Shown here: positions 1 to 64,000 of the stretch, one piece after another
Layout of the letters: the number at the start of each line of letters is the position of its first letter
Numbering within the stretch: position 1 is the stretch's first letter
DNA from: Methanothermobacter sp. MT-2
Lineage (GTDB): Archaea > Methanobacteriota > Methanobacteria > Methanobacteriales > DSM-23052
DNA length: 64,000 nucleotides
Direction: 5' to 3'
NCBI GenBank assembly: GCA_003584625.1
Contig: AP017647.1
Location: 978,603-1,042,602, forward strand
Notes under the pieces: model-generated
The model's input: the letters and a program-made list of their open reading frames with translations, nothing else
Database searches by the model: none
What the model was told of the DNA's origin: nothing
Program-made: the position numbers and the translations under genes

Positions 1-323
1 ACTAGTTTTTCGGCTAATTGTTTTTTGAGTTCCATGTATTCGTCGACTGTCATGTTGATTCTTTTCAAGACCATGTCTCTGAATGGGCAGGGTTTGGATG
101 GTTTGCAGCACCATACTAGGGATCCGAAACAAGTGCCTTCACCTTCACCTAATCTTGTTTTTTTGGCGAATTCTTCTTTTATGTTCATGTATTCTTCTGG
201 GGTTAAACCTGCATCTTCTAAGGCGTATAGTATTGGGCATGGTTTGATTGGTGGGCAGCAAAAAGCTAGTGCTCTTTTGTCTCCGCCTCTGCAAACGTGT
301 GAAGGTGCATCGTCCCATCCCAC
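1..323 (-). CDS. Methanogenesis marker 9-like Cys-rich protein (partial, 3' end off window)
   Basis: This gene runs off the left edge of the window, so only its first ~107 codons are visible. A GTG start at 321-323 sits behind a strong AGGAGG ribosome site (complement of 331-336). The visible protein carries two copies of a cysteine pattern, CCPPIKPCP and CCKPSKPCP, each followed by an acidic stretch containing EEYM or DEYM, plus an early Cys in SHVCRGG. Paired CC-x4-C motifs of this kind are what I recall for the putative methanogenesis marker 9 domain, which occurs only in methanogens and has no proven function. It lies 30 bp downstream of atwA on the same strand, which fits a methanogenesis-related role. 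The family name is from memory and moderately sure; the gene itself is solid. Confidence 0.6.
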
Positions 324-353
324 TGGTAGTCCTCCTAGAAAAGTAAAAGTTTA

Positions 354-1949
354 TTATTCTTCTGTTAGCATTTTTTCTTTTTCGGGTGGTGTGAGTTCTG
401 TGACTATTTCTCTTGGATCTCCTGTTTTGATTATTTTACCGGCTCTCATTAGGGATGCTCTGTCACATACGTCGAGTACAAAATCCATGTCGTGTGATAT
501 TACGAGGAATGTCTGGTTTAATTCTTCTCTCGCCTTTATTATGGAATCTGCAACATGGACCCTTGTTATAGGATCCATGGTACCTGTAGGCTCGTCTAAG
601 ATAACTATCTTAGGTTCTTTGATGAGTACTTGTGCTATGGCGACCCTGTGACGTTCCCCACCACTTAATTCATCTGGGAATTTTTCTAATAGGCTATTTG
701 CATATGTTTCGTCGAATCCCACAGCCTTTAGGACGTATAGTGCTTTCATTTTAGCGAATTCAGCTGGTAGTTCCAAGCTTATGGCTTCTGTGAGGTTGCC
801 TAGGACTGTTCTGTGGGGGTATAGGCTGTATTCTTGGTGTAGTATGCCAAGGTATGGTGTTACTCTTCCACGTCCCAAGGGCCCTTTTTCTGTCATGTCA
901 ATCCAGTCATCTCCGAGTCTGACGCATACTTCTCCGCCGCTGGGTTCTGTTAAACCGAATAGTATTCTTGATAGGGTTGTTTTACCAGCTCCACTTAAGC
1001 CTACAACTCCGAATATTTCACCTTCATAGACTGTTAGGTCCACGCCATCAACTGCTTTTACAACCCCACGATCTATGGAATAATAGTGTTTTTTAACATT
1101 TCGCATGATTATTAGCGGTTCCGCAACCTCATACTCTTTTACTCTTTCCGGGACTGGTACTTGTTCCATGAATTTGGCCACTATATCCTCTGGGTCTCCT
1201 TCTTCTACTATTTCGCCTTTGTCGAGCCATATTAGGTGGTCTGAGAGATCTTTTATGACTTCTGGCCAGTGTGATGTTATGACCATTGTTATGCCTTTTT
1301 CTTTCACTCCTTCTATGAGTGCATCGTGTACGAGTTCTGCTGTTTTTGGGTCGAGTGTTCCTGTGGGTTCATCAGCTAGGAATATCATGGGGTCCTTTGC
1401 GAGTTGTCTTGCAAGCACAACCCTCTGTTTTTCGCCTCCGCTCAAGTCTCTGGCAACGTGGGTTACCCTGTGGGTCATCTGGGCCATTTCTAATAGTTCA
1501 AGGGCTTTGTACATTTTTTCTTCATAGTCGCCTTCTTGCATTGCCCTCATTACATTGTCGATTACGGTGTCGTCTTCGTATAATGCGAATGTTCTCTGGA
1601 GCATTATCGCGCTTCTTCTTCTGATTGCGTTGAATATTTCCTTGTCAGCGTTCCAGAAGTCGACATCCTTTAATTCTAGTGTGGCGCCACATTTGCATTT
1701 TTGGCCTTGATAGGATGGTGGTTCGACATGTAGACATTCTGGGCAGATTGCGATTGTGTATATGACTTTTCCTTTTTCTGGTTCGTAGTCTTTCATGCCA
1801 CGTAGCATGTTGATTAGTACTGATTTCCCAGCACCACTTCTACCTAGAATACCAAGCACTGTACCCTCTTCTATCTTTATATTAAGGTTCTTGATGGCGC
1901 TTATTCCCTTGAAGGTTTTCGTAACGTTTTCTAGTGTTATAAAAGCCAT
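354..1949 (-). CDS. atwA: Methyl-coenzyme M reductase activation component A2 (AtwA), double ABC ATPase
   Basis: 531 residues with two fused ABC ATPase modules and no membrane segments. Each module has a Walker A (GRSGAGKS near residue 36, GLSGAGKT near 320) and a signature (LSGGEKQR and LSGGERHR). Between Walker A and signature of the first module is a small Cys cluster (C69, C72, C85, C87) that probably binds metal; it is typical of the methanogen A2 protein. A2 is a soluble ATP-binding factor needed for reductive activation of the Ni-F430 of methyl-CoM reductase. The start lies behind GGTGATTCC-like sequence. The gene shares its strand with the marker-9-like gene just downstream. Generic ABC ATPases would lack the Cys insert, so confidence is high. 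Confidence 0.9.
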
Positions 1950-2057
1950 GGAATCACCCTCTTCTTATACGATTGGATGGGTAAGTATGATGGTTTAATT
2001 ATATTAAATATTAAGTTTATATTAAAAGTTTCTAGAGTAATATCATAAGATTTTTAT

Positions 2058-2795
2058 TTATAATAATGATAGGTCAAATGATAATCCTCCATTCATAGCC
2101 GCTCTTGCAATGGATATGGCATCTGCACCAGCATTTAACATTCTTCTCGCAGACTTTAAATCTCTTATAGAATTGTTACCGATGAGAGTGGCCTTTTCTA
2201 TTATATTGCTCGTCTTTTTTATTAGTTTGAAATCTGCACTGTCAAAGCCGGGTTTCATAGCATCTAAATGAATATAATCTACTCCAATATCATCTAAAAC
2301 CTTGAAGACTCCAACTTCATCAACACCTGGAACATTACCCCTTATTTTAACTGAAACTTTTGAATCTGATTTTTTCACAACTTCCCTTACGAAATCCTCT
2401 AATCTAGGTAAATCCATTAAAAGGGTTTGGCCGCAGCCAATACTTGTAAGTTCCCTTTGACGACAATGGGCGTTTATCTCCACCACATCAACTTCACTTA
2501 TCTTCGAAATTTTTATAATAGGATCTGGCGAAACCGCCCTTAAATTAACAGACACTAGAACATCTGTTTTGTCTTTTATCAAAGAGGCCTCTTTTCGGAT
2601 TATCTGGGGGAGTTCATCGGCTTCAAAATCGAATTCTAGCCTGCCTCTTTCTATTATTTTCTTGGCGGCTTTTACTGTGGGTGTATCAGCATTATAGCCT
2701 CCTAGGGTTACCATGTTAAAACCATAGGGTATGAGTTTGAGGCAGAATCTTGCATTGGAAATCCCGGCCATTGGGGCTAGTACTTTAAGGGTCAT
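2058..2795 (-). CDS. Dus-like TIM-barrel protein, MJ0144 family
   Basis: 245 residues. It begins like a dihydrouridine synthase/dihydroorotate dehydrogenase-type flavin barrel (LAPMAGISNARF) and has the central segment VEINAHCRQRE, then VKIRGNVPG and, near the C terminus, GADAISIARAAMNGG, which is the phosphate-binding end of the barrel. It is shorter than true tRNA-dihydrouridine synthases (about 310 or more residues) and lacks their C-terminal helical tRNA-binding domain. The archaeal MJ0144 family fits this size. It is 3 bp downstream of gch3 and so probably co-transcribed with the F420/flavin genes, as the MJ0144-MJ0145 naming in Methanocaldococcus also suggests. Substrate unknown. Confidence 0.75.
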   Translation of the reverse strand: MTLKVLAPMAGISNARFCLKLIPYGFNMVTLGGYNADTPTVKAAKKIIERGRLEFDFEADELPQIIRKEASLIKDKTDVLVSVNLRAVSPDPIIKISKISEVDVVEINAHCRQRELTSIGCGQTLLMDLPRLEDFVREVVKKSDSKVSVKIRGNVPGVDEVGVFKVLDDIGVDYIHLDAMKPGFDSADFKLIKKTSNIIEKATLIGNNSIRDLKSARRMLNAGADAISIARAAMNGGLSFDLSLL

Positions 2796-2798
2796 TGA

Positions 2799-3554
2799 TC
2801 ATTCCTTCATGAGATGTACTAGGTCGTAGGTGAAACCGCCTCTTATCTCTTCAAGAGCCAAGTCTGCTAGGTTGGCGGCTTTCTCGGCTGTTGGAGCTTT
2901 ACCGATACCCGCCTTTAATGCGATGTTTATTTCATCATCTATTTCATTTATGATTTTGAGCAAGCCTTCTGGTTCAAGGCCATTACAGGGTGACATGAAA
3001 TTGTCTCCACCTATGAAAAATAGGAGTGAACCTTTTTTGATTAGTTTTTTCATTAAAAAGTGTTGGACCCGGTTAACTACAAAGGAGGTGTCATAGGCTG
3101 GCATGGTATCAGTGAGGGTTTCTGTTATACCATTGATATCAATGTGAGCTATCTGCACAAAACCTTTCTCTGCATCTGCTAATTCGTCAATTGCGAGCGC
3201 TTCTTTCCTTTCTTCGGATTGTGCGCCGCCATATTTTTGAAGAGCTCTTGTAGCGTTCCTTTGCGCGTCATAGGGTGTTTGTGCTGCTCCAACCCCCATA
3301 CTCACTGTTATAGGGTATCTGTTTCCTATGGATTCTTGTATTCTCAGATGGTCTTCCATGTCCATGCCATTGCTTATTGCGAGCATGTTATCGAATCTCA
3401 TGAAAAATAGTAGTCCTTGTTTTGCGGCGAATTGTCGTTGGAGATCAGCGTAAAGTTCAGCTTGTAATATTTGGAGGTCTGATTCTCGCCTGGGAGTGGG
3501 GGTTACGGTCCATGGACCATAATTATCTATTTGGATTAGGGTCATTTGAATCAT
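2799..3554 (-). CDS. gch3: GTP cyclohydrolase III
   Basis: 251 residues. Archaeal GTP cyclohydrolase III opens the guanine ring of GTP to give the formylamino-pyrimidine used for riboflavin and the deazaflavin of F420. Recognisable features are the N terminus [11 protein letters not shown] and two related halves resembling nucleotide-cyclase palm domains, the first with [12 protein letters not shown] and the second with [14 protein letters not shown]. The GGDNF element matches the metal-binding site of this family. The start at 3554 has GGTGA six bases upstream; a second ATG at 3545 is possible. It overlaps the end of cofD by 4 bp, so the two are translationally coupled. Confidence 0.92.
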
Positions 3555-4456
3555 ACTATTTCACCTAAAATTATTCTAGCCAACCTTATTTTGTCCTTGA
3601 AATTTTTCATGTTGGTGTTTGTTATAATAACCTCTTTTATTAGTTTTTCTATTTCCTCTTCTAAATAGAAATCTTTTTCATCAATTACAAATTTGTCCAG
3701 AAAATCGGCATAGATATGACAAACCCCTAAAGAAGATGCTTCATATCCCAGCGCCTTCATGAATTTAGCTGCCGGGCCACTGAAGGGCATTCCACCAGCA
3801 ATCGGGGATACGGCAACCACATAAACTTTTTCCAGGGCTTTTTTAATGCCTTTTGTTGAGATTATTGGACCGATGGAAGTTATGGGGTTAGATGGTCCTA
3901 TAACAACCATCCTAGAATCCTTTATAGCATCTATTACGCCAGGTGCCGGGTTCACAGTATTATATTGGATGTCTATGACCTTTGGTTCGGATTTTTCCTT
4001 GACTAGGAATTGATGGAAGCTCATCGGCCCGTTTTCAGTGATTATCTTTATATTGGATGGTTCATTGCTCATTGGTATTATCCTTGACTTGATGCCGAGG
4101 GCCTTTCTCTGAATATCAACAGCCTCTGAGAGAGTATGATCCTTTAGTAGGAGTGTTTTCTGGATTTTAAATGCACGATCTTTGTCACCTATCCTTAAAA
4201 GTTCCGGGCATCCGAGTTTCTTTAACATTTTATGGGTGATGAATGTATCATTTTTTATACCATACCATGTATCCTCGTTTATGAGATCTGCTAGAGTGTA
4301 AAGGACTGTGTCCACGTCGGGTGCAACATATAAGCCTGAAAAATAGTCATTTTCAACAGTATTAACGATAACTGTGATCTTGGATGGTTTGATAATCTCT
4401 TTCATGCCCTGGAGGAGTTTGGGCGTTCCTGTACCCCCAGATAATACTGTTATCAT
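3551..4456 (-). CDS. cofD: 2-phospho-L-lactate transferase (CofD)
   Basis: 301 residues. CofD transfers the phospholactyl moiety from its guanylylated form (LPPG) to the deazaflavin Fo, giving F420-0. The N terminus [14 protein letters not shown] is the family's glycine-rich substrate-binding loop; [27 protein letters not shown] and [15 protein letters not shown] are also characteristic. It follows cofE by 14 bp and overlaps gch3 by 4 bp, so one operon makes the F420 precursor, transfers the side chain and adds glutamates. Length matches the family. Confidence 0.95.
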
Positions 4457-4470
4457 CTAAGTTCACCTTT

Positions 4471-5226
4471 TCAGCGGAAAACATCTAATTCTTTTGGTCT
4501 TAACAGGTCCTTGGAGGTTCCTTCACCTTTTAGATGATCATGGGGATATCCTCTTATTATAACGATGGGTATGCCCTCGTTTGCTTGCCCCATTACCATG
4601 GAGGCTGCTGAGGCTAACTCATCAGCAACCGCAATCTTTGTCGTTTTAAGACTTTTACCATAAAGGTCTGTTTCCCCTCTTCTATCCCAGATGGGTTTTA
4701 TGCCTGAAACACCCACAGCAACGCCAACAGCACCTTCCCTGAAAGGACGTCCTTGGGTATCAGCTATTATGATACTAACATTTTTTCCTAATTTGTCTAT
4801 TAGGGAAAGTCTTATGTTCTCTGCGGTGGTGTCAGGGTCATCGGGTAGGGGTGTTGCCATTCCATTTCCAACATTTGATTCGTCTATACCAGCGTTGGCA
4901 CATATAAAACCATGTTTTGTCTCTGAGATGATGAAATCATGTCCCACTTTTATTATCTTCTTTGACTCTCTAAGTATGGCTTCAACTAATCTGGGATCTT
5001 TACCGGTCTGTTCAGCCAATCTTTTAGCTTTTAATCCGGGTTTCATCCTCTTAAGGTTTATTGTGTTCCCTTCGGCCTTTGATACTATGGTTTCTGCGAT
5101 AACAATAATATCTCCATCTTCAATTTCTAAAGATTCCCTTTCAGAGGCTTCGATTATAATATCTGCTAGATCGTCACCTTCTTTTATCAGGGGGATGGTG
5201 GAAAATCCTATGAGTTTTATCTCCAA
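4471..5226 (-). CDS. cofE: Coenzyme F420:L-glutamate ligase (CofE)
   Basis: 251 residues, the size of archaeal stand-alone CofE. This GTP-dependent ligase adds glutamate residues to F420-0. Visible hallmarks: the N terminus GFSTIPLIKEGDDL, the stretch HGFICANAGIDESN, and DTQGRPFREGAVGVA, the phosphate/metal-binding region. The start is TTG at 5226 with a GGTG ribosome site about seven bases away; no ATG is better placed. It is the first gene of a minus-strand F420 cluster. The TATA-like stretch ATTATAT near 5247-5255 (reading minus) may be the promoter. Confidence 0.95.
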   Translation of the reverse strand: MEIKLIGFSTIPLIKEGDDLADIIIEASERESLEIEDGDIIVIAETIVSKAEGNTINLKRMKPGLKAKRLAEQTGKDPRLVEAILRESKKIIKVGHDFIISETKHGFICANAGIDESNVGNGMATPLPDDPDTTAENIRLSLIDKLGKNVSIIIADTQGRPFREGAVGVAVGVSGIKPIWDRRGETDLYGKSLKTTKIAVADELASAASMVMGQANEGIPIVIIRGYPHDHLKGEGTSKDLLRPKELDVFR

Positions 5227-5493
5227 TTATAGCACCTTCAAGATGATATAATGTTTGGTGAGTGGATTATCCTTACAAGTGTGTTAGGGTTTCGTGGAGA
5301 CTTGTTATTTCAATCCTGGGGGGTCATAAAAGCATTTTTTTATCCACAAGTCTTTGGTGTGTGGGGGCTGTGCTAAATTCCCCCTATGTTTGTTGTAGTT
5401 TTTCTTGTCTGCTTTCCAGCACATTTTTTTGGGCAAGTCTGTCTTTTCAAGAGTATGAGGAATTTGTGTGGGGGGTGTTTTGCAAGATTTGGC
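5227..5493. other. Intergenic region between purO end and cofE start
   Basis: 267 bp without a supportable gene. The right part receives the 3' end of the purO operon; the left part probably carries the cofE promoter. It contains several T tracts and C- or G-runs (for example around 5316-5323 and 5473-5480), but no clear tRNA, box C/D or hairpin terminator. A plus-strand open frame at 5262-5507 has no ribosome site and a Phe/Cys/Ser-rich composition typical of chance frames, so it was not called. Confidence 0.5.
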
Positions 5494-6099
5494 TTAAATT
5501 GAACTAAGTTGCCATTTTCCTTTCTTGTTAAAGGCTGCTGCTGCGGTTACTGGATGGGTGAATTTGGAAAATTCGCCTTCACCCATTATATATTTGGCTG
5601 CTTCATCTGCATTTTCCGCTTTAAATTTGACTTTTTGGGGTGTTGTATGCTCATATGTGGATATATAGTATGCGCTTCCCTTGGGTACTCTTTGTACTTG
5701 GAGGTCATGGTGGGTTACTATCCCTATATGGCCTTTACCATCGCTTCTTATGGCGCCGGCTATCCGTGGAGTGTTGAGTTCGTCCTTTTCATAATCCATT
5801 GTTAGTAGGGATAGTGCTATCGCATCTCTTATGTTCATGCCTAGGCTTATTTTATCAGCTATCACGTCTGTGTGCGAACCATTGGATACTATTACTGTAT
5901 CATCAACTATTTTTATGCAATTGTATGCAATGTAGGGGTTTTTAAAGACGTCGGTTTCGTGGCCTTCCTTTGGGACTATGGCTATTCTGTCTTCAAATTT
6001 TTTCGCGATCCTATTGGGAAATGATCTGCTCGACACTCTATAAGCAGCGAACACAGTATTATTGCTGCTTCCAACAGCTAATATTCTGCCAAGATACAT
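5494..6099 (-). CDS. purO: IMP cyclohydrolase, archaeal type (PurO)
   Basis: 201 residues. PurO closes the ring of FAICAR to form IMP, the last step of purine synthesis in many archaea that lack the bifunctional PurH. The N terminus [20 protein letters not shown] and [11 protein letters not shown] are typical, as is [14 protein letters not shown]. The start is preceded by GGTGATG. It is the last gene of a probable minus-strand operon that begins near 9720; the 16-bp gap to exbD supports co-transcription, although the functional link is not obvious. Confidence 0.93.
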
Positions 6100-6115
6100 T
6101 TTTCATCACCTAATA

Positions 6116-6511
6116 TTAGGTTGGACTCTTAACGGCTTTATCTGCTGGGAAACCTGGTGGTGTTTGTATGATTATAAGACCTTCTCTTGGTTTTATTATT
6201 ATTTCACCTTCATCTAATACGCGCGTGTGAACTGCTATTGCACTGTTTTTTATGTACTCTGATTTGTCCATACCATTAACTGTAACCTTTTTCAGCCCCG
6301 CTACGGGGATTAGATAATATTCTGAGGGTCCTAGGCTTTCGCTCGGCTCTGGTTTGCCTGATGGGGATCCTCCTTCATTAGTTCCGTGAAATGTGCTTGT
6401 GATAACGAGGAAAATGAGGAGTGTGAATAGTATGTCTATAAATGGGACTAGGTTGAAGCGTGGGTTGGTTCCTTTGATTTTTCTTTTATATCTTTCAATG
6501 TCGATGGCCAA
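6116..6511 (-). CDS. exbD: ExbD/TolR-family biopolymer transport protein
   Basis: 131 residues. A short cytoplasmic N terminus is followed by one membrane helix (FNLVPFIDILFTLLIFLVIT) with the conserved aspartate of the ExbD/TolR proton channel (FIDILF), then an extracytoplasmic domain. I chose the TTG at 6509-6511 because AGGTGG (complement of 6517-6522) lies at the right distance; a GTG at 6520 would fall inside that site. It directly follows exbB. In bacteria such pairs use proton flow to energise TonB or Tol; archaea have no known TonB, so the partner here is unknown. Confidence 0.85.
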   Translation of the reverse strand: MAIDIERYKRKIKGTNPRFNLVPFIDILFTLLIFLVITSTFHGTNEGGSPSGKPEPSESLGPSEYYLIPVAGLKKVTVNGMDKSEYIKNSAIAVHTRVLDEGEIIIKPREGLIIIQTPPGFPADKAVKSPT

Positions 6512-6520
6512 ATTTTCCAC

Positions 6521-7360
6521 CTATTGTTTTAGTTTGCTTTCGATTATATCGGCGCTTTTGTTGCATCTTTCGAGTATTATGTTGTTTATGCTCTTTTCTA
6601 GCATGCTGGGTTTGAAGGCTACTTGCATGTTTGCTTCGGGTTCGTTGATAGGTTTGACGTTAACTATGCCTTCTGATTCTCTGAGTGCTTCCATCACATT
6701 TTTGAGGTTTCCTTCTACTTTGATTTTCATGACTGCGTAGTTCCAGTTTGTCATCTTTTTTATGAGTTCTATTTTATCTATTTCAGCTTCTATTCTGCTT
6801 GATATGTATGAGTAGAATGGTAATAATACTATGGCGACTGCGAGGCCTGCTATGGTTGTTATTAGGGCTATGTAGATTCCCTGGGCCATGGCTGTGGGGT
6901 TGGCGTTGACTCCGAGGACTTTAAAGGTGTGCCATATTCCTATCACGGTACCTATGAGACCTAGGAGTGGTGAGATTTCGATTATTGTTTTGAGCGTGCC
7001 AAGGCCTCGGGTCATGTGGCTCATTTCTACGATGAAAACTCTTTCCATGGCGTCTTCGACTTCTGCCTTGTTCCTGTAGCCTATTTTGAGGGCTTCTGAG
7101 ATTATCTTTGATATTGGATTTTGGTATTGTCCTATGGCTCTGAGGGCTTCTAGTGCTCCTCCTTTTTCCATGGATTTGTTGACTATTCCTATTATCTCTG
7201 GTGTGCTGATGCGTGAGATTTTTCTTAGGTAGTATATTTTTTCTATGCCGAGTATTAGACCATATATTCCGATGATTGCTATGACGTAGGTGATTATGCC
7301 TCCGCTTTTGAACATTTCTAATATGGTTGTGATGAAATTTAGTATTGGTTCTGTGATCAA
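6521..7360 (-). CDS. exbB: MotA/TolQ/ExbB-family proton channel protein
   Basis: 279 residues, TTG start at 7360 with a run of G ahead of it. There is one N-terminal membrane helix (residues about 18-36), a cytoplasmic loop, and two further helices; the core GLIGTVIGIWHTF and the stretch TTIAGLAVAIVLLPFY match the ExbB/TolQ family. It lies 9 bp upstream of exbD. Together they should form an ion-driven stator-like complex in the cytoplasmic membrane. A C-terminal extension of about 70 residues beyond the last helix is longer than in many ExbB proteins. Confidence 0.87.
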   Translation of the reverse strand: MITEPILNFITTILEMFKSGGIITYVIAIIGIYGLILGIEKIYYLRKISRISTPEIIGIVNKSMEKGGALEALRAIGQYQNPISKIISEALKIGYRNKAEVEDAMERVFIVEMSHMTRGLGTLKTIIEISPLLGLIGTVIGIWHTFKVLGVNANPTAMAQGIYIALITTIAGLAVAIVLLPFYSYISSRIEAEIDKIELIKKMTNWNYAVMKIKVEGNLKNVMEALRESEGIVNVKPINEPEANMQVAFKPSMLEKSINNIILERCNKSADIIESKLKQ

Positions 7361-7382
7361 AGTATTAAACCCCCCACATTGT

Positions 7383-8003
7383 TTATGTTTGCATTTTTTT
7401 TATGGTGGCCCATGATTTTCTTATGAAGTCTGGTAGTTTATCGGTTTTTAGTGTGGATAGGAATTTTTTTGTGAGGGGATCGTTAGGATACCCTGAGCCG
7501 AATTCGACTTTGTATTCTTTTTTTATTTTTTCTATTTCTTTTTCTCTTTGGGTTTTGGCGATTATGGATGCTGCTGAGACTATTGGATATTTTGTGTCTG
7601 CTTTATGTTCTGCTTTGATGATTATATTTTTATTTTTTATTAATTTTCTTATTTCTTTTTCGAATCTTTTTGGTTTTATGTCTACTGAGTCTATTATTGC
7701 ATAGTCTGGTTGGCTTTTTTTGATGATATCTGCGATGGCCTTTTTTTCTATCTCGTTGAGGTTAATGCCAGTTGCGCGTAGTTTGTCTATAGTGGGTGCG
7801 TTTATCCTGGTTATATAATATTTGCTGATCTTTTTTATTTTTTTCGCGAGGTATGTGCGTTTTTTTGGTGTGAGTTTTTTGGAGTCTTTGACTTGGAGTC
7901 TTTCGAGTGTTTTTATTTTTTCTTTTGGTAGCATTACTCCGGCTATGATGAGGGGTCCTATGACCGGGCCTCTGCCGGCTTCGTCTACTCCTAGTATTTT
8001 CAT
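7383..8003 (-). CDS. rnhB: Ribonuclease HII
   Basis: 206 residues, usual size for archaeal RNase HII. It removes RNA from RNA/DNA hybrids and single ribonucleotides from DNA. The N-terminal catalytic motif GVDEAGRGPVIGPL carries the DE pair, with a further acidic residue in IIDSVD; the conserved SAASIIAKTQRE follows. It sits between mreB (12 bp upstream) and exbB in a minus-strand gene run. Its coding strand is very A-rich compared with mreB. Confidence 0.95.
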   Translation of the reverse strand: MKILGVDEAGRGPVIGPLIIAGVMLPKEKIKTLERLQVKDSKKLTPKKRTYLAKKIKKISKYYITRINAPTIDKLRATGINLNEIEKKAIADIIKKSQPDYAIIDSVDIKPKRFEKEIRKLIKNKNIIIKAEHKADTKYPIVSAASIIAKTQREKEIEKIKKEYKVEFGSGYPNDPLTKKFLSTLKTDKLPDFIRKSWATIKKMQT

Positions 8004-8015
8004 TGGATCAGCTGG

Positions 8016-9083
8016 TTATTTCATGGCTTTTAGTCTTACTTCTGGTTCTAGTGCTCTTGGTTCGGCTGCTACTATGGCAGCGCCCTTGGCTACTACGGTC
8101 ATGGGGTCGTCTGATACTTCGGCTGATATGCCTACTTCTTCGTAGATTCTTTCTTTAAGTCCTCTTAGTAGGGATGTGCCTCCTACTAGTATTGTTTTGT
8201 TGTATACTCCTGATATGAGTTCGGGTGATAGTCTTTCAAGGACTTTTGAGAGGGCTTCTATTACTTTCAGGATTACGGGTTCTGCTGCATCCGCGACTAG
8301 TTTTGAGTCTATTTCAACTTCTTTGGGTTTGTTTGTATTCATGCATTTTCCTATTACTGTGGTTTTTTCGTTTTCGAATTCGGCTTGTGAGTGGACCATG
8401 CCGACTTCGATTTTGGCCTTTTCGGCTTCGTGTAATCCGATTTCGACTTCATGTTTTTGTTTAACTAGTTCGACTATGTTTTCGTCTATGTCGTCGCCGC
8501 CAACACGTACTGTTTCAATGTCTGTTATACCTCCGAGTGATATGACGACGATGTCACTTGATCCTGCTCCGATGTCGATGACCATTGTACCTGATGCTTC
8601 TGCGATTGGTAATCCGGCGCCTATTGCTGCTGCAAGACCTTCGCTTATAACTAGTACGTACTTTATACCGGCTCTTCTGCCTATTTCTTCAACTGCGTTC
8701 CTTTCAACCTCTGAGGCGTTACCTGGTATGCCTATAACTATTCTTTCGACTGATGATATGTCACCAGCACCCATTTCTATCGCATGGATAATAAGAGCCT
8801 CTGCTTGGGCCACGCTTTCCACAACACCCTTTCTAAGGGGTCTTACAGCTATTATGTCTTCTGGTGTTCTGCCGAGCATCTTTTTCGCTTCTTCACCCAC
8901 TGCCAGGACATAGGATGGGTCGTCTTTTTTAACCGCGACCACTGATGGTATTTTATAAATGTCAAATTTATCCCCTGATGGCTTGGCTATCACAGTGTTT
9001 AACGTTCCCAGGTCTATACCAAGGGTGTCAGTTAGTGTTTTGGTCTCTTTTTCCTTTTTTTCCTTTTTTCCCAATGAAAACAT
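8016..9083 (-). CDS. mreB: MreB-like actin-family ATPase
   Basis: 355 residues. An actin/Hsp70-fold protein with phosphate-1 motif LGIDLGTLNTVIAK, connect and phosphate-2 region IDIGAGSSDIVVISLGG, and adenosine motif ILVGGTSLLRGL. It is close to bacterial MreB in length. MreB-like proteins are found in pseudomurein-walled methanogens, where a shape or wall-assembly role is plausible but not proven. Its N terminus has a Lys/Glu-rich extension (about 17 residues). AGGAGGATTAGA precedes the ATG. It overlaps no gene but is 1 bp from the unknown gene upstream, so they are coupled. Confidence 0.85.
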   Translation of the reverse strand: MFSLGKKEKKEKETKTLTDTLGIDLGTLNTVIAKPSGDKFDIYKIPSVVAVKKDDPSYVLAVGEEAKKMLGRTPEDIIAVRPLRKGVVESVAQAEALIIHAIEMGAGDISSVERIVIGIPGNASEVERNAVEEIGRRAGIKYVLVISEGLAAAIGAGLPIAEASGTMVIDIGAGSSDIVVISLGGITDIETVRVGGDDIDENIVELVKQKHEVEIGLHEAEKAKIEVGMVHSQAEFENEKTTVIGKCMNTNKPKEVEIDSKLVADAAEPVILKVIEALSKVLERLSPELISGVYNKTILVGGTSLLRGLKERIYEEVGISAEVSDDPMTVVAKGAAIVAAEPRALEPEVRLKAMK

Positions 9084-9084
9084 T

Positions 9085-9720
9085 CTAATCCTCCTTTAAA
9101 ATGTCTTTGAAATCCACAATAAATATGTTATTGTGGGTTGAGATTTCTTTTATCTTCTCTGCATCTTCCCTCATAGGGACTGATATTAGTAATGTTGTTA
9201 AAACAACATCTGTAACCTTAAATAATGGATCTATAATATCCCTTATAAACTTTGGTAACCTTGCAGTTAAGTAGACATCAGCTTCTATAAAACCTGTGGT
9301 TTTATCTTCTAATATTAAAGTGAGATTGGTTTTCTTCTTTTCTACTTCTCCAATAAATCTTTTGATGAGATTTTCTGGCGCGACAAGAAGCAGGAGATTG
9401 GGCTCGTTTTTAACATAATAAGGTGCTATCTTTAAAAAAGCCCCACCATTCTCTTTACATATGATTGAAAGATCTCTTATCTTGGTCTCATCACCATAAA
9501 GCATCATCAAATCAAACTTTTTCCTGACAAAAGCTTCTTTGACTGATACATGTTCCCTGAAGAGTATTTTAATCTTATCCTTTGATGCTATGGCCTCATA
9601 GGCCACATTGTTAATGGTATCCTCGTTACCGGCAGCAACACACCATATTTTATCTGAACTGGTGGTTGATACTTGTGCCGCTTGTCTAAGAACCTTGATC
9701 TTGCTTTCTATCATCATCAT
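9085..9720 (-). CDS. Conserved hypothetical protein upstream of mreB
   Basis: About 211 residues; not recognised. It has no signal peptide or membrane helix. It alternates predicted strands and helices (IWCVAAGN, FDLMMLYGDE, VVLTTLLISVPM, NIFIVDFKDIL), suggestive of a Rossmann-like fold. Several consecutive start codons (GTG ATG ATG ATG from 9723) make the exact start uncertain. Because it ends 1 bp before mreB and leads the operon, a role linked to MreB or to regulating the cluster is a reasonable guess only. Confidence 0.7.
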   Translation of the reverse strand: MMMIESKIKVLRQAAQVSTTSSDKIWCVAAGNEDTINNVAYEAIASKDKIKILFREHVSVKEAFVRKKFDLMMLYGDETKIRDLSIICKENGGAFLKIAPYYVKNEPNLLLLVAPENLIKRFIGEVEKKKTNLTLILEDKTTGFIEADVYLTARLPKFIRDIIDPLFKVTDVVLTTLLISVPMREDAEKIKEISTHNNIFIVDFKDILKED

Positions 9721-9787
9721 CACATCACAGTTGATTTTGGATAAGCTTAAATTATTTTGGGGATGTAGAGATTAATATCTAAGAGAC

Positions 9788-9800
9788 TTTATATATATTT
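9788..9800 (+). promoter_or_regulatory. TATA box for archaetidylserine decarboxylase gene
   Basis: TTTATATATATTT lies about 50 bp ahead of the plus-strand ATG at 9849, in the divergent region between the mreB operon and the lipid genes. Spacing allows transcription to start near 9823 and include the GGTGAT ribosome site. Confidence 0.6.
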
Positions 9801-9848
9801 ATCACTCCAAAGAAAAAAGGGATATGCATTTCTTCATTTGGTGATGCG

Positions 9849-10538
9849 ATGCTTGTAGAGGGGTTTTCGAAAAAAGTTTACATAATTTTAACCTTATCCA
9901 TGCTCCTATTTCTCTTAGGATATTATATTATAACCTTCATCACCCTATCATTTCTAGCATTTATAATACAATTTTTCAGAGACCCTCAACGAAAAACACC
10001 AAACTCTAATAATATAATAGTGGCAGCGGCTGATGGACGGATACTATCAGGGAAGATAGACAAGATAAAAATGGTAGACTCATCTTATCCCTTATTGGAT
10101 GCCATAACCGAGGATGCTGAGGCCATCCTTGTAAGTACATTCATGTCACCCTTTGATGTGCACGTTAACAGGGCCCCTATCACAGGGAAGGTTGTCCATA
10201 CCAGTTACTATCCTGGAAAGTTTAAAATAGCGAAAGGTAAAGTTTTAACAGAGAATGAGAAAAACTTAATCGTCATAGAAGGTGAAAATGGTAGGGTAGG
10301 TATCATCCAGATAGCAGGTTTCATAGCTAGGAGAATAATCCAATATGTAAATGTGGGTGAAACAGTGAAGATCGGCACCCGCATAGGTATGATCCGCTTC
10401 GGGTCTAGAGTAGATCTTATAATACCAAAGGATTGTGAAGTCTTAGTCAATATTGGATCAAAGCCCAAGGCTGGGGAGACAATAATAGCACGTTTCCCCA
10501 CCAGGGGGATGGGAGAATTAGAGGATGAAAAACACTAG
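9849..10538 (+). CDS. asd: Archaetidylserine decarboxylase (phosphatidylserine decarboxylase family)
   Basis: 229 residues. This membrane enzyme converts archaetidylserine to archaetidylethanolamine. Two hydrophobic segments occupy residues about 11-40. The conserved FMSPFDVHVNRAP region and the self-cleavage triplet in RFGSRVDLI (Ser becomes the pyruvoyl group) are visible; archaeal and short bacterial versions use GS rather than the long LGST form. The start follows GGTGATGCG. It overlaps the next gene, archaetidylserine synthase, by 14 bp, so substrate synthesis and decarboxylation are co-expressed. Confidence 0.92.
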   Translation: MLVEGFSKKVYIILTLSMLLFLLGYYIITFITLSFLAFIIQFFRDPQRKTPNSNNIIVAAADGRILSGKIDKIKMVDSSYPLLDAITEDAEAILVSTFMSPFDVHVNRAPITGKVVHTSYYPGKFKIAKGKVLTENEKNLIVIEGENGRVGIIQIAGFIARRIIQYVNVGETVKIGTRIGMIRFGSRVDLIIPKDCEVLVNIGSKPKAGETIIARFPTRGMGELEDEKH

Positions 10539-11196
10539 ATATAAGATACAATACTATATAGGTGTCCCAGACCTGTTCTCAATTATAAACGCTTCCCTCG
10601 GGTTCCTGTCAATAATAATGATATTAAAGGGTGGTTTAGCGGTTGCCTGCCAGTTCATGTTACTCGCAATAATCTTTGATTCCATTGATGGGTGGATTGC
10701 CCGTAGAATAAAAAGAAGAGATGATGAAGGTTTTGGGAAGAATGTTGACTCACTCTCAGATATTATCTCATTTGGTGTGGCACCAGCTCTTCTTATATAT
10801 TCCATAACAAGTTTTCGATACATTAATATATTAGTTAGTCTCCTAATAGTGACATGTGGGATATTAAGGCTTTCAAGATTCAATGTAATCACAGATATCA
10901 AAAGTGATAAGTTCATTGGCTTGCCAATACCAGTAATGGCAGCTATTGTCTCATCAATATACCTAAGCAGCATATTCAATGAACACACCATCCTCCTAAT
11001 AGTAACATTAACATCACTTATAATGATAAGTTCCATCGAATATCCGAAGATCAAAGCAAAAAACGGTGCAATAGTGGTTATACTACTGATACTCACAATA
11101 CTAAAACTCAAAATATTCGCTATGATACTCTTCCTCATGCTCATAGCATACATAGCAATCCCATTCATCCTAATAATCAAAAGGGATACAAAATGA
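10525..11196 (+). CDS. pssA: Archaetidylserine synthase (CDP-alcohol phosphotransferase)
   Basis: 223 residues with multiple membrane helices. It exchanges CMP in CDP-archaeol for L-serine. The CDP-alcohol phosphotransferase signature is visible as DGWIARR, followed by a spacer and GKNVDSLSD, supplying the metal-binding aspartates. It is embedded between asd (14-bp overlap) and the DUF515-type gene (4-bp overlap). Family members differ in alcohol used; serine is inferred from the asd neighbour and from similarity to the short serine-specific type. Confidence 0.9.
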   Translation: MKNTRYKIQYYIGVPDLFSIINASLGFLSIIMILKGGLAVACQFMLLAIIFDSIDGWIARRIKRRDDEGFGKNVDSLSDIISFGVAPALLIYSITSFRYINILVSLLIVTCGILRLSRFNVITDIKSDKFIGLPIPVMAAIVSSIYLSSIFNEHTILLIVTLTSLIMISSIEYPKIKAKNGAIVVILLILTILKLKIFAMILFLMLIAYIAIPFILIIKRDTK

Positions 11197-12500
11197 TAGA
11201 TAAATTAAAGGGCAACAACAATAATAATAAGCCCCCAGACCTTCGGAAAAAGAGGGATAACCCAGATATCATAGGAAGAGTGAAAAATCTCGTGGATAAA
11301 CTTACAGGCACCGAGAAAAAACCAGGGGAGAAACCAAAAAAGAGACCCATGCCAAGACCCCGACTGAGGGTGGGGAAAAAAGAAGAAAAACCAAGATTAA
11401 AAGTGCCCAAGAGAACACCCGAAAAAACACCCGGCCTAACACCACCACCAAGAAAACCCCCAGGGAGGGGTATCCGTCCAAAAATCCCGGAAGAAGACCA
11501 GCGCACACTCGTGGGAGCCATAGTCTTTGGTTTAATAATAATCATTATCGTTGCAACAGGATATTATTTTCTAGTATATCAACCATACCATGAAACCCTA
11601 CAAAGCGCCAAATCCGAGAAACTATCTGAAGTGAACGCATACTTCAAGGGGCCGCTTGCCACAGACCCGCAAAAACAGGCCATACTCGCCGAGATAGATA
11701 GTGGAACAACACCAGAAGAAGTATTGGCAGTTGACGTCCTCGGACCCGCTACTAAATCCTGGCGTAAATACCAGACCCAAGAGATCAAGACAAAAAAGGA
11801 CAAATTCAACAGGGTCATGGTAGTATATAATATGACAGACACTGGAAGCCAACCAGAGTCGAAGAGGGTTATAATGAAGGTGTCTGATGCGCAGAAACTC
11901 GTGAATGAGGCGGATGCAACAGTATTAGCCAATATGGTTATCCAAACCCCAGACACAGTTGCAGTTCCCATTATGATCTCAAGATTACAAGCAGCCGGCG
12001 GACTTATAGGCGTCGGTAGCATGGTAGACGTATACCTCAACATAAACCAGACAGGTAATAATACCACTAGCACTCCACAAGAGACCACTCCTAGGATAAG
12101 CGGAGCCACTGTACTCGCAATCCTCAGAGCAAAGGACAGCGGCTCTGTAGATGCTAGTATCCTAAGATCTCAGAATATTTCAGTGAATACTATGGGCTCT
12201 GGGATGTCAGTGGAGAAAAGAACAACTACTGATGTTGAACAGCTTCTCAGGGCGGCTGCGGCTGGTGGTTTGAGTGAAGAGGATATTAGAGCCATCCTAC
12301 AAAACTATGGTATAAGATTGTCTGATTATGAGAGGGCTGCGAATCTCGGGGAACTTGACGCCACATACCTTATAATATTAGAGGTGCCAAGGGACGATGT
12401 ACCATTCCTGATACAGAACATGAATAATATAGTATTAACTGTACCGACACAAAACGGGCCTGAGTGGATGATTCGCGAATTACATAGAATTTATGGATAA
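11193..12500 (+). CDS. DUF515-type single-pass membrane protein
   Basis: 435 residues. A basic, proline-rich cytoplasmic N terminus (residues about 1-105, with runs of Asn, Lys and Pro) is followed by one strong membrane helix (GLIIIIIVATGYYFLVYQPY) and a large extracytoplasmic domain. This architecture matches the DUF515 family, which as far as I know is restricted to Methanobacteriales. Function unknown. The start overlaps the lipid synthase gene by 4 bp, placing it in an envelope operon. The extracytoplasmic part has helical content (for example DVEQLLRAAAAGGLSEEDI) and no catalytic motif I recognise. Confidence 0.7.
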   Translation: MIDKLKGNNNNNKPPDLRKKRDNPDIIGRVKNLVDKLTGTEKKPGEKPKKRPMPRPRLRVGKKEEKPRLKVPKRTPEKTPGLTPPPRKPPGRGIRPKIPEEDQRTLVGAIVFGLIIIIIVATGYYFLVYQPYHETLQSAKSEKLSEVNAYFKGPLATDPQKQAILAEIDSGTTPEEVLAVDVLGPATKSWRKYQTQEIKTKKDKFNRVMVVYNMTDTGSQPESKRVIMKVSDAQKLVNEADATVLANMVIQTPDTVAVPIMISRLQAAGGLIGVGSMVDVYLNINQTGNNTTSTPQETTPRISGATVLAILRAKDSGSVDASILRSQNISVNTMGSGMSVEKRTTTDVEQLLRAAAAGGLSEEDIRAILQNYGIRLSDYERAANLGELDATYLIILEVPRDDVPFLIQNMNNIVLTVPTQNGPEWMIRELHRIYG

Positions 12501-12526
12501 AAAATTGGATATTGGAGGTTTGGAAT

Positions 12527-13483
12527 ATGGGTAGATTAAAGTATATTTTGCTGATTGGATTGATTGCAATTTTTTTATTTTCGATATTCGCCACATCCGA
12601 AACCGGCTTTGCTCAAGAAAATAAAACAGGTGCAGAAACTTGGGTTAATCATACCAAAGCCAGCTTAAAAATGGATAGCCTATGGGTGATCATAACAGTG
12701 ACAGTGAAGAACAAGGCTGATAGACCCTACTATTTCAAGATAGGACAAGCATACCATGATCATCTTATGGAAAATGAGACGATAAAATGGGTTATTGAGT
12801 GGACTGATCCACAGGCTGTGAAAATGGCCAAGTCAAGATTCCCTGAACTAGGCGGAGACTATGGATGGGAAATAGACCCAGGCCAAACAAGGACTGTCTC
12901 ATTCAAACTAAGGGCAACAGGCCCACTCGGCGACGAACTCAGTTACATTAGTCGAGCGGGAGAGGACCCAACTTATTATTGGCCTCTTGTGAGTGAACCA
13001 GGTCTTTATACTTCATGGTTCTTCCCTAATGAGCTTGAAACATTAAACACTGATCTTGATATTTTGAATTGGACTGGAAAATTTGGATTCAGCCTTTATA
13101 ATGTTGATTATGAGCCAGTTTATGGTATAGTCAGGGCGCCTATTGTACCATCAAATTCAAAGCTCATCTACAGCGATCCAAAGGCCACTTTCATTGACTA
13201 TGAGTCTGTTCCAGGGGCTTATGTTGCGGCATGGGATGTTGCAATGCCGGGACGGAGCTATTCAAACTTTGAATACACTTATCAATGGCCTGCTGGAGGA
13301 GAGGAAGGTTACAGTTACTATGGCACGCCTCTTAAGTCCAATTTTAGCGCTGCTGCTGGGGAATACCCTGGTGGTAATAAGACCACTACTGTTCCTAGTG
13401 GAAAGACTGGGGCTCCATGGGGTCCATTTGTAGTAGGTGCCCTGGTTACGGTAGCTGCCATAGCATATACGAGGTTACGTTAA
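12527..13483 (+). CDS. Secreted, C-terminally anchored protein of unknown function; candidate sortase substrate
   Basis: 318 residues. The ATG at 12527 has GGAGG (12514-12518) eight bases upstream; a TTG at 12512 overlaps that site. A signal peptide (LLIGLIAIFLFSIFATSETGFA) is followed by a beta-rich domain beginning TWVNHTKASLKMDSLWVIITV, which resembles surface beta-sandwich modules. The C terminus is a hydrophilic linker, then TGAPWGP, a membrane helix and RLR. That TG-x-P plus helix plus basic tail resembles the end of the large adhesin at 44.5 kb. The sortase gene follows 34 bp later, so it is the prime candidate partner. No enzyme motif seen. Confidence 0.75.
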   Translation: MGRLKYILLIGLIAIFLFSIFATSETGFAQENKTGAETWVNHTKASLKMDSLWVIITVTVKNKADRPYYFKIGQAYHDHLMENETIKWVIEWTDPQAVKMAKSRFPELGGDYGWEIDPGQTRTVSFKLRATGPLGDELSYISRAGEDPTYYWPLVSEPGLYTSWFFPNELETLNTDLDILNWTGKFGFSLYNVDYEPVYGIVRAPIVPSNSKLIYSDPKATFIDYESVPGAYVAAWDVAMPGRSYSNFEYTYQWPAGGEEGYSYYGTPLKSNFSAAAGEYPGGNKTTTVPSGKTGAPWGPFVVGALVTVAAIAYTRLR

Positions 13484-13517
13484 CATTCCCCATTTTTTCC
13501 TTTTTTTGGTGGAGACT

Positions 13518-14258
13518 ATGAGGATATCAACAATTTTAGTAATAATTGGCATGTTCATATTATCTCTTTATGCACTTATAGAAGTGAGTTTTTATGCTTC
13601 TGAGGTTAACATAGAACAGAAAGAGCCTAATGTTCCTATTGTTGAGATCCCTAGTATCAATTTGACTAAGGAGATTAATAATAAGTCTGTTTTTTATGGT
13701 GTTTATCATGAGCCCAGGTCGTTTAAGCCCGGGAATGGTACTGTCATCCTTTTCGGTCATAGGACTATGTATGGGTCTCCATTTTTCAAATTGGATAAAT
13801 TGAAGAAGGGTGATAAAGTTTATCTTAATTGGCCTGGGATTGGGAAGGCTGAGTATATTGTTAATAGGTCTTTTACTGTTCCTGCCTCTTATCAGATATC
13901 TATATATCAGGGTGAGAAGTTGTTTCTTATCACTTGTCATCCTATTGGTTCCATGAGTGAAAGATTGATAGTTGAATGCGATCTTGTGAAGATTTATCCA
14001 TTCCAGGAAAATTTGAAGGTGGAAAATCCTAAAAGGTATTATGCGCTTCTTATAATCGTAGCCTTTCTTGGTGGGGGGCTTCTGATTACTAGGATTTATC
14101 CTGTAGAGGAGGATAGGAAGTTTATCTTAATTGCTACTGTAGCTTTAACAATCTTCTTATTATTTGGTTATCTTTTCCCCACACCTCCAGAGTTTATATC
14201 AGGAAAACTTGAGGAGTTAAGTAATATAATGGGATTCTATGGAGGATATCTTGTATGA
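13518..14258 (+). CDS. Sortase-family cysteine transpeptidase
   Basis: 246 residues. ATG at 13518 with GGTGGA upstream (13508-13513). One N-terminal membrane helix, then the sortase beta-barrel: catalytic His in FGHRTMYGSPFFKL, catalytic Cys in LFLITCHPIG and Arg in SERLIVECDL. After the barrel come two further hydrophobic segments near residues 175-195 and 205-225, so the enzyme has three membrane segments, unlike single-helix class A enzymes. Sortases join C-terminal sorting signals of surface proteins to the wall or to each other; the wall target in pseudomurein archaea is unproven. It overlaps mptD by 4 bp. Confidence 0.87.
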   Translation: MRISTILVIIGMFILSLYALIEVSFYASEVNIEQKEPNVPIVEIPSINLTKEINNKSVFYGVYHEPRSFKPGNGTVILFGHRTMYGSPFFKLDKLKKGDKVYLNWPGIGKAEYIVNRSFTVPASYQISIYQGEKLFLITCHPIGSMSERLIVECDLVKIYPFQENLKVENPKRYYALLIIVAFLGGGLLITRIYPVEEDRKFILIATVALTIFLLFGYLFPTPPEFISGKLEELSNIMGFYGGYLV

Positions 14259-14641
14259 GTAGCCTAGATGAATATTTTAAGTGTCTTTCTGATAGGGAGA
14301 GGGCTGTCTTTGAGGGTGCTATAAGTATGGGTGCTCTCTTCCATCAATTCATAGGCACCCCAGTTAATAAAGAGACTATATATTCACTTAAAACTGCTAT
14401 GGAGGATTCTATAAAGCTTCAACCTAGTATAGAGGATGTTAAAGTTGAAATAGATTTAGATGATGTTGAAAGCGGGTTTGGTTATGTTTCCCTCGAGGGT
14501 AAAATGTTAAATGTTAAAATAACCTCAAGGTTTAAGGATGTTAAGGCTATTATAAGGATGGAATACATTGATGAACTCAACTATCCCCTTATCTATGTGG
14601 AGGATGTGAAAGAAGACAAAAAAATTATAAAAGGCCAATAG
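14255..14641 (+). CDS. mptD: Dihydroneopterin aldolase, archaeal (MptD, DUF381)
   Basis: 128 residues. MptD cleaves 7,8-dihydroneopterin to 6-hydroxymethyl-dihydropterin and glycolaldehyde in tetrahydromethanopterin synthesis. The signature RERAVFEGAISMGALFHQF and GTPVNKET matches the MJ1585/DUF381 family, unrelated to bacterial FolB. The gene starts inside the sortase stop (4-bp overlap) although the functions differ, so co-transcription may be coincidental. After its stop, 14645-14668 has an A-tract and a T-tract that could end transcription before korD. Confidence 0.85.
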   Translation: MSSLDEYFKCLSDRERAVFEGAISMGALFHQFIGTPVNKETIYSLKTAMEDSIKLQPSIEDVKVEIDLDDVESGFGYVSLEGKMLNVKITSRFKDVKAIIRMEYIDELNYPLIYVEDVKEDKKIIKGQ

Positions 14642-14684
14642 TATAATGATACTAAAAAAGGGATTTTTTTAGGGAGAATGTCCT

Positions 14685-14888
14685 ATGATACGAATAGACC
14701 CCGAACTTTGCAAGGGATGTAACATATGCATAGAGTTTTGTCCAGAGAAAGTCTATGAGGAATCCGACACATTAAATAAAAGGGGAGTTTACGTTCCCAT
14801 ACCTGAACATGAAGATAAATGTAAAAAATGCAAAATTTGCACTTTATTCTGTCCAGACCAAGCCATAGCGGTGGATGAAGATGGTTGA
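14685..14888 (+). CDS. korD: 2-oxoglutarate:ferredoxin oxidoreductase delta subunit (4Fe-4S ferredoxin)
   Basis: 67 residues with two ferredoxin-type clusters: CKGCNICIEFCP and CKKCKICTLFCP. As KorD it relays electrons within the 2-oxoglutarate:ferredoxin oxidoreductase, which in methanogens makes 2-oxoglutarate from succinyl-CoA by reductive carboxylation. GGGAG lies eight bases before ATG 14685. It overlaps korA by 8 bp. Confidence 0.93.
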   Translation: MIRIDPELCKGCNICIEFCPEKVYEESDTLNKRGVYVPIPEHEDKCKKCKICTLFCPDQAIAVDEDG

Positions 14889-16008
14889 AGAACTTTTTAT
14901 ACAAGGAAACCAGGCATGTGCAAGGGGGGCTATAAAAGCCGGTTGCAGATTCTTCGCAGGCTACCCAATCACCCCATCAACCGAGATAGCCGAAGAAATG
15001 GCCCTACTCTTGCCAAGAGAAGGTGGAGTTTTCATACAAATGGAAGATGAGATAGGAGCCCTAGGTGCTGTGATAGGAGCTGCCTGGAGCGGCTTAAAGG
15101 GTATGACAGCCACCTCCGGCCCTGGATTTTCACTCATGCAAGAACATATAGGCTATGCCGCCATGACAGAAACACCACTCGTAGTTATAGATGTTCAAAG
15201 GGGTTCGCCTTCAACAGGCCAACCTACAATGGCCTCCCAGAGTGACATGATGCAGGCCAGGTGGGGATCACATGGAGACTATGAAATCATAGCACTGGCA
15301 CCCTCATCAGTCCAAGAATGCTTTGATTTCACAATTGAAGCCTTTAACCTCTCAGAAAAATATAGAATCCCTGTTATGGTTATGGCGGATGAAATAGTAG
15401 GCCATATGCGGGAGAAAATAACAATCCCCGAGAAGGTAAAAATCATAAAAAGGAAAAGACCCAAAGAAGACCCTGAAAACTTCATACCATTCAAAGCAGG
15501 ATCTGATGAAACAACAGAAATGCCACCATTCGGTGAAGGTTACAATATCCCCGTAACAGGACTCACACATGACGAAAAAGGATACCCAGACGCTTCAAAC
15601 CCAAAAGGCCATGAAAAACTCGTGAAAAGATTATGCCAGAAAATATTGAAGCATAGAAAAAATATAGTAAAAGTGAAGAATACCCATACCGAAGATGCAG
15701 AACTTGTAACAATATCCTATGGAGCGCCCAGCCGCTCCGTTGCAACCGCCATAAAAGATCTGAGAAAAGAAGGCCACAAAGTAGGTTACATGAAAATAAA
15801 CACACCATGGCCCTTCCCAGAAGATGAAGTGAGAAAAGTCGCCGAAACTGCTGAAAAATTACTAGTCGTGGAAATGAACCTTGGACAGATATTCTATGAA
15901 GTTCAAAGGGCGGCTGATGGCATGGCAAAAGTTGAACTACTCCCAAAATTAGGTGGAGAAATACACAACCCATCCGAGATAAAAAACAAGATAAAATCCA
16001 TGACCTAG
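14881..16008 (+). CDS. korA: 2-oxoglutarate:ferredoxin oxidoreductase alpha subunit
   Basis: 375 residues. The alpha subunit of a thiamine-diphosphate 2-oxoacid oxidoreductase; motif GCRFFAGYPITPSTEIAEEM and MEDEIGALGAVIGAAWSG are diagnostic for KorA rather than PorA. I chose ATG 14881 because GGTGG at 14870-14874 is at better distance than for the ATG at 14875. It works with KorB (TDP-binding), KorC and KorD in the cytoplasm. Length and order D-A-B-C match Methanothermobacter-type clusters. Confidence 0.95.
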   Translation: MVEELFIQGNQACARGAIKAGCRFFAGYPITPSTEIAEEMALLLPREGGVFIQMEDEIGALGAVIGAAWSGLKGMTATSGPGFSLMQEHIGYAAMTETPLVVIDVQRGSPSTGQPTMASQSDMMQARWGSHGDYEIIALAPSSVQECFDFTIEAFNLSEKYRIPVMVMADEIVGHMREKITIPEKVKIIKRKRPKEDPENFIPFKAGSDETTEMPPFGEGYNIPVTGLTHDEKGYPDASNPKGHEKLVKRLCQKILKHRKNIVKVKNTHTEDAELVTISYGAPSRSVATAIKDLRKEGHKVGYMKINTPWPFPEDEVRKVAETAEKLLVVEMNLGQIFYEVQRAADGMAKVELLPKLGGEIHNPSEIKNKIKSMT

Positions 16009-16022
16009 GAGTTAGATCCCAT

Positions 16023-16877
16023 ATGACCCTCGAAAACCCATTTCTAAAATACCTAAGAAAGGACAGACTCCCACACATTTTCTGCGCAGGTTGTGGGAAC
16101 GGCATAGTTATGAACACATTCTTCAAAGGCCTCGAACTAGCAAACTTAGACTTTAAAAATATAGTTATGGTATCTGGTATCGGCTGCTCCTCAAGAATCC
16201 CAGGTTATGTGAAATGCGATTCCCTTCACACAACCCATGGAAGGCCGATAGCATTCGCCACAGGACTCAAACTCGGAAACCCCAAACTCGATGTTGTAGT
16301 ATTCACAGGTGACGGTGACGCGGCAGCAATCGGAGGTAACCATCTCATCCATGGCGCCAGGAGAAACATAGACCTCACAGTAATCTGCATAAACAATAAC
16401 ATATATGGTATGACAGGCGGCCAGATAAGCCCCACATCTCCAAGGGGAAGCTATGGTAGCACAGCACCATACGGGGCCCTTGAAACACCCTTCAACCTAG
16501 CAGAACTTGTGAAGGCCGCGGGGGCTAGTTATGTTGCAAGGTGGACTACAGCCCACCCATTACAACTTGCAAATTCCATCAGAAGAGGCTTTGAAAATAA
16601 AGGGTTCTCTTTTATAGAGGTGCTCTCTCAGTGTCCAACATATTTCGGCCGGAAAAATCGTATGCGAACCCCGGTTGAAATGCTACTATGGATGAAAGAT
16701 AATAGTGTAAATAGGAGGAAGGCTTTGAGGATGGAGCCAGAGGAGCTCGAGGGTAAAATAATCGTTGGAGATTTCATAAATGAAGAGAAAGAAGAGTTAA
16801 CCACCGTAATCTATGATCTTATAGAGGAAAGGTCTGGTGAAAGGTTCAAATCGATAAAATCGGCTTATAAGGGATGA
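16023..16877 (+). CDS. korB: 2-oxoglutarate:ferredoxin oxidoreductase beta subunit
   Basis: 284 residues. The beta subunit binds thiamine diphosphate through the GDGDAAAIGGNH motif and a later NNN (CINNNIYGMTGGQ); FCAGCGNG and GIGCSSRIPGY supply conserved Cys residues. The stretch YVARWTTAHP and the late CPTYFGRKN match KorB. A TAGGAG site lies 12 bases before ATG. It overlaps korC by 4 bp (ATGA). Confidence 0.96.
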   Translation: MTLENPFLKYLRKDRLPHIFCAGCGNGIVMNTFFKGLELANLDFKNIVMVSGIGCSSRIPGYVKCDSLHTTHGRPIAFATGLKLGNPKLDVVVFTGDGDAAAIGGNHLIHGARRNIDLTVICINNNIYGMTGGQISPTSPRGSYGSTAPYGALETPFNLAELVKAAGASYVARWTTAHPLQLANSIRRGFENKGFSFIEVLSQCPTYFGRKNRMRTPVEMLLWMKDNSVNRRKALRMEPEELEGKIIVGDFINEEKEELTTVIYDLIEERSGERFKSIKSAYKG

Positions 16878-17446
16878 TTAGAGTGAGAAGGGAGATCAGG
16901 ATCGCGGGTTTCGGAGGTCAAGGTGTTGTATTAGCAGGTATAGTTATAGGGAAAGCTGCGAGTTTATATGATGGACTCCATGCTGTACAAACACAATCCT
17001 ATGGACCAGAAGCAAGAGGTGGCGCATCAAGATCCGAAGTAGTTATAAGTGACAAGGAAATAGATTATCCAAAAGTGCGAAAACCAGACATATTCGTGGC
17101 AATGTCCCATGAAGCCCTCATAACCTACCTAGACGATCTAAAGAAAGGAGCTACACTCATAGCCGACCCCGACATGATCAAAGAAGAAGAAATAAAAGAT
17201 TTCATCAAAAAGAAAAAGATAAAATATTATAAAGCCCCGGCGACTAGAACAGCAAAGGAAAAAATAGGCATCCCCATAGTCGCTAACATGGTAATGATAG
17301 GAGCCTTCACCAAAGCCACTGGGGTTATCAGCAAAAAGGCGGCTAAAAAAGCGATAGAAGCTAGTGTGCCACCCGGCACAGAAAAGAAAAACCTTGAAGC
17401 ATTCGAGGCCGGGAAGAAAATCCTAGAAAGGGGAGATCCAATATGA
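16874..17446 (+). CDS. korC: 2-oxoglutarate:ferredoxin oxidoreductase gamma subunit
   Basis: 190 residues. The gamma subunit, recognised by IAGFGGQGVVLAG near the N terminus and TQSYGPEARGGASRSEVVIS. It completes the four-subunit enzyme. The start could be ATG 16874 or GTG 16883; the overlap with the korB stop favours the first. The stop overlaps the start of sucC by 4 bp, tying the oxidoreductase to succinyl-CoA supply. Confidence 0.95.
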   Translation: MIRVRREIRIAGFGGQGVVLAGIVIGKAASLYDGLHAVQTQSYGPEARGGASRSEVVISDKEIDYPKVRKPDIFVAMSHEALITYLDDLKKGATLIADPDMIKEEEIKDFIKKKKIKYYKAPATRTAKEKIGIPIVANMVMIGAFTKATGVISKKAAKKAIEASVPPGTEKKNLEAFEAGKKILERGDPI

Positions 17447-18546
17447 AGTTTTATGAATACAATGCCAAGGAAATTTTCAAAAAAGAAGGCATACCTACAC
17501 CCAAAGGAGGAGTGGCCAGGACCCCTGATGAAGTTGAAAAAATAGCTAAAAGATTGGGTAAACCAGTAGCTATAAAATCACAGATACTCACAGGGGGTAG
17601 AGGCAAAGCAGGCGGGATAAAATTCGCTGAAAACCCAGAAAGCGCATATAAAATCAGTGGAGAACTTTTATCCTCTCCTATTAGGGGAGAGACTGTAGAG
17701 ATGGTTCTTGTAGAGGAGAAAATCCCAATTGAAAGAGAATTCTATATCGGCATCATAGTGGACAGGACAATGAAAAAACCACTTATAATGGCAAGTAGCG
17801 AAGGCGGTGTTGAAATAGAAGAATTAGCCCGTGAACATCCAGAAAAAATCGTTAAATATTACATTAACCCCCTTGAGGAATTCTTACCCTATGAGGCCAG
17901 GGAGATCGCCAGGAAAATGGGAATGCAAGGCAAACTTATAGGCCAAGTAGGTGGTATAATCTGGAGATTATATAATCTCTTCAAAAAATATGATGCACTA
18001 CTCGCTGAAATAAACCCTCTCGTCCTATCCAAGGATAACCTGATCGCAGTGGATGCTAAGCTCGAAGTTGATGATGACGCAATCTTCAGACACCCTGAAC
18101 TCAGGGAACAGGAAGAGTATGAATCCAGTGAATTTGCCTTTGTTAAACTGGATGGGAACATTGCAGTTATAGGTAATGGTGCTGGGCTTACATTAACGGC
18201 AATGGATCTTATAAAACTTCAGGGCGGAGAACCCGCCACATTCTTAGATATAGGTGGGGGTGCATCCCCAGATATTATAAAGAAGGCCCTTAACCTTGTA
18301 ATTTCATATCCTGATGTTGATGTTGTTTTCCTAAATGTCCTTGGTGGTATAACAAGAGCCGATGACGTGGCAAAGGGTGTTGTAGAAGCTTTAAAAGACG
18401 CTGATAGGGACGTGCCCCTCGTAATAAGACTCACAGGCACTAATGAGGAGGAGGGTCAGAGAATCCTCAAAGAAGCGGGGATACCCTTTGAAACGTCACT
18501 TGAAAAGGCCGCTGCGAAGGCTGTTGAAATTGCAAGGGGATTATAG
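17443..18546 (+). CDS. sucC: Succinyl-CoA synthetase (ADP-forming) beta subunit
   Basis: 367 residues. The beta subunit of succinate:CoA ligase, with N-terminal ATP-grasp domain (YNAKEIFKKEGIPTP; QILTGGRGKAGGIKF; AEINPLVLS) and C-terminal CoA-ligase domain (GNGAGLTLTAMD; LDIGGGASPD; FLNVLGGITRADDVAKG). It makes succinyl-CoA for the adjacent KOR in the incomplete reductive citric acid pathway of methanogens. The alpha subunit (sucD) is not in this window. GGGGAGAT precedes the ATG. Confidence 0.96.
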   Translation: MKFYEYNAKEIFKKEGIPTPKGGVARTPDEVEKIAKRLGKPVAIKSQILTGGRGKAGGIKFAENPESAYKISGELLSSPIRGETVEMVLVEEKIPIEREFYIGIIVDRTMKKPLIMASSEGGVEIEELAREHPEKIVKYYINPLEEFLPYEAREIARKMGMQGKLIGQVGGIIWRLYNLFKKYDALLAEINPLVLSKDNLIAVDAKLEVDDDAIFRHPELREQEEYESSEFAFVKLDGNIAVIGNGAGLTLTAMDLIKLQGGEPATFLDIGGGASPDIIKKALNLVISYPDVDVVFLNVLGGITRADDVAKGVVEALKDADRDVPLVIRLTGTNEEEGQRILKEAGIPFETSLEKAAAKAVEIARGL

Positions 18547-18552
18547 GCTCTT

Positions 18553-19659
18553 CTATGTTATCCTCCTTTTAACACTTACAGAATGTGCCATTACAAGAGC
18601 TGATAATAGGATATAGGTAAGAAGAGCTGATGAATTAAACGACCGATTAAACAAGAAAAGGCCAATAATGCTCTGCGTAAGAAAAGCTGAAAGGGAGCCG
18701 ATAAGTAAAGCCTCCCGTCCAAGATATCTTCTAAAACCATTCAATCTCTTCTCCTTGTATATCCTAAGAACATAAAAGCCTGTGATAGTGACTATGAGCA
18801 CCCATGATAAGAGGAATAAAAGACCGAAATATCCCGCGTCAAATGCTACTGCAAATATGCCTGGTAACATGTAGTCTATGTAATCCTTTTTGTAAATAAG
18901 AACACCATAGAAGATATGGTAGGGTAGGCCGAGTTTATGTATCATTGTTACTGGGAGTGTTATATATCCATCAGCCCCGCCCAGACATTCAGATTTCCAG
19001 TAGCAGGATCCTACAACATGACCCCAAAGTGTTGTCTTTGTAAGGACTAATTTCAAACTGGGGATGGTATAATTTTCTAGTCTAGTAACTCTAAGAAGTG
19101 GGCTTAACACTGGCATGTCAAGTATTTTCGCCAGGGATTCCATGAGTGCGAATCCTCCTATAAGGGCTGATATGAATCCAATGATTGACTTTCTTGTTAT
19201 CCTGGCAGTTCTTTTGAAGCTTTTGGACATTATCAGGTATCCTATAGCCCCTCCAAGGAACCATAATAGAAGGAATGAACGGTGCATTAAACCTCCAGCG
19301 ACTGCTATGACGAAAAATAGGATGAAATTTAATGTTTTGATTGAAGTTGAACGTATACCTGCCTCTGATAATAGATTGGATGCGGCTAGGACGGTGACCC
19401 ATGATAGGACTGCGAGTGGGCCGAATGGGTGTGTGAATTCTTGGTGTGTGAATAAGGGTAACATTAATAGGATGGTGTCTGCTGTGAATAGAAAAGCGAA
19501 TAATGTTGTGACTATTGTGCCTAGAAAAAGGACTAGACTTAATGAAACGCCCACGAGGTTGAATAGTAAGATTAAGCCTATGTGGATTATTATCGCGACT
19601 TCGATTATGAATTGAAGATTGTTTTTTGCTATTAGCATGTTAACCAGCTTTTTTGCCAA
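18553..19659 (-). CDS. Multi-pass membrane protein, unknown
   Basis: Up to 368 residues with about nine or ten hydrophobic helices; not recognised. Between the middle helices is an external loop with two Cys (GSCYWKSECLGGADGY) that could form a disulphide. Loop and size are reminiscent of O-antigen ligase/polymerase-like proteins, but I see no diagnostic motif, so no function is assigned. TTG at 19659 has no clear ribosome site; the ATG at 19638 is an alternative. It follows the DUF1002 gene by 1 bp and is convergent with sucC. Confidence 0.7.
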   Translation of the reverse strand: MAKKLVNMLIAKNNLQFIIEVAIIIHIGLILLFNLVGVSLSLVLFLGTIVTTLFAFLFTADTILLMLPLFTHQEFTHPFGPLAVLSWVTVLAASNLLSEAGIRSTSIKTLNFILFFVIAVAGGLMHRSFLLLWFLGGAIGYLIMSKSFKRTARITRKSIIGFISALIGGFALMESLAKILDMPVLSPLLRVTRLENYTIPSLKLVLTKTTLWGHVVGSCYWKSECLGGADGYITLPVTMIHKLGLPYHIFYGVLIYKKDYIDYMLPGIFAVAFDAGYFGLLFLLSWVLIVTITGFYVLRIYKEKRLNGFRRYLGREALLIGSLSAFLTQSIIGLFLFNRSFNSSALLTYILLSALVMAHSVSVKRRIT

Positions 19660-19660
19660 G

Positions 19661-20479
19661 TTATGTGGATAGTAGGTTTATCAGATAATTGTAGCGGCTT
19701 TGTAACCATAGATATATCCTGTCTTCTAGACTTGTGTTTTTTTGGTGATTTTTGGCTAATTTTTTTGCTTTCTGTGAATTTATAATAACCTTTGATATGT
19801 CTTCTATCTGTGCATTTGTCAAGTTAATTTTTAGGTTATTCGCGACTTTGATGACTATTTTTTTTATCTTCTGGGGATCATTTATATTTTCAGATTTGTT
19901 TTTAACTTCGCTGATTAACTGGGCTATGGTTTCCTTGTCTTCGCCGGTTTCATTGACTAGTCTGGTTTGGAGGTATAGTTCTTCGAGGGATGCTTTTTTA
20001 ACTTCGTCTGGTATTTGTATTCCCCTGATGGTCTCATAGGATTTGAATATGGCTAGGAGGGCTGTTTCTCCAGTTGATGGTAATGGTGAGGAGACCACCA
20101 CATAACCTTTTTCTATACCAGCAGATTTTAGACTGTTTGCATACATTTGGGGTGTTACAGCTTTTATTTTGTTCTGATCAACAATGATTGTGAGATTATC
20201 ATGGTTTAGGTCAACCATTGCACATGAACATACTTGGCTTGAATTGTATATTTTCCCTGTAACATCCTTGGATATCCTATTAACCTCTGACGCCTTTATA
20301 ACCTTTATATCTTCATCTTTTATGTTTCTATCAGTTTTTGATTGTAGATAATCTATTATAGCCTTTTTATACTCTGGATTGTTATAGGTGGCTTCTCCCA
20401 TTGTAATGGAAAATCCGGAGATTCCATAGACGATGGATATGGTGAAGATCAGAATCATTGGTAATATATATCTCTTCAT
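19661..20479 (-). CDS. DUF1002 family secreted protein
   Basis: 272 residues. A signal peptide (ILPMILIFTISIVYG) is followed by the DUF1002 pattern: GFSITMGEATYNNPEYK, ASEVNRISKDVTG and VVSSPLPSTGETALLAIFKSYE. Similar proteins occur in Firmicutes and some methanogens; function is unknown. Its ATG has GGGGGT about 12 bases upstream. It is 1 bp from the polytopic membrane gene downstream, suggesting a common envelope role. Confidence 0.78.
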   Translation of the reverse strand: MKRYILPMILIFTISIVYGISGFSITMGEATYNNPEYKKAIIDYLQSKTDRNIKDEDIKVIKASEVNRISKDVTGKIYNSSQVCSCAMVDLNHDNLTIIVDQNKIKAVTPQMYANSLKSAGIEKGYVVVSSPLPSTGETALLAIFKSYETIRGIQIPDEVKKASLEELYLQTRLVNETGEDKETIAQLISEVKNKSENINDPQKIKKIVIKVANNLKINLTNAQIEDISKVIINSQKAKKLAKNHQKNTSLEDRIYLWLQSRYNYLINLLST

Positions 20480-20494
20480 TGAAAGTCTACCCCC

Positions 20495-21412
20495 CTAGCC
20501 TAGGAGCACTACTCTACTTTCTTTTGATTCGTCGATTATATCCATGTTAGTTAGTTTGGCGATTTCATCTGCGAATTCATAAACTTCGAAGAATAGTGGC
20601 ATGTTTTCTATTTCTAATCTTTGACGCGAATATCCAAGATACATGTAGGCTTTCACTTCCACGAAGTCTGGCTGGGCTTTTTTTATAAGGGAGGCGTAGC
20701 CGCTTGGATTTGTCATGTTTTTTCCATTGACTGCTGTTATCCTCAGAACTTTCCGACAATTGAAACTTGGAAACAATTCTAAGGATCTGTTCAGACATTC
20801 CCATGCATTTTTTGTTTGCGGCCGGCAAATTTTATTGTGGATTTTCTTGGAAGGGGCGTCTAGTGAAATGTAGAGTTGGGTGGGTTCTTCTGAGAGGTTT
20901 TCAAGTGCCTTGTGGTTGATTCCATTGGTAACAAGGAATGTTGTGAATTTTCTTTTATGGAATTCTTTGATAAGTTCATTGATCATAGGGTATAGTAGCG
21001 GTTCTCCGGCTAGTGATATGGCTGCATTGTTGGGTTTTTGGGCTTCAAGTAATTTTTTCTTGTTAGCTTTTTCGTTTCCGAAGAATCCGCAGAGCAGGTT
21101 CCTTTGTGCGTTGATACAATCATCTATTATAGATGCTGGTTCGTCATAGTCTCCTTCCCATGCCGTTTTTGTGGATCTGAGATCTCTCCAACAGAAAAGA
21201 CACTTTTGTTGGCAGGAGAATATGCTTGGGGACATTTGCAGGCACCTGTGACTTTTAATATCATAAAATTTTTGTTTGTAGCATGTTCCCTCGTCTAATA
21301 TGCTCTTTTTTGTCCATAGACAAGTCTTCACTGCAGTATGCGCGTTTTCACCAACAAATCTGTAACCCATTTTTTCTAGTCTTTTTATTTTCCCTGATTT
21401 TGAAATGAACAC
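20495..21412 (-). CDS. taw1: tRNA 4-demethylwyosine synthase (Taw1/TYW1), radical SAM
   Basis: 305 residues. Taw1 condenses N1-methylguanosine-37 of tRNA-Phe with pyruvate carbons. The radical SAM cluster motif is CQQKCLFCWRD; additional Cys (KTCLWTKK, GTCYKQK) may bind the second iron-sulphur cluster. AISLAGEPLLYP, LYISLDAPSKK and VKAYMYLGYSRQRL are typical. The start is GTG 21412 with GGTGGAT five bases away. It leads a minus-strand trio with the DUF1002 and membrane genes. Confidence 0.93.
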   Translation of the reverse strand: MFISKSGKIKRLEKMGYRFVGENAHTAVKTCLWTKKSILDEGTCYKQKFYDIKSHRCLQMSPSIFSCQQKCLFCWRDLRSTKTAWEGDYDEPASIIDDCINAQRNLLCGFFGNEKANKKKLLEAQKPNNAAISLAGEPLLYPMINELIKEFHKRKFTTFLVTNGINHKALENLSEEPTQLYISLDAPSKKIHNKICRPQTKNAWECLNRSLELFPSFNCRKVLRITAVNGKNMTNPSGYASLIKKAQPDFVEVKAYMYLGYSRQRLEIENMPLFFEVYEFADEIAKLTNMDIIDESKESRVVLLG

Positions 21413-21632
21413 ATCTATCCACCACTATTATCTTCATAGGCCTGCTTCTTCTCTGCAACCTTTAATTCTAATACTTTCCCTCCTTTTAGAAAAATATTAT
21501 AAAGTTTATCTATTGTCTATTATTGTATGATTAAAATTTTTTTGGACAAATATTAATTAATATTGTGGATCATGGAAAGATAATAATAGGAGGGCTTATT
21601 TAATAGTTCCATGAAAAAATATTGACCTATGA

Positions 21633-22334
<702 letters not shown>

Positions 22335-22356
22335 ACCTTGGGGGGGTGAATATTGG

Positions 22357-23577
22357 ATGCCACTAGATTTCAGGACAATAGACGATCTTGAATTGAAAGA
22401 TAAAACCGTACTTTTAAGGATTGACATAAATTCGCCTGTAGATCCCCATACTGGGAATATACTCGATGATACGCGTTTAAAACTTCATTCAGATACCATA
22501 GAGGAACTTGCAAATATGGATGCTAAGGTGGTTATACTAGCCCATCAAAGCAGACCCGGTAAAAAGGATTTCACAACACTCGAAGAACATGCAAAGGTTC
22601 TATCAGATATCATAGGACGGCCAGTGAAATATGTGGAGGATATCTTTGGATGCGCTGCCAGAGATGAGATCTCCAAGATGAAAAAAGGTGATATAATACT
22701 CCTTGAAAACGTACGTTTTTATTCAGAGGAAATTTTAAAAAGGGAGCCTTCAATCCAAGCAAAAACCCACCTTGTCAGGAAATTATCCCCACTCGTTGAT
22801 TATTATATCAATGACGCCTTTGCAGCAGCCCACAGATCCCAACCTTCACTTGTAGGTTTCCCAATGAAACTACCATCAGCAGCCGGGAGAATCATGGAAA
22901 AAGAACTGAAAGTTCTTTATAGTGCGCTTGAAAATGTTAAAAGGCCCTGTGTCTACGTCCTTGGAGGTGTTAAAGTCGATGACTCCATAAAAGTCATGGC
23001 AAACGTCCTAAAAAAAGGCAGCGCAGATCATATACTAACAACCGGTTTCGTGGCTAATGTCTTTTTAAAGGCTGCTAAAATAGATATAGGTAAATGTAAT
23101 GAGAAACTGATTAAAAAGAGGGGCTATACTAACCTTATAAAGGTGGCCAGAAAGCTTATGAAAAAATTCAATGGTAAAATACTTATACCAGTTGATGTGG
23201 CAGTATGCAAAGATGATAAAAGAGTAGAGGTTCCAATTGACGACATCCCTAATCTCCCAATATATGACATTGGCCTTGAAACCATAAAAATTTACGCAGA
23301 GAAGATAAGGAGTGCTAAGACCATAGTTGCCAATGGCCCTGCTGGGGTTTTTGAGAATCCAGAATTTAGTATAGGCACTGAAGACCTTCTTAATGCGATT
23401 TCATCATCCAATGGGTTTTCTATAATTGGTGGGGGTCATCTAGCCGCGGCGGCGGTTCAAATGGGTTTTGAGGATGGTATGAATCATATAAGTAGTGGTG
23501 GTGGTGCTGCGATAAGTCTATTGGCTGGTGAGGAGTTACCGGCTGTTAAGGTTCTTTGTGATTCTGTGAAAAGTTGA
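22357..23577 (+). CDS. pgk: Phosphoglycerate kinase
   Basis: 406 residues. Pgk interconverts 1,3-bisphosphoglycerate and 3-phosphoglycerate. Motifs: RIDINSPVDP (N-terminal), ILAHQSRPGKKD, LLENVRF, NDAFAAAHRSQPS, and the nucleotide end FSIIGGGHLAAAAV. ATG 22357 has GGTGA seven bases upstream. It starts 22 bp after tpiA. The family name is certain; archaeal versions have the EGGG-like loop altered as seen here. Confidence 0.95.
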   Translation: MPLDFRTIDDLELKDKTVLLRIDINSPVDPHTGNILDDTRLKLHSDTIEELANMDAKVVILAHQSRPGKKDFTTLEEHAKVLSDIIGRPVKYVEDIFGCAARDEISKMKKGDIILLENVRFYSEEILKREPSIQAKTHLVRKLSPLVDYYINDAFAAAHRSQPSLVGFPMKLPSAAGRIMEKELKVLYSALENVKRPCVYVLGGVKVDDSIKVMANVLKKGSADHILTTGFVANVFLKAAKIDIGKCNEKLIKKRGYTNLIKVARKLMKKFNGKILIPVDVAVCKDDKRVEVPIDDIPNLPIYDIGLETIKIYAEKIRSAKTIVANGPAGVFENPEFSIGTEDLLNAISSSNGFSIIGGGHLAAAAVQMGFEDGMNHISSGGGAAISLLAGEELPAVKVLCDSVKS

Positions 23578-23629
23578 CCATCATGTTCATTTGGGGGGGG
23601 CCGTTTAAAGTATATATTTCTGAACCGTA

Positions 23630-23640
23630 AAATATTTAAA
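23630..23640 (+). promoter_or_regulatory. TATA box of tRNA-Thr/Pro/Tyr cluster
   Basis: AAATATTTAAA lies about 30 bp upstream of the mature 5' end of tRNA-Thr, the normal archaeal TATA-to-start distance. Confidence 0.7.
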
Positions 23641-23664
23641 TGGTAATGACTAAAATGGGTGATG

Positions 23665-23741
<77 letters not shown>

Positions 23742-23756
23742 TCCACTATGCCATGT

Positions 23757-23831
<75 letters not shown>

Positions 23832-23838
23832 TATCTAT

Positions 23839-23917
<79 letters not shown>

Positions 23918-24135
23918 CTTTCTCACCTCCCCCCAAATTTTCTGTATCATGGACAACTTGAATATTGGGGGGACTCTATCAAGAAAGTTTATCTAATAGG
24001 AAAACATTTATAAAATGAGAGAAAAGATATATAACATTCAACGTTTCTATGGATATAAACCCACATACTCTATGTGTTGGGGGTCTACTCACAGATTGCA
24101 TATAAAAAATCAATTTGATATTTATGATAGAGAGT

Positions 24136-24146
24136 AAAATATTTAA
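24136..24146 (+). promoter_or_regulatory. TATA-like element ahead of tRNA-Asp/tRNA-Lys
   Basis: AAAATATTTAA about 45-55 bp ahead of tRNA-Asp, so a short leader would be removed by RNase P. The preceding 24 kb gap (23918-24135) holds nothing else I can support. Confidence 0.5.
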
Positions 24147-24188
24147 GGGAGTGAAATGGATAGATTGGGATAATCTCATTCTAGAAGA

Positions 24189-24265
<77 letters not shown>

Positions 24266-24270
24266 CCATA

Positions 24271-24346
<76 letters not shown>

Positions 24347-24385
24347 TCCTGATTTTAGGCCATTTTTTATGTGGAGGATTGGATT

Positions 24386-24619
24386 GTGAAGACGGATATA
24401 TTGAAACACCAACTGGTACCGGAACATGTTATTTTATCCGAAGAGGAAGCCAAGAAGGTCCTTGAGGATATGAAAGTCCACGCCGAACAATTACCTAGGA
24501 TAAGGAGTGATGACCCTGTAGTGAAGGCTATAGGGGCGAAAGAGGGGGATATACTGAAAATAGTAAGGGAAAGTCCAACTGCGGGTAAATTCGTAACATA
24601 TAGGATAGTTCAAGATTGA
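24386..24619 (+). CDS. rpoH: DNA-directed RNA polymerase subunit H (Rpo5)
   Basis: 77 residues, equivalent to the C-terminal domain of eukaryotic Rpb5. Typical stretches: LVPEHVILSEEEAK and QLPRIRSDDPVVKAIGAKEGDILKIVRES. GTG 24386 has GGAGG at 24373-24377; the upstream GTG at 24371 overlaps that site. It heads the polymerase operon, 33 bp before rpoB2, as in other euryarchaea. Confidence 0.96.
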   Translation: MKTDILKHQLVPEHVILSEEEAKKVLEDMKVHAEQLPRIRSDDPVVKAIGAKEGDILKIVRESPTAGKFVTYRIVQD

Positions 24620-24652
24620 ATTTTAGATGATATTATTTTTTGGAGGAAGTCC

Positions 24653-26197
24653 ATGAAAAAAAGTGCATGGGAACTGGTAGATGCATTTTTTGATAAATAC
24701 AACCTGGTAGACCACCACCTAGAGTCATACAACGATTTTGTGAATAATAGAATACAGGAGATAATAGACACCAGCGAACCCATAGAATTTGAAGAGGGCG
24801 AATATAGGGTGGAAACAGGCGCCCTTGAGATAGAAAAGCCATTTATCAAGGAAGCTGACGGATCAACTACCAAGATATTCCCAATGGAAGCTAGACTCAG
24901 AAACCTAACCTACTCTGCGCATATGAATCTTGAAATGCGACTTTTAAAGGAGGGAGCCCCAGAACCAGACTTCGAGAAAGTCTACATCGGAGAATTACCA
25001 GTAATGCTAAAATCAGAGATATGCCACCTATACGGGCTCAATGAAAAAGAACTCATAGAAAAAGGAGAGGATCCAAGAGACCCTGGAGGATACTTCATAG
25101 TCAATGGATCGGAAAGATCACTCGTAACAACAGAGGAAATAGCCCCAAACAAGATAATACTAGAAAGGATAGGTGAAAAGGAGGAGAATAGGGCGCGTGC
25201 AGTTGTAACGTCCATAAAAAGTGGGTTCAGGGCACGTATAACCCTTGAATATAAAAAGCCCAGGAGAAAGGGTGTATACCTTCGAATATCATTCCCATAC
25301 GTCCCAGGGGAAATACCCCTTGTAATACTGTTAAGGGCGCTGGGATTAGCCACAGACGAAGAAATCATAACAAGCATCTCTGACGACCTCAACTATCAAA
25401 TGGTAGCCACCGATGATATAGAAGTATCCTCTGAAAAACTCAAAATAGAATATGAGAAACTAGAAGAACTAAGCAAAGAAGAACGTAGAGAATACCTGAT
25501 ACTAAGCGCCATCAAATATATTGGTAACAGGGTCGCTAAGGGCATGACAGAAGATTACAGGATAAGAAGAGCCGAAGACGTGATAGACCGTTACCTGCTA
25601 CCACATATCGGCACAGAACCGGAAAAAAGAATCGACAAAGCCATTTATCTCGCTGAGATGACTGAAATGTTACTACAAGTCATATCTGGTGAAAGAGAAC
25701 CCCACGATAAAGACCATTACACCAACAAAAGATTAAGAGTCTCAGGAGACCTTATGGAGGACCTTTTCAGAGTAGCCTTCACAAGCCTAACAAGAGACAT
25801 GACCTACCAATTAGAAAGAAGCCTTGCAAGAGGCAAAGAACCCTCAGTAAAACAAGCCGTCCGTTCAGATGTCCTCACAGAGAACATAAAACATGCCATA
25901 GCCACCGGAAACTGGGTGGGTGGACGGGCTGGTATAAGTCAATTGCTAGACCGCACAAGTTACATGGGCACACTCTCACACCTTCGAAGAGTAGTATCCC
26001 CACTAAGCAGAAGCCAACCACACTTCGAAGCAAGAGACCTCCACCCAACACAGTTCGGGAAAATATGCCCAAACGAAACCCCAGAAGGCCCCAACTGTGG
26101 ACTGGTCAAAAACCTTGCATTGATGGTTAAAATCTCAGAAGGCGCGGATCCAAACGAAATAAAAGATGTGATCAAAAAAATGGGGATAACAAACTAG
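24653..26197 (+). CDS. rpoB2: DNA-directed RNA polymerase subunit B''
   Basis: 514 residues: the N-terminal half of the second-largest subunit, split in methanogens. Contains the lobe and fork regions, such as [21 protein letters not shown] and, at the C-terminal end, [13 protein letters not shown] and [24 protein letters not shown] precedes the ATG. B' follows after 19 bp. The C/A-rich codon choice is marked in its second half. Confidence 0.97.
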
Positions 26198-26216
26198 ACT
26201 AAGGGGGTGGATCCAC

Positions 26217-28028
26217 GTGACCAAAACTAAAATTTATATTAACAGAGAAATTATAGGCACCTGTGACGAGCCTGAAAACTTTGTAGAGGAGATGAGGGAG
26301 AAAAGAAGAAAAGGGAAAGTCTCCCATGAAATGAACATCACATATTACCCTGAAAATAATGAGATTCACATTTTCACAGACCCTGGAAGAGCCAGAAGAC
26401 CACTAATAGTGGTAAAAAACGGCAAACCGCTCTTAAAAGAAGAACACCTGAAACTTCTGAAGGAAGGCGAAATCGGATGGGACAACCTCATAAACGAGGG
26501 TGTAATAGAATACCTAGATGCTGAAGAGGAAGAAAATGCCTATATTGCAATGTCAAAGGACGAATTAACCGAAGAACACACACACCTCGAAATCGACCCT
26601 TCAACAATGCTAGGTATATGCGCCGGTATCATACCATTCGCAAATCATAATTCATCACCAAGAAACACCATGGAAGCCGGGATGACCAAACAGGCCCTAG
26701 GCTTCTATGCATCCAATTATAATCTTAGAACAGATACAAGAGCCCATCTACTCCATTACCCACAAGTACCCATAGTAAAAACCCGTATCATAGATGTCAT
26801 AGGATATGATAACAGGCCCTCAGGGCAAAACTTTGTGGTTGCAGTGATGTCCTATGAAGGATATAACATGGAAGATGCGCTCATTTTAAACAAGGCGTCT
26901 CTAGAAAGGGGACTTGCAAGATCAACTTTCTTCAGATCCTATGAAGCCTCTGAAAGGAGATATCCTGGAGGCCAGGAGGATCGTTTCGAAATACCAGAGA
27001 AAGGTGTGAGGGGTTATCGTTCAGAGAAAGAGTATAGGCATCTTGACGAGGATGGAATAGTGAACCCTGAATCAAAGGTATTCTCTGGTGATGTTCTAAT
27101 TGGTAAAACATCACCTCCACGTTTCCTGGAGGAGATAGATGAGTTCGGGACTGTTGCAGAGAGGAGGAGAGAGACCTCAGTCACTGTAAGACATGGTGAG
27201 GAGGGTGTGGTTGATGCTGTTCTCCTCACCGAAACTGTTGAAGGTAACAGACTTGTTAAAATACGTTTAAGGGATCAGCGCCAGCCAGAATTAGGTGATA
27301 AATTCGCTTCAAGGCATGGACAAAAGGGTGTTGTGGGTCTTATAGTCCCAGAGGAGGACATGCCCTTTACAGAAGATGGTATAATACCAGACCTTATAAT
27401 AAACCCACATGCAATACCTTCAAGGATGTCTGTTGGACAAGTGCTGGAGATGATGGCTGGTAAAGCCGCTTGCATGGATGCCGAGAGAGTTGATGGCACA
27501 CCATTCACTGGCGAGAAAGAAGAGGATATAAAGGAGGCTCTTATGGCCAATGGATTCGAAGCAGCTGGACTCGAAACATTATATGATGGTGTTACAGGTG
27601 AAAGACTCCAAGCAGAGATATTCATAGGAGTGGCATATTACCAGAAACTTCATCATATGACAACTGATAAAGTCTATGCACGTTCAAGGGGTCCTGTACA
27701 GGTACTTACAAGACAACCCACTGAAGGCCGTGCTAGAGAAGGTGGTTTAAGGTTTGGTGAAATGGAAAGAGACTGCCTAATAGCACATGGCGCGGCTTTA
27801 ACGCTTAAAGAACGATTATTGGACGAGTCGGACAAATATGAGGCTCTTGTCTGCAGTGAATGTGGTATGTTAGCAATATACGATCGTATAAGGGGTAAAA
27901 CATACTGTCCAATCTGTGAAGATTCAGACTCGTTCCCAGTTGAGATATCCTACGCATTCAAATTATTATTAGATGAGCTTAAAAGCCTCTGCATATTCCC
28001 AAAGCTCATCCTAGAAGATAAAGCATAA
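26217..28028 (+). CDS. rpoB1: DNA-directed RNA polymerase subunit B'
   Basis: 603 residues: the C-terminal half of the second-largest subunit. Hallmarks are [42 protein letters not shown]-like hybrid-binding sequence, and a terminal zinc ribbon (CSECG and CPIC). GTG 26217 follows GGGGGTGG. The coding sequence shifts from C/A-rich synonymous codons to G/T-rich ones near 26930. Confidence 0.97.
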
Positions 28029-28048
28029 AAAGAGGGGAGAGACCAACC

Positions 28049-31000
28049 TTGAAAGGCATTCTTAAAAAAATTTCAAAGATAAACTTTGGGCTGCTATCAC
28101 CAGATGAGATAAGGAAAATGTCTGTAGCCCAGATCATAACACCCGACACTTATGATGAGGACGGGTATCCTATCGAAAACGGGTTGATGGATCGACGTCT
28201 CGGGGTCATAGACCCTGGTCTGAAATGTAAAACTTGCGGAGCCAAGGGTGGTGATTGTCCAGGACACTTCGGCCATATAAACTTCGCAAGACCGGTTATA
28301 CATGTTGGGTTTGCCGATACCATACATAAGATTCTCAGATCCACCTGTAGAAAATGTGGTAGGATACTGTTAGATGAAAATGAGGCAGAAGAGTATGCGC
28401 TGTTATTCCATGAGGCTATGGAAAGGGATGAGAACCTTACAGATATCATAAAAGAAGTGTATGATGTTGCAAGGCGTGAGAGATGTCCCCATTGTGATGA
28501 GGATCAAGGGGACATTAAAATAGATAAACCAGTCTCCATCGTAGAAGAAGACCATAAGTTAACAGTTGATGAAACCATAGAACTTTTAGAAGATATAATT
28601 ACGAGGGCAGAGGAAGGTTACAAGTTAACATCACTTGAAGTGATGGAACTTTTGGAGAGAAAATACAGGTTAACAGCAAGCGAAATCAAAAGGCTAAGCC
28701 AAGAACTCGAGAGCATAGAATTTGACAGATCTCTCGAAGAGGTTAAAAACTTTAGGAGAATTTTTGAGAGAAGCGGTAAAAAGTCAACATTTGATGAAAT
28801 TATAAAATTTCTAGAAAGGATGGTTGAAAAATTAGATGAACAGGATAACGCTTCTGAGAAGAGTTTAACAGTAGAGGTGGGTGTGGAGAAATTAAAGGTC
28901 CCGCCATTAGAATTCCAGGAAGAACTTGAAAATCTCTTGAAAGATGAACCAAAACTAGAAAAAGAGATCAGAAAAATCCTTAAAATAATCGAAATAGTCC
29001 AAAAGGGCGAAAACTTGGAAAAATCCATAAATGAAGTCAGAGAAGACCTAGAATGGATCAGGAAGGTCATGAAAAGCCTGGAAGAGATCAGAGGCCTTAG
29101 GAAACTTTTTGATAAAATAGACTACAAACTAACCCCAAGCGAAGTCAGAGAAAGACTTGAAAAAATACCCGATGAAGACTCCATACTCCTTGGAGTCAAC
29201 CCAGAGGTTGCAAGGCCAGAATGGATGGTCTTAACAGTACTACCAGTTCCACCAGTAACCGTAAGACCTTCAATCACCCTTGAGACAGGGGAACGTTCAG
29301 AGGACGACCTCACACACAAACTCGTTGACATATTAAGGATCAATCAGCGCCTTAAAGAAAACATGGAAGCAGGAGCACCCCAACTCATCGTAGAAGACCT
29401 GTGGGAACTTCTACAATACCATGTAACAACATACTTTGATAATGAAGCATCAGGCGTGCCCCCAGCAAGACACAGATCAGGAAGACCCCTCAAAACATTA
29501 GCCCAACGATTAAAAGGGAAAGAAGGAAGATTCAGAGGAAACCTTTCAGGTAAAAGAGTTAACTTCTCTGCACGTACTGTAATTTCTCCAGATCCCAATA
29601 TTAGTATAAATGAGGTGGGTGTCCCTGAAATAATAGCCAAAGAAGTCACAGTACCAGTATATGTGACCGAATGGAACATCAACGAAATCAAAAAATACAT
29701 CAAAAACGGTCCAGATAAGCATCCAGGCGCCAACTATGTTATAAGACCAGACAACCGCAAAATAAGAATATACGAGGAAACAAAAGAAGCCATACTCAAA
29801 AAGATAAAACCAGGCTATATCGTCGAAAGGCACCTAATAGACGGCGACATAGTACTATTCAACAGACAACCATCCTTACATAGAATGTCAATGATGGCCC
29901 ACGAAGTCCGCGTACTACCATACAAAACATTCCGCCTAAACCTCTGTGTATGTCCACCATATAATGCTGATTTTGATGGGGACGAAATGAACCTACACGT
30001 ACTACAAACAGAAGAATCCCGCGCAGAAGCAAAAACACTAATGCGCGTACAAGAACATATACTATCACCAAGATTCGGCGGACCCATAATCGGCGGCATA
30101 CACGACCACATTTCAGGATCATACCTCCTAACAAAAAAAGGCACAGAATTCGAAGAAGGAGACGCATTCCAACTACTAAAAAGGGCCGGGATACCACTAC
30201 CCAACAAAAAAGGCAGAAAATGGACTGGTAAGGAAATATTCAGCCTATTACTCCCAGACGACCTCAACATGACATACAAAGCAGAAATATGCAGAAAATG
30301 CGAAGAATGCCTGAAAGAAGAATGCAAATACGACGCATACGTCATCATAGAAAACGGACAATTAAAATCAGGAGTAATAGACGAGAAGGCATATGGTGCA
30401 TTCTCAGGTAAAATACTAGACCATATCGTGAAAGAATACGGCACAGACAAAGCCCGCGAATTCCTAGACCTGGCCACGAAATTAGCCATAGCAGCCATAA
30501 TGAAAGTAGGATTTACAACAAGCATCAGAGACGAAGAAATACCACAAGAAGCAAAAGAAAGAATAGAAGCACATCTAAAAAACGCCGAGAAGAAAGTTGA
30601 CAGGTTAATCGAAGCCTACAAAAACAGAGAACTCGAACCATTACCTGGAAGAACACTTGAAGAAACCCTCGAAATGAAGATAATGCAAGTCTTAGGAGAA
30701 GCCAGGGACAAGTCAGGGGAAATAGCAGAAGAATACCTTGACATTGAAGAGAACCATGCTGTTATAATGGCCCTCACAGGTGCAAGGGGTTCCATGTTGA
30801 ACCTGACACAGATAACGGCTTGTGTGGGTCAACAGTCAGTGCGTGGAAGCAGGATTACAAGAGGATATAATAAAAGGACTTTACCACACTTCAAAAAAGG
30901 TGAATTAGGTGCTAAGGCGAGGGGTTTCGTGCATTCAAGTTACAAGGAAGGTTTAGATCCTCTTGAATTTTTCTTCCATGCAATGGGTGGAAGAGAAGGT

Positions 31001-31225
31001 CTTGTTGATACTGCTATCAGAACAGCTCAGAGTGGTTATATGCAACGAAGACTTGTGAACGCCCTCCAGGATCTGACAGTGACCGAGGATGGTATGGTAA
31101 TCGACAATAGGGGTATCGTGGTCCAGACGCTTTATGGTGAAGATGGTGTGGATCCTGCTAAAAGCGATTATGGTGAAATAGTAGATCTTGAGAAGCTGGT
31201 GGAGGAGATTAGGGCAGGTAAATAA
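28049..31225 (+). CDS. rpoA1: DNA-directed RNA polymerase subunit A' with ~190-residue clamp insertion
   Basis: 1058 residues; archaeal A' is normally about 870. TTG start behind GGGGAG. Zinc site 1 (C60, C63, C70, H73) and zinc site 2 (C100, C103, C146, C149) are intact, as are the catalytic [12 protein letters not shown] and bridge/trigger region sequences near the end. The extra length lies at residues about 168-357 (28550-29119), between the second zinc site and the native [19 protein letters not shown]. Removing it gives 868 residues, the standard size. The insert keeps the reading frame, is Glu/Lys/Leu-rich and helix-prone, and begins with copies of a KLTxxE motif (residues 170, 192, 207) like the native one at 360. 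It is not an intein: no splice-junction Cys/Ser or HN motif. Confidence 0.95.
28550..29119 (+). repeat. In-frame insertion in rpoA1 with internal KLTxxE repeats
   Basis: About 190 codons without counterpart in ordinary A' subunits. [30 protein letters not shown] and [15 protein letters not shown] occur at residues 169-220, and [14 protein letters not shown] near 245; the native [15 protein letters not shown] follows at 359. The repeats differ at DNA level, so the expansion is not recent. Boundaries are estimated from the family pattern as I remember it. Confidence 0.8.
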
Positions 31226-31244
31226 TCCCATTGTGGGTGATTTT

Positions 31245-32405
<1,161 letters not shown>

Positions 32406-32702
32406 ATGGACATAGATAGAGGGATAAGGGTAGCCGTAGACACAGGTAACGTGATACTAGGCTCGAGGAAATCCATCCAAAACCTGAAATTAGGTAAAGG
32501 CAAACTAGTAATAATAGCTGAAAACGCCCCAGAAGATGTGAAAGAAGATGTTGAATATTATTCCAAACTTTCAAATATTCCCGTCTATGTTTATAATGGG
32601 AGTAGCGTCGAACTAGGCTCAGTATGTGGTAAACCATTCACCGTCACTACTCTCCTCATTCAAGATCCTGGTGATTCAACAATACTAGAAATAGTGGGGT
32701 AG
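32406..32702 (+). CDS. rpl30e: 50S ribosomal protein L30e
   Basis: 98 residues. L30e of the L7Ae/L30e/S12e RNA-binding family: TGNVILGSRKSIQNLKLGKGKLVIIAENAP is characteristic. The ATG directly abuts the rpoA2 stop, and AGGAGG lies within the end of rpoA2. The order rpoA2-rpl30e-nusA-rps12 is conserved in euryarchaea. Confidence 0.95.
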   Translation: MDIDRGIRVAVDTGNVILGSRKSIQNLKLGKGKLVIIAENAPEDVKEDVEYYSKLSNIPVYVYNGSSVELGSVCGKPFTVTTLLIQDPGDSTILEIVG

Positions 32703-32707
32703 ATTCC

Positions 32708-33139
32708 GTGAGTATAAAATTCACTACAAACGAGATAAGATACATCGCACTCTTCGAAAGCATGACAGGTGCGATGGTAAAAGATTGTATAGTAGATGAT
32801 AAAAATGGGAAGATAACATTCCTCGTTAAAAAAGGCGACATGGGCCTCGCAATTGGGAGAAGAGGCAGTAACGTGGCCAAGGTCCAGAAGGCCGTTGACA
32901 AGGGAGTTGAAGTGATCGAACATTCAGATGATCCAGTTGAATTCATAGCCAACCTCTTCACCCCCACCAAACTGAGGAGTATAAGGATACTCCAAAAGGA
33001 AAATGGTGAAAAGATAGCCACCATAGAAGTAAACCCCAAGGATAGGAGGGCTGTGATAGGTAGGGGTGGTCAGAACATTGAAAGGGCTAGGATATTAGCA
33101 AGGAGACAGCATAACATAAGCAATATTATAATTAAATAA
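32708..33139 (+). CDS. nusA: NusA-like transcription/RNA-binding protein
   Basis: 143 residues, the short archaeal NusA with two KH domains and no S1 or N-terminal domain. KH motifs: LAIGRRGSNVAKVQ and VIGRGGQNIERARIL. GTG start at 32708, five bases after rpl30e. It binds RNA and may act in termination or ribosome biogenesis; role in archaea is not firmly established. Confidence 0.94.
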   Translation: MSIKFTTNEIRYIALFESMTGAMVKDCIVDDKNGKITFLVKKGDMGLAIGRRGSNVAKVQKAVDKGVEVIEHSDDPVEFIANLFTPTKLRSIRILQKENGEKIATIEVNPKDRRAVIGRGGQNIERARILARRQHNISNIIIK

Positions 33140-33157
33140 TTTGGGAGGGAATCACAC

Positions 33158-33583
33158 TTGCCAGGACTATTCGCAGCAAAAAAACTCAAAAAAGACAGAC
33201 AAAAGTTTAGATGGAAGGATCCTCAATACAAGAGAAGAGCATTACGCTTAGATGTTAAAGCAGACCCCCTTGAAGGAGCACCACAAGCAAGGGGGATAGT
33301 AATAGAAAAAGTTGGTATAGAAGCGAAACAGCCAAACTCGGCCATAAGAAAATGTGTAAGGGTCCAATTAATCAAAAATGGTAAACAGATAACAGCATTC
33401 GCCCCTGGAGATGGTGCGATTGGTTTCATAGACGAACACGACGAAGTAGTTGTGGAGGGTATAGGAGGCCCTGCTGGAAGAGCTATGGGTGACATTCCAG
33501 GCGTCCGCTGGAAAGTCACAAAGGTCAATAATGTATCACTCCAGGAAATGGTTAAAGGTAAGATAGAGAAACCAGTGAGGTAA
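33158..33583 (+). CDS. rps12: 30S ribosomal protein S12 (uS12)
   Basis: 141 residues. TTG start at 33158 with GGGAGGGA upstream. Decoding-centre loop stretches [19 protein letters not shown] and [10 protein letters not shown] are conserved. Followed by S7 after 5 bp, then EF-2 and EF-1A, the classic str operon. Confidence 0.97.
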
Positions 33584-33588
33584 TACTT

Positions 33589-34149
33589 ATGAGTCTAGTT
33601 TTTGATAAATGGGACGCGAAAGAGGTGAAAGTGGAAGACATGGGACTGGCCAAATACATCCACTTAGAAGAGGTGCTCGTCCCACATACAATGGGCAGAC
33701 ACGTTAAAAGACAATTCGCAAAATCAAAAGTTTCGATAATTGAAAGACTGATAAACAAGGTTATGAGAACGGAAAAAAACACGGGAAAAAAGAATAAAGC
33801 ATATAAGATCGTTAAGGAAGCATTCGAAATAATAAACCAGCGCACAAAAAAGAACCCAATAGAAGTCCTAGTTAAGGCTATAGAGAACACATCACCACGT
33901 GAAGAGACAACAAGGATAAAATATGGTGGTATAGCCTACCAGGTTGCTGTTGACGTATCCCCACAGCGCAGACTCGACCTATCATTAAATTTCATCACAA
34001 AGGGTGCCATGCAGGCAGCCTTCAAAACTAAAAAATCAATAGAAGAATGCCTAGCAGAAGAGATCATACTGGCATCCGAATATGATACGAGAAGTTTCGC
34101 AATCCAAAAGAAAGAAGAAAAAGAAAGAATAGCCAGATCAGCACATTAA
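33589..34149 (+). CDS. rps7: 30S ribosomal protein S7 (uS7)
   Basis: 186 residues, archaeal length. Contains [23 protein letters not shown]-type N-terminal region, [15 protein letters not shown] and the basic loop that contacts 16S rRNA head. GAGGTAA precedes the ATG. Ten bp to the EF-2 start. Confidence 0.97.
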
Positions 34150-34159
34150 GGTGATTTTA

Positions 34160-36352
34160 GTGAGCAGACGCGCTAAAATGATTAGCAAGATCAAAGAATT
34201 AATGTACAAGCCAGATTACATCCGTAACATCGGCATAGTCGCCCACATAGACCATGGAAAAACAACCCTCTCAGACAACCTACTAGCAGGTGCAGGGATG
34301 ATATCAGCAGAACTAGCCGGCGACCAACTATTCCTAGACTTCGACGAACAAGAACAAGCAAGAGGCATAACCATAGACGCGGCTAACGTCTCCATGGTCC
34401 ACCCCTACGAAGAAGAAGAATACCTCATAAACCTCATAGACACACCAGGACACGTAGACTTCGGAGGAGACGTTACAAGGGCAATGAGAGCCGTTGACGG
34501 TGCAGTGGTCGTGGTCTGCGCAGTCGAAGGCGTAATGCCCCAAACAGAAACAGTACTAAGACAAGCCCTCAAAGAACATGTAAAACCAGTACTATTCATA
34601 AACAAAGTCGACCGCCTAATAAACGAACTCAAACTCAAACCAGAAGAACTCCAAGAAAGATTCATAAAAATAATAAGCCAAGTAAACAAGCTAATCAAAA
34701 GCATGGCACCTAAAAAATTCAAAGAAAAATGGCAAGTAAAAGTAGAAGACGGTAGCGTAGCCTTCGGATCAGCATACTACAACTGGGCCATCAACATACC
34801 CATAATGCAAGAAACAGGCATAACCTTCAAAGACATATACCAATACTGTAAAGAAGACAGACAAAAAGAACTAGCCCAGAAAGTCCCACTACACAAAGTA
34901 CTCCTCGGAATGGTTGTGAAACACCTACCAAGCCCATCAGAATCCCAAGCATACAGAGTGCCAGTCATATGGCAAGGAGACCTAGAAAGTGAAGAAGGCC
35001 AAACCATGCTCAAAACAGACCCAAAAGGGCCTCTCGCAGTCATGGTAACAGATGTTAGGATAGATAAACATGCCGGTGAAGTGGCAACTGGCCGTATATT
35101 CGGCGGAACCATCAAAAAAGGCGATGAAATATTCCTAGTAGGATCCCATGCCACATCCAGAGTTCAACAAGTTGGAGTCTATATGGGCCCAGAGAGAATC
35201 AACACTGATGTTGTCCCGGCCGGTAACATTGTGGCGATAACAGGTGCCAAGAATGTGGTTGCAGGCGAAACAGTATGCGATACCGAGAGGAAAATAGAAG
35301 CATTCGAAAGCCTAGAGCACATTTCAGAACCTGTTGTCACAGTTGCGGTTGAAGCGAAGAACACTAAGGACCTTCCAAAACTCATAGAGGTTCTGAGACA
35401 GATAGCGAAGGAAGACCCCACAGTAAAAGTCGAGATAAACGAAGAAACTGGTGAACACCTCGTATCTGGGATGGGTGAATTACACCTTGAAATAATCGCC
35501 TATAGGATAAACGAAAAAGGCGTTGAAATAGAAACCTCGGAACCAATAGTAGTCTACAGAGAGACAGTCATAGACACTGCAGGTCCTGTAGAAGGCAAAT
35601 CACCCAACAAACATAACAGATTCTATATAACCATAGAACCACTGGAAGAATCAGTGTTTAAAGCCATACAGGAAGGCCGGATCAAAGAAGGCCGTATAAA
35701 AGGTAAGGAGATGGCTAATAAGTTCATAGAAGCTGGTCTCAGTAAAGAGGAGGCTAGAAGAGTATGGGATGTGTATGAAAGGAACCTCTTCATAAACATG
35801 ACAAGGGGTATCCAATACCTTGATGAGATAAAAGAACTCATATTAGACGGGTTCGAAAGCGCGGTAGATGATGGTCCAATGGCAAAAGAAAAGGTGATGG
35901 GCGTAAAGATCAAACTTATGGATGCTAAAATCCACGAGGATGCTGTGCACAGGGGGCCTGCCCAAGTCCTCCCTGCTGTGAGAAGAGCTATTTACGCGGC
36001 TATGATGATGGCCGAACCCAAGATCCTTGAACCGATACAGAAGGTTTTCATTAACGTTCCACAAGAGTATATGGGTAATGCTACGCGTGAAATCCAGAAT
36101 AGACGGGGTCAAATCCTAGATATGAGCCAGGAAGGTGATATGGTGACAGTGGAAGCTAAGGTTCCAGTTGCTGAAATGTTTGGTTTCGCAGGTGACATTA
36201 GATCAGCTACGGAGGGAAGATGCCTCTGGTCCACTGAAAATGCAGGATTTGAAAAGTTACCAGATGAACTCCAAAAAACGATTATAAAGGAGATAAGAAC
36301 AAGGAAAGGTTTATCACCTGAACCATATGGTGCTGACCATTACCTTAGTTAA
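34160..36352 (+). CDS. fusA: Translation elongation factor aEF-2
   Basis: 730 residues. GTPase that moves tRNAs after peptide-bond formation. G1 [10 protein letters not shown]3 DTPGHVDF, G4 NKVD; domain IV ends with the diphthamide loop region [16 protein letters not shown] (the modified His lies here). GTG 34160 follows GGTGAT at 34150-34155. Synonymous codon choice changes abruptly around 35,030-35,060: upstream is C/A-rich with few GGT or GTT codons, downstream is mixed. Confidence 0.97.
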
Positions 36353-36362
36353 AGTACATAAA

Positions 36363-36376
36363 CTTATATAATAAAA
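36363..36376 (+). promoter_or_regulatory. Internal TATA-like promoter for tuf
   Basis: CTTATATAATAAAA in the 105-bp gap between fusA and tuf, about 90 bp ahead of the tuf ATG. A run of C followed by GGGG (36396-36410) lies between and may form a short hairpin. Confidence 0.5.
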
Positions 36377-36457
36377 TAATAAATATGAGATTCAACCCCC
36401 CCCAATGGGGAATGATCAAAGGTTCCAGATCATCACAGAATATTTGGAGGTAATATT

Positions 36458-37699
36458 ATGGCTAAAGAGAAAGAACACATAAACTTGGCATTTATTGGAC
36501 ACGTAGACCATGGAAAATCCACACTTGTAGGTCATCTTCTCCTACAAGCAGGAGTTATCAGTGAACAGCAGTTAGCTGAAGGAGAAGACAAATTCAGGTA
36601 TGTTATGGACAGATTAGCAGAGGAAAGAGAAAGAGGACTGACAATAGACCTTGCACATACAAAATTCGAAACCAAAAAATATGAATTCACCATCGTGGAC
36701 TGTCCAGGACACCGCGACTTCGTTAAAAACATGATCACAGGAGCGTCACAAGCAGATGCAGCAGTACTAGTCGTGGCAGCAGACGATGGTGTGATGCCAC
36801 AGACCAAAGAACACGTATTCCTAGCAAGGACACTCGGCATAGACCAGCTAATCGTCGCAATAAACAAAATGGACCTAGTAGATTACAGTGAAGACAGATA
36901 CAATGAAGTTAAAGACGAAGTGAGCGAACTCATCAAAACAGTCGGTTACAAACCCAAAGAAGTTCCATTCGTCGCGGTCTCAGCATTCGTAGGAGACAAC
37001 ATAACCCAAAAAAGTGATAAAACACCATGGTACAAGGGTCCAACAATAGTAGAAGCATTAGATCAGCTGAAACCGCCAGAAAAACCAGTAGACCTGCCAT
37101 TAAGGATACCTATCCAGGATGTATACTCCATAACAGGAGTGGGCACAGTACCAGTTGGCAGAGTAGAAACAGGAGTCATAAAGACTGGTGACAACGTCAT
37201 ATTCGAGCCACCAGGCGTGGGCGGCGAAGTTAAATCCATCGAAATGCACCATGAACGCATAGAACAAGCCGAACCCGGTGACAACATAGGATTCAATGTT
37301 AGAGGTGTTGGAAAGAATGATATAAGAAGGGGTGACGTTGCAGGACACCCAGACACGCCACCAACAGTCGCCAAACAATTCACAGCCCAGGTGGTTGTGC
37401 TACAACACCCAGGTGTCATAACAGTAGGATACACACCAGTATTCCACTGCCACACAGCCCAAGTCGCATGCACATTCACAGAACTCATCCAGAAGATAAA
37501 CCCAGCAACCGGTGAAGTGCAAGAAGAAAACCCAGACTTCCTAAAGACAGGAGACGCAGCAGTAGTCAAAATACAGCCAACCAAACCACTTGTAATAGAA
37601 AAGATCAAAGACATCCCACACATGGGCAGATTCGCCATAAGGGACATGGGACAGACTGTAGCAGCTGGAATGTGCATAGACCTAGTACCAGCAAAATAA
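36458..37699 (+). CDS. tuf: Translation elongation factor aEF-1A
   Basis: 413 residues. Delivers aminoacyl-tRNA to the ribosome. G1 [10 protein letters not shown]3 DCPGHRDF, G4 NKMD, then beta-barrel domains 2 and 3 ([32 protein letters not shown]). GGAGGTAATATT precedes the ATG. It has its own likely promoter in addition to the str-operon transcript. Confidence 0.97.
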
Positions 37700-37733
37700 A
37701 CCCCTCATATTATATTTTTTTTGGAGGATGAAA

Positions 37734-38042
37734 ATGCAGAAGGCACGCATCAAACTCACAGGAACAGACCCGAAAAAATTGGAATATGTCTGTGAACAGA
37801 TAAAAAAGATAGCAGAGAGAACCGGAGTTGACATTTCAGGTCCCATACCCCTCCCAACCAAGAGGCTTATAGTACCAACCCGCAAATCCCCAGACGGTGA
37901 AGGAACCGCCACCTGGGAAAAATGGGAGATGAGAATCCATAAAAGACTCGTGGGAATAGAAGCCGATGAAAGGGCCATGCGCCAGGTTATGAAGGTAAAT
38001 GTACCAGATAATGTTAGTATAGAAATAGAACTCAAAGGCTAA
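37734..38042 (+). CDS. rps10: 30S ribosomal protein S10 (uS10)
   Basis: 102 residues. [24 protein letters not shown] and [19 protein letters not shown] are typical. The ATG at 37734 lies six bases after GGAGG (37723-37727), which rules out the ATG at 37728. Last gene of the str group. Confidence 0.97.
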
Positions 38043-38082
38043 AAAGAAACCTCAGAGTCTAAGATATTATATTTTTTTATGT

Positions 38083-38172
<90 letters not shown>

Positions 38173-38277
38173 AACCTTCTACACACGAAAAGAGGATGGA
38201 CTTTTTATAAGACTAGAAGTTTGTCTTTATGGATCTCCCACAGAGGTTATGACTTTTGCTTTTAATTGGTGGTGTTT

Positions 38278-38685
38278 ATGATAAAAACTAAAACGGTTCC
38301 AGAAGAGCTTATTGCAGTTATACCCTATACCGGATGTTTGAAGAAAACCAGCAGCTTACTCAGGGAACTTGAGGAGTGGCTCAGGGAAAATGATGCTAAT
38401 ATCAAGGGTCCTGGTTTTGTAATACTTTATACAAGCCCCCTTAAAGAGGATGGAAGATATGATGTGGGTTTCCCTATAGAAGAGGAGGTTGAAGGCAGCG
38501 ATCGTGTGAATATTGTGACAATCCCTGAACATAAGGTTTTATACACTTTTTATAAAAATTCTGGTAGGCGGGCTGCTTATGAGTCCCTTATAGCCTTTGT
38601 TGAGGAGAATAATTTGGATGTGATAGGTTCGCCCAAGGAAGTCTATCATGAAGATTCAGTGGAGATACAATTCCCAATAATATAA
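38278..38685 (+). CDS. GyrI-like small-molecule-binding (effector-binding domain) protein
   Basis: 135 residues. The pattern VIPYTGCLKKTSSLLRELEEWLREN, then GPGFVILYTSP, RYDVGFPIEEEVEG and EHKVLYTFYKNSGRRAAYESLIAFVEENN matches the GyrI-like/AraC effector-binding (SOUL-related) fold, which binds small ligands. Ends in VEIQFPII, the usual final strand. ATG 38278 with GGTGGT upstream. No DNA-binding domain, so probably a stand-alone sensor or a hydrolase-like domain. Convergent with pscS. Confidence 0.78.
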   Translation: MIKTKTVPEELIAVIPYTGCLKKTSSLLRELEEWLRENDANIKGPGFVILYTSPLKEDGRYDVGFPIEEEVEGSDRVNIVTIPEHKVLYTFYKNSGRRAAYESLIAFVEENNLDVIGSPKEVYHEDSVEIQFPII

Positions 38686-38688
38686 GTT

Positions 38689-39825
38689 TTAGGCTTGGTA
38701 CTTTTTTATTATATCCTTGAAAGCGTTGATTATATATTTTATTTGTTCCATGTTCATAGCATATATGCTGCATTTGAACCATCGGGTCTGACCCCTCTTT
38801 ATACCAACTATCTTCTTTTCCTTAAGCTCTTCATATAAGAAGAAGCCCCTTCTTGGATGCGAACTTGCTATTTTATCGAATATGGGTGTTTCGAATCTTA
38901 CAAGGTCGTGTTTTTTTGGTTTGACGCCTAATTGTATTATTTCACCCAGTTTTTCCATTTCCTCTACGAAGTATCTTGTCTTTTTAACTTCTTTCCCCCA
39001 TCTTCGAACTCTCTCCTTTACATGTGGGAATGATGCCATTAATGTTGCGATTGGAGCACCTCTACTTGTACATCCTAGCATTTCGATTTCCTTTTTTTCA
39101 TGGCGCTCGGATCTTTTAAGTATGATGTCTTCCCATTCGTTGGTCATGCCAAGCACTCCTATGGGTCCTGAGGCTGCCATGCTTTTGTGCCCGCTTCCCA
39201 CGATGAAATCTGCCCCGATCTTCTTGGCGTCTATTGGCATTCTACCCATGGTGTATGCGCAGTTTAAGAGTAGTGGCACGCCCAGTTTTTTGCAGGTTGA
39301 GGCGATTTTTTTTGCATCTGTGAGGTTTCCATAGTCTCCGTCGACGTGTGTAAGTAGGGCGAGTTTGATGTCGGTTTTGTCAATTGCATTTTCCAACACT
39401 TCTCTGTAGGTTTCTGGTTTTATTTCGAATGTCGGATATCCGGTGTTTGGTGTTTCAATTATTTTGAGTTGGTTTCTTTCGGCTGATAGATGTGTTGTGT
39501 AATGTGCATTCCCATCCACGATGATAGTGTCTCCTTTATCGCAGATTGCGTGCATCACTGCGAATTTTCCTTCTCTTGCACCATGTACTGTCCTTACAAC
39601 ATCAACTTTTATGAAATCTGCAAGGTCATCGAGGAATCTTATGATGTCTGGTTTTTTTATCTGGTCTAATCGTCCTTCACAATAATCGCATATGCTATAA
39701 CCATCCGCGAATTCGTAGAGTGCTTCACGTGCATCTGCTGGGAGGAGCCCACCTCTTTGTAGGGGGTTTAGATTAAGGTTTTCCCTTTCAAGCGTCCTTG
39801 TAAGACCGTAATCTTGACATTCCAT
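38689..39825 (-). CDS. pscS: O-phospho-L-seryl-tRNA:Cys-tRNA synthase (SepCysS)
   Basis: 378 residues. PLP enzyme that converts phosphoseryl-tRNA-Cys to cysteinyl-tRNA-Cys, the tRNA-dependent Cys route of methanogens. N terminus [20 protein letters not shown], conserved Cys in [10 protein letters not shown], and PLP-lysine in [14 protein letters not shown]. Its ATG overlaps the stop of the THEP1-type NTPase gene by one base, so the two are coupled. The partner SepRS is not in the window. Confidence 0.94.
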
Positions 39826-40340
39826 TATTTTCCCTCTATTATACTTTTTATCTTTTCATATATGAGTTTGCGGTTTTCTGGGTTGATCCTGAATATTTGA
39901 ATGTTTCTTTTATTTTTCATGTTTTGGATGAGTCTCCTGTGGAAGGCTGCTATAACTATTTTGTCGCTTGAAAGCGCCTCTTCAACCTTCAACATGAAGT
40001 TTGGGTCTTTAAGTTCCATTGGCGCGACCTCATCTATTAGGATGTAATCTGCGGATTTTATGGCTCTTTCGATTCCGGGCACGCCCACTTTTTTGATGGT
40101 TTCAATGTTAACCCCATAGGATCCTACCCTGGGCCCTGGGCTCCCTTTCTTTGCTAGTATACCTTCTTCGCCCGTCATTATATCTATTATCTTAAATCCT
40201 ATCCTTTTATTGTTTTTTCTTATTTCTGGTGTGAATATTCCGCCTATGGCAGCCCCTTTTTCTTCAAGATGGTTTTTTATTTTTTTGATTAGGGTTGTTT
40301 TACCACTTCTTGGCCTTCCTGTTATTATAATATTTTTCAT
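39825..40340 (-). CDS. THEP1-family nucleoside-triphosphatase
   Basis: 171 residues. Small archaeal NTPase: Walker [23 protein letters not shown], Walker [12 protein letters not shown]. The THEP1 family hydrolyses NTPs in vitro; the biological role is unclear. The ATG at 40340 has GGTGAAAT upstream; the longer open frame up to 40541 runs into the next gene and was not used. One base overlap with pscS. Confidence 0.9.
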
Positions 40341-40348
40341 TATTTCAC

Positions 40349-41341
40349 CTATAGTAGGTTGGTGAGGCCTAATTCTCTTGCATATTCTCTTGCGGTGTAA
40401 ATTTCTTCTCTTGTGGGGTATCTGTCTATTTTTGGGTATTCCATGGCATGGTATACTGGCCTGTATTGTCCCATTATATTGATTGGGGTGTTTTCGCCTA
40501 GTTTGTCCGCTATCCATGATAGTATGGGTATCGTGCAACATTCAAGGTGTCCTGGGAGTATTAGGTGTCTTATTATCATGTTGGCTGATTTTTTGGCTAA
40601 GAGATGGTTTCTTGTGATTATCTTCCAGTAGTTTTCCACGTCTGCTAGTGTCTTGGCGCATTTGTTGTTTCCGAATTTGAAATCTGTGAGGTATAGGTCT
40701 ATGATGCCGTCTAATAGTTTCATGGCTTCTTTTGACATGTAGAAGTTGCTGTTCCATATTATGGGGATGTTTTCTTCACAGTATGATATGACTTTTAGGA
40801 TGTAGTTGAGGTTGGGTGTGGGGTCTCCGCCTACAAAGTTGACGTTGAATGATCCTCGACGTCTTTTCTCATCTATTAACCTTGCAAGGTTTTTTGCTTT
40901 TATGAAGACGCCACCTTGGGGGTTTTGGGATATGTCCCAGTTTTGGCAGAATACGCAGTGGAATGTGCAACCTGAGAAGAATATTGTGTGGCTTGGGACA
41001 AGAGGTGTTTCTTCGCCGAAGTGTAGAAATTCTGATGCTATCCTAGGCTCTAGCACACCACAGTATCCTGTTTCTTTTTCACGGTTAATGTTACAGCGTC
41101 TTTCACAAAAATGACATGACTTAAATATGTTGTCAGCTATTTTAATCTTTAAATCCAAAAATGATGTTTCACATGACTTCATGATCTGTTTTTCATAACA
41201 TTCCTTGAATTTACTCCGAATTCTTTCGTGTTCATCCCATAACTTATCTGTTGGCACATCCCTAGCCTTGATGGACGCTGCTATCTTAAATCTTGCAAGC
41301 TTTTTATAACCTTTTATAAGATGATAATCTTCCAGCATCAT
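40349..41341 (-). CDS. Radical SAM protein, PflA-like (COG1313-type)
   Basis: About 331 residues. An N-terminal Cys-rich segment (CHFCERRCNI and GYCG) is followed by the radical SAM motif CTFHCVFCQNWDIS and NFVGGDPTPN. The layout, with Cys cluster, then CxxxCxxC, matches uncharacterised PflA/PflX-like activases. Consecutive ATGs (41341, 41338); no clear ribosome site, so the mRNA may be almost leaderless. 8 bp upstream of the THEP1 gene. Substrate unknown. Confidence 0.82.
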   Translation of the reverse strand: MMLEDYHLIKGYKKLARFKIAASIKARDVPTDKLWDEHERIRSKFKECYEKQIMKSCETSFLDLKIKIADNIFKSCHFCERRCNINREKETGYCGVLEPRIASEFLHFGEETPLVPSHTIFFSGCTFHCVFCQNWDISQNPQGGVFIKAKNLARLIDEKRRRGSFNVNFVGGDPTPNLNYILKVISYCEENIPIIWNSNFYMSKEAMKLLDGIIDLYLTDFKFGNNKCAKTLADVENYWKIITRNHLLAKKSANMIIRHLILPGHLECCTIPILSWIADKLGENTPINIMGQYRPVYHAMEYPKIDRYPTREEIYTAREYARELGLTNLL

Positions 41342-41378
41342 CAATTATATATTGTCTGCTTTTATTTTAGTATCCTTC

Positions 41379-42683
41379 TCACCCTCCAATAACCCTCAAA
41401 GTTTTTACAAGTATCCTTGGTGTTATGAAAGCTCCTATTTGCCTTATCCTTGAATCCACCATAACCATATCCCTTAAAAGGTTGAATATATTACCTGAGA
41501 TCATAGCCTTCTTTATCGGATACTTTATCTCCCCATTCTCTATAAAAAATGGATTATTGGCCTCAAGTGAAAAATCACCAGATATTGGGTTGGCTGTGTG
41601 GGCGCCGAGAACATCAGTTACAAGCACGCCCCTTTTAATATCATCAAATGATATTTTATCCTTGAAATCAAGTACTATGTTGGTTGTTGAAACTGATGGT
41701 ATACTTGAAAACGATGATCTTATACCATTACCAGTACTCTCAACTTTGCCCTTAGAAGCAGTGTAAATATCATATATGAAATTTTCTAATATACCATCTT
41801 CTACTATGGGTGTGCACTGTGAAGGCGTGCCTTCATCATCCACTGGAGCTGAATAGAGGCCTCCTGTTAGTCTACCATCATCATATATGTTCATGGTTGG
41901 ATTCGTCACTGTTTCCCCGATTTTGTCTGCGAGGTATGATCTTCCCCTTTGGACATTATCTGCATTTATTGCTGATGTGAATGTTTCAAGAATTCCATTT
42001 ATAGCATGATAATCTAATATTATGCTTAGATCGCCTGTTTCGATCCTTTCACCTCCAATGGAATCTTTCGCTATCCTGCAGGCAGTCTTCGATATTTTTT
42101 CTGGTTCTAGGTCCATTAAACATGATGCATCTGATTCATAGGCTGTGGACTTAAAATTTCCTTTTTTGGCATTGACTGATATGTGGGTGGCGAATCCCGT
42201 GCTTTTGTATTTGGCTTCTACTCCATTAGAGTTTAGTATAAGGGTCTGAAGATAGGTTGCAGTGAAACCTCCACTGGTGGGTTCGCAACCTTCATCAAAA
42301 ACTTTATCTAATATTCTCTCTGCGAATTCATGGGCATCAGAAATTTCAAAGTCGTGGAATCTTTTATCATAGATCTCTTTTACCTTGGGGTAACTTGATG
42401 GCCTGGAAAATTTAAAATTTTCATCTGGTTCATTCGCCTTTAAATTAGAAATTGCCATTTCTATTGTCTCATTTATCCTTTCCATGTTAGTGGTGTAAGC
42501 GAAGCCCATCTTCTCGTTTTCTATAACCCTCAAACCGAGGCCTGTTAACTGTTGTTCCTTTGCAAGGTCTATTTTATCCCTTTGTATGTTAACTTCTAAT
42601 GTTTCCTCTTTTTGCATGTATATTTCAACGTTCTGCGCATGTTTAAGGGCTTCTTTGAATGCCTTTTCTGCTATATCATACAT
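41379..42683 (-). CDS. pmbA: TldD/PmbA (TldE)-family protein
   Basis: 434 residues. TldE-type partner of the TldD metalloprotease, which matures or degrades peptides. Conserved features: EIYMQKEETLEVNIQRDKIDLAKEQQLTGLGLRVI, RGRSYLADKIGETVTNP, DDEGTPSQCTPIVEDGIL and GVLVTDVLGAHTANPISGDFSLEANNPFFIENG. It lacks HExxxH, so it is the non-catalytic type. GAGGGG precedes the ATG. Its TldD partner is not visible here. Confidence 0.9.
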   Translation of the reverse strand: MYDIAEKAFKEALKHAQNVEIYMQKEETLEVNIQRDKIDLAKEQQLTGLGLRVIENEKMGFAYTTNMERINETIEMAISNLKANEPDENFKFSRPSSYPKVKEIYDKRFHDFEISDAHEFAERILDKVFDEGCEPTSGGFTATYLQTLILNSNGVEAKYKSTGFATHISVNAKKGNFKSTAYESDASCLMDLEPEKISKTACRIAKDSIGGERIETGDLSIILDYHAINGILETFTSAINADNVQRGRSYLADKIGETVTNPTMNIYDDGRLTGGLYSAPVDDEGTPSQCTPIVEDGILENFIYDIYTASKGKVESTGNGIRSSFSSIPSVSTTNIVLDFKDKISFDDIKRGVLVTDVLGAHTANPISGDFSLEANNPFFIENGEIKYPIKKAMISGNIFNLLRDMVMVDSRIRQIGAFITPRILVKTLRVIGG

Positions 42684-42692
42684 GTTTTCCCC

Positions 42693-43355
42693 TCAGAATA
42701 TGAATTTTTCAAGTGCTTCAGCCACTCCATCCCCATATTTTCTGGTTGTTACATAATCTGCTATCCTTTTAAGCTCTGGGTCTGCGTTGGCAACCGCCAC
42801 CTTTAACCCGGCAACTTTTAAAAAGTCGATGTCATTTTCACTGTCTCCTATCGCCATTATGTCACTTGTTTTGATCCCCATGTCTCTTGCAACGATTTTA
42901 AGGGATGCACCTTTATTGACACGTGGATCTGTAAGGTGAATTGCAAACCTCGTATCATAAACTTCAACATCAAAATCCTTCAAAACTTCCTTTATAATAT
43001 CCTCTGGTACTGTGCGCCATATAGCCACCTCCGAAACTCTGAACTCCGAAAACTGAACCTTCTCCACAGGATACAAACCTTTAAGGTGCTTGTAGGCTTC
43101 TTCAGCCTTCTTAATATCACCTAGCACCTTAACCTCCCCATTAGAATATATTACACCACCATTCTCGGCCACAAGACCCCCAGAGGTTCCTATAAGCACA
43201 GAAGCCGCCCTTGTAAAACATAAAATATTACCCGTGACAAGGATCACAGGCACCCCAAGGGATTCAGCCTTCCTCAACGCTTTAAGGGCGGATATACCCA
43301 CCTTCCTCGTCGGGTCCGTGATAGTACCATCAATATCTACTGCAATCGCCTTCAT
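42693..43355 (-). CDS. Phosphoglycolate phosphatase, archaeal HAD family
   Basis: 220 residues. HAD hydrolase with nucleophile motif AVDIDGTITDP, motif II VILVTGN, and motif IV AIGDSENDIDFLKVAG; the cap is of the Cof/type IIB kind. Known archaeal members hydrolyse phosphoglycolate. The start ATG 43355 is preferred over the longer TTG frame; it is 5 bp downstream of hypD. Confidence 0.9.
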   Translation of the reverse strand: MKAIAVDIDGTITDPTRKVGISALKALRKAESLGVPVILVTGNILCFTRAASVLIGTSGGLVAENGGVIYSNGEVKVLGDIKKAEEAYKHLKGLYPVEKVQFSEFRVSEVAIWRTVPEDIIKEVLKDFDVEVYDTRFAIHLTDPRVNKGASLKIVARDMGIKTSDIMAIGDSENDIDFLKVAGLKVAVANADPELKRIADYVTTRKYGDGVAEALEKFIF

Positions 43356-43360
43356 ACTAA

Positions 43361-44407
43361 TCAAAATGAACTATAACGATATGCAATATTACATGTTCCT
43401 TCCCTTGAAACCATACATGCACCCACAGGACTAGTTGGCGTGCATTCACTCCTAAAAAGCACACAATCCTCAGGCCTGGCAACACCCCTCAAAACAGCAC
43501 CACAAATACAACCTGTAGGACAATCAACCACATCCTCCACTTCTATATCAAACTTTTCTCTCGCATTAAAATCTGAAAACTCACCCCTTATCTCATATAC
43601 AGAATCCGGAATCTCTGGGAAACCCCTCCACTCCTTACTCGTAACAGAGAAAACTTCTCTCATAGCATCCTGGGCCTTAAGATTACCTTCCTCCCTAACA
43701 ACCCTCCTATATTCATTCTCAACTCTAGCCTCACCATCCTTTATCTGACGAAGTATCATATAAACAGCCAAAAGCACATCAATAGGATTAAAACCCGCTA
43801 TAACCTGGGGTATCCCATAATCCCTAGAAAATGGAATATAAGGCCTCGTACCTATTATAGTGGAAACATGTCCGGGTTCTATAAGACCATTCAAATTCAC
43901 CTCCCCAGATTCTATGAGAAACCTCAAAGCCGGAGGTATAAGACGATGACATGAAAGAACAGAAAAATTATCAGGCGGCCCTGCCAAAATCTCAGATGCA
44001 GTTGTGGGTGCTGTTGTCTCAAAACCAGCCGCCATAAAAACAACCTCACCATCAACCTTTCTTGCAATCTCAACAGCATTATTCACACCATAAACTATCC
44101 TAACATCAGCACCCTCAGCCTTTGCATCAGCAAGAGAACCATTAGAACCAGGAACGCGAAGCATGTCCCCAAATGTCGTGATAATAACACCCTGCCTTGC
44201 AAGTTCCACACACTCATCAATTTCTCTCGCAGGCACACAACAGACAGGACATCCAGGCCCTGCGACAACTTCAACTTCTTCTGGCAGAAGAGATCGTATA
44301 CCATGTTGCATTATTGTATGTTCATGAGATCCGCACACATGCATTATCTTAACTGGCTGCGAAATCCTATTTATCTTTGACACTATCTCCCTTGAAAGAT
44401 CCTTCAT
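43361..44407 (-). CDS. hypD: Hydrogenase maturation protein HypD
   Basis: 348 residues. HypD with HypC assembles the Fe(CN)2CO unit of [NiFe]-hydrogenases. IMHVCGSHEHTI carries the catalytic Cys; GPGCPVCCVPA and the C-terminal Fe-S Cys residues (DCPTGCICGAVLRG, EDCVLF) are present. GGTGATG precedes the ATG. Unlike many neighbours, its coding strand is G/T-rich in synonymous positions. Confidence 0.95.
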   Translation of the reverse strand: MKDLSREIVSKINRISQPVKIMHVCGSHEHTIMQHGIRSLLPEEVEVVAGPGCPVCCVPAREIDECVELARQGVIITTFGDMLRVPGSNGSLADAKAEGADVRIVYGVNNAVEIARKVDGEVVFMAAGFETTAPTTASEILAGPPDNFSVLSCHRLIPPALRFLIESGEVNLNGLIEPGHVSTIIGTRPYIPFSRDYGIPQVIAGFNPIDVLLAVYMILRQIKDGEARVENEYRRVVREEGNLKAQDAMREVFSVTSKEWRGFPEIPDSVYEIRGEFSDFNAREKFDIEVEDVVDCPTGCICGAVLRGVARPEDCVLFRSECTPTSPVGACMVSREGTCNIAYRYSSF

Positions 44408-44517
44408 AACATCACCAAGTCATCCACTTAAAAACATTATCTCACACAAAAAGCATATATACTTGATGGACAACTTGCACAAATTCTAAAATTAAAAAAA
44501 AGAAAAAGGGAACTTGG

Positions 44518-47500
44518 TTAAATTTTCTTTGAAACTGCGAATCCGCCGATAATCGACAGCACCGCAAGCAACATTAAATATAATGGAGTTCCTGTTGGCT
44601 GCATTGGAATTTCACCTGGCTTTGGCGGTTTAGGCGGTCCTGGCATTACCTTTATCGTCACAGAAGCCTCGTTATTACTTGGATCTGGATCATAAACATC
44701 ACTTGTAACAACAGCCACATTAGTTATAGTGGTGTTAGTTACTATGACCCTTGCTATGATCTGGAGACTTGCCACAGCACCACTTGCAAGATCGCCAAGA
44801 GTCCAGACACCAGTTCCACTATTATAAGTTCCTTGAGATGCTAAAGCACCCACGAATTGTAAACCTGCTGGTAACAAGTCAGAGACTCTAACATTCGTTG
44901 CAGCATCCGGTCCATTGTTTGTAACAGTTAAAGTGAATTTAACAGTGTCCAAGTAATTAACCACTGTCTGGTTAGCAACTTTAATGATGGCAAGATCTGC
45001 TGCCGCTGGCACAGTGATAGTCACATTAGCTCTGTTGTTGCTCATGTCTGGATCGTATATGTCGCTTGAAACATTCGCCACATTATCTATGCTGGTGTTG
45101 CTTGCCACAACCTTGGCTATGATCTCAAGACTTGTAATCGCACCGTTTGCTAACTCGCCAATGGTCCAAATACCACTCGTACTATTATAATCTGTACTGT
45201 TTGCACTCACGAATTGTAAACCTGCTGGTAACAAGTCAGAGACTCTAACATTCGTTGCAGCATCCGGTCCATTGTTTGTAACAGTTAAAGTGAATTTAAC
45301 AGTGTCCAAGTAATTAACCACTGTCTGGTTAGCAACTTTAATGATGGCAAGATCTGCTGCCGCTGGCACAAGTATTGTGGCATTTGCGTGGTTATTTTCT
45401 GTGTTGTTGTCAAATTCGTTGGTTTTTGTTACAGTAACTAGGTTGGTTATTGTTGTGTTGGAAGCTACGACTCTTGCTATGATATCAAGGCTTGCGTTTT
45501 CACCTTGAGCTAGGCTTTCGATTATCCATTCAGCGCCGTTTATTGTTGTGTAAATTCCTGTGGATGCTGTTGCTGATATCATTTCCAAGCCGGGTGGTAA
45601 TGGGTCGACTAGTGTTATTCCGGTTGAGTTGTCTGGTCCGAGGTTTGTGACTGTTATTGTGAATTTAACTGTGTTGTTATAGTTTACTGTTGTTGCGTTG
45701 CTTGTTTTTTCAACTTTTATGTCTGTTACTGGTAGTGTTGTTAGTGCGAATGTTGCGTTGTTGTCTCCTGTGAATGGGTCATATGCGTCGCCTGTAACAG
45801 AGGCCATGTTGAAGAATGTGCCTGAACTGATTGCTTTGACGATGATGTCTAATGTTGCTGTTTCAAATGCTTCTAGATCGCCTATGGACCATGTGTCGGT
45901 GTTATTGTTGTAAGTTCCGTGGGATGTTGTCGCGTTTAGGAATTTTAGGCCGGCTGGCATTAGGTCTGTGACTATAACTCCTGTGTTGTTGTCTGGTCCT
46001 GCGTTGTAGACTTTTATTGTGTATGTGGAGTTTTGGCCGTTGTATATTATTGATGGGGTTGCTGTTTTTGTGATTCTGAGGTCTGATGTTTTTGGGGCGT
46101 TGACTCCTGCTATTGCACGGTTGTTTGTCATGTCTGGGTCGAATTCGTCTCCTGTGACTTCCGCAACATTTATTATGCTTTCAGTGGTGTTTACAAGGAC
46201 TGTGAAGTTTAATGTGGCTGATGAGCCTGCGTTGAGCGCGCCAACCATCCATATACATGCTAGTGGGTAGCATGTTCCCTGGGATGTTTGGTGGCTTTGA
46301 TAGATGAGGCCATCAGGTAATTTGTCTTCTAGGATTATGTTGGTTGCATTGTCTGGTCCAAGGTTTGTTACGGTGATTCTGAATGTTACTTCGTCTCCAT
46401 AGTTTGGTGTGGAATTGTCAACTGTTTTTATGACCTTGATATCTGCTGATGGGTTAACTTTTAATATTACGCTTGCATTGTTATCTGATGGGTCAGGGTC
46501 GAATTCTGATGCTGTGACGTTCACTATATTTGTGGATATTCCAGTTTTTGTTGAGAGGATCTCTATTGCGAGTGTTGCATATTTGTATGGTGCTAGTGTT
46601 CCTATGAGCCATTCTCCACTGGTAGTGTTGAATGTTCCCTGGGATGGTAGGTAGGATATTATTGAAAGGCTTGATGGTATTAGATCTGTGGCTGTTACAT
46701 TTGTGGCTGTGTTTGGACCGTTATTTGTTACTGTTATCCTGAATATTGTTGATTCTCCGTTATTTATTGGTGTCTTGTCAACTGTTTTTGCGATTGCTAC
46801 ATCAGCAACCGCCCCAACATTTAAAGCGGCCAAAGCGTTATTGTTTGTTGTGTCAGGGTCGTTTTCGGCACCTGAAACTGATACATAGTTTATGATTCCA
46901 CCTGTTTGGTTAACGATGGCTGTGATGTTTAATATGGCGCTTTCAAGGTAATTGAGTGGTCCGATGATCCAAAGACCTGTGATTGGATCGTATGTGCCCT
47001 TGGATGGTGTGGTGTTTTGTATTATTAGTCCGGTTGGTGGCAGGTCTGTTGCAACTACATTGGTGGCGTTATCTGGTCCAAGGTTTGTAACAGTTACTGT
47101 GAATTTTACAAGGTTTCCGAAGTTGGGATTTGTATCATTGACAGTTTTTATGACGCTGAGATCTGCTGATGGTTTAACTTCGATTGTTAAAGCAGCTACA
47201 TTATCCTCGTGTACAGGATCCGGCAGTTCTGATGTTACAGATACTATGTTTGTTTTGTATCCTGGTTGAAGTGCTTTAATGACCATTGTGAGTGTTGCTG
47301 ATTCTAGTGGCGCTAGTGTTCCAACATTCCAAGTGTTTGTAGTAAGGTTATATGCGCCCTGTGATGGGTTTAATTCAATTATTGAGATTCCTGTTGGCAG
47401 TAGATCTGTTACCGTTATGTTTGTTGGGGTGTTCGGACCTGTATTATAGACTGTTATGGTGATTATTGTTGTCTCACCATTGTTTATGATCATTTTATCT

Positions 47501-49680
47501 GCGGTTTTGGTGATCCCGAGATCTGCACTGACACTGTTTAAGGTTGATATTGCATTATTGTTTGTAATGTCAGGGTCAAATTCATTTCCTTGGACGAACA
47601 CTGTATTATTTGAAGCTCCAGTCTTGTTAACGAATACTGTGATGTTTAGGAAGGCTGTGTCAAGATAATTAAGGGTGCCTATACTCCAAATACCAGTTGT
47701 AGTGTTGTAGGTGCCCTGTGAGGCGCTATGACTTTGATAGATTAGGCCTTCTGAGAGGATATCTGTGACTGTGATCCCTGTTGCATTGCTTGGACCGAGG
47801 TTTGTGACGGCAACTCTGAATGTTACGGTGTCCCCAAGGTTTGGAGTGGAATTAGTCACTGTTTTAACTATTCGAAGATCTGCTACGGGTTTTGGATTAA
47901 TGTCCACGGTTGCATTATTGTTTCCAGGGTTTGGATCGAAGTTTGTTGATGTTACATTTGCTTTGTTGGTTATGATGCCTGTTGTGTCCACCTTTGCGAG
48001 TATGGTCATTGTTGCTGTTGCGAGGTAATTGAGGGTGCCCACATTCCAGATGCCAGTTAGAGGATTATATATGCCCTGGGATGGTGTTGCAACTTGGAGT
48101 ATTAACCCTGCTGGTAATAGATCTTCCACAATAACGTTGGGTGCATTCACTGGCCCTCCATTATAGACTGTTATCGTGTAGAGTATGTTTTCTCCGATGT
48201 ATGGTTCTGGTTTGTCTACTGTCTTTGCAATGCTCAGGTCGGATGCTGGTGGAGAATTTAAGGTTGCCGTGGCATTATTATTCACAGGGTTGGGATCTGT
48301 AACATTACTTGTAATATTGGCCTTGTTGATTATGATGCCTGTTTGGTTTACGCGGGCTGTGATGTTTAATGTTGCTATTTCAAGGTAATTGAGGGTGCCC
48401 ACGTTCCATATACCTGTAAGTTGATTGTAGGTTCCCTTGGATGGTGTGGCGTTCTGGAATATCAAGCCGTTTGGTAGTAGGTCTTCTACTATGACTCCTG
48501 TTGCATTGTTTGGCCCGTAATTTGTTATTGTGATTGTGAAGTTTATGAGTTCGTTGAGGTTAGGCGCGGTATTATTCACGGCCTTTGTTATAGCTAAGTC
48601 TGCAAGTATTAGTGCTGTTATTGTTATGTTTTTACCATAGTCTCCGTTGTAGTGGAAGCTTGAACCGCTTTGATCTGTTATAATACCATATAGTGGTGTT
48701 GTCCCGGTTCCTATGACCTTGAAGTACCATACTGAGACTAAGTTTGTTGACCCTGGATTGTCCAAGCGTATGTTATTGCTTGTGCCTGTGGTATAAGTTG
48801 TTGTAAGGTTTAATGGTTGTAGTATGGTTGAGTTGTAGGCAAGTGGCAAGTTAACAATATTATATTGTGATGCTGTACTTGATACCATGGTAATGGTTAT
48901 TATATCTCCAATGGCTGGTGTGGTGTTACTTGCTGTTATGCTGATTATGTTATTACGGTTTTGTGATACTAGTTTTTCCACGTATAGGTTGCCTGTTATT
49001 GTGTCTGTTGGCGTGTTTGTCCCGGCGACTGTTACCGTATAATTTCTTGATGTGAAATATGCTGCGTTTGTTCTTGTTATTTCTATGAGGTAGAATGCGT
49101 CTATTGTTGCCCCGGGTGGTATGTCTCCAATGCTCTTTGTTGCAGTTTCACCTGGTGCAAGGTTTATATATGTATTGTTTGTTGTCCATGTGAGATTGGC
49201 TGTTACGTTATTTGCTGTTGTCAGGGCATTATTGGTTATTCTTATTTGTATTAGGTATTGGTTTGGGCCCTGGTTTACGTTGTTGCTGTCTAGGCCTATT
49301 GTGTCCCATGATCCTTTTGTTAGTGTGAGTGTTCCGAGTTGGAAGTTTATTGTGGCTGAGCGGGTTTCATCTAGGCTTATGGTTTGTGTTGGTATTATGT
49401 GGCCTGGTGCTATCGCAGAAATGATTAGAGTGTTATCTTCTGAGTAAAATGATAGGTTATAGTTTCCGTTTTGGTCTGTGATGTTTGATGTTATAGTCGA
49501 TCCTTGGGGTGTTTTCACATCTATTATGGCTCCTTGGAATGGTTCTGTACTGTTACAGTAGGTTACTGTTCCACTGATTAGAGTGTTGGGTTCTGTTTGA
49601 TTGTCTGCTGCATTTACTGTTCCAATGGCTAAGAAAAGTAGTAGTGAGATTGTGATGGCTAGTTTTCTAATTATGTTCAC
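44518..49680 (-). CDS. Giant DUF11-repeat surface adhesin with sortase-like C terminus
   Basis: 1720 residues. Signal peptide (LAITISLLLFLAIGTVNA), then a CnaB/carboxypeptidase-regulatory-like domain (TVTYCNSTEPFQGAIIDV; TITDQNGNY-like), a middle domain with cohesin-like character (VVSVWYFKV region), and eleven DUF11 repeats of about 119 residues, each starting D(L/I/V)xIxKT and containing NxGPxxATxVxVxDLLPxGL. The end is PGPPKPPKPG, IPMQPTGTP, one membrane helix and KKI. Repeats 10 and 11 share a perfect 163-bp stretch. Annotated start is GTG 49680; however GGGTGA lies such that ATT at 49669-49671 is also plausible. Highly Asn/Thr-rich, with many possible N-glycosylation sites. Likely wall-attached. 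Confidence 0.88.
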   Translation of the reverse strand: MNIIRKLAITISLLLFLAIGTVNAADNQTEPNTLISGTVTYCNSTEPFQGAIIDVKTPQGSTITSNITDQNGNYNLSFYSEDNTLIISAIAPGHIIPTQTISLDETRSATINFQLGTLTLTKGSWDTIGLDSNNVNQGPNQYLIQIRITNNALTTANNVTANLTWTTNNTYINLAPGETATKSIGDIPPGATIDAFYLIEITRTNAAYFTSRNYTVTVAGTNTPTDTITGNLYVEKLVSQNRNNIISITASNTTPAIGDIITITMVSSTASQYNIVNLPLAYNSTILQPLNLTTTYTTGTSNNIRLDNPGSTNLVSVWYFKVIGTGTTPLYGIITDQSGSSFHYNGDYGKNITITALILADLAITKAVNNTAPNLNELINFTITITNYGPNNATGVIVEDLLPNGLIFQNATPSKGTYNQLTGIWNVGTLNYLEIATLNITARVNQTGIIINKANITSNVTDPNPVNNNATATLNSPPASDLSIAKTVDKPEPYIGENILYTITVYNGGPVNAPNVIVEDLLPAGLILQVATPSQGIYNPLTGIWNVGTLNYLATATMTILAKVDTTGIITNKANVTSTNFDPNPGNNNATVDINPKPVADLRIVKTVTNSTPNLGDTVTFRVAVTNLGPSNATGITVTDILSEGLIYQSHSASQGTYNTTTGIWSIGTLNYLDTAFLNITVFVNKTGASNNTVFVQGNEFDPDITNNNAISTLNSVSADLGITKTADKMIINNGETTIITITVYNTGPNTPTNITVTDLLPTGISIIELNPSQGAYNLTTNTWNVGTLAPLESATLTMVIKALQPGYKTNIVSVTSELPDPVHEDNVAALTIEVKPSADLSVIKTVNDTNPNFGNLVKFTVTVTNLGPDNATNVVATDLPPTGLIIQNTTPSKGTYDPITGLWIIGPLNYLESAILNITAIVNQTGGIINYVSVSGAENDPDTTNNNALAALNVGAVADVAIAKTVDKTPINNGESTIFRITVTNNGPNTATNVTATDLIPSSLSIISYLPSQGTFNTTSGEWLIGTLAPYKYATLAIEILSTKTGISTNIVNVTASEFDPDPSDNNASVILKVNPSADIKVIKTVDNSTPNYGDEVTFRITVTNLGPDNATNIILEDKLPDGLIYQSHQTSQGTCYPLACIWMVGALNAGSSATLNFTVLVNTTESIINVAEVTGDEFDPDMTNNRAIAGVNAPKTSDLRITKTATPSIIYNGQNSTYTIKVYNAGPDNNTGVIVTDLMPAGLKFLNATTSHGTYNNNTDTWSIGDLEAFETATLDIIVKAISSGTFFNMASVTGDAYDPFTGDNNATFALTTLPVTDIKVEKTSNATTVNYNNTVKFTITVTNLGPDNSTGITLVDPLPPGLEMISATASTGIYTTINGAEWIIESLAQGENASLDIIARVVASNTTITNLVTVTKTNEFDNNTENNHANATILVPAAADLAIIKVANQTVVNYLDTVKFTLTVTNNGPDAATNVRVSDLLPAGLQFVSANSTDYNSTSGIWTIGELANGAITSLEIIAKVVASNTSIDNVANVSSDIYDPDMSNNRANVTITVPAAADLAIIKVANQTVVNYLDTVKFTLTVTNNGPDAATNVRVSDLLPAGLQFVGALASQGTYNSGTGVWTLGDLASGAVASLQIIARVIVTNTTITNVAVVTSDVYDPDPSNNEASVTIKVMPGPPKPPKPGEIPMQPTGTPLYLMLLAVLSIIGGFAVSKKI
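44851..45013 (+). repeat. 163-bp perfect direct repeat, copy 1 (within DUF11 repeat 11)
   Basis: Identical base for base to 45208-45370, offset 357 bp = 119 codons, exactly one DUF11 unit. Confidence 0.97.
45208..45370 (+). repeat. 163-bp perfect direct repeat, copy 2 (within DUF11 repeat 10)
   Basis: Identical to 44851-45013. Identity stops abruptly at both ends although the encoded units remain homologous, which points to recent conversion or duplication. Confidence 0.97.
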
Positions 49681-49701
49681 CCCCCATTAAATTTTTTTAC
49701 G

Positions 49702-49731
49702 GTTATTATATGTTTATTTTATTATTTAAGC
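49702..49731 (-). repeat. 30-bp direct repeat, copy A (adhesin promoter)
   Basis: Identical to 49769-49798. Read on the minus strand it contains TTAAATAATAAAATAAAC and ATATAATA, TATA-like, ending about 22 bp before the adhesin start. Confidence 0.9.
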
Positions 49732-49768
49732 ATAGTGTTCAGAAGGTTGATGAACAAATAGAAACCGT

Positions 49769-49798
49769 GTTATTATATGTTTATTTTATTATTTAAGC
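49769..49798 (-). repeat. 30-bp direct repeat, copy B
   Basis: Perfect second copy of 49702-49731, offset 67 bp, further upstream of the adhesin gene. Confidence 0.9.
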
Positions 49799-49969
49799 TT
49801 TTTAATTGTGAATTATTTCATCTTTACGGGTATTCAAGCGCTGTTGCATTCTTGTATGTTGAAAGGGGATTGTGTTTCTCAGCCAATGTTAAATTTGAAA
49901 CGTTTCAATGGATGTGACTTTTTAGTCTTTGCGAATTTAGGTGCACTGTTATAATCTATGTCACTCATG

Positions 49970-50518
49970 GTGTTTTTCACACTATTCTACATGCAAGGGG
50001 ATTTTATATTCCAGCAGCTGATAATAGGCTTGGTCATGATATCATTTTTTCTACTCGCAATCATGATGGTGGCGCCATTCAAGGGTTAGTTATCTGATAA
50101 TGGGGGGATACTAGTATCTCTTGGCGCGAGCAATATGCGTCATGGCACTTTTTTTCATGGGCGTTCTCTTCATCCAAGTAATGCAAATTGACATTTTGGG
50201 AGGATGGCCCCCTTTTTTGTAGGTGCGGGTATATTCCAGTCATCTAACAATAGCGCGGTTATGGGCAGCGCCCCCAGACCCTATCTGGGCATAGCCTCAG
50301 GAGTCCTCGCGACAATAAGAAATGTTGGTATGGTCCTTGGCATCGCAACGGGAGGCGCAATATTATATGCAATTGTACCCTCGGAGATCCTGCAAGCATA
50401 TATACTCCAAGGCTCTGATGCTCACATCTTCCTTTCAGGTTTAAGATTAGCATACTTCGTTGGGGCCATATTAACAGGAATGGCTGCTATAACCTCGACA
50501 CAACAAAAAAATATATGA
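49970..50518 (+). pseudogene. Decayed MFS drug/H+ antiporter (EmrB/QacA type)
   Basis: The frame 50204-50518 encodes the C-terminal part of a 14-helix MFS exporter: GAGIFQSSNNSAVMGSAPR, GIASGVLATIRNVGMVLGIATGGAI. Upstream, hydrophobic pieces (ICVMALFFMGVLFIQVMQIDILGGW, in the next frame, ending near 50205; and LFYMQ...LIIGLVMISFFLLAIMMVAPF from about 49973 to 50085) belong to the same protein but lie in other frames and are broken by stops. At least one frameshift near 50205 and one break near 50088 are needed to join them. The N-terminal half is missing. The left boundary is approximate. Confidence 0.75.
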
Positions 50519-50702
50519 CTAACAATAGCAGACAACGGAATAGGCCTGCCAGAAAACATCAACCCAGAAAAAACAAAAGCACTAGGCCTAAAACTCGTAA
50601 ACATTCTAACCAAACAAATCAACGGAAGAATAACCCAGAAAACAAGACCAGGCACAAAATTCAAAATTACAATTCCTGGATGTAAAGGCACATACGAGTA
50701 AT
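50519..50702 (+). pseudogene. C-terminal fragment of a sensor histidine kinase ATPase domain
   Basis: Sixty codons in frame directly after the MFS stop: LTIADNGIGLPENINPEKT, LGLKLVNILTKQINGRI, and GTKFKITIPG. This is the G1/G2 part of an HATPase_c domain (HWE/HisKA_2 type common in methanobacteria). Sensor, dimerisation and N-box parts are absent and there is no start codon. Probably a deletion joined it to the MFS remnant. Confidence 0.75.
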
Positions 50703-50703
50703 G

Positions 50704-50727
50704 TTCGTTATACTGTCGTATAACGAA
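50704..50727. promoter_or_regulatory. Palindrome TTCGTTATA-N6-TATAACGAA next to TATA element
   Basis: Perfect 9-bp inverted repeat with 6-bp spacer, followed at once by ATATAAATATTTTTA (about 50727-50741). The arrangement is that of an operator overlapping a promoter, but no gene follows. Confidence 0.6.
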
Positions 50728-51175
50728 TATAAATATTTTTATCAACATTCAGAACATTAAAAGAAGGAATAATAAAATCCAAGGGGAAATTCAGTCCTTA
50801 AATTACACTCCATGACACTCTGGTATGATAAGTGATAATTGAAGAAAACTGCCAAAGCCTATGATGTACAAGAATAGTTTTTTTTAAGATGCATGCAAAT
50901 CCATGGAGTCTAAACAAAGTTTTCCATGTTCTCCCACTCTTAACACTTTGCATTCTAAATGATGTATATCAGCGCTAATAGATCCTAAAATTTGATATTT
51001 TCATCTCATTAATTTTTAAATAGTGAATTGGAAGTTTTCACATGGGAATAGTGTCCATTGTAGACAGGAAAAATTTTTGATTAGAATATTTTTCATGTGG
51101 GGTTCATTTTGATTTATTGTTCTTTAGAGTCCCCCAAAGTTTGAAAATATTCAGATCCAAGTCACGAAAAAATGA

Positions 51176-51190
51176 TAAAGTTTATATAAA
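51176..51190 (+). promoter_or_regulatory. TATA box of the Cys-tailed pseudomurein-binding protein
   Basis: TAAAGTTTATATAAA, about 35-49 bp ahead of ATG 51225, leaving a very short leader. Confidence 0.6.
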
Positions 51191-51224
51191 AGTTTTTTTC
51201 TAATAAGTGGCTAATGGTGTTAAC

Positions 51225-52787
51225 ATGAAAAAAGCATTGTATCTGACTGTTTTCATAACAAGCCTTTTAATACTTATCAGCAACGCCTCAGCAGCCCAAT
51301 TATCATACAACGAAATCTCAAACGCCTCAAAAATAATAACAGACCAAGCCTCAAAAACAGGCCAAATACCATCCCAAATCACAGTAAACAACAAAAACAT
51401 CACCCTAGACGACTACCTATACGCCGCAAGCACCACCACAATAAACCTAAACACCAACAAAAAAACAAACATAAGCACCAACAACTACAAACCACCAACA
51501 AACCCCCCAAACAACACAGCAACCGGAAAACTCACAAAAACAACATACCTACAGGTAGCACAAAACATCAAAAAATACATGGAAACCAATGGAAGATCAC
51601 CCAGCTATGCCACCACAACAATAGGAAAAATAAACTATCAAAGCCTGATCTACACCTACGCCAAAATAATAAACTTCTACAACACCAACGGAAGACTACC
51701 AAATTACGTAACGGTAAAAGGTGTGAAAATTGTATCGTCGGATGTTGTGGGGAATCCTTCAACGCCTTCAACGGGTAAAACACCAAGTGATGTGTGGAAT
51801 CTGTTGATAAATGGTAATTCCACGGCCAGGGATGTTTTAGATGTTGCGAGTGATGTTATTATTTTTATAGAGGAGCAGGGTAAGGTCCCGGAAACTGTGA
51901 AACTTTCCGATAAATTGACAGTTAACCCAGGCCAATTCCTCTATCTTGCAAGTCAAATGATATTATACTTAGATAATCTTACAAGTTCTGATACGAGTAA
52001 AGCATTGCAGGCAGCAAACAATTATAACAGTTTCATTGAAGAACTTAAAACTATGGCCACAACTAGGATAAACCCGGCGCCAAGTCCTGTGAATGGGGTT
52101 GCTATGGGTGAATTAACAAGGGCTGATTATATTGATCTTGCCAAGAGACTGAGAACCTTCATCAAAACTTATGGGAGACTTCCAAATCTTGTCACCAGCC
52201 CGATAGGTAACCTAGGATGCGATTTTTTATTATTGGAGTTTTCAAAGGTTCTGAGTTCGTACAGAGGGAATGGTACATTACCGGCTGGTATTGAGACTTA
52301 TTCAGACATTTTCAAATTTGAAACACCAGTTATAGCAGGTTATCTAGGCGCTTATAATATACAAGTGACCTCAGATTATGTGAAAGCTACTGGAAAGTGC
52401 AGTTGCGGGTCAAAGAGTTATTCCAATTATTATACAAGTGCATTTGTTAATTATTGTCCATGTTGTGGCAGATATGGGACATTGGCTTTCGAACAGGGTG
52501 GAGCAGCAGACGGTAATTATGAGGGTATGTGGTATTGCACCTATTGTGATGCTGATTATTGTCTAGCTTGTGGAAAAATACATGTCAGTGGGAAAAACAT
52601 GTTTTTAACTCCATACACCCTAGAAGGATTAAGGGGCAGCTCTTCAGATGTTATTACAATGAAATATAATTACAAGGTTTTCAGGATTTTCCAAGATTCC
52701 TACGCATACAAGGATATATATTCAAAGGTGGATGATTCGTATACGATGGTCAAATATGTCAATGGAACTATCTTCAGGTTTTATTGA
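51225..52787 (+). CDS. Secreted pseudomurein-binding-repeat protein with C-terminal Cys-rich domain
   Basis: 520 residues. Signal peptide ([22 protein letters not shown]) is followed by four pseudomurein-binding-type repeats, seen as [42 protein letters not shown] and [12 protein letters not shown]. The C-terminal ~110 residues contain paired Cys: CSCG, CPCCG, CTYC and CLACGK, like two zinc ribbons, in place of a transglutaminase-type protease domain. There is no catalytic Cys-His-Asp triad as in the gene at 59.3 kb. An outside-facing zinc or disulphide domain is unusual. Start ATG 51225 (the GTG at 51207 is upstream of the likely start). Codon use flips at about 51,715 from C/A-rich to G/T-rich. 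T-rich 52786-52805 could be the terminator. Confidence 0.85.
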
Positions 52788-52804
52788 TTTTTTCTTTTTT
52801 TTGT

Positions 52805-52818
52805 GAATTTTTATATAG
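52805..52818 (+). promoter_or_regulatory. TATA box for lemA operon
   Basis: GAATTTTTATATAG, about 52 bp before the ATG at 52870, just beyond the T-rich end of the previous gene. Confidence 0.5.
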
Positions 52819-52869
52819 GTGGTGTGCTCTCTTATATATTAGATGGGAGAAAATTTTAGAGGAGTTAAA

Positions 52870-53424
52870 ATGTTATTGGAGATAATAATTGTTTTTATTA
52901 TAGTCTTGTTTTTATTGTATTTTGGATATCTTTATAATAGTCTTGTGCAGCTTCGCAATAGGGTTGAGAATGCTTGGTCGCAGATAGATGTTCAGCTTAA
53001 GAGAAGAGCTGACCTAGTACCTAATCTTGTGGAAACCGTCAAAGGCTATGCAAAACATGAGAAAACTGTCCTAGAAAATGTTACAAGGGCTAGAAGCGCC
53101 CTGATGAACGCCAGGGATGTTGGGGAGGTTGAAAAGGCGGATAACATGTTAACAGGTGCCTTGAAGAGTCTTTTCGCTGTTGCTGAGAATTATCCTAACC
53201 TTAAAGCCAATGAAAACTTTCTGAAATTACAAGAGGAGCTAGAGGAAATAGAGAATAGGATAGCCTATTCACGCCAATTTTACAACGACACAGTACTAAT
53301 GTACAATAATAAATGTCAGATGATCCCAAGCAACATAATCGCATCCCTATTCAATTTCAAGGAAGCAGAATTCTTCCAGATAGAAAAAAGCAGCCGAAAG
53401 CTGCCAAAAGTCGAATTTGAGTGA
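52870..53424 (+). CDS. lemA: LemA family membrane protein
   Basis: 184 residues. One N-terminal helix ([21 protein letters not shown]) and a helical-bundle domain with the LemA signature [35 protein letters not shown]; also [25 protein letters not shown] 52870 preceded by GAGGAG; the ATG at 52843 is upstream of that site. LemA function is unknown; its constant partner in such operons is a DUF2207 protein, as here. Last base of the stop overlaps the next start. Confidence 0.92.
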
Positions 53425-55238
53425 TGAAATTGCAGATGAACAAAAGAAATATTATAATAATAGCAGTTATCATATTCGCAATCTTATCTCTGACAATCAT
53501 AGGTTTCATAACCAGCCTAGAACGTAGTTATTCAATAAAAGCAATAGACACCGACCTTTTCCTAAAAGAGGATGGGGCAATACATGTCAAAGAAACAATA
53601 CACTACTCATTCAAGGGTACATGGCATGGGATAACCCGCAGAATGCCCCTAAAAGATGCGCAAAGCATCCAAAACTTGAACGTATCGGCTGAAGGCGCAT
53701 ACCCTGGAAGTGCATACATAGACTCTACGATAGAAAATGGAAATAACGTCCAAAATATTAAGGTTTATCTATATTCTGATCCAACGCTGACAGAACCAAT
53801 CACTGATAAAAACGTTACAGTCACATTTGAATATGATGCAATCAATGTACCAAAATTTTACAATGACATAACAGAATTACACTACAAGATAATCGGTGAA
53901 GGATGGAAAGTCCCCATAGAACAAACCAACACCAGAATACACCTCCCAGGAAAAGAGGGCGTTAAGTACTGGTTCAACCCACCATATTACCTGAAGGATT
54001 CTAAATGGCAAAACAACACCCTAGAAGCCACAACAGGAGCCATACCAGCCGGCCAATACTTTGAAGTGGAAATGGCCATGCCAAGAGAATATTTCACGGC
54101 AAAACCAAGCAATGGCACAATCATAAACCAGAAAGCTTTACCCATAATAGAACGCAAACAAAAAGAATACCAGGAAGACCTAGCATTCAAAAACACCTTA
54201 TACTCCTTTATCGGAGCCCTATTAATCATAGCCAGCTTCACACCAATATTAATATACCTAAAGTATGGTAGAGAACCGGAAATAGACTATAGTGCAGAGT
54301 ATGAGCGCGAAATACCATCCAATGATCCTCCAGCACTCGTGAACGCCATATACACCTCCAAGGTGCTTAAAAATATCGGCGAACCAGACATGAACGGATT
54401 CAAAGCCACGATAATGGACCTAATAGACAGAAACTACCTCAAAGTAGAAACAAAAACAGAAGGAAAAGACAAAAAAACATTCCTAAAAATCAACAAGGAC
54501 CTAAAAGGCCTGGAAAGCTTTGAAATGGATGTAATAAGATCCCTGAGAAGATTCAGAAAAAATAACCTAATAGCCTTAGATGAAATCCCAAAAAAATTAT
54601 CAGATAGAGAAACCGCCCTAGAATTTCAGGAAATCTATGAAAGCTGGAAAGATCACCTAAAAAAGAGATTCATAAACAATAAAATAGATGAGATATTCAT
54701 AAACAAAGGCGCTAAATACATGAAAATATTCGGTTTCTTAGGGGTAACCTTAGCCATTATAGTAGCATATTTCACAATATCAGATCCAATACCATTCGCA
54801 AGATTACCATTCTATGCATCAATAATCCTAGCAGCAAGTTCAATAACATCAATATTACTACCAGAGGATATACCAGGGCACTGGACAGTCCAGGGAAAAG
54901 AATACGTTGAAAAGTGGAAAAACTTCAAAAAATACCTCAAAGATTTCAGCCTAATAAAAGAATATCCCCCTGAATCCGTTAAAATCTGGAACAAGTATCT
55001 GGTATATGCAACAGCCCTTGGAATAGCAGACAAGGTTATAAAAGCAATGAAACTCCAACTACCAGAAACAGAACTAGAAAGAAACGACATTTACCTATTC
55101 CACTATTATGGAGGATATGGACTGTTAAGCGAGGCTCTGCTCACGGGCATGAGCACCTCAACGGCAACAGATGATGGTTTCGATGGAATAGGAGATATTG
55201 GTGGAGGTGACATGGGGGGTGGTGGAGACGCCTTCTAA
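53424..55238 (+). CDS. DUF2207 domain membrane protein (LemA partner)
   Basis: 604 residues. Signal/membrane helix at the N terminus, a beta-rich external DUF2207 domain (IHVKETIHYSFKGTWHGITRRMPLKD), a membrane helix near residue 260, a cytoplasmic helical part, two close helices near residue 440-470, and a Gly-rich C terminus (GGGDMGGGGDAF). Such tails occur in TPM/DUF2207 proteins associated with LemA. Role unknown; possibly membrane quality control. Starts may be ATG 53424 or 53436. Confidence 0.87.
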   Translation: MKLQMNKRNIIIIAVIIFAILSLTIIGFITSLERSYSIKAIDTDLFLKEDGAIHVKETIHYSFKGTWHGITRRMPLKDAQSIQNLNVSAEGAYPGSAYIDSTIENGNNVQNIKVYLYSDPTLTEPITDKNVTVTFEYDAINVPKFYNDITELHYKIIGEGWKVPIEQTNTRIHLPGKEGVKYWFNPPYYLKDSKWQNNTLEATTGAIPAGQYFEVEMAMPREYFTAKPSNGTIINQKALPIIERKQKEYQEDLAFKNTLYSFIGALLIIASFTPILIYLKYGREPEIDYSAEYEREIPSNDPPALVNAIYTSKVLKNIGEPDMNGFKATIMDLIDRNYLKVETKTEGKDKKTFLKINKDLKGLESFEMDVIRSLRRFRKNNLIALDEIPKKLSDRETALEFQEIYESWKDHLKKRFINNKIDEIFINKGAKYMKIFGFLGVTLAIIVAYFTISDPIPFARLPFYASIILAASSITSILLPEDIPGHWTVQGKEYVEKWKNFKKYLKDFSLIKEYPPESVKIWNKYLVYATALGIADKVIKAMKLQLPETELERNDIYLFHYYGGYGLLSEALLTGMSTSTATDDGFDGIGDIGGGDMGGGGDAF

Positions 55239-55382
55239 AAAAAATAAAAAAAGGTTGACCCCCACCACATGAAATTTTTAGAAAAGTTGAGTAAAAATAG
55301 TAACTTTGATGTTATTTGGGGTATATCATTTAACATATTTTTTGAAAGTTTGTAGAAGATTATGACTTGGGGGTCTTGAGAT

Positions 55383-55976
55383 TCAAAGTTTACCAGGGGC
55401 TCTGTCAAGTTCATAATTTGCAATTGTTATGCATTGTTCGGCCATTAAAGAAAGTTTGGATATGCTGATAATATCCTCGGCAAATTGGATTATTACTTTT
55501 TCATCTTCTTTTTTAACTCCAAGATGATCTCCCAAAACAAATAATGGACGCTCCATTTTATGTGCTATTCTCCTTAGATCTTCCCCATCTTCTCTCATAT
55601 AATATATCTTATATGAGTGGGAAAGTTCCTCTAACAATCCTTTTAGGTCTTTTTTCGCTGTGAAAACCCCTGAATTCGCCTCAACCCACTCTCGTCCCGG
55701 TTCAAACTTTAAAGCTTTTCTTATAAGCCCTGCAACACTCCTTTCATCAGGGGACATTCTCCTAATTTCATCACTCCGAAACTTCACGACCCTAGGAGGG
55801 CTGGGATCGCCAAGTAAAAGAAGATAAACTTCCAAGGATCTTCTTATGGAATGAGACAAGAAAATGGCCTGGGAAATGCAACGACATAATATGTCCATCC
55901 GCCCGGCGCCAGGGATATTCTTCAAACTAAATGGACTAGTAGTGGCCTTATTACCTATAACAAGAAAACCTCTCAT
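55383..55976 (-). CDS. trmY: tRNA (pseudouridine(54)-N1)-methyltransferase TrmY
   Basis: 197 residues. SPOUT methyltransferase that makes m1-pseudouridine-54 in archaeal tRNA. N terminus RGFLVIGNKATTSPFSLKNIPGAGRMDILCRC and C-terminal knot region PLFVLGDHLGVKKEDE and SLMAEQCITIANYELDRA match MJ1640. There is no ribosome site before ATG 55976 and a TATA-like stretch lies about 10-27 bp upstream, so the mRNA may be leaderless. Confidence 0.93.
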   Translation of the reverse strand: MRGFLVIGNKATTSPFSLKNIPGAGRMDILCRCISQAIFLSHSIRRSLEVYLLLLGDPSPPRVVKFRSDEIRRMSPDERSVAGLIRKALKFEPGREWVEANSGVFTAKKDLKGLLEELSHSYKIYYMREDGEDLRRIAHKMERPLFVLGDHLGVKKEDEKVIIQFAEDIISISKLSLMAEQCITIANYELDRAPGKL

Positions 55977-56040
55977 AATATCAAATTATATATTATAACT
56001 TATAAGTTAAGTTTAGTAAGCAAATAAAAGTTGGATTTTT
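55977..56040. promoter_or_regulatory. Divergent promoter region trmY / B12-radical SAM
   Basis: 64 bp shared between two divergent genes, with AATTATATATTATAAC near 55985-56000 serving as the likely TATA element on one or both strands. Confidence 0.55.
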
Positions 56041-57456
56041 ATGAAAATTCTATTCATAGAACCTCCAAAAGACCCATGGTTTCTAATGGGCGAATACCGG
56101 CCACCACCACTAGGTATATTGGAGTTAGCGGCCTATATCGAGGCTAAAAATGAAAATATAAACATAAAAGTTTTGGATTGTCAGGCTGGGAAAATTGACT
56201 GGAAAAAACTGGAAAAACATATAGAATCATTCCAACCAGACATTGTCATCCCAAGCACCCTAGCAACTTGTAACGCATATCTAGTGCTTAGAACAGTTGA
56301 AACAGCGAAAAAGATCAGCCCAGAAATAAAAACTGTAGTAGGAGGTCAACATTTCACAGCCACCGCCCAGGAAAGTCTAAAATACCCCGAAATAGATTTT
56401 ATCATCCGCGGAGAAGGCGAAAAAACACTTAACGAACTCATCCAAACCATAAAACAAGACAAACCAGCCACAAACGTTAAAGGTTTATCCTTCAAACACA
56501 ATGGAAAGATAATACACAATCCCCCAAGGCCACTCATCAAAAACTTGGATGAATTACCATTTCCAGGTTATCATTTTGTGGCAGAACATATGAAAAAATA
56601 TCATTTTAAAATGATGGCTGGTAACGCAAATTATGCTCTTATAGAAGCTTCACGTGGATGTGATCATCAATGCACTTTTTGTTCGCAATGGAAACACTGG
56701 AAGGGGAAATGGAGAACCAAATCACCTAAACGCATAGCTGATGAAATGGAATACCTCTACAGCGAATATGGAAGCAACTTTTTATGGCTTACCGATGACA
56801 ACCTAGGTTCAGGTGCAAGAATCGAAAGACTATGCGACGAACTAATAAAAAGGGACATGGACGATCTAATGTGGTTTGTACAAGCCAGAAGCGACGACAT
56901 AATCAAAAACCAGAACATTCTACCTAAAATGAGAAAAGCCGGCAACTATTGGATCATGGCCGGACTGGAAAGACACGATGATAAAACACTTAAAAATTTC
57001 CATAAGACTATCAGAACTTCTGATGCTAAAATTTCCATGGATCTTTTGAAAGAAAATGACATATTCGCCCAGGCAACCTTCATCATAGGTGAAAGACGAG
57101 ACTCCCACGAATCCATAGAAGGTTTGCGAGAATTTGTCAATTATACAGATCCTGACTTGGCAATTTTCATGATATTAACACCATTCCCAGGAACAAAACT
57201 CTATGATATTGCCAGGGCAAACGGGTGGATAGAAGACACAAACTGGGCGAACTATGACATGATACATGCGGTTATGCCCACAGAAAACCTTTCAAGAAAA
57301 GAAGTCCAAGAAGAATTATACAAATGTTACCAGAACTTCTACGGGAACATGAAAAGACGCATCAAAGGCATATTCTCCCCAAACCCACTGAAAGGGAGAG
57401 TATACAGGTACATGGCCAGCAGAGGCCTTCTAAAAGCCCTGGGGGATCTGTTTTGA
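56041..57456 (+). CDS. Cobalamin-binding-domain radical SAM protein
   Basis: 471 residues. Residues 1-130 form a B12-binding-like domain (VLDCQAGK; IVIPSTLAT; VVGGQHFTA), then the radical SAM domain with CDHQCTFCSQW near residue 209 and WLTDDNLG. The SPASM cluster is absent. Class B-type radical SAM enzymes often methylate unactivated carbons, but no substrate is indicated. The DxHxxG cobalamin motif is not clear, so the domain may not bind B12. Last 4 bp overlap the next gene. Confidence 0.87.
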   Translation: MKILFIEPPKDPWFLMGEYRPPPLGILELAAYIEAKNENINIKVLDCQAGKIDWKKLEKHIESFQPDIVIPSTLATCNAYLVLRTVETAKKISPEIKTVVGGQHFTATAQESLKYPEIDFIIRGEGEKTLNELIQTIKQDKPATNVKGLSFKHNGKIIHNPPRPLIKNLDELPFPGYHFVAEHMKKYHFKMMAGNANYALIEASRGCDHQCTFCSQWKHWKGKWRTKSPKRIADEMEYLYSEYGSNFLWLTDDNLGSGARIERLCDELIKRDMDDLMWFVQARSDDIIKNQNILPKMRKAGNYWIMAGLERHDDKTLKNFHKTIRTSDAKISMDLLKENDIFAQATFIIGERRDSHESIEGLREFVNYTDPDLAIFMILTPFPGTKLYDIARANGWIEDTNWANYDMIHAVMPTENLSRKEVQEELYKCYQNFYGNMKRRIKGIFSPNPLKGRVYRYMASRGLLKALGDLF

Positions 57457-58160
57457 AAATCTCAGAAAATCTAACTTTCCAGTATTTCATAGGCATGTCC
57501 CTAATCGGCTTGTTCTACCTACCAGTAATGGTTTTATTTGGAACGGCCAGCGCAAATCTTCCATGGCAGAAGTATCTAATTTTTTCGATTTTTGGGTTAA
57601 TTTGTCTCTTGGGAATAATAGCTGGGGTCTTCCCATCAAAATGTTTGAAAACAACAAAAAGGAAGACACAAAATATCATGGACATCGAGTTTAAAGGGCA
57701 TCATCCAGATTGTGGAAACTTTTCTGGGCATGTTTTACACCTAGCAAATAAAACATGTTGTGTAGGATGCACTGGCTTGACTATAGGGGCTATACTCTCA
57801 ATTTCAGGGACATTATTATATCTTACTAACAAATTACCATATAATGGTACAATGGTCTTCTGGCTGGGCTTTGTAGGGGTATTATTCGGCCTGATGAAAA
57901 ATAGACTATTTAAAAAACGTTTAAAGTTTCTAGATTTGTTTTTGAATGTTATTTTTGTCCTTGGAGCGTTCATGCTCCTTCTAGGCATTGAAAAGATAAA
58001 TGGTAGTCTACTTATCGAAGTTTATCTTCTGATATTGATACTCATCTGGATCATAACCAGAACGTTATCATCCCAAAAAGAACATAAAAGAATATGTGAA
58101 CTTTGCAATTTGAAAAAATGCAAACCTTCAAGCTACCCCACAAAAAAAAGGGTGGAGTGA
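57453..58160 (+). CDS. Membrane protein with Cys-rich loop (DUF2085-like)
   Basis: 235 residues. TTG 57453 follows GGGGGAT and overlaps the radical SAM stop. Two helices at the N terminus, a loop with CHis/Cys pattern HHPDCGNFSGHVLHL and KTCCVGCTGL, then three to four further helices, and a Cys-containing tail (CELCNLKKCKPSS). The loop resembles DUF2085 proteins, which are uncharacterised. Paired with a radical SAM gene and a zinc-ribbon gene. Confidence 0.65.
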   Translation: MKISENLTFQYFIGMSLIGLFYLPVMVLFGTASANLPWQKYLIFSIFGLICLLGIIAGVFPSKCLKTTKRKTQNIMDIEFKGHHPDCGNFSGHVLHLANKTCCVGCTGLTIGAILSISGTLLYLTNKLPYNGTMVFWLGFVGVLFGLMKNRLFKKRLKFLDLFLNVIFVLGAFMLLLGIEKINGSLLIEVYLLILILIWIITRTLSSQKEHKRICELCNLKKCKPSSYPTKKRVE

Positions 58161-58165
58161 TAAAA

Positions 58166-58477
58166 ATGGTTTACTGTCCAAAATGTGGTAAGAAAAATGA
58201 AGAAGACGCAGAATTCTGCTCAAAATGTGGAACACCCCTCAAAACAATAAAAACCAAGGACACATGCTCAGGTCCAAGCGAAGGTTATAAGGATGAATGC
58301 TTCGGATTACCCCATGGAGGATTAATAATAGGCGTGATATTCGGAACACTTTTAATCATCATAGGAATCTCAGCCATCCTAAAAATAGACATCGGATACA
58401 TAATAGGCCCAAGCATGATAATAATCATCGGGATACTCATCATAATCGGCGCACTATACAAAGCCACCCAAAAATAA
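58166..58477 (+). CDS. Small zinc-ribbon membrane protein
   Basis: 103 residues. An N-terminal zinc ribbon (YCPKCGKKNEEDAEFCSKCG) is followed by a linker and two membrane helices (IIGVIFGTLLIIIGISAIL; IIGPSMIIIIGILIIIGALY). ATG 58166 has GGTGGAGTGAT upstream; the longer frame overlaps the previous gene. Function unknown. Confidence 0.85.
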   Translation: MVYCPKCGKKNEEDAEFCSKCGTPLKTIKTKDTCSGPSEGYKDECFGLPHGGLIIGVIFGTLLIIIGISAILKIDIGYIIGPSMIIIIGILIIIGALYKATQK

Positions 58478-58555
58478 CATCCCCCCAGGCCAAGTATAAA
58501 AAAAAGGTATCCTAAACCCTTGAAATTAGTTTAGGATAGGCCCCCATGATTATTG

Positions 58556-58840
58556 TCAGCCTTCTCTTGTAGATTCTTGTAGATAGATGCTTACGAAGTC
58601 TCCTTCCCTAATATCATAGATTTCAAGCTGATCCTCCGGGATCTTAAGAGAACCTTCGGGTGTGAGACGCTCCCAGATAGTCCTTGACACGCTACTCGTT
58701 GTCAAATTCCCATCTCGAATCTTAACATGCCTCACAAGCTTATAATTCACATACTTACCTTCTTCCATCCTAAAAGTCTCCCTAATACTCCTAGGGACCT
58801 TAACAGTACCATCCTCTCTAACCCTTCCAGTTATATACAA
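58556..58840 (-). CDS. AbrB/SpoVT-like DNA-binding protein
   Basis: 94 residues from a TTG start at 58840 with GGAG at the right distance; the longer frame to 59020 antisense to the acylphosphatase was not used. Two swapped-hairpin half sites are visible: RVREDGTVKVPRSIRETFRMEEGKYV and RLTPEGSLKIPEDQLEIYDIREGDFV. Such proteins act as transition-state regulators or antitoxins; no toxin is adjacent. Confidence 0.8.
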   Translation of the reverse strand: MYITGRVREDGTVKVPRSIRETFRMEEGKYVNYKLVRHVKIRDGNLTTSSVSRTIWERLTPEGSLKIPEDQLEIYDIREGDFVSIYLQESTREG

Positions 58841-58991
58841 TCCTATCTCCAATATAATCCCCCCCACAAAATATATCCTAAAATGGTATATTATCCATTT
58901 TATATTAAAACTTTTAATCTTAAAGTGGGGATAGCCCTTCCAAACCCTTTTATCAAAAAAAAAGGAATAAAGTTGTCTGCGAGGTTTAAAT

Positions 58992-59270
58992 ATGAAGGTT
59001 AGGGCCCATGTGTTTATCACTGGTAGGGTTCAAGGCGTCTTCTTCAGGTATGCGACCCAGGATGTTGCCGAGAGACACAATGTGAATGGTTGGGTGCGTA
59101 ACCTGCCAGATGGCAGAGTCGAAGCCGTTTTCGAAGGCGAGAAAGAAAACGTGGAAAAAGTAATAGAGTTTTGCAAGATAGGACCACGTGGAGCTAAAGT
59201 CACCAACATTGAAATAAACTGGGAAAAATATAAAGGAGAATTCAAAAACTTCAAAATACACTACACATAA
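58992..59270 (+). CDS. acyP: Acylphosphatase
   Basis: 92 residues. ITGRVQGVFFRYATQDVAE carries the catalytic Arg and phosphate loop, and VNGWVRNLPDGRVEAVFEG has the catalytic Asn. It hydrolyses carboxyl-phosphate bonds. GAGG lies before the ATG. Likely monocistronic. Confidence 0.95.
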   Translation: MKVRAHVFITGRVQGVFFRYATQDVAERHNVNGWVRNLPDGRVEAVFEGEKENVEKVIEFCKIGPRGAKVTNIEINWEKYKGEFKNFKIHYT

Positions 59271-59302
59271 AAAAAAAGAAGAATAGAAGGGAAATATTCA
59301 TC

Positions 59303-60958
59303 TTAGAAGGGTAGGCTGGCGTATACCCCTAAGATAGTGGCAGTCGCCGTATTCCAACTGTTTACAACCCCAAGACTGTTCCTAGTACTTGTTGCATCTG
59401 CATTATACCATTTACCATTCACATAGATTTGCGCCCAAACATGACCATAGGTTCCGCTGGAGAATGTGCAAATCCCATGTACATAACGTGCCGGCAATCC
59501 CGCAGCCCTTGCAAGCGCCACCACAAGATGCGCATGATCACAACAGTTACCAGTCTTGTATTTTAAGGTTCCAACAGCACCATACCTCGTATTATAATAG
59601 AAACTATAGTCTATATTGTCCCTAACCCAATTAAAAACAGCTCTCGCCTTATCCCATTCACCGGTAAGGCCAGCGGTCAACTGGGCTGCAAGTGATTGTA
59701 TACTGGGATCATTCACTTGACAGTTTGCTGTTGCAACGAGGTATTGGCCGAGTTCGTTGTTTGAGCTTTGACCAGAAAATTCTTTCACTGTAACATAACT
59801 GGGTAATCTATTATTGTCATTGTAAAATGTGAGTATTCTGCTCATGGCATAGACTATGTTAGGATATGATATACTGCCAATACTAGTCGTGACATAATTC
59901 GGAGCTCTAGCATAGGCTGTGATGAAGTTTAGGATCTTATTTGTTAATTGTATGTATTCTGATTTTGTGATTTGTCCTGTGCCAGATCCTGACGGGTTTG
60001 GGGCTTCGGTGACTGTTCTAGGAATTAATGGGCTTGTCTGACCAGAATTTATCTGGATTATCACCTTCAGCATCAATTCGAGGAATTGGGCCACGCCTAG
60101 ATTCTGATCAGACACTGTAACGTAACTGGGCAGTCTCTTGTTGCTTTCTATGAAATCTTTTAACCTTTTTGCAGCTGATAAGACTTCATACATGCTTATA
60201 TTTGGATCGTCAGCAGCTCCACTAGAATTTTCACCGCCTTCACCTATTTGGCTCGTCTCTGAATTGTTATTAGAGTTGGTAGGATCGTCACTTAATGGCA
60301 GGGTTTTAATTTTGTTGAGGTTTTCTAGGTTCACATAATTTGGCAATCTTTGGTTGGCTGCTTTAAAGCTTATGGCCCTTGCAAATAGCCATGTGAGTGA
60401 TTCGAATTTAATCTGCTGGTTATTGAATGTTGCGAAATTCGGAGCTCTTGAATTTAATTCAATGAAACTATAAACCTTTTCTGCTAATTCAATGTAGTCT
60501 TCTAGAACTATTGACCCTTTAAGGTTTGTTCCTGTAGAATTTGTTGGCAATCCTACGATTCTAGGTTCAAGGGTCTTATCTGTAAGGTATGCTGTTAAAA
60601 GTTGGAGAAATGTCGCCGGGTTTAACTGTTCTCCCCCAACTGTAATATAAGCTGGTAATCTTTCATTGGTTTTAATGAAATCGTCTAAACGGACTGCCGC
60701 ATCCTCGATATCCGCACCATTCAAGGTGGAAGGGCCGGCCGCTGCATTTGACTTGTTTAAACCCTCATCTCCAGCATAGTTCGTCTTTGGCACTGGTTCT
60801 TCTAGAATACAAGATGAATTTACGTCTGTTGCACGGTCTGGGGTTTCGGGGCTGTTAATGTTTTGTGTGAGGTTTGTGGTGGTCTTGTTTTCCTGTGCAT
60901 AGGCAGATCCAAGGTTTAGTAAGAGTATGCATGCAAATAGCATGCATACAATTTTCAT
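59303..60958 (-). CDS. Pseudomurein endoisopeptidase-like protein (PMB repeats + transglutaminase-type peptidase)
   Basis: 551 residues. Signal peptide (KIVCMLFACILLLNLGSAYA), a linker, four pseudomurein-binding repeats (for example RLPAYITVGGEQL, RAPNFATFNNQQI, RLPSYVTVSDQNL, RAPNYVTTSIGSI) and a C-terminal cysteine-peptidase domain: catalytic Cys in TGNCCDHAHLV, His in YGHVWAQI and Asp in NADATS. This is the layout of PeiP/PeiW-type phage pseudomurein endoisopeptidases and of their cellular relatives, so a wall-remodelling role is likely. ATG 60958 starts the signal peptide; ATG 60985 is an alternative. The frame stays open to 61189, but the sequence beyond looks random. Confidence 0.88.
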   Translation of the reverse strand: MKIVCMLFACILLLNLGSAYAQENKTTTNLTQNINSPETPDRATDVNSSCILEEPVPKTNYAGDEGLNKSNAAAGPSTLNGADIEDAAVRLDDFIKTNERLPAYITVGGEQLNPATFLQLLTAYLTDKTLEPRIVGLPTNSTGTNLKGSIVLEDYIELAEKVYSFIELNSRAPNFATFNNQQIKFESLTWLFARAISFKAANQRLPNYVNLENLNKIKTLPLSDDPTNSNNNSETSQIGEGGENSSGAADDPNISMYEVLSAAKRLKDFIESNKRLPSYVTVSDQNLGVAQFLELMLKVIIQINSGQTSPLIPRTVTEAPNPSGSGTGQITKSEYIQLTNKILNFITAYARAPNYVTTSIGSISYPNIVYAMSRILTFYNDNNRLPSYVTVKEFSGQSSNNELGQYLVATANCQVNDPSIQSLAAQLTAGLTGEWDKARAVFNWVRDNIDYSFYYNTRYGAVGTLKYKTGNCCDHAHLVVALARAAGLPARYVHGICTFSSGTYGHVWAQIYVNGKWYNADATSTRNSLGVVNSWNTATATILGVYASLPF

Positions 60959-60985
60959 TTTAATCGAAATTTTACCCGCCTCCAT

Positions 60986-61006
60986 GTCACAAAGATTCGC
61001 TGTGAC
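60986..61006. promoter_or_regulatory. Inverted repeat GTCACA-N9-TGTGAC in the 5' leader
   Basis: Perfect 6-bp arms, between the putative transcription start and the start codon of the endoisopeptidase-like gene; could be an operator or a small hairpin. Confidence 0.45.
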
Positions 61007-61029
61007 AACCAAAATTAGAATCGGGCCTA

Positions 61030-61042
61030 GTATATAAATATT
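61030..61042 (-). promoter_or_regulatory. TATA box for endoisopeptidase-like gene
   Basis: Minus-strand TAATATTTATATA, about 50-85 bp ahead of the possible starts. Confidence 0.5.
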
Positions 61043-61442
61043 ACGGTTTAATTCCGGGATAAAAACCCTACTAGATCTTTTCAAATGAAAATAAGCAACT
61101 GGAAAACCTTTCATTTCGACAGTTTGAGAACTTCTAATAATCATATTCATATCAGAAAAGAACATCCTCTTGGATGATATATCAGCCATAAAAAATTTGT
61201 CAGTTCCCCATAAGACATTCCAACAAATATGAAAAGTTTATATGCGTGGAAAACCATCCATAAAAAATCCAAAAAAATAGGAAACGAGAATAAAACAAAA
61301 AAAAGGACAATCAAATGGGATTTTCACCAAATCTTATATCTGCAAAGCTTCCACCAAAAAAAAGATTCGCATAAACAGGTCACATTCTCATTCAAGGACC
61401 TCCACAAAAATAAAAAAATCGCATACCCCTTGCTTGTCAGAT

Positions 61443-62420
61443 CTACATTTCTAAATTTAATTTTGAAGAAATCCTATCCTTTCGCCTAGCCATTCTCTCA
61501 TTTTTATCTAACTTGAAAAATACACCATGTATAATCTCCTTTTGGTATATGAGGGCTGATCCAATATAATTTTCTGACCGGAATCTATAATCGAACCCAT
61601 AACCTGGCGATTCTTTCCTAGTCTCCTTTGAACTTGTAATTTCATCTATAAAAGTTTTTATATCATCTTTTGTCAATGGATCTGTTTCGCCTCTAGAAAG
61701 AGCTTCGATCGCATAACTTTTAATTATTTTATCATGTAATTTTTTATAAGTTGAGTGCCTTGAAACAAATTCAAGACCTACAATAACACCATCTATAGCT
61801 ATCAGTATACCGTTCTGCCCCTCCAAAACCCTAAAGGGTTTTATAAATTCCTCGAGTCTATTTTCATGTTTCTGGAATGCAGCATCCATCGCACCAGTCT
61901 CGGAATAAGACCCAGAAATTGAATGCAGCCGATCAACAGCATCCCAGACCGCTCTCTGATCAGACAAATATTCTGAACTACCTTCAAGAGATTCTGTAAC
62001 ACTAACACTTTTCTCAAACCTTACACATTTAGCAGCTACCCTCCCAGAATCCCTAAAATCCTTGGATGTATAATGCCAACGCCCAGCCTCCACACAACTT
62101 ACAGGAATAATTGTTTTGCTCTTCTCACGAAGAAGTATACTCGTATTAACTATCCTATTTTGTTTCGCCCCTTCAAGCTCCTCACCATCCACGATTAACA
62201 CAGGCAATGTAGCCTTGTTAACAACAAGAACTTCAGGAACTGAACCAGATTCGTCAATTTCTTCAACTTTTAAGAATCCGGATCTCATAGCCTCCCCTAA
62301 AGTAAGATATTCAAAACTACCATCAAATTGTGCCTTTACAGGGATGACCTCCATAGACCCAGAAACTTGACCATCCAAAAAATTAAGACCCTCAAGGTAT
62401 TCCAATACAATCTCATCCAA
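61443..62420 (-). CDS. ARPP-1-like domain protein, unknown function
   Basis: About 325 residues. TTG at 62420 has GGTGGTGG just upstream; longer start codons exist. The stretch PVLIVDGEELEGAKQNRIVNTS and TIIPVSCVEAGRWHY is the hallmark of the ARPP-1 (ARG and rhodanese-phosphatase-associated) family. Function is not known; it has no signal peptide. Its ~215-bp upstream region is AT-rich. Confidence 0.75.
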   Translation of the reverse strand: MDEIVLEYLEGLNFLDGQVSGSMEVIPVKAQFDGSFEYLTLGEAMRSGFLKVEEIDESGSVPEVLVVNKATLPVLIVDGEELEGAKQNRIVNTSILLREKSKTIIPVSCVEAGRWHYTSKDFRDSGRVAAKCVRFEKSVSVTESLEGSSEYLSDQRAVWDAVDRLHSISGSYSETGAMDAAFQKHENRLEEFIKPFRVLEGQNGILIAIDGVIVGLEFVSRHSTYKKLHDKIIKSYAIEALSRGETDPLTKDDIKTFIDEITSSKETRKESPGYGFDYRFRSENYIGSALIYQKEIIHGVFFKLDKNERMARRKDRISSKLNLEM

Positions 62421-62647
62421 TAAAACCACCACCTAAAAAAATATACTACCACACACATTCTATACCAATCATATAATATAAACATTACTATATCACATTT
62501 TAAGTATATATATAAATAAAAGTATAAGATTTTATTATTTTAGTGTTTTAAATTATAGAATATTATTATACTTCTAAAAATCCGGGTTTAATAATAGAAA
62601 AATCTAGAACTACTCGAAAAAACCTTCTAACACATATTTTTACGTTT

Positions 62648-63220
62648 TCAAGGTCTTTTAGCCCTTGCAAGATCTTCAAGGGTCCTCTCTAATATATATC
62701 TTGCATTATCCTGCTTATGCCTTATATTCACAAGACCCTTAGGATACTCCAATATCGACAACTCATCATACAACCTTCTAATCGACCTACAAATCTCCTC
62801 AGCCTTCTTTAAATCACCCTTAACCAAAACCTCCAAAAAATACCTCCTAAGCTCCCCCACCAAATCGCCAAGACCAAGCAAATAATGAGACTCAGGCACC
62901 CCAATATCACAGGGCAACGGAAACTCCCTACCATCCACATAATAATAAAACAACAAAGCCTCAACATACTCCTGATGAGCACTCCCCACATACCCACTAT
63001 AATACAAATCAGGATGCCCCTTAAGCATCATACCCAATTCATCAACCAATTCACCGGCCCTATCAAGCTTTTCAGCAGCCATATCAGAATCCCCACGATG
63101 CAAAGCCCTAACACAATCACCACACAACCTTATTATCTCCTTCGTTATCTTAAGGGCCTTCTCTCTCAACTCATCCTTCTCATCAAGCACCCTTTTTATC
63201 TCTGAGATTATCTTCTCCAT
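62648..63220 (-). CDS. Translin family protein
   Basis: 190 residues, all-helical. Conserved parts: REKALKITKEIIRLCGDCVRALHRGD, SAHQEYVEALLFYYYV and LGLGDLVGELRRYFLEVLVKGD, matching archaeal translin, a single-stranded nucleic-acid-binding/RNase-related protein. ATG 63220 has GGTGGTG upstream; the longer frame is not needed. Confidence 0.88.
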   Translation of the reverse strand: MEKIISEIKRVLDEKDELREKALKITKEIIRLCGDCVRALHRGDSDMAAEKLDRAGELVDELGMMLKGHPDLYYSGYVGSAHQEYVEALLFYYYVDGREFPLPCDIGVPESHYLLGLGDLVGELRRYFLEVLVKGDLKKAEEICRSIRRLYDELSILEYPKGLVNIRHKQDNARYILERTLEDLARAKRP

Positions 63221-63540
63221 AAATACACCACCATCTAATTGTTTTAACAACATACTCCCCAAGTGTTCTTAACATTTATTCAGTTAAGTAAATATTTTTC
63301 AAAAATTCCTAAAGGTACTTGCAAAATTACCCATCCGTTTTGACTAAAATAAAGCAACAAGGAACTATTGGTCAAATTCATCCCCAATGCACAATTCAAC
63401 TTGATGGGCTTAAAGGACACTCACCCATAAGCTAAATAGGAGGATTATCTAAAAAATTTTAATATTTATTGAATAAAAATCATAAACAAAAAGCCTTTCC
63501 TAATGATCATACCAAGCTTAATGAGATGGGGGTGGAGTGA
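63221..63540. other. Intergenic region before the terminal radical SAM gene
   Basis: 320 bp with no gene. A TATA-like TTTAATATTTATT at 63458-63470 would serve the plus-strand gene starting at 63541. Nothing else supported. Confidence 0.5.
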
Positions 63541-64000
63541 ATCCACTGCAAAATTTGTGACAGGACCGCCACTAGCATCCTAGACAACATTTGCGGAAAT
63601 TGCCTGAAAAAGGCGCCTGAAAAGATTGTCAAAAACCTGATAAAAACCTCACACCAAAAAAGCCGCATCATCCCACCATTTTCACCCCCAAGTGATCCCC
63701 AAGGCATCACCTGTAACGATTGCGGGAACCTTTGCAAAATAAAAGAAGGAGAATACGGTTTCTGCCGCTTGCGCAAAACAGAAAAGGCTAAGATACATTC
63801 CAAGTTAGATACAAACTATGAAGCAGTGGGCATTTTCTATTTCGACCCATTACCCACCAATTGCGTGGCAGACTGGGTATGCCCCGCTAGTACAGGGGCT
63901 GGTTACCCAAAATACGCCTATTCACCAAAAACAGAATACGGATACAGAAACCTCGCCGTATTCTTCGGAACCTGCTCATTCGATTGCCTATACTGTCAAA
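63541..64000 (+). CDS. Radical SAM protein, PflA-like (partial, 3' end off window), apparent ATC start
   Basis: About 153 codons visible. The open frame begins right after an in-frame TGA (63538-63540) and shows no ATG, GTG or TTG before clear family sequence, so translation probably begins at ATC 63541 (HCKICDR follows; GGTGGAGTGA lies directly ahead). N-terminal Cys pairs (HCKICD, ICGNC, CNDCGNLCK, GFCR) are followed by YFDPLPTNCVADWVCPAS and the radical SAM motif GTCSFDCLYCQ at the window edge. Related in layout to the gene at 40.3 kb. Substrate unknown. Confidence 0.72.
   Translation, partial: MHCKICDRTATSILDNICGNCLKKAPEKIVKNLIKTSHQKSRIIPPFSPPSDPQGITCNDCGNLCKIKEGEYGFCRLRKTEKAKIHSKLDTNYEAVGIFYFDPLPTNCVADWVCPASTGAGYPKYAYSPKTEYGYRNLAVFFGTCSFDCLYCQ

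Follow-up and report, generated by a model that had tools for sequence, protein, structure and literature searches.

A sortase and its candidate C-terminal sorting signal in pseudomurein archaea

Pseudomurein archaea appear to display surface proteins by means of a sortase-based system, in which proteins would be cleaved at a T-G bond and probably anchored to the wall, a reading to which we give roughly three chances in four. The evidence, all of it read from sequence, consists of a sortase with an intact catalytic triad, a set of protein tails, the consensus of these tails and the joint presence and absence of enzyme and tail across genera. Since this C-terminal tag (M-Q/K-x-T-G-x-P) and the enzyme come and go together in related archaea, the tag is probably the cutting site of the sortase, and the system as a whole most likely serves the covalent anchoring of surface proteins. 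From the same data we infer cleavage between T and G, transpeptidation and the identity of the acceptor. In the proposed pathway, (i) surface proteins with an N-terminal signal peptide would leave the cell through Sec, (ii) a C-terminal tail, composed of [M/L]-[Q/K/A]-x-T-G-[AVIL]-P, a stretch of about 15 hydrophobic residues and then K/R, would keep them in the membrane, (iii) Cys144 of the membrane-bound sortase, with the assistance of His85 and Arg153, would attack the T-G bond and form a thioester and (iv) the protein would be handed to an amino group of the envelope, for which a pseudomurein peptide is the first guess. DUF11 and beta-helix adhesins would be the variable cargo of this machinery.

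The window, that is, the whole stretch of 64,000 nucleotides of Methanothermobacter sp. MT-2 that was analysed (contig AP017647.1, positions 978,603 to 1,042,602), contains the following features.

8016-9083, minus strand: MreB-like actin, divergent neighbour (cluster C of PMC11915815; synteny)
9849-10538, plus strand: archaetidylserine decarboxylase, operon neighbour (TIGR00164, 252.5 bits, above cut-off)
10525-11196, plus strand: archaetidylserine synthase of the pssA type, operon neighbour (NF038087, 273.8 bits, above cut-off)
11193-12500, plus strand: CpaB/RcpC-like protein (weak TIGR03177 match, E 3e-5; synteny)
12512-13483, plus strand: secreted protein with a signal peptide and a beta-rich conserved body, candidate sortase substrate (orthologue alignment)
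13388-13477, plus strand: C-terminal sorting-like signal of this small protein (tail profile, genome C1:991990-992079, E 1.6e-11)
13506-14258, plus strand: sortase of the long type, about 250 aa (PF04203, E 7.4e-19; invariant triad; predicted fold)
14255-14641, plus strand: dihydroneopterin aldolase of the MptD type (PF04038, E 8.9e-38; synteny)
44518-49680, minus strand: 1720-aa DUF11-repeat surface protein with a signal peptide, candidate sortase substrate (11 DUF11 stretches)
44524-44610, minus strand: C-terminal sorting-like signal of the DUF11 protein (tail profile, genome C1:1023126-1023212, E 1.1e-13)
51207-52787, plus strand: protein with pseudomurein-binding repeats but no sorting tail (four stretches matching PF09373, E 1.2e-34), which suggests a wall of the pseudomurein type

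The sortase and its neighbourhood

By sequence and model comparison, the product of the gene at 13506-14258, which starts with a TTG codon at 13506, is a genuine sortase with predicted transpeptidase activity. It scores 68.2 bits against PF04203 (curated cut-off 26.6) and is laid out as an N-terminal helix, a sortase domain carrying His85, Cys144 and Arg153, and two hydrophobic C-terminal helices. An earlier note on this DNA had read the catalytic residues as the Cys of LITCHP, the His of FGHRT and the Arg of SERL, and both the open reading frame and the motifs (GHRT, LITC and ERLI) were borne out. The three residues are invariant in an alignment of 15-17 divergent orthologues with identities down to 37-38%, and they align with the motifs of 8t28, a class C sortase whose structure has been determined. 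In Foldseek, the AlphaFold2 model (pLDDT 83) retrieves sortases C1, E and A with a probability of 1.00 and E values of ~1e-10. Among the NCBIfam class models (C, D, E, F and GN), the enzyme lies below every cut-off, with a best score of 40 bits against 160 for class C, and 35 bits against 160 for class E.

The genome encodes a second, shorter sortase (~196 aa; L003, 6439-7026, at C1:136.6 kb) that the earlier note missed, which comes after a mechanosensitive-channel-like gene in an unrelated neighbourhood. It is found only in the f1, f2 and f4 genera and some f3 genera. In M. thermautotrophicus (L236) and genome G060 (L232), genes for tailed proteins lie at a distance of 3-6 kb.

The long sortase gene sits in a tight operon, whose genes overlap or are separated by no more than ~25 bases, in the order decarboxylase, synthase, CpaB/RcpC-like, small TGxP protein, sortase and dihydroneopterin aldolase, the last of which shares 4 bases with the end of the sortase gene and is a conserved neighbour. 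The CpaB/RcpC-like protein has a basic cytoplasmic N-terminus, one TM and an extracellular domain; in most of the loci compared its gene adjoins that of the sortase, and the MreB-like gene is a neighbour in most loci as well. A role for CpaB as an obligate sortase partner is weakened by the retention of cpaB in sortase-free Methanosphaera. The long sortase gene is the one listed as 'Sortase E' (OG0001178) in cluster C of pseudomurein archaea, with the same MreB, coiled-coil and CpaB neighbours, a cluster that was considered probably unrelated to pseudomurein synthesis (PMC11915815). Beside mreB, an ExbB/ExbD-like pair and an NTN-type protein (window 5494-7360) are conserved in Methanobacteriales.

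The tail signal and the proteins that carry it

The earlier note had proposed that two proteins of the window share a signal made of TG-x-P, a helix and basic residues, and this signal proved to be C-terminal, enriched in secreted proteins and far above chance. When the complete 1.52 Mb genome (Methanobacteriales) was searched for such C termini with a profile built from 29 tails, six strong places (E<=5e-11) and a weak seventh (0.0096) were found, the next being at E>2, bearing in mind that the six strong tails, or their duplicate, belonged to the training set of the profile. A DNA pattern for MQ-x-TG-x-P gave 4 matches in the same genome and 0 when reversed, and the matches whose frames were read are all in frame at the C-terminus, ahead of a helix and basic residues.

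The sequence examined as a whole yields 59 distinct tails, of which 26 had not been used to train the profile, and their consensus is M-[QK]-x-T-G-[AVIL]-P-[LIVYW]. T and G are present in 59/59 and there is no profile match without TG, though TG served to place the motif; P follows at TG+2 in 56/59. Every one of the 59 tails has K/R within its final 5 residues, and the first K/R comes mostly 19-21 residues past the G. The position of the L in LPxTG is taken by M in 36/59 tails and by L in 3/59. Most tails have M-[QK]-x ahead of TG (a feature absent from the earlier note), hence do not conform to a literal LPxTG, and the existing NCBIfam C-terminal models do not match them. We infer that MQxTG corresponds column for column to bacterial LPxTG. 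The likeness to bacterial sortases A/C/E and their LPxTG/LAxTG signals extends to the sortase domain, the Cys-His-Arg triad, the fold and a three-part signal at the C-terminus that contains T-G and ends in basic residues, whereas the archaeal enzyme adds two C-terminal helices, works in a host without murein and would recognise M-[QK]-x-T-G-h-P, whose P at TG+2 is an unusual feature compared with bacterial signals.

Sortases have been counted in Methanobacteria before (PMC2812497, PMC3087415), with no substrate signal given, and M. thermautotrophicus was credited with 0 LPxTG proteins despite 2 sortases (PMC2812497). A few LPxTG proteins were reported earlier for Methanobrevibacter and Methanopyrus, M[QK]xTG is absent from the sortase motifs listed in a 2025 survey, and a limited literature search found no paper naming this signal. 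The sortases were thus known and their substrate signal looks undescribed. This matters because Methanobacteria, which include M. smithii from the human gut and M. ruminantium from the rumen, have had sortases with largely unknown substrates. A defined signal allows likely anchored surface proteins to be listed in any such genome, and opens a test of how archaeal proteins attach to pseudomurein, for which Methanosphaera is a natural sortase-free comparison genus.

The tailed proteins carry DUF11, beta-helix, VWA or Ig-like domains. Those whose tails were read have the features of a substrate, that is, a signal peptide (judged by eye), the C-terminal pentad, a helix and a basic end, with the exception of an ORF at C1:765.6 kb that has no signal peptide. 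The largest in the window, the 1720-residue adhesin at 44.5 kb, was located with its tail (MQPTGTP-helix-SKKI) just as the earlier note had claimed, and so was the signal-peptide protein upstream of the sortase (KTGAPWGP-helix-RLR). This small protein, starting at TTG 12512 or ATG 12527, exemplifies a sub-type of tail without MQ (K/E-TG-[AV]-P-[YW]-G) that had not been spotted. Its orthologues, found in 20/152 genomes, keep T-G-[AVIT]-P-[YWI]-G (in one case T-G-A-A-Y-G) beside a freely varying linker, with T-G invariant; its model is weak (pLDDT 57), with no fold match. In the older lineages it probably serves the sortase as a conserved, dedicated substrate. Its tail may instead serve the second, short sortase, because the M-Q part is missing and because, in genome G060, its gene lies 5 kb from the short sortase and far from the long one.

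Several other proteins deserve mention. One DUF11 ORF (L114, 1091-2275) ends in a perfect MQPTGVP tail but has no signal peptide and is possibly a truncated gene or a recombination cassette. Two 213-aa DUF11 proteins with MQPTGAP tails and identical visible ends (L113, 5503-6144, and L115, 1114-1755; C1:104 kb and C1:1322 kb) are a recent duplication. A repeat protein with a weak tail (MENTGTE-helix-NRKY; L220, genome C1:1371142) is encoded next to a protein resembling pseudomurein-binding-repeat proteins. Three giant proteins of Methanobrevibacter or relatives, met only through their nearness to a sortase, end in TG[NI]P tails.

Joint distribution of tail and enzyme

Across 152 Methanobacteria genomes from 20 genera, the sortase is found in 19/20 genera and the tail in the same 19/20, the odd one out being on both counts Methanosphaera (sortase in 0/20 genomes, tail in 0/20). 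By genome, 101 have both, 23 neither, 9 the tail only (all fragmented or draft) and 19 the sortase only, which gives a Fisher p of 3e-9 when phylogeny is ignored; at the level of genera the comparison is 19/19 vs 0/1 (p = 0.05), the loss in Methanosphaera being one evolutionary event. In 19 genomes that carry the sortase, the profile found no tail at E<=0.1, so that part of Methanobrevibacter may rely on different signals.

An earlier count had already given 0 sortases for Methanosphaera stadtmanae (PMC2812497). In both Methanosphaera loci read, one of them from M. stadtmanae, the order is pssA-cpaB-DHNA, with the sortase gene missing between the last two. In the 416 kb of M. stadtmanae sampled, giant surface proteins end without a C-terminal hydrophobic helix and no TGxP tail was seen. 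The Methanosphaera loci (L235, L244) are also without the MreB-like and coiled-coil genes. Methanosphaera are cocci, and a link between this gene absence and cell shape is possible.

Another enzyme that could process such tails is archaeosortase A, which in haloarchaea acts with PGF-CTERM, also a tripartite C-terminal signal, and has a literature link to archaetidylserine synthase and decarboxylase. Its fold is unrelated, and it was rejected as the tail-processing enzyme here, there being no PF09721 member in the MT-2 genome; 1/152 genomes has one over the cut-off. The link between sortase and signal that the earlier note had suggested is thus strengthened by their occurrence in the same genera, their joint absence from Methanosphaera and the lack of an archaeosortase in the genome itself.

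Competing explanations and the nature of the acceptor

The tail could be a mere membrane anchor of biased composition, with TGxP capping the helix and the sortase acting elsewhere. Tail-anchored adhesins are common. DUF11 (CLIPPER) adhesins such as MTCT_1020 of Methanothermobacter CaT2 share repeat domain and architecture with ours, and the C-terminus of such a protein, a DUF11 aggregation protein of Methanothermobacter, has been taken for a simple membrane anchor (PMC6759345). However, the T-G is fixed in 59 tails despite free linkers and helices, as is the spacing to the basic residues, and in the sortase-free genus no TGxP tail was found and the large surface proteins sampled have no hydrophobic tail, which makes this explanation unlikely.

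The second question is where the sortase would deliver its substrates. The earlier note had placed it in a lipid/envelope cluster, and its gene does lie, in a conserved arrangement, with those of archaetidylserine synthase and decarboxylase. A functional tie is weakened, though, by genomes with sortase and tails that lack the decarboxylase or both enzymes, and these also speak against an ArtA-like lipid anchor, in which the amino head group of archaetidylethanolamine or archaetidylserine would accept the substrate. Such an anchor has attractions: both enzymes making that lipid share the tight operon of the sortase, the small TGxP protein and the decarboxylase occur in almost the same genomes (20 each, the decarboxylase being in only 20/152) and archaetidylethanolamine has been proposed as the nucleophile for haloarchaeal ArtA (PMC7157517). 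Yet neither lipid enzyme is encoded in the complete genome G060, which contains both sortases as well as four tails, the decarboxylase is missing from Methanobrevibacter in spite of its sortase and tails, Methanosphaera keeps pssA in an operon without sortase, and the overlap with the decarboxylase is explained by shared ancestry. Archaetidylethanolamine is therefore not a general nucleophile here (as an obligate acceptor it was rejected), and the lipid anchor is very unlikely. The restricted version, in which the sortase would be a protein-lipid ligase only where the decarboxylase is kept, joining the TGxP substrate to the archaetidylethanolamine of the operon in convergence with the haloarchaeal archaeosortase, is quite unlikely as well.

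Finally, the long sortase might act like a class C enzyme and link DUF11 proteins into fibres resembling pili, with wall anchoring secondary. In favour of this are its best NCBIfam score, which is to class C, a tailed protein that scores to a pilin isopeptide domain and another, from a sister genome (L125, 6603-7751), in which VWA is combined with an Ig domain like that of the tip pilin GBS104 and with an MQETGIP tail. The latter protein resembles the tip pilin of sortase-built pili. The reading is nevertheless highly improbable, since the score is far under the class C cut-off and the tailed proteins are mostly long single-chain adhesins.
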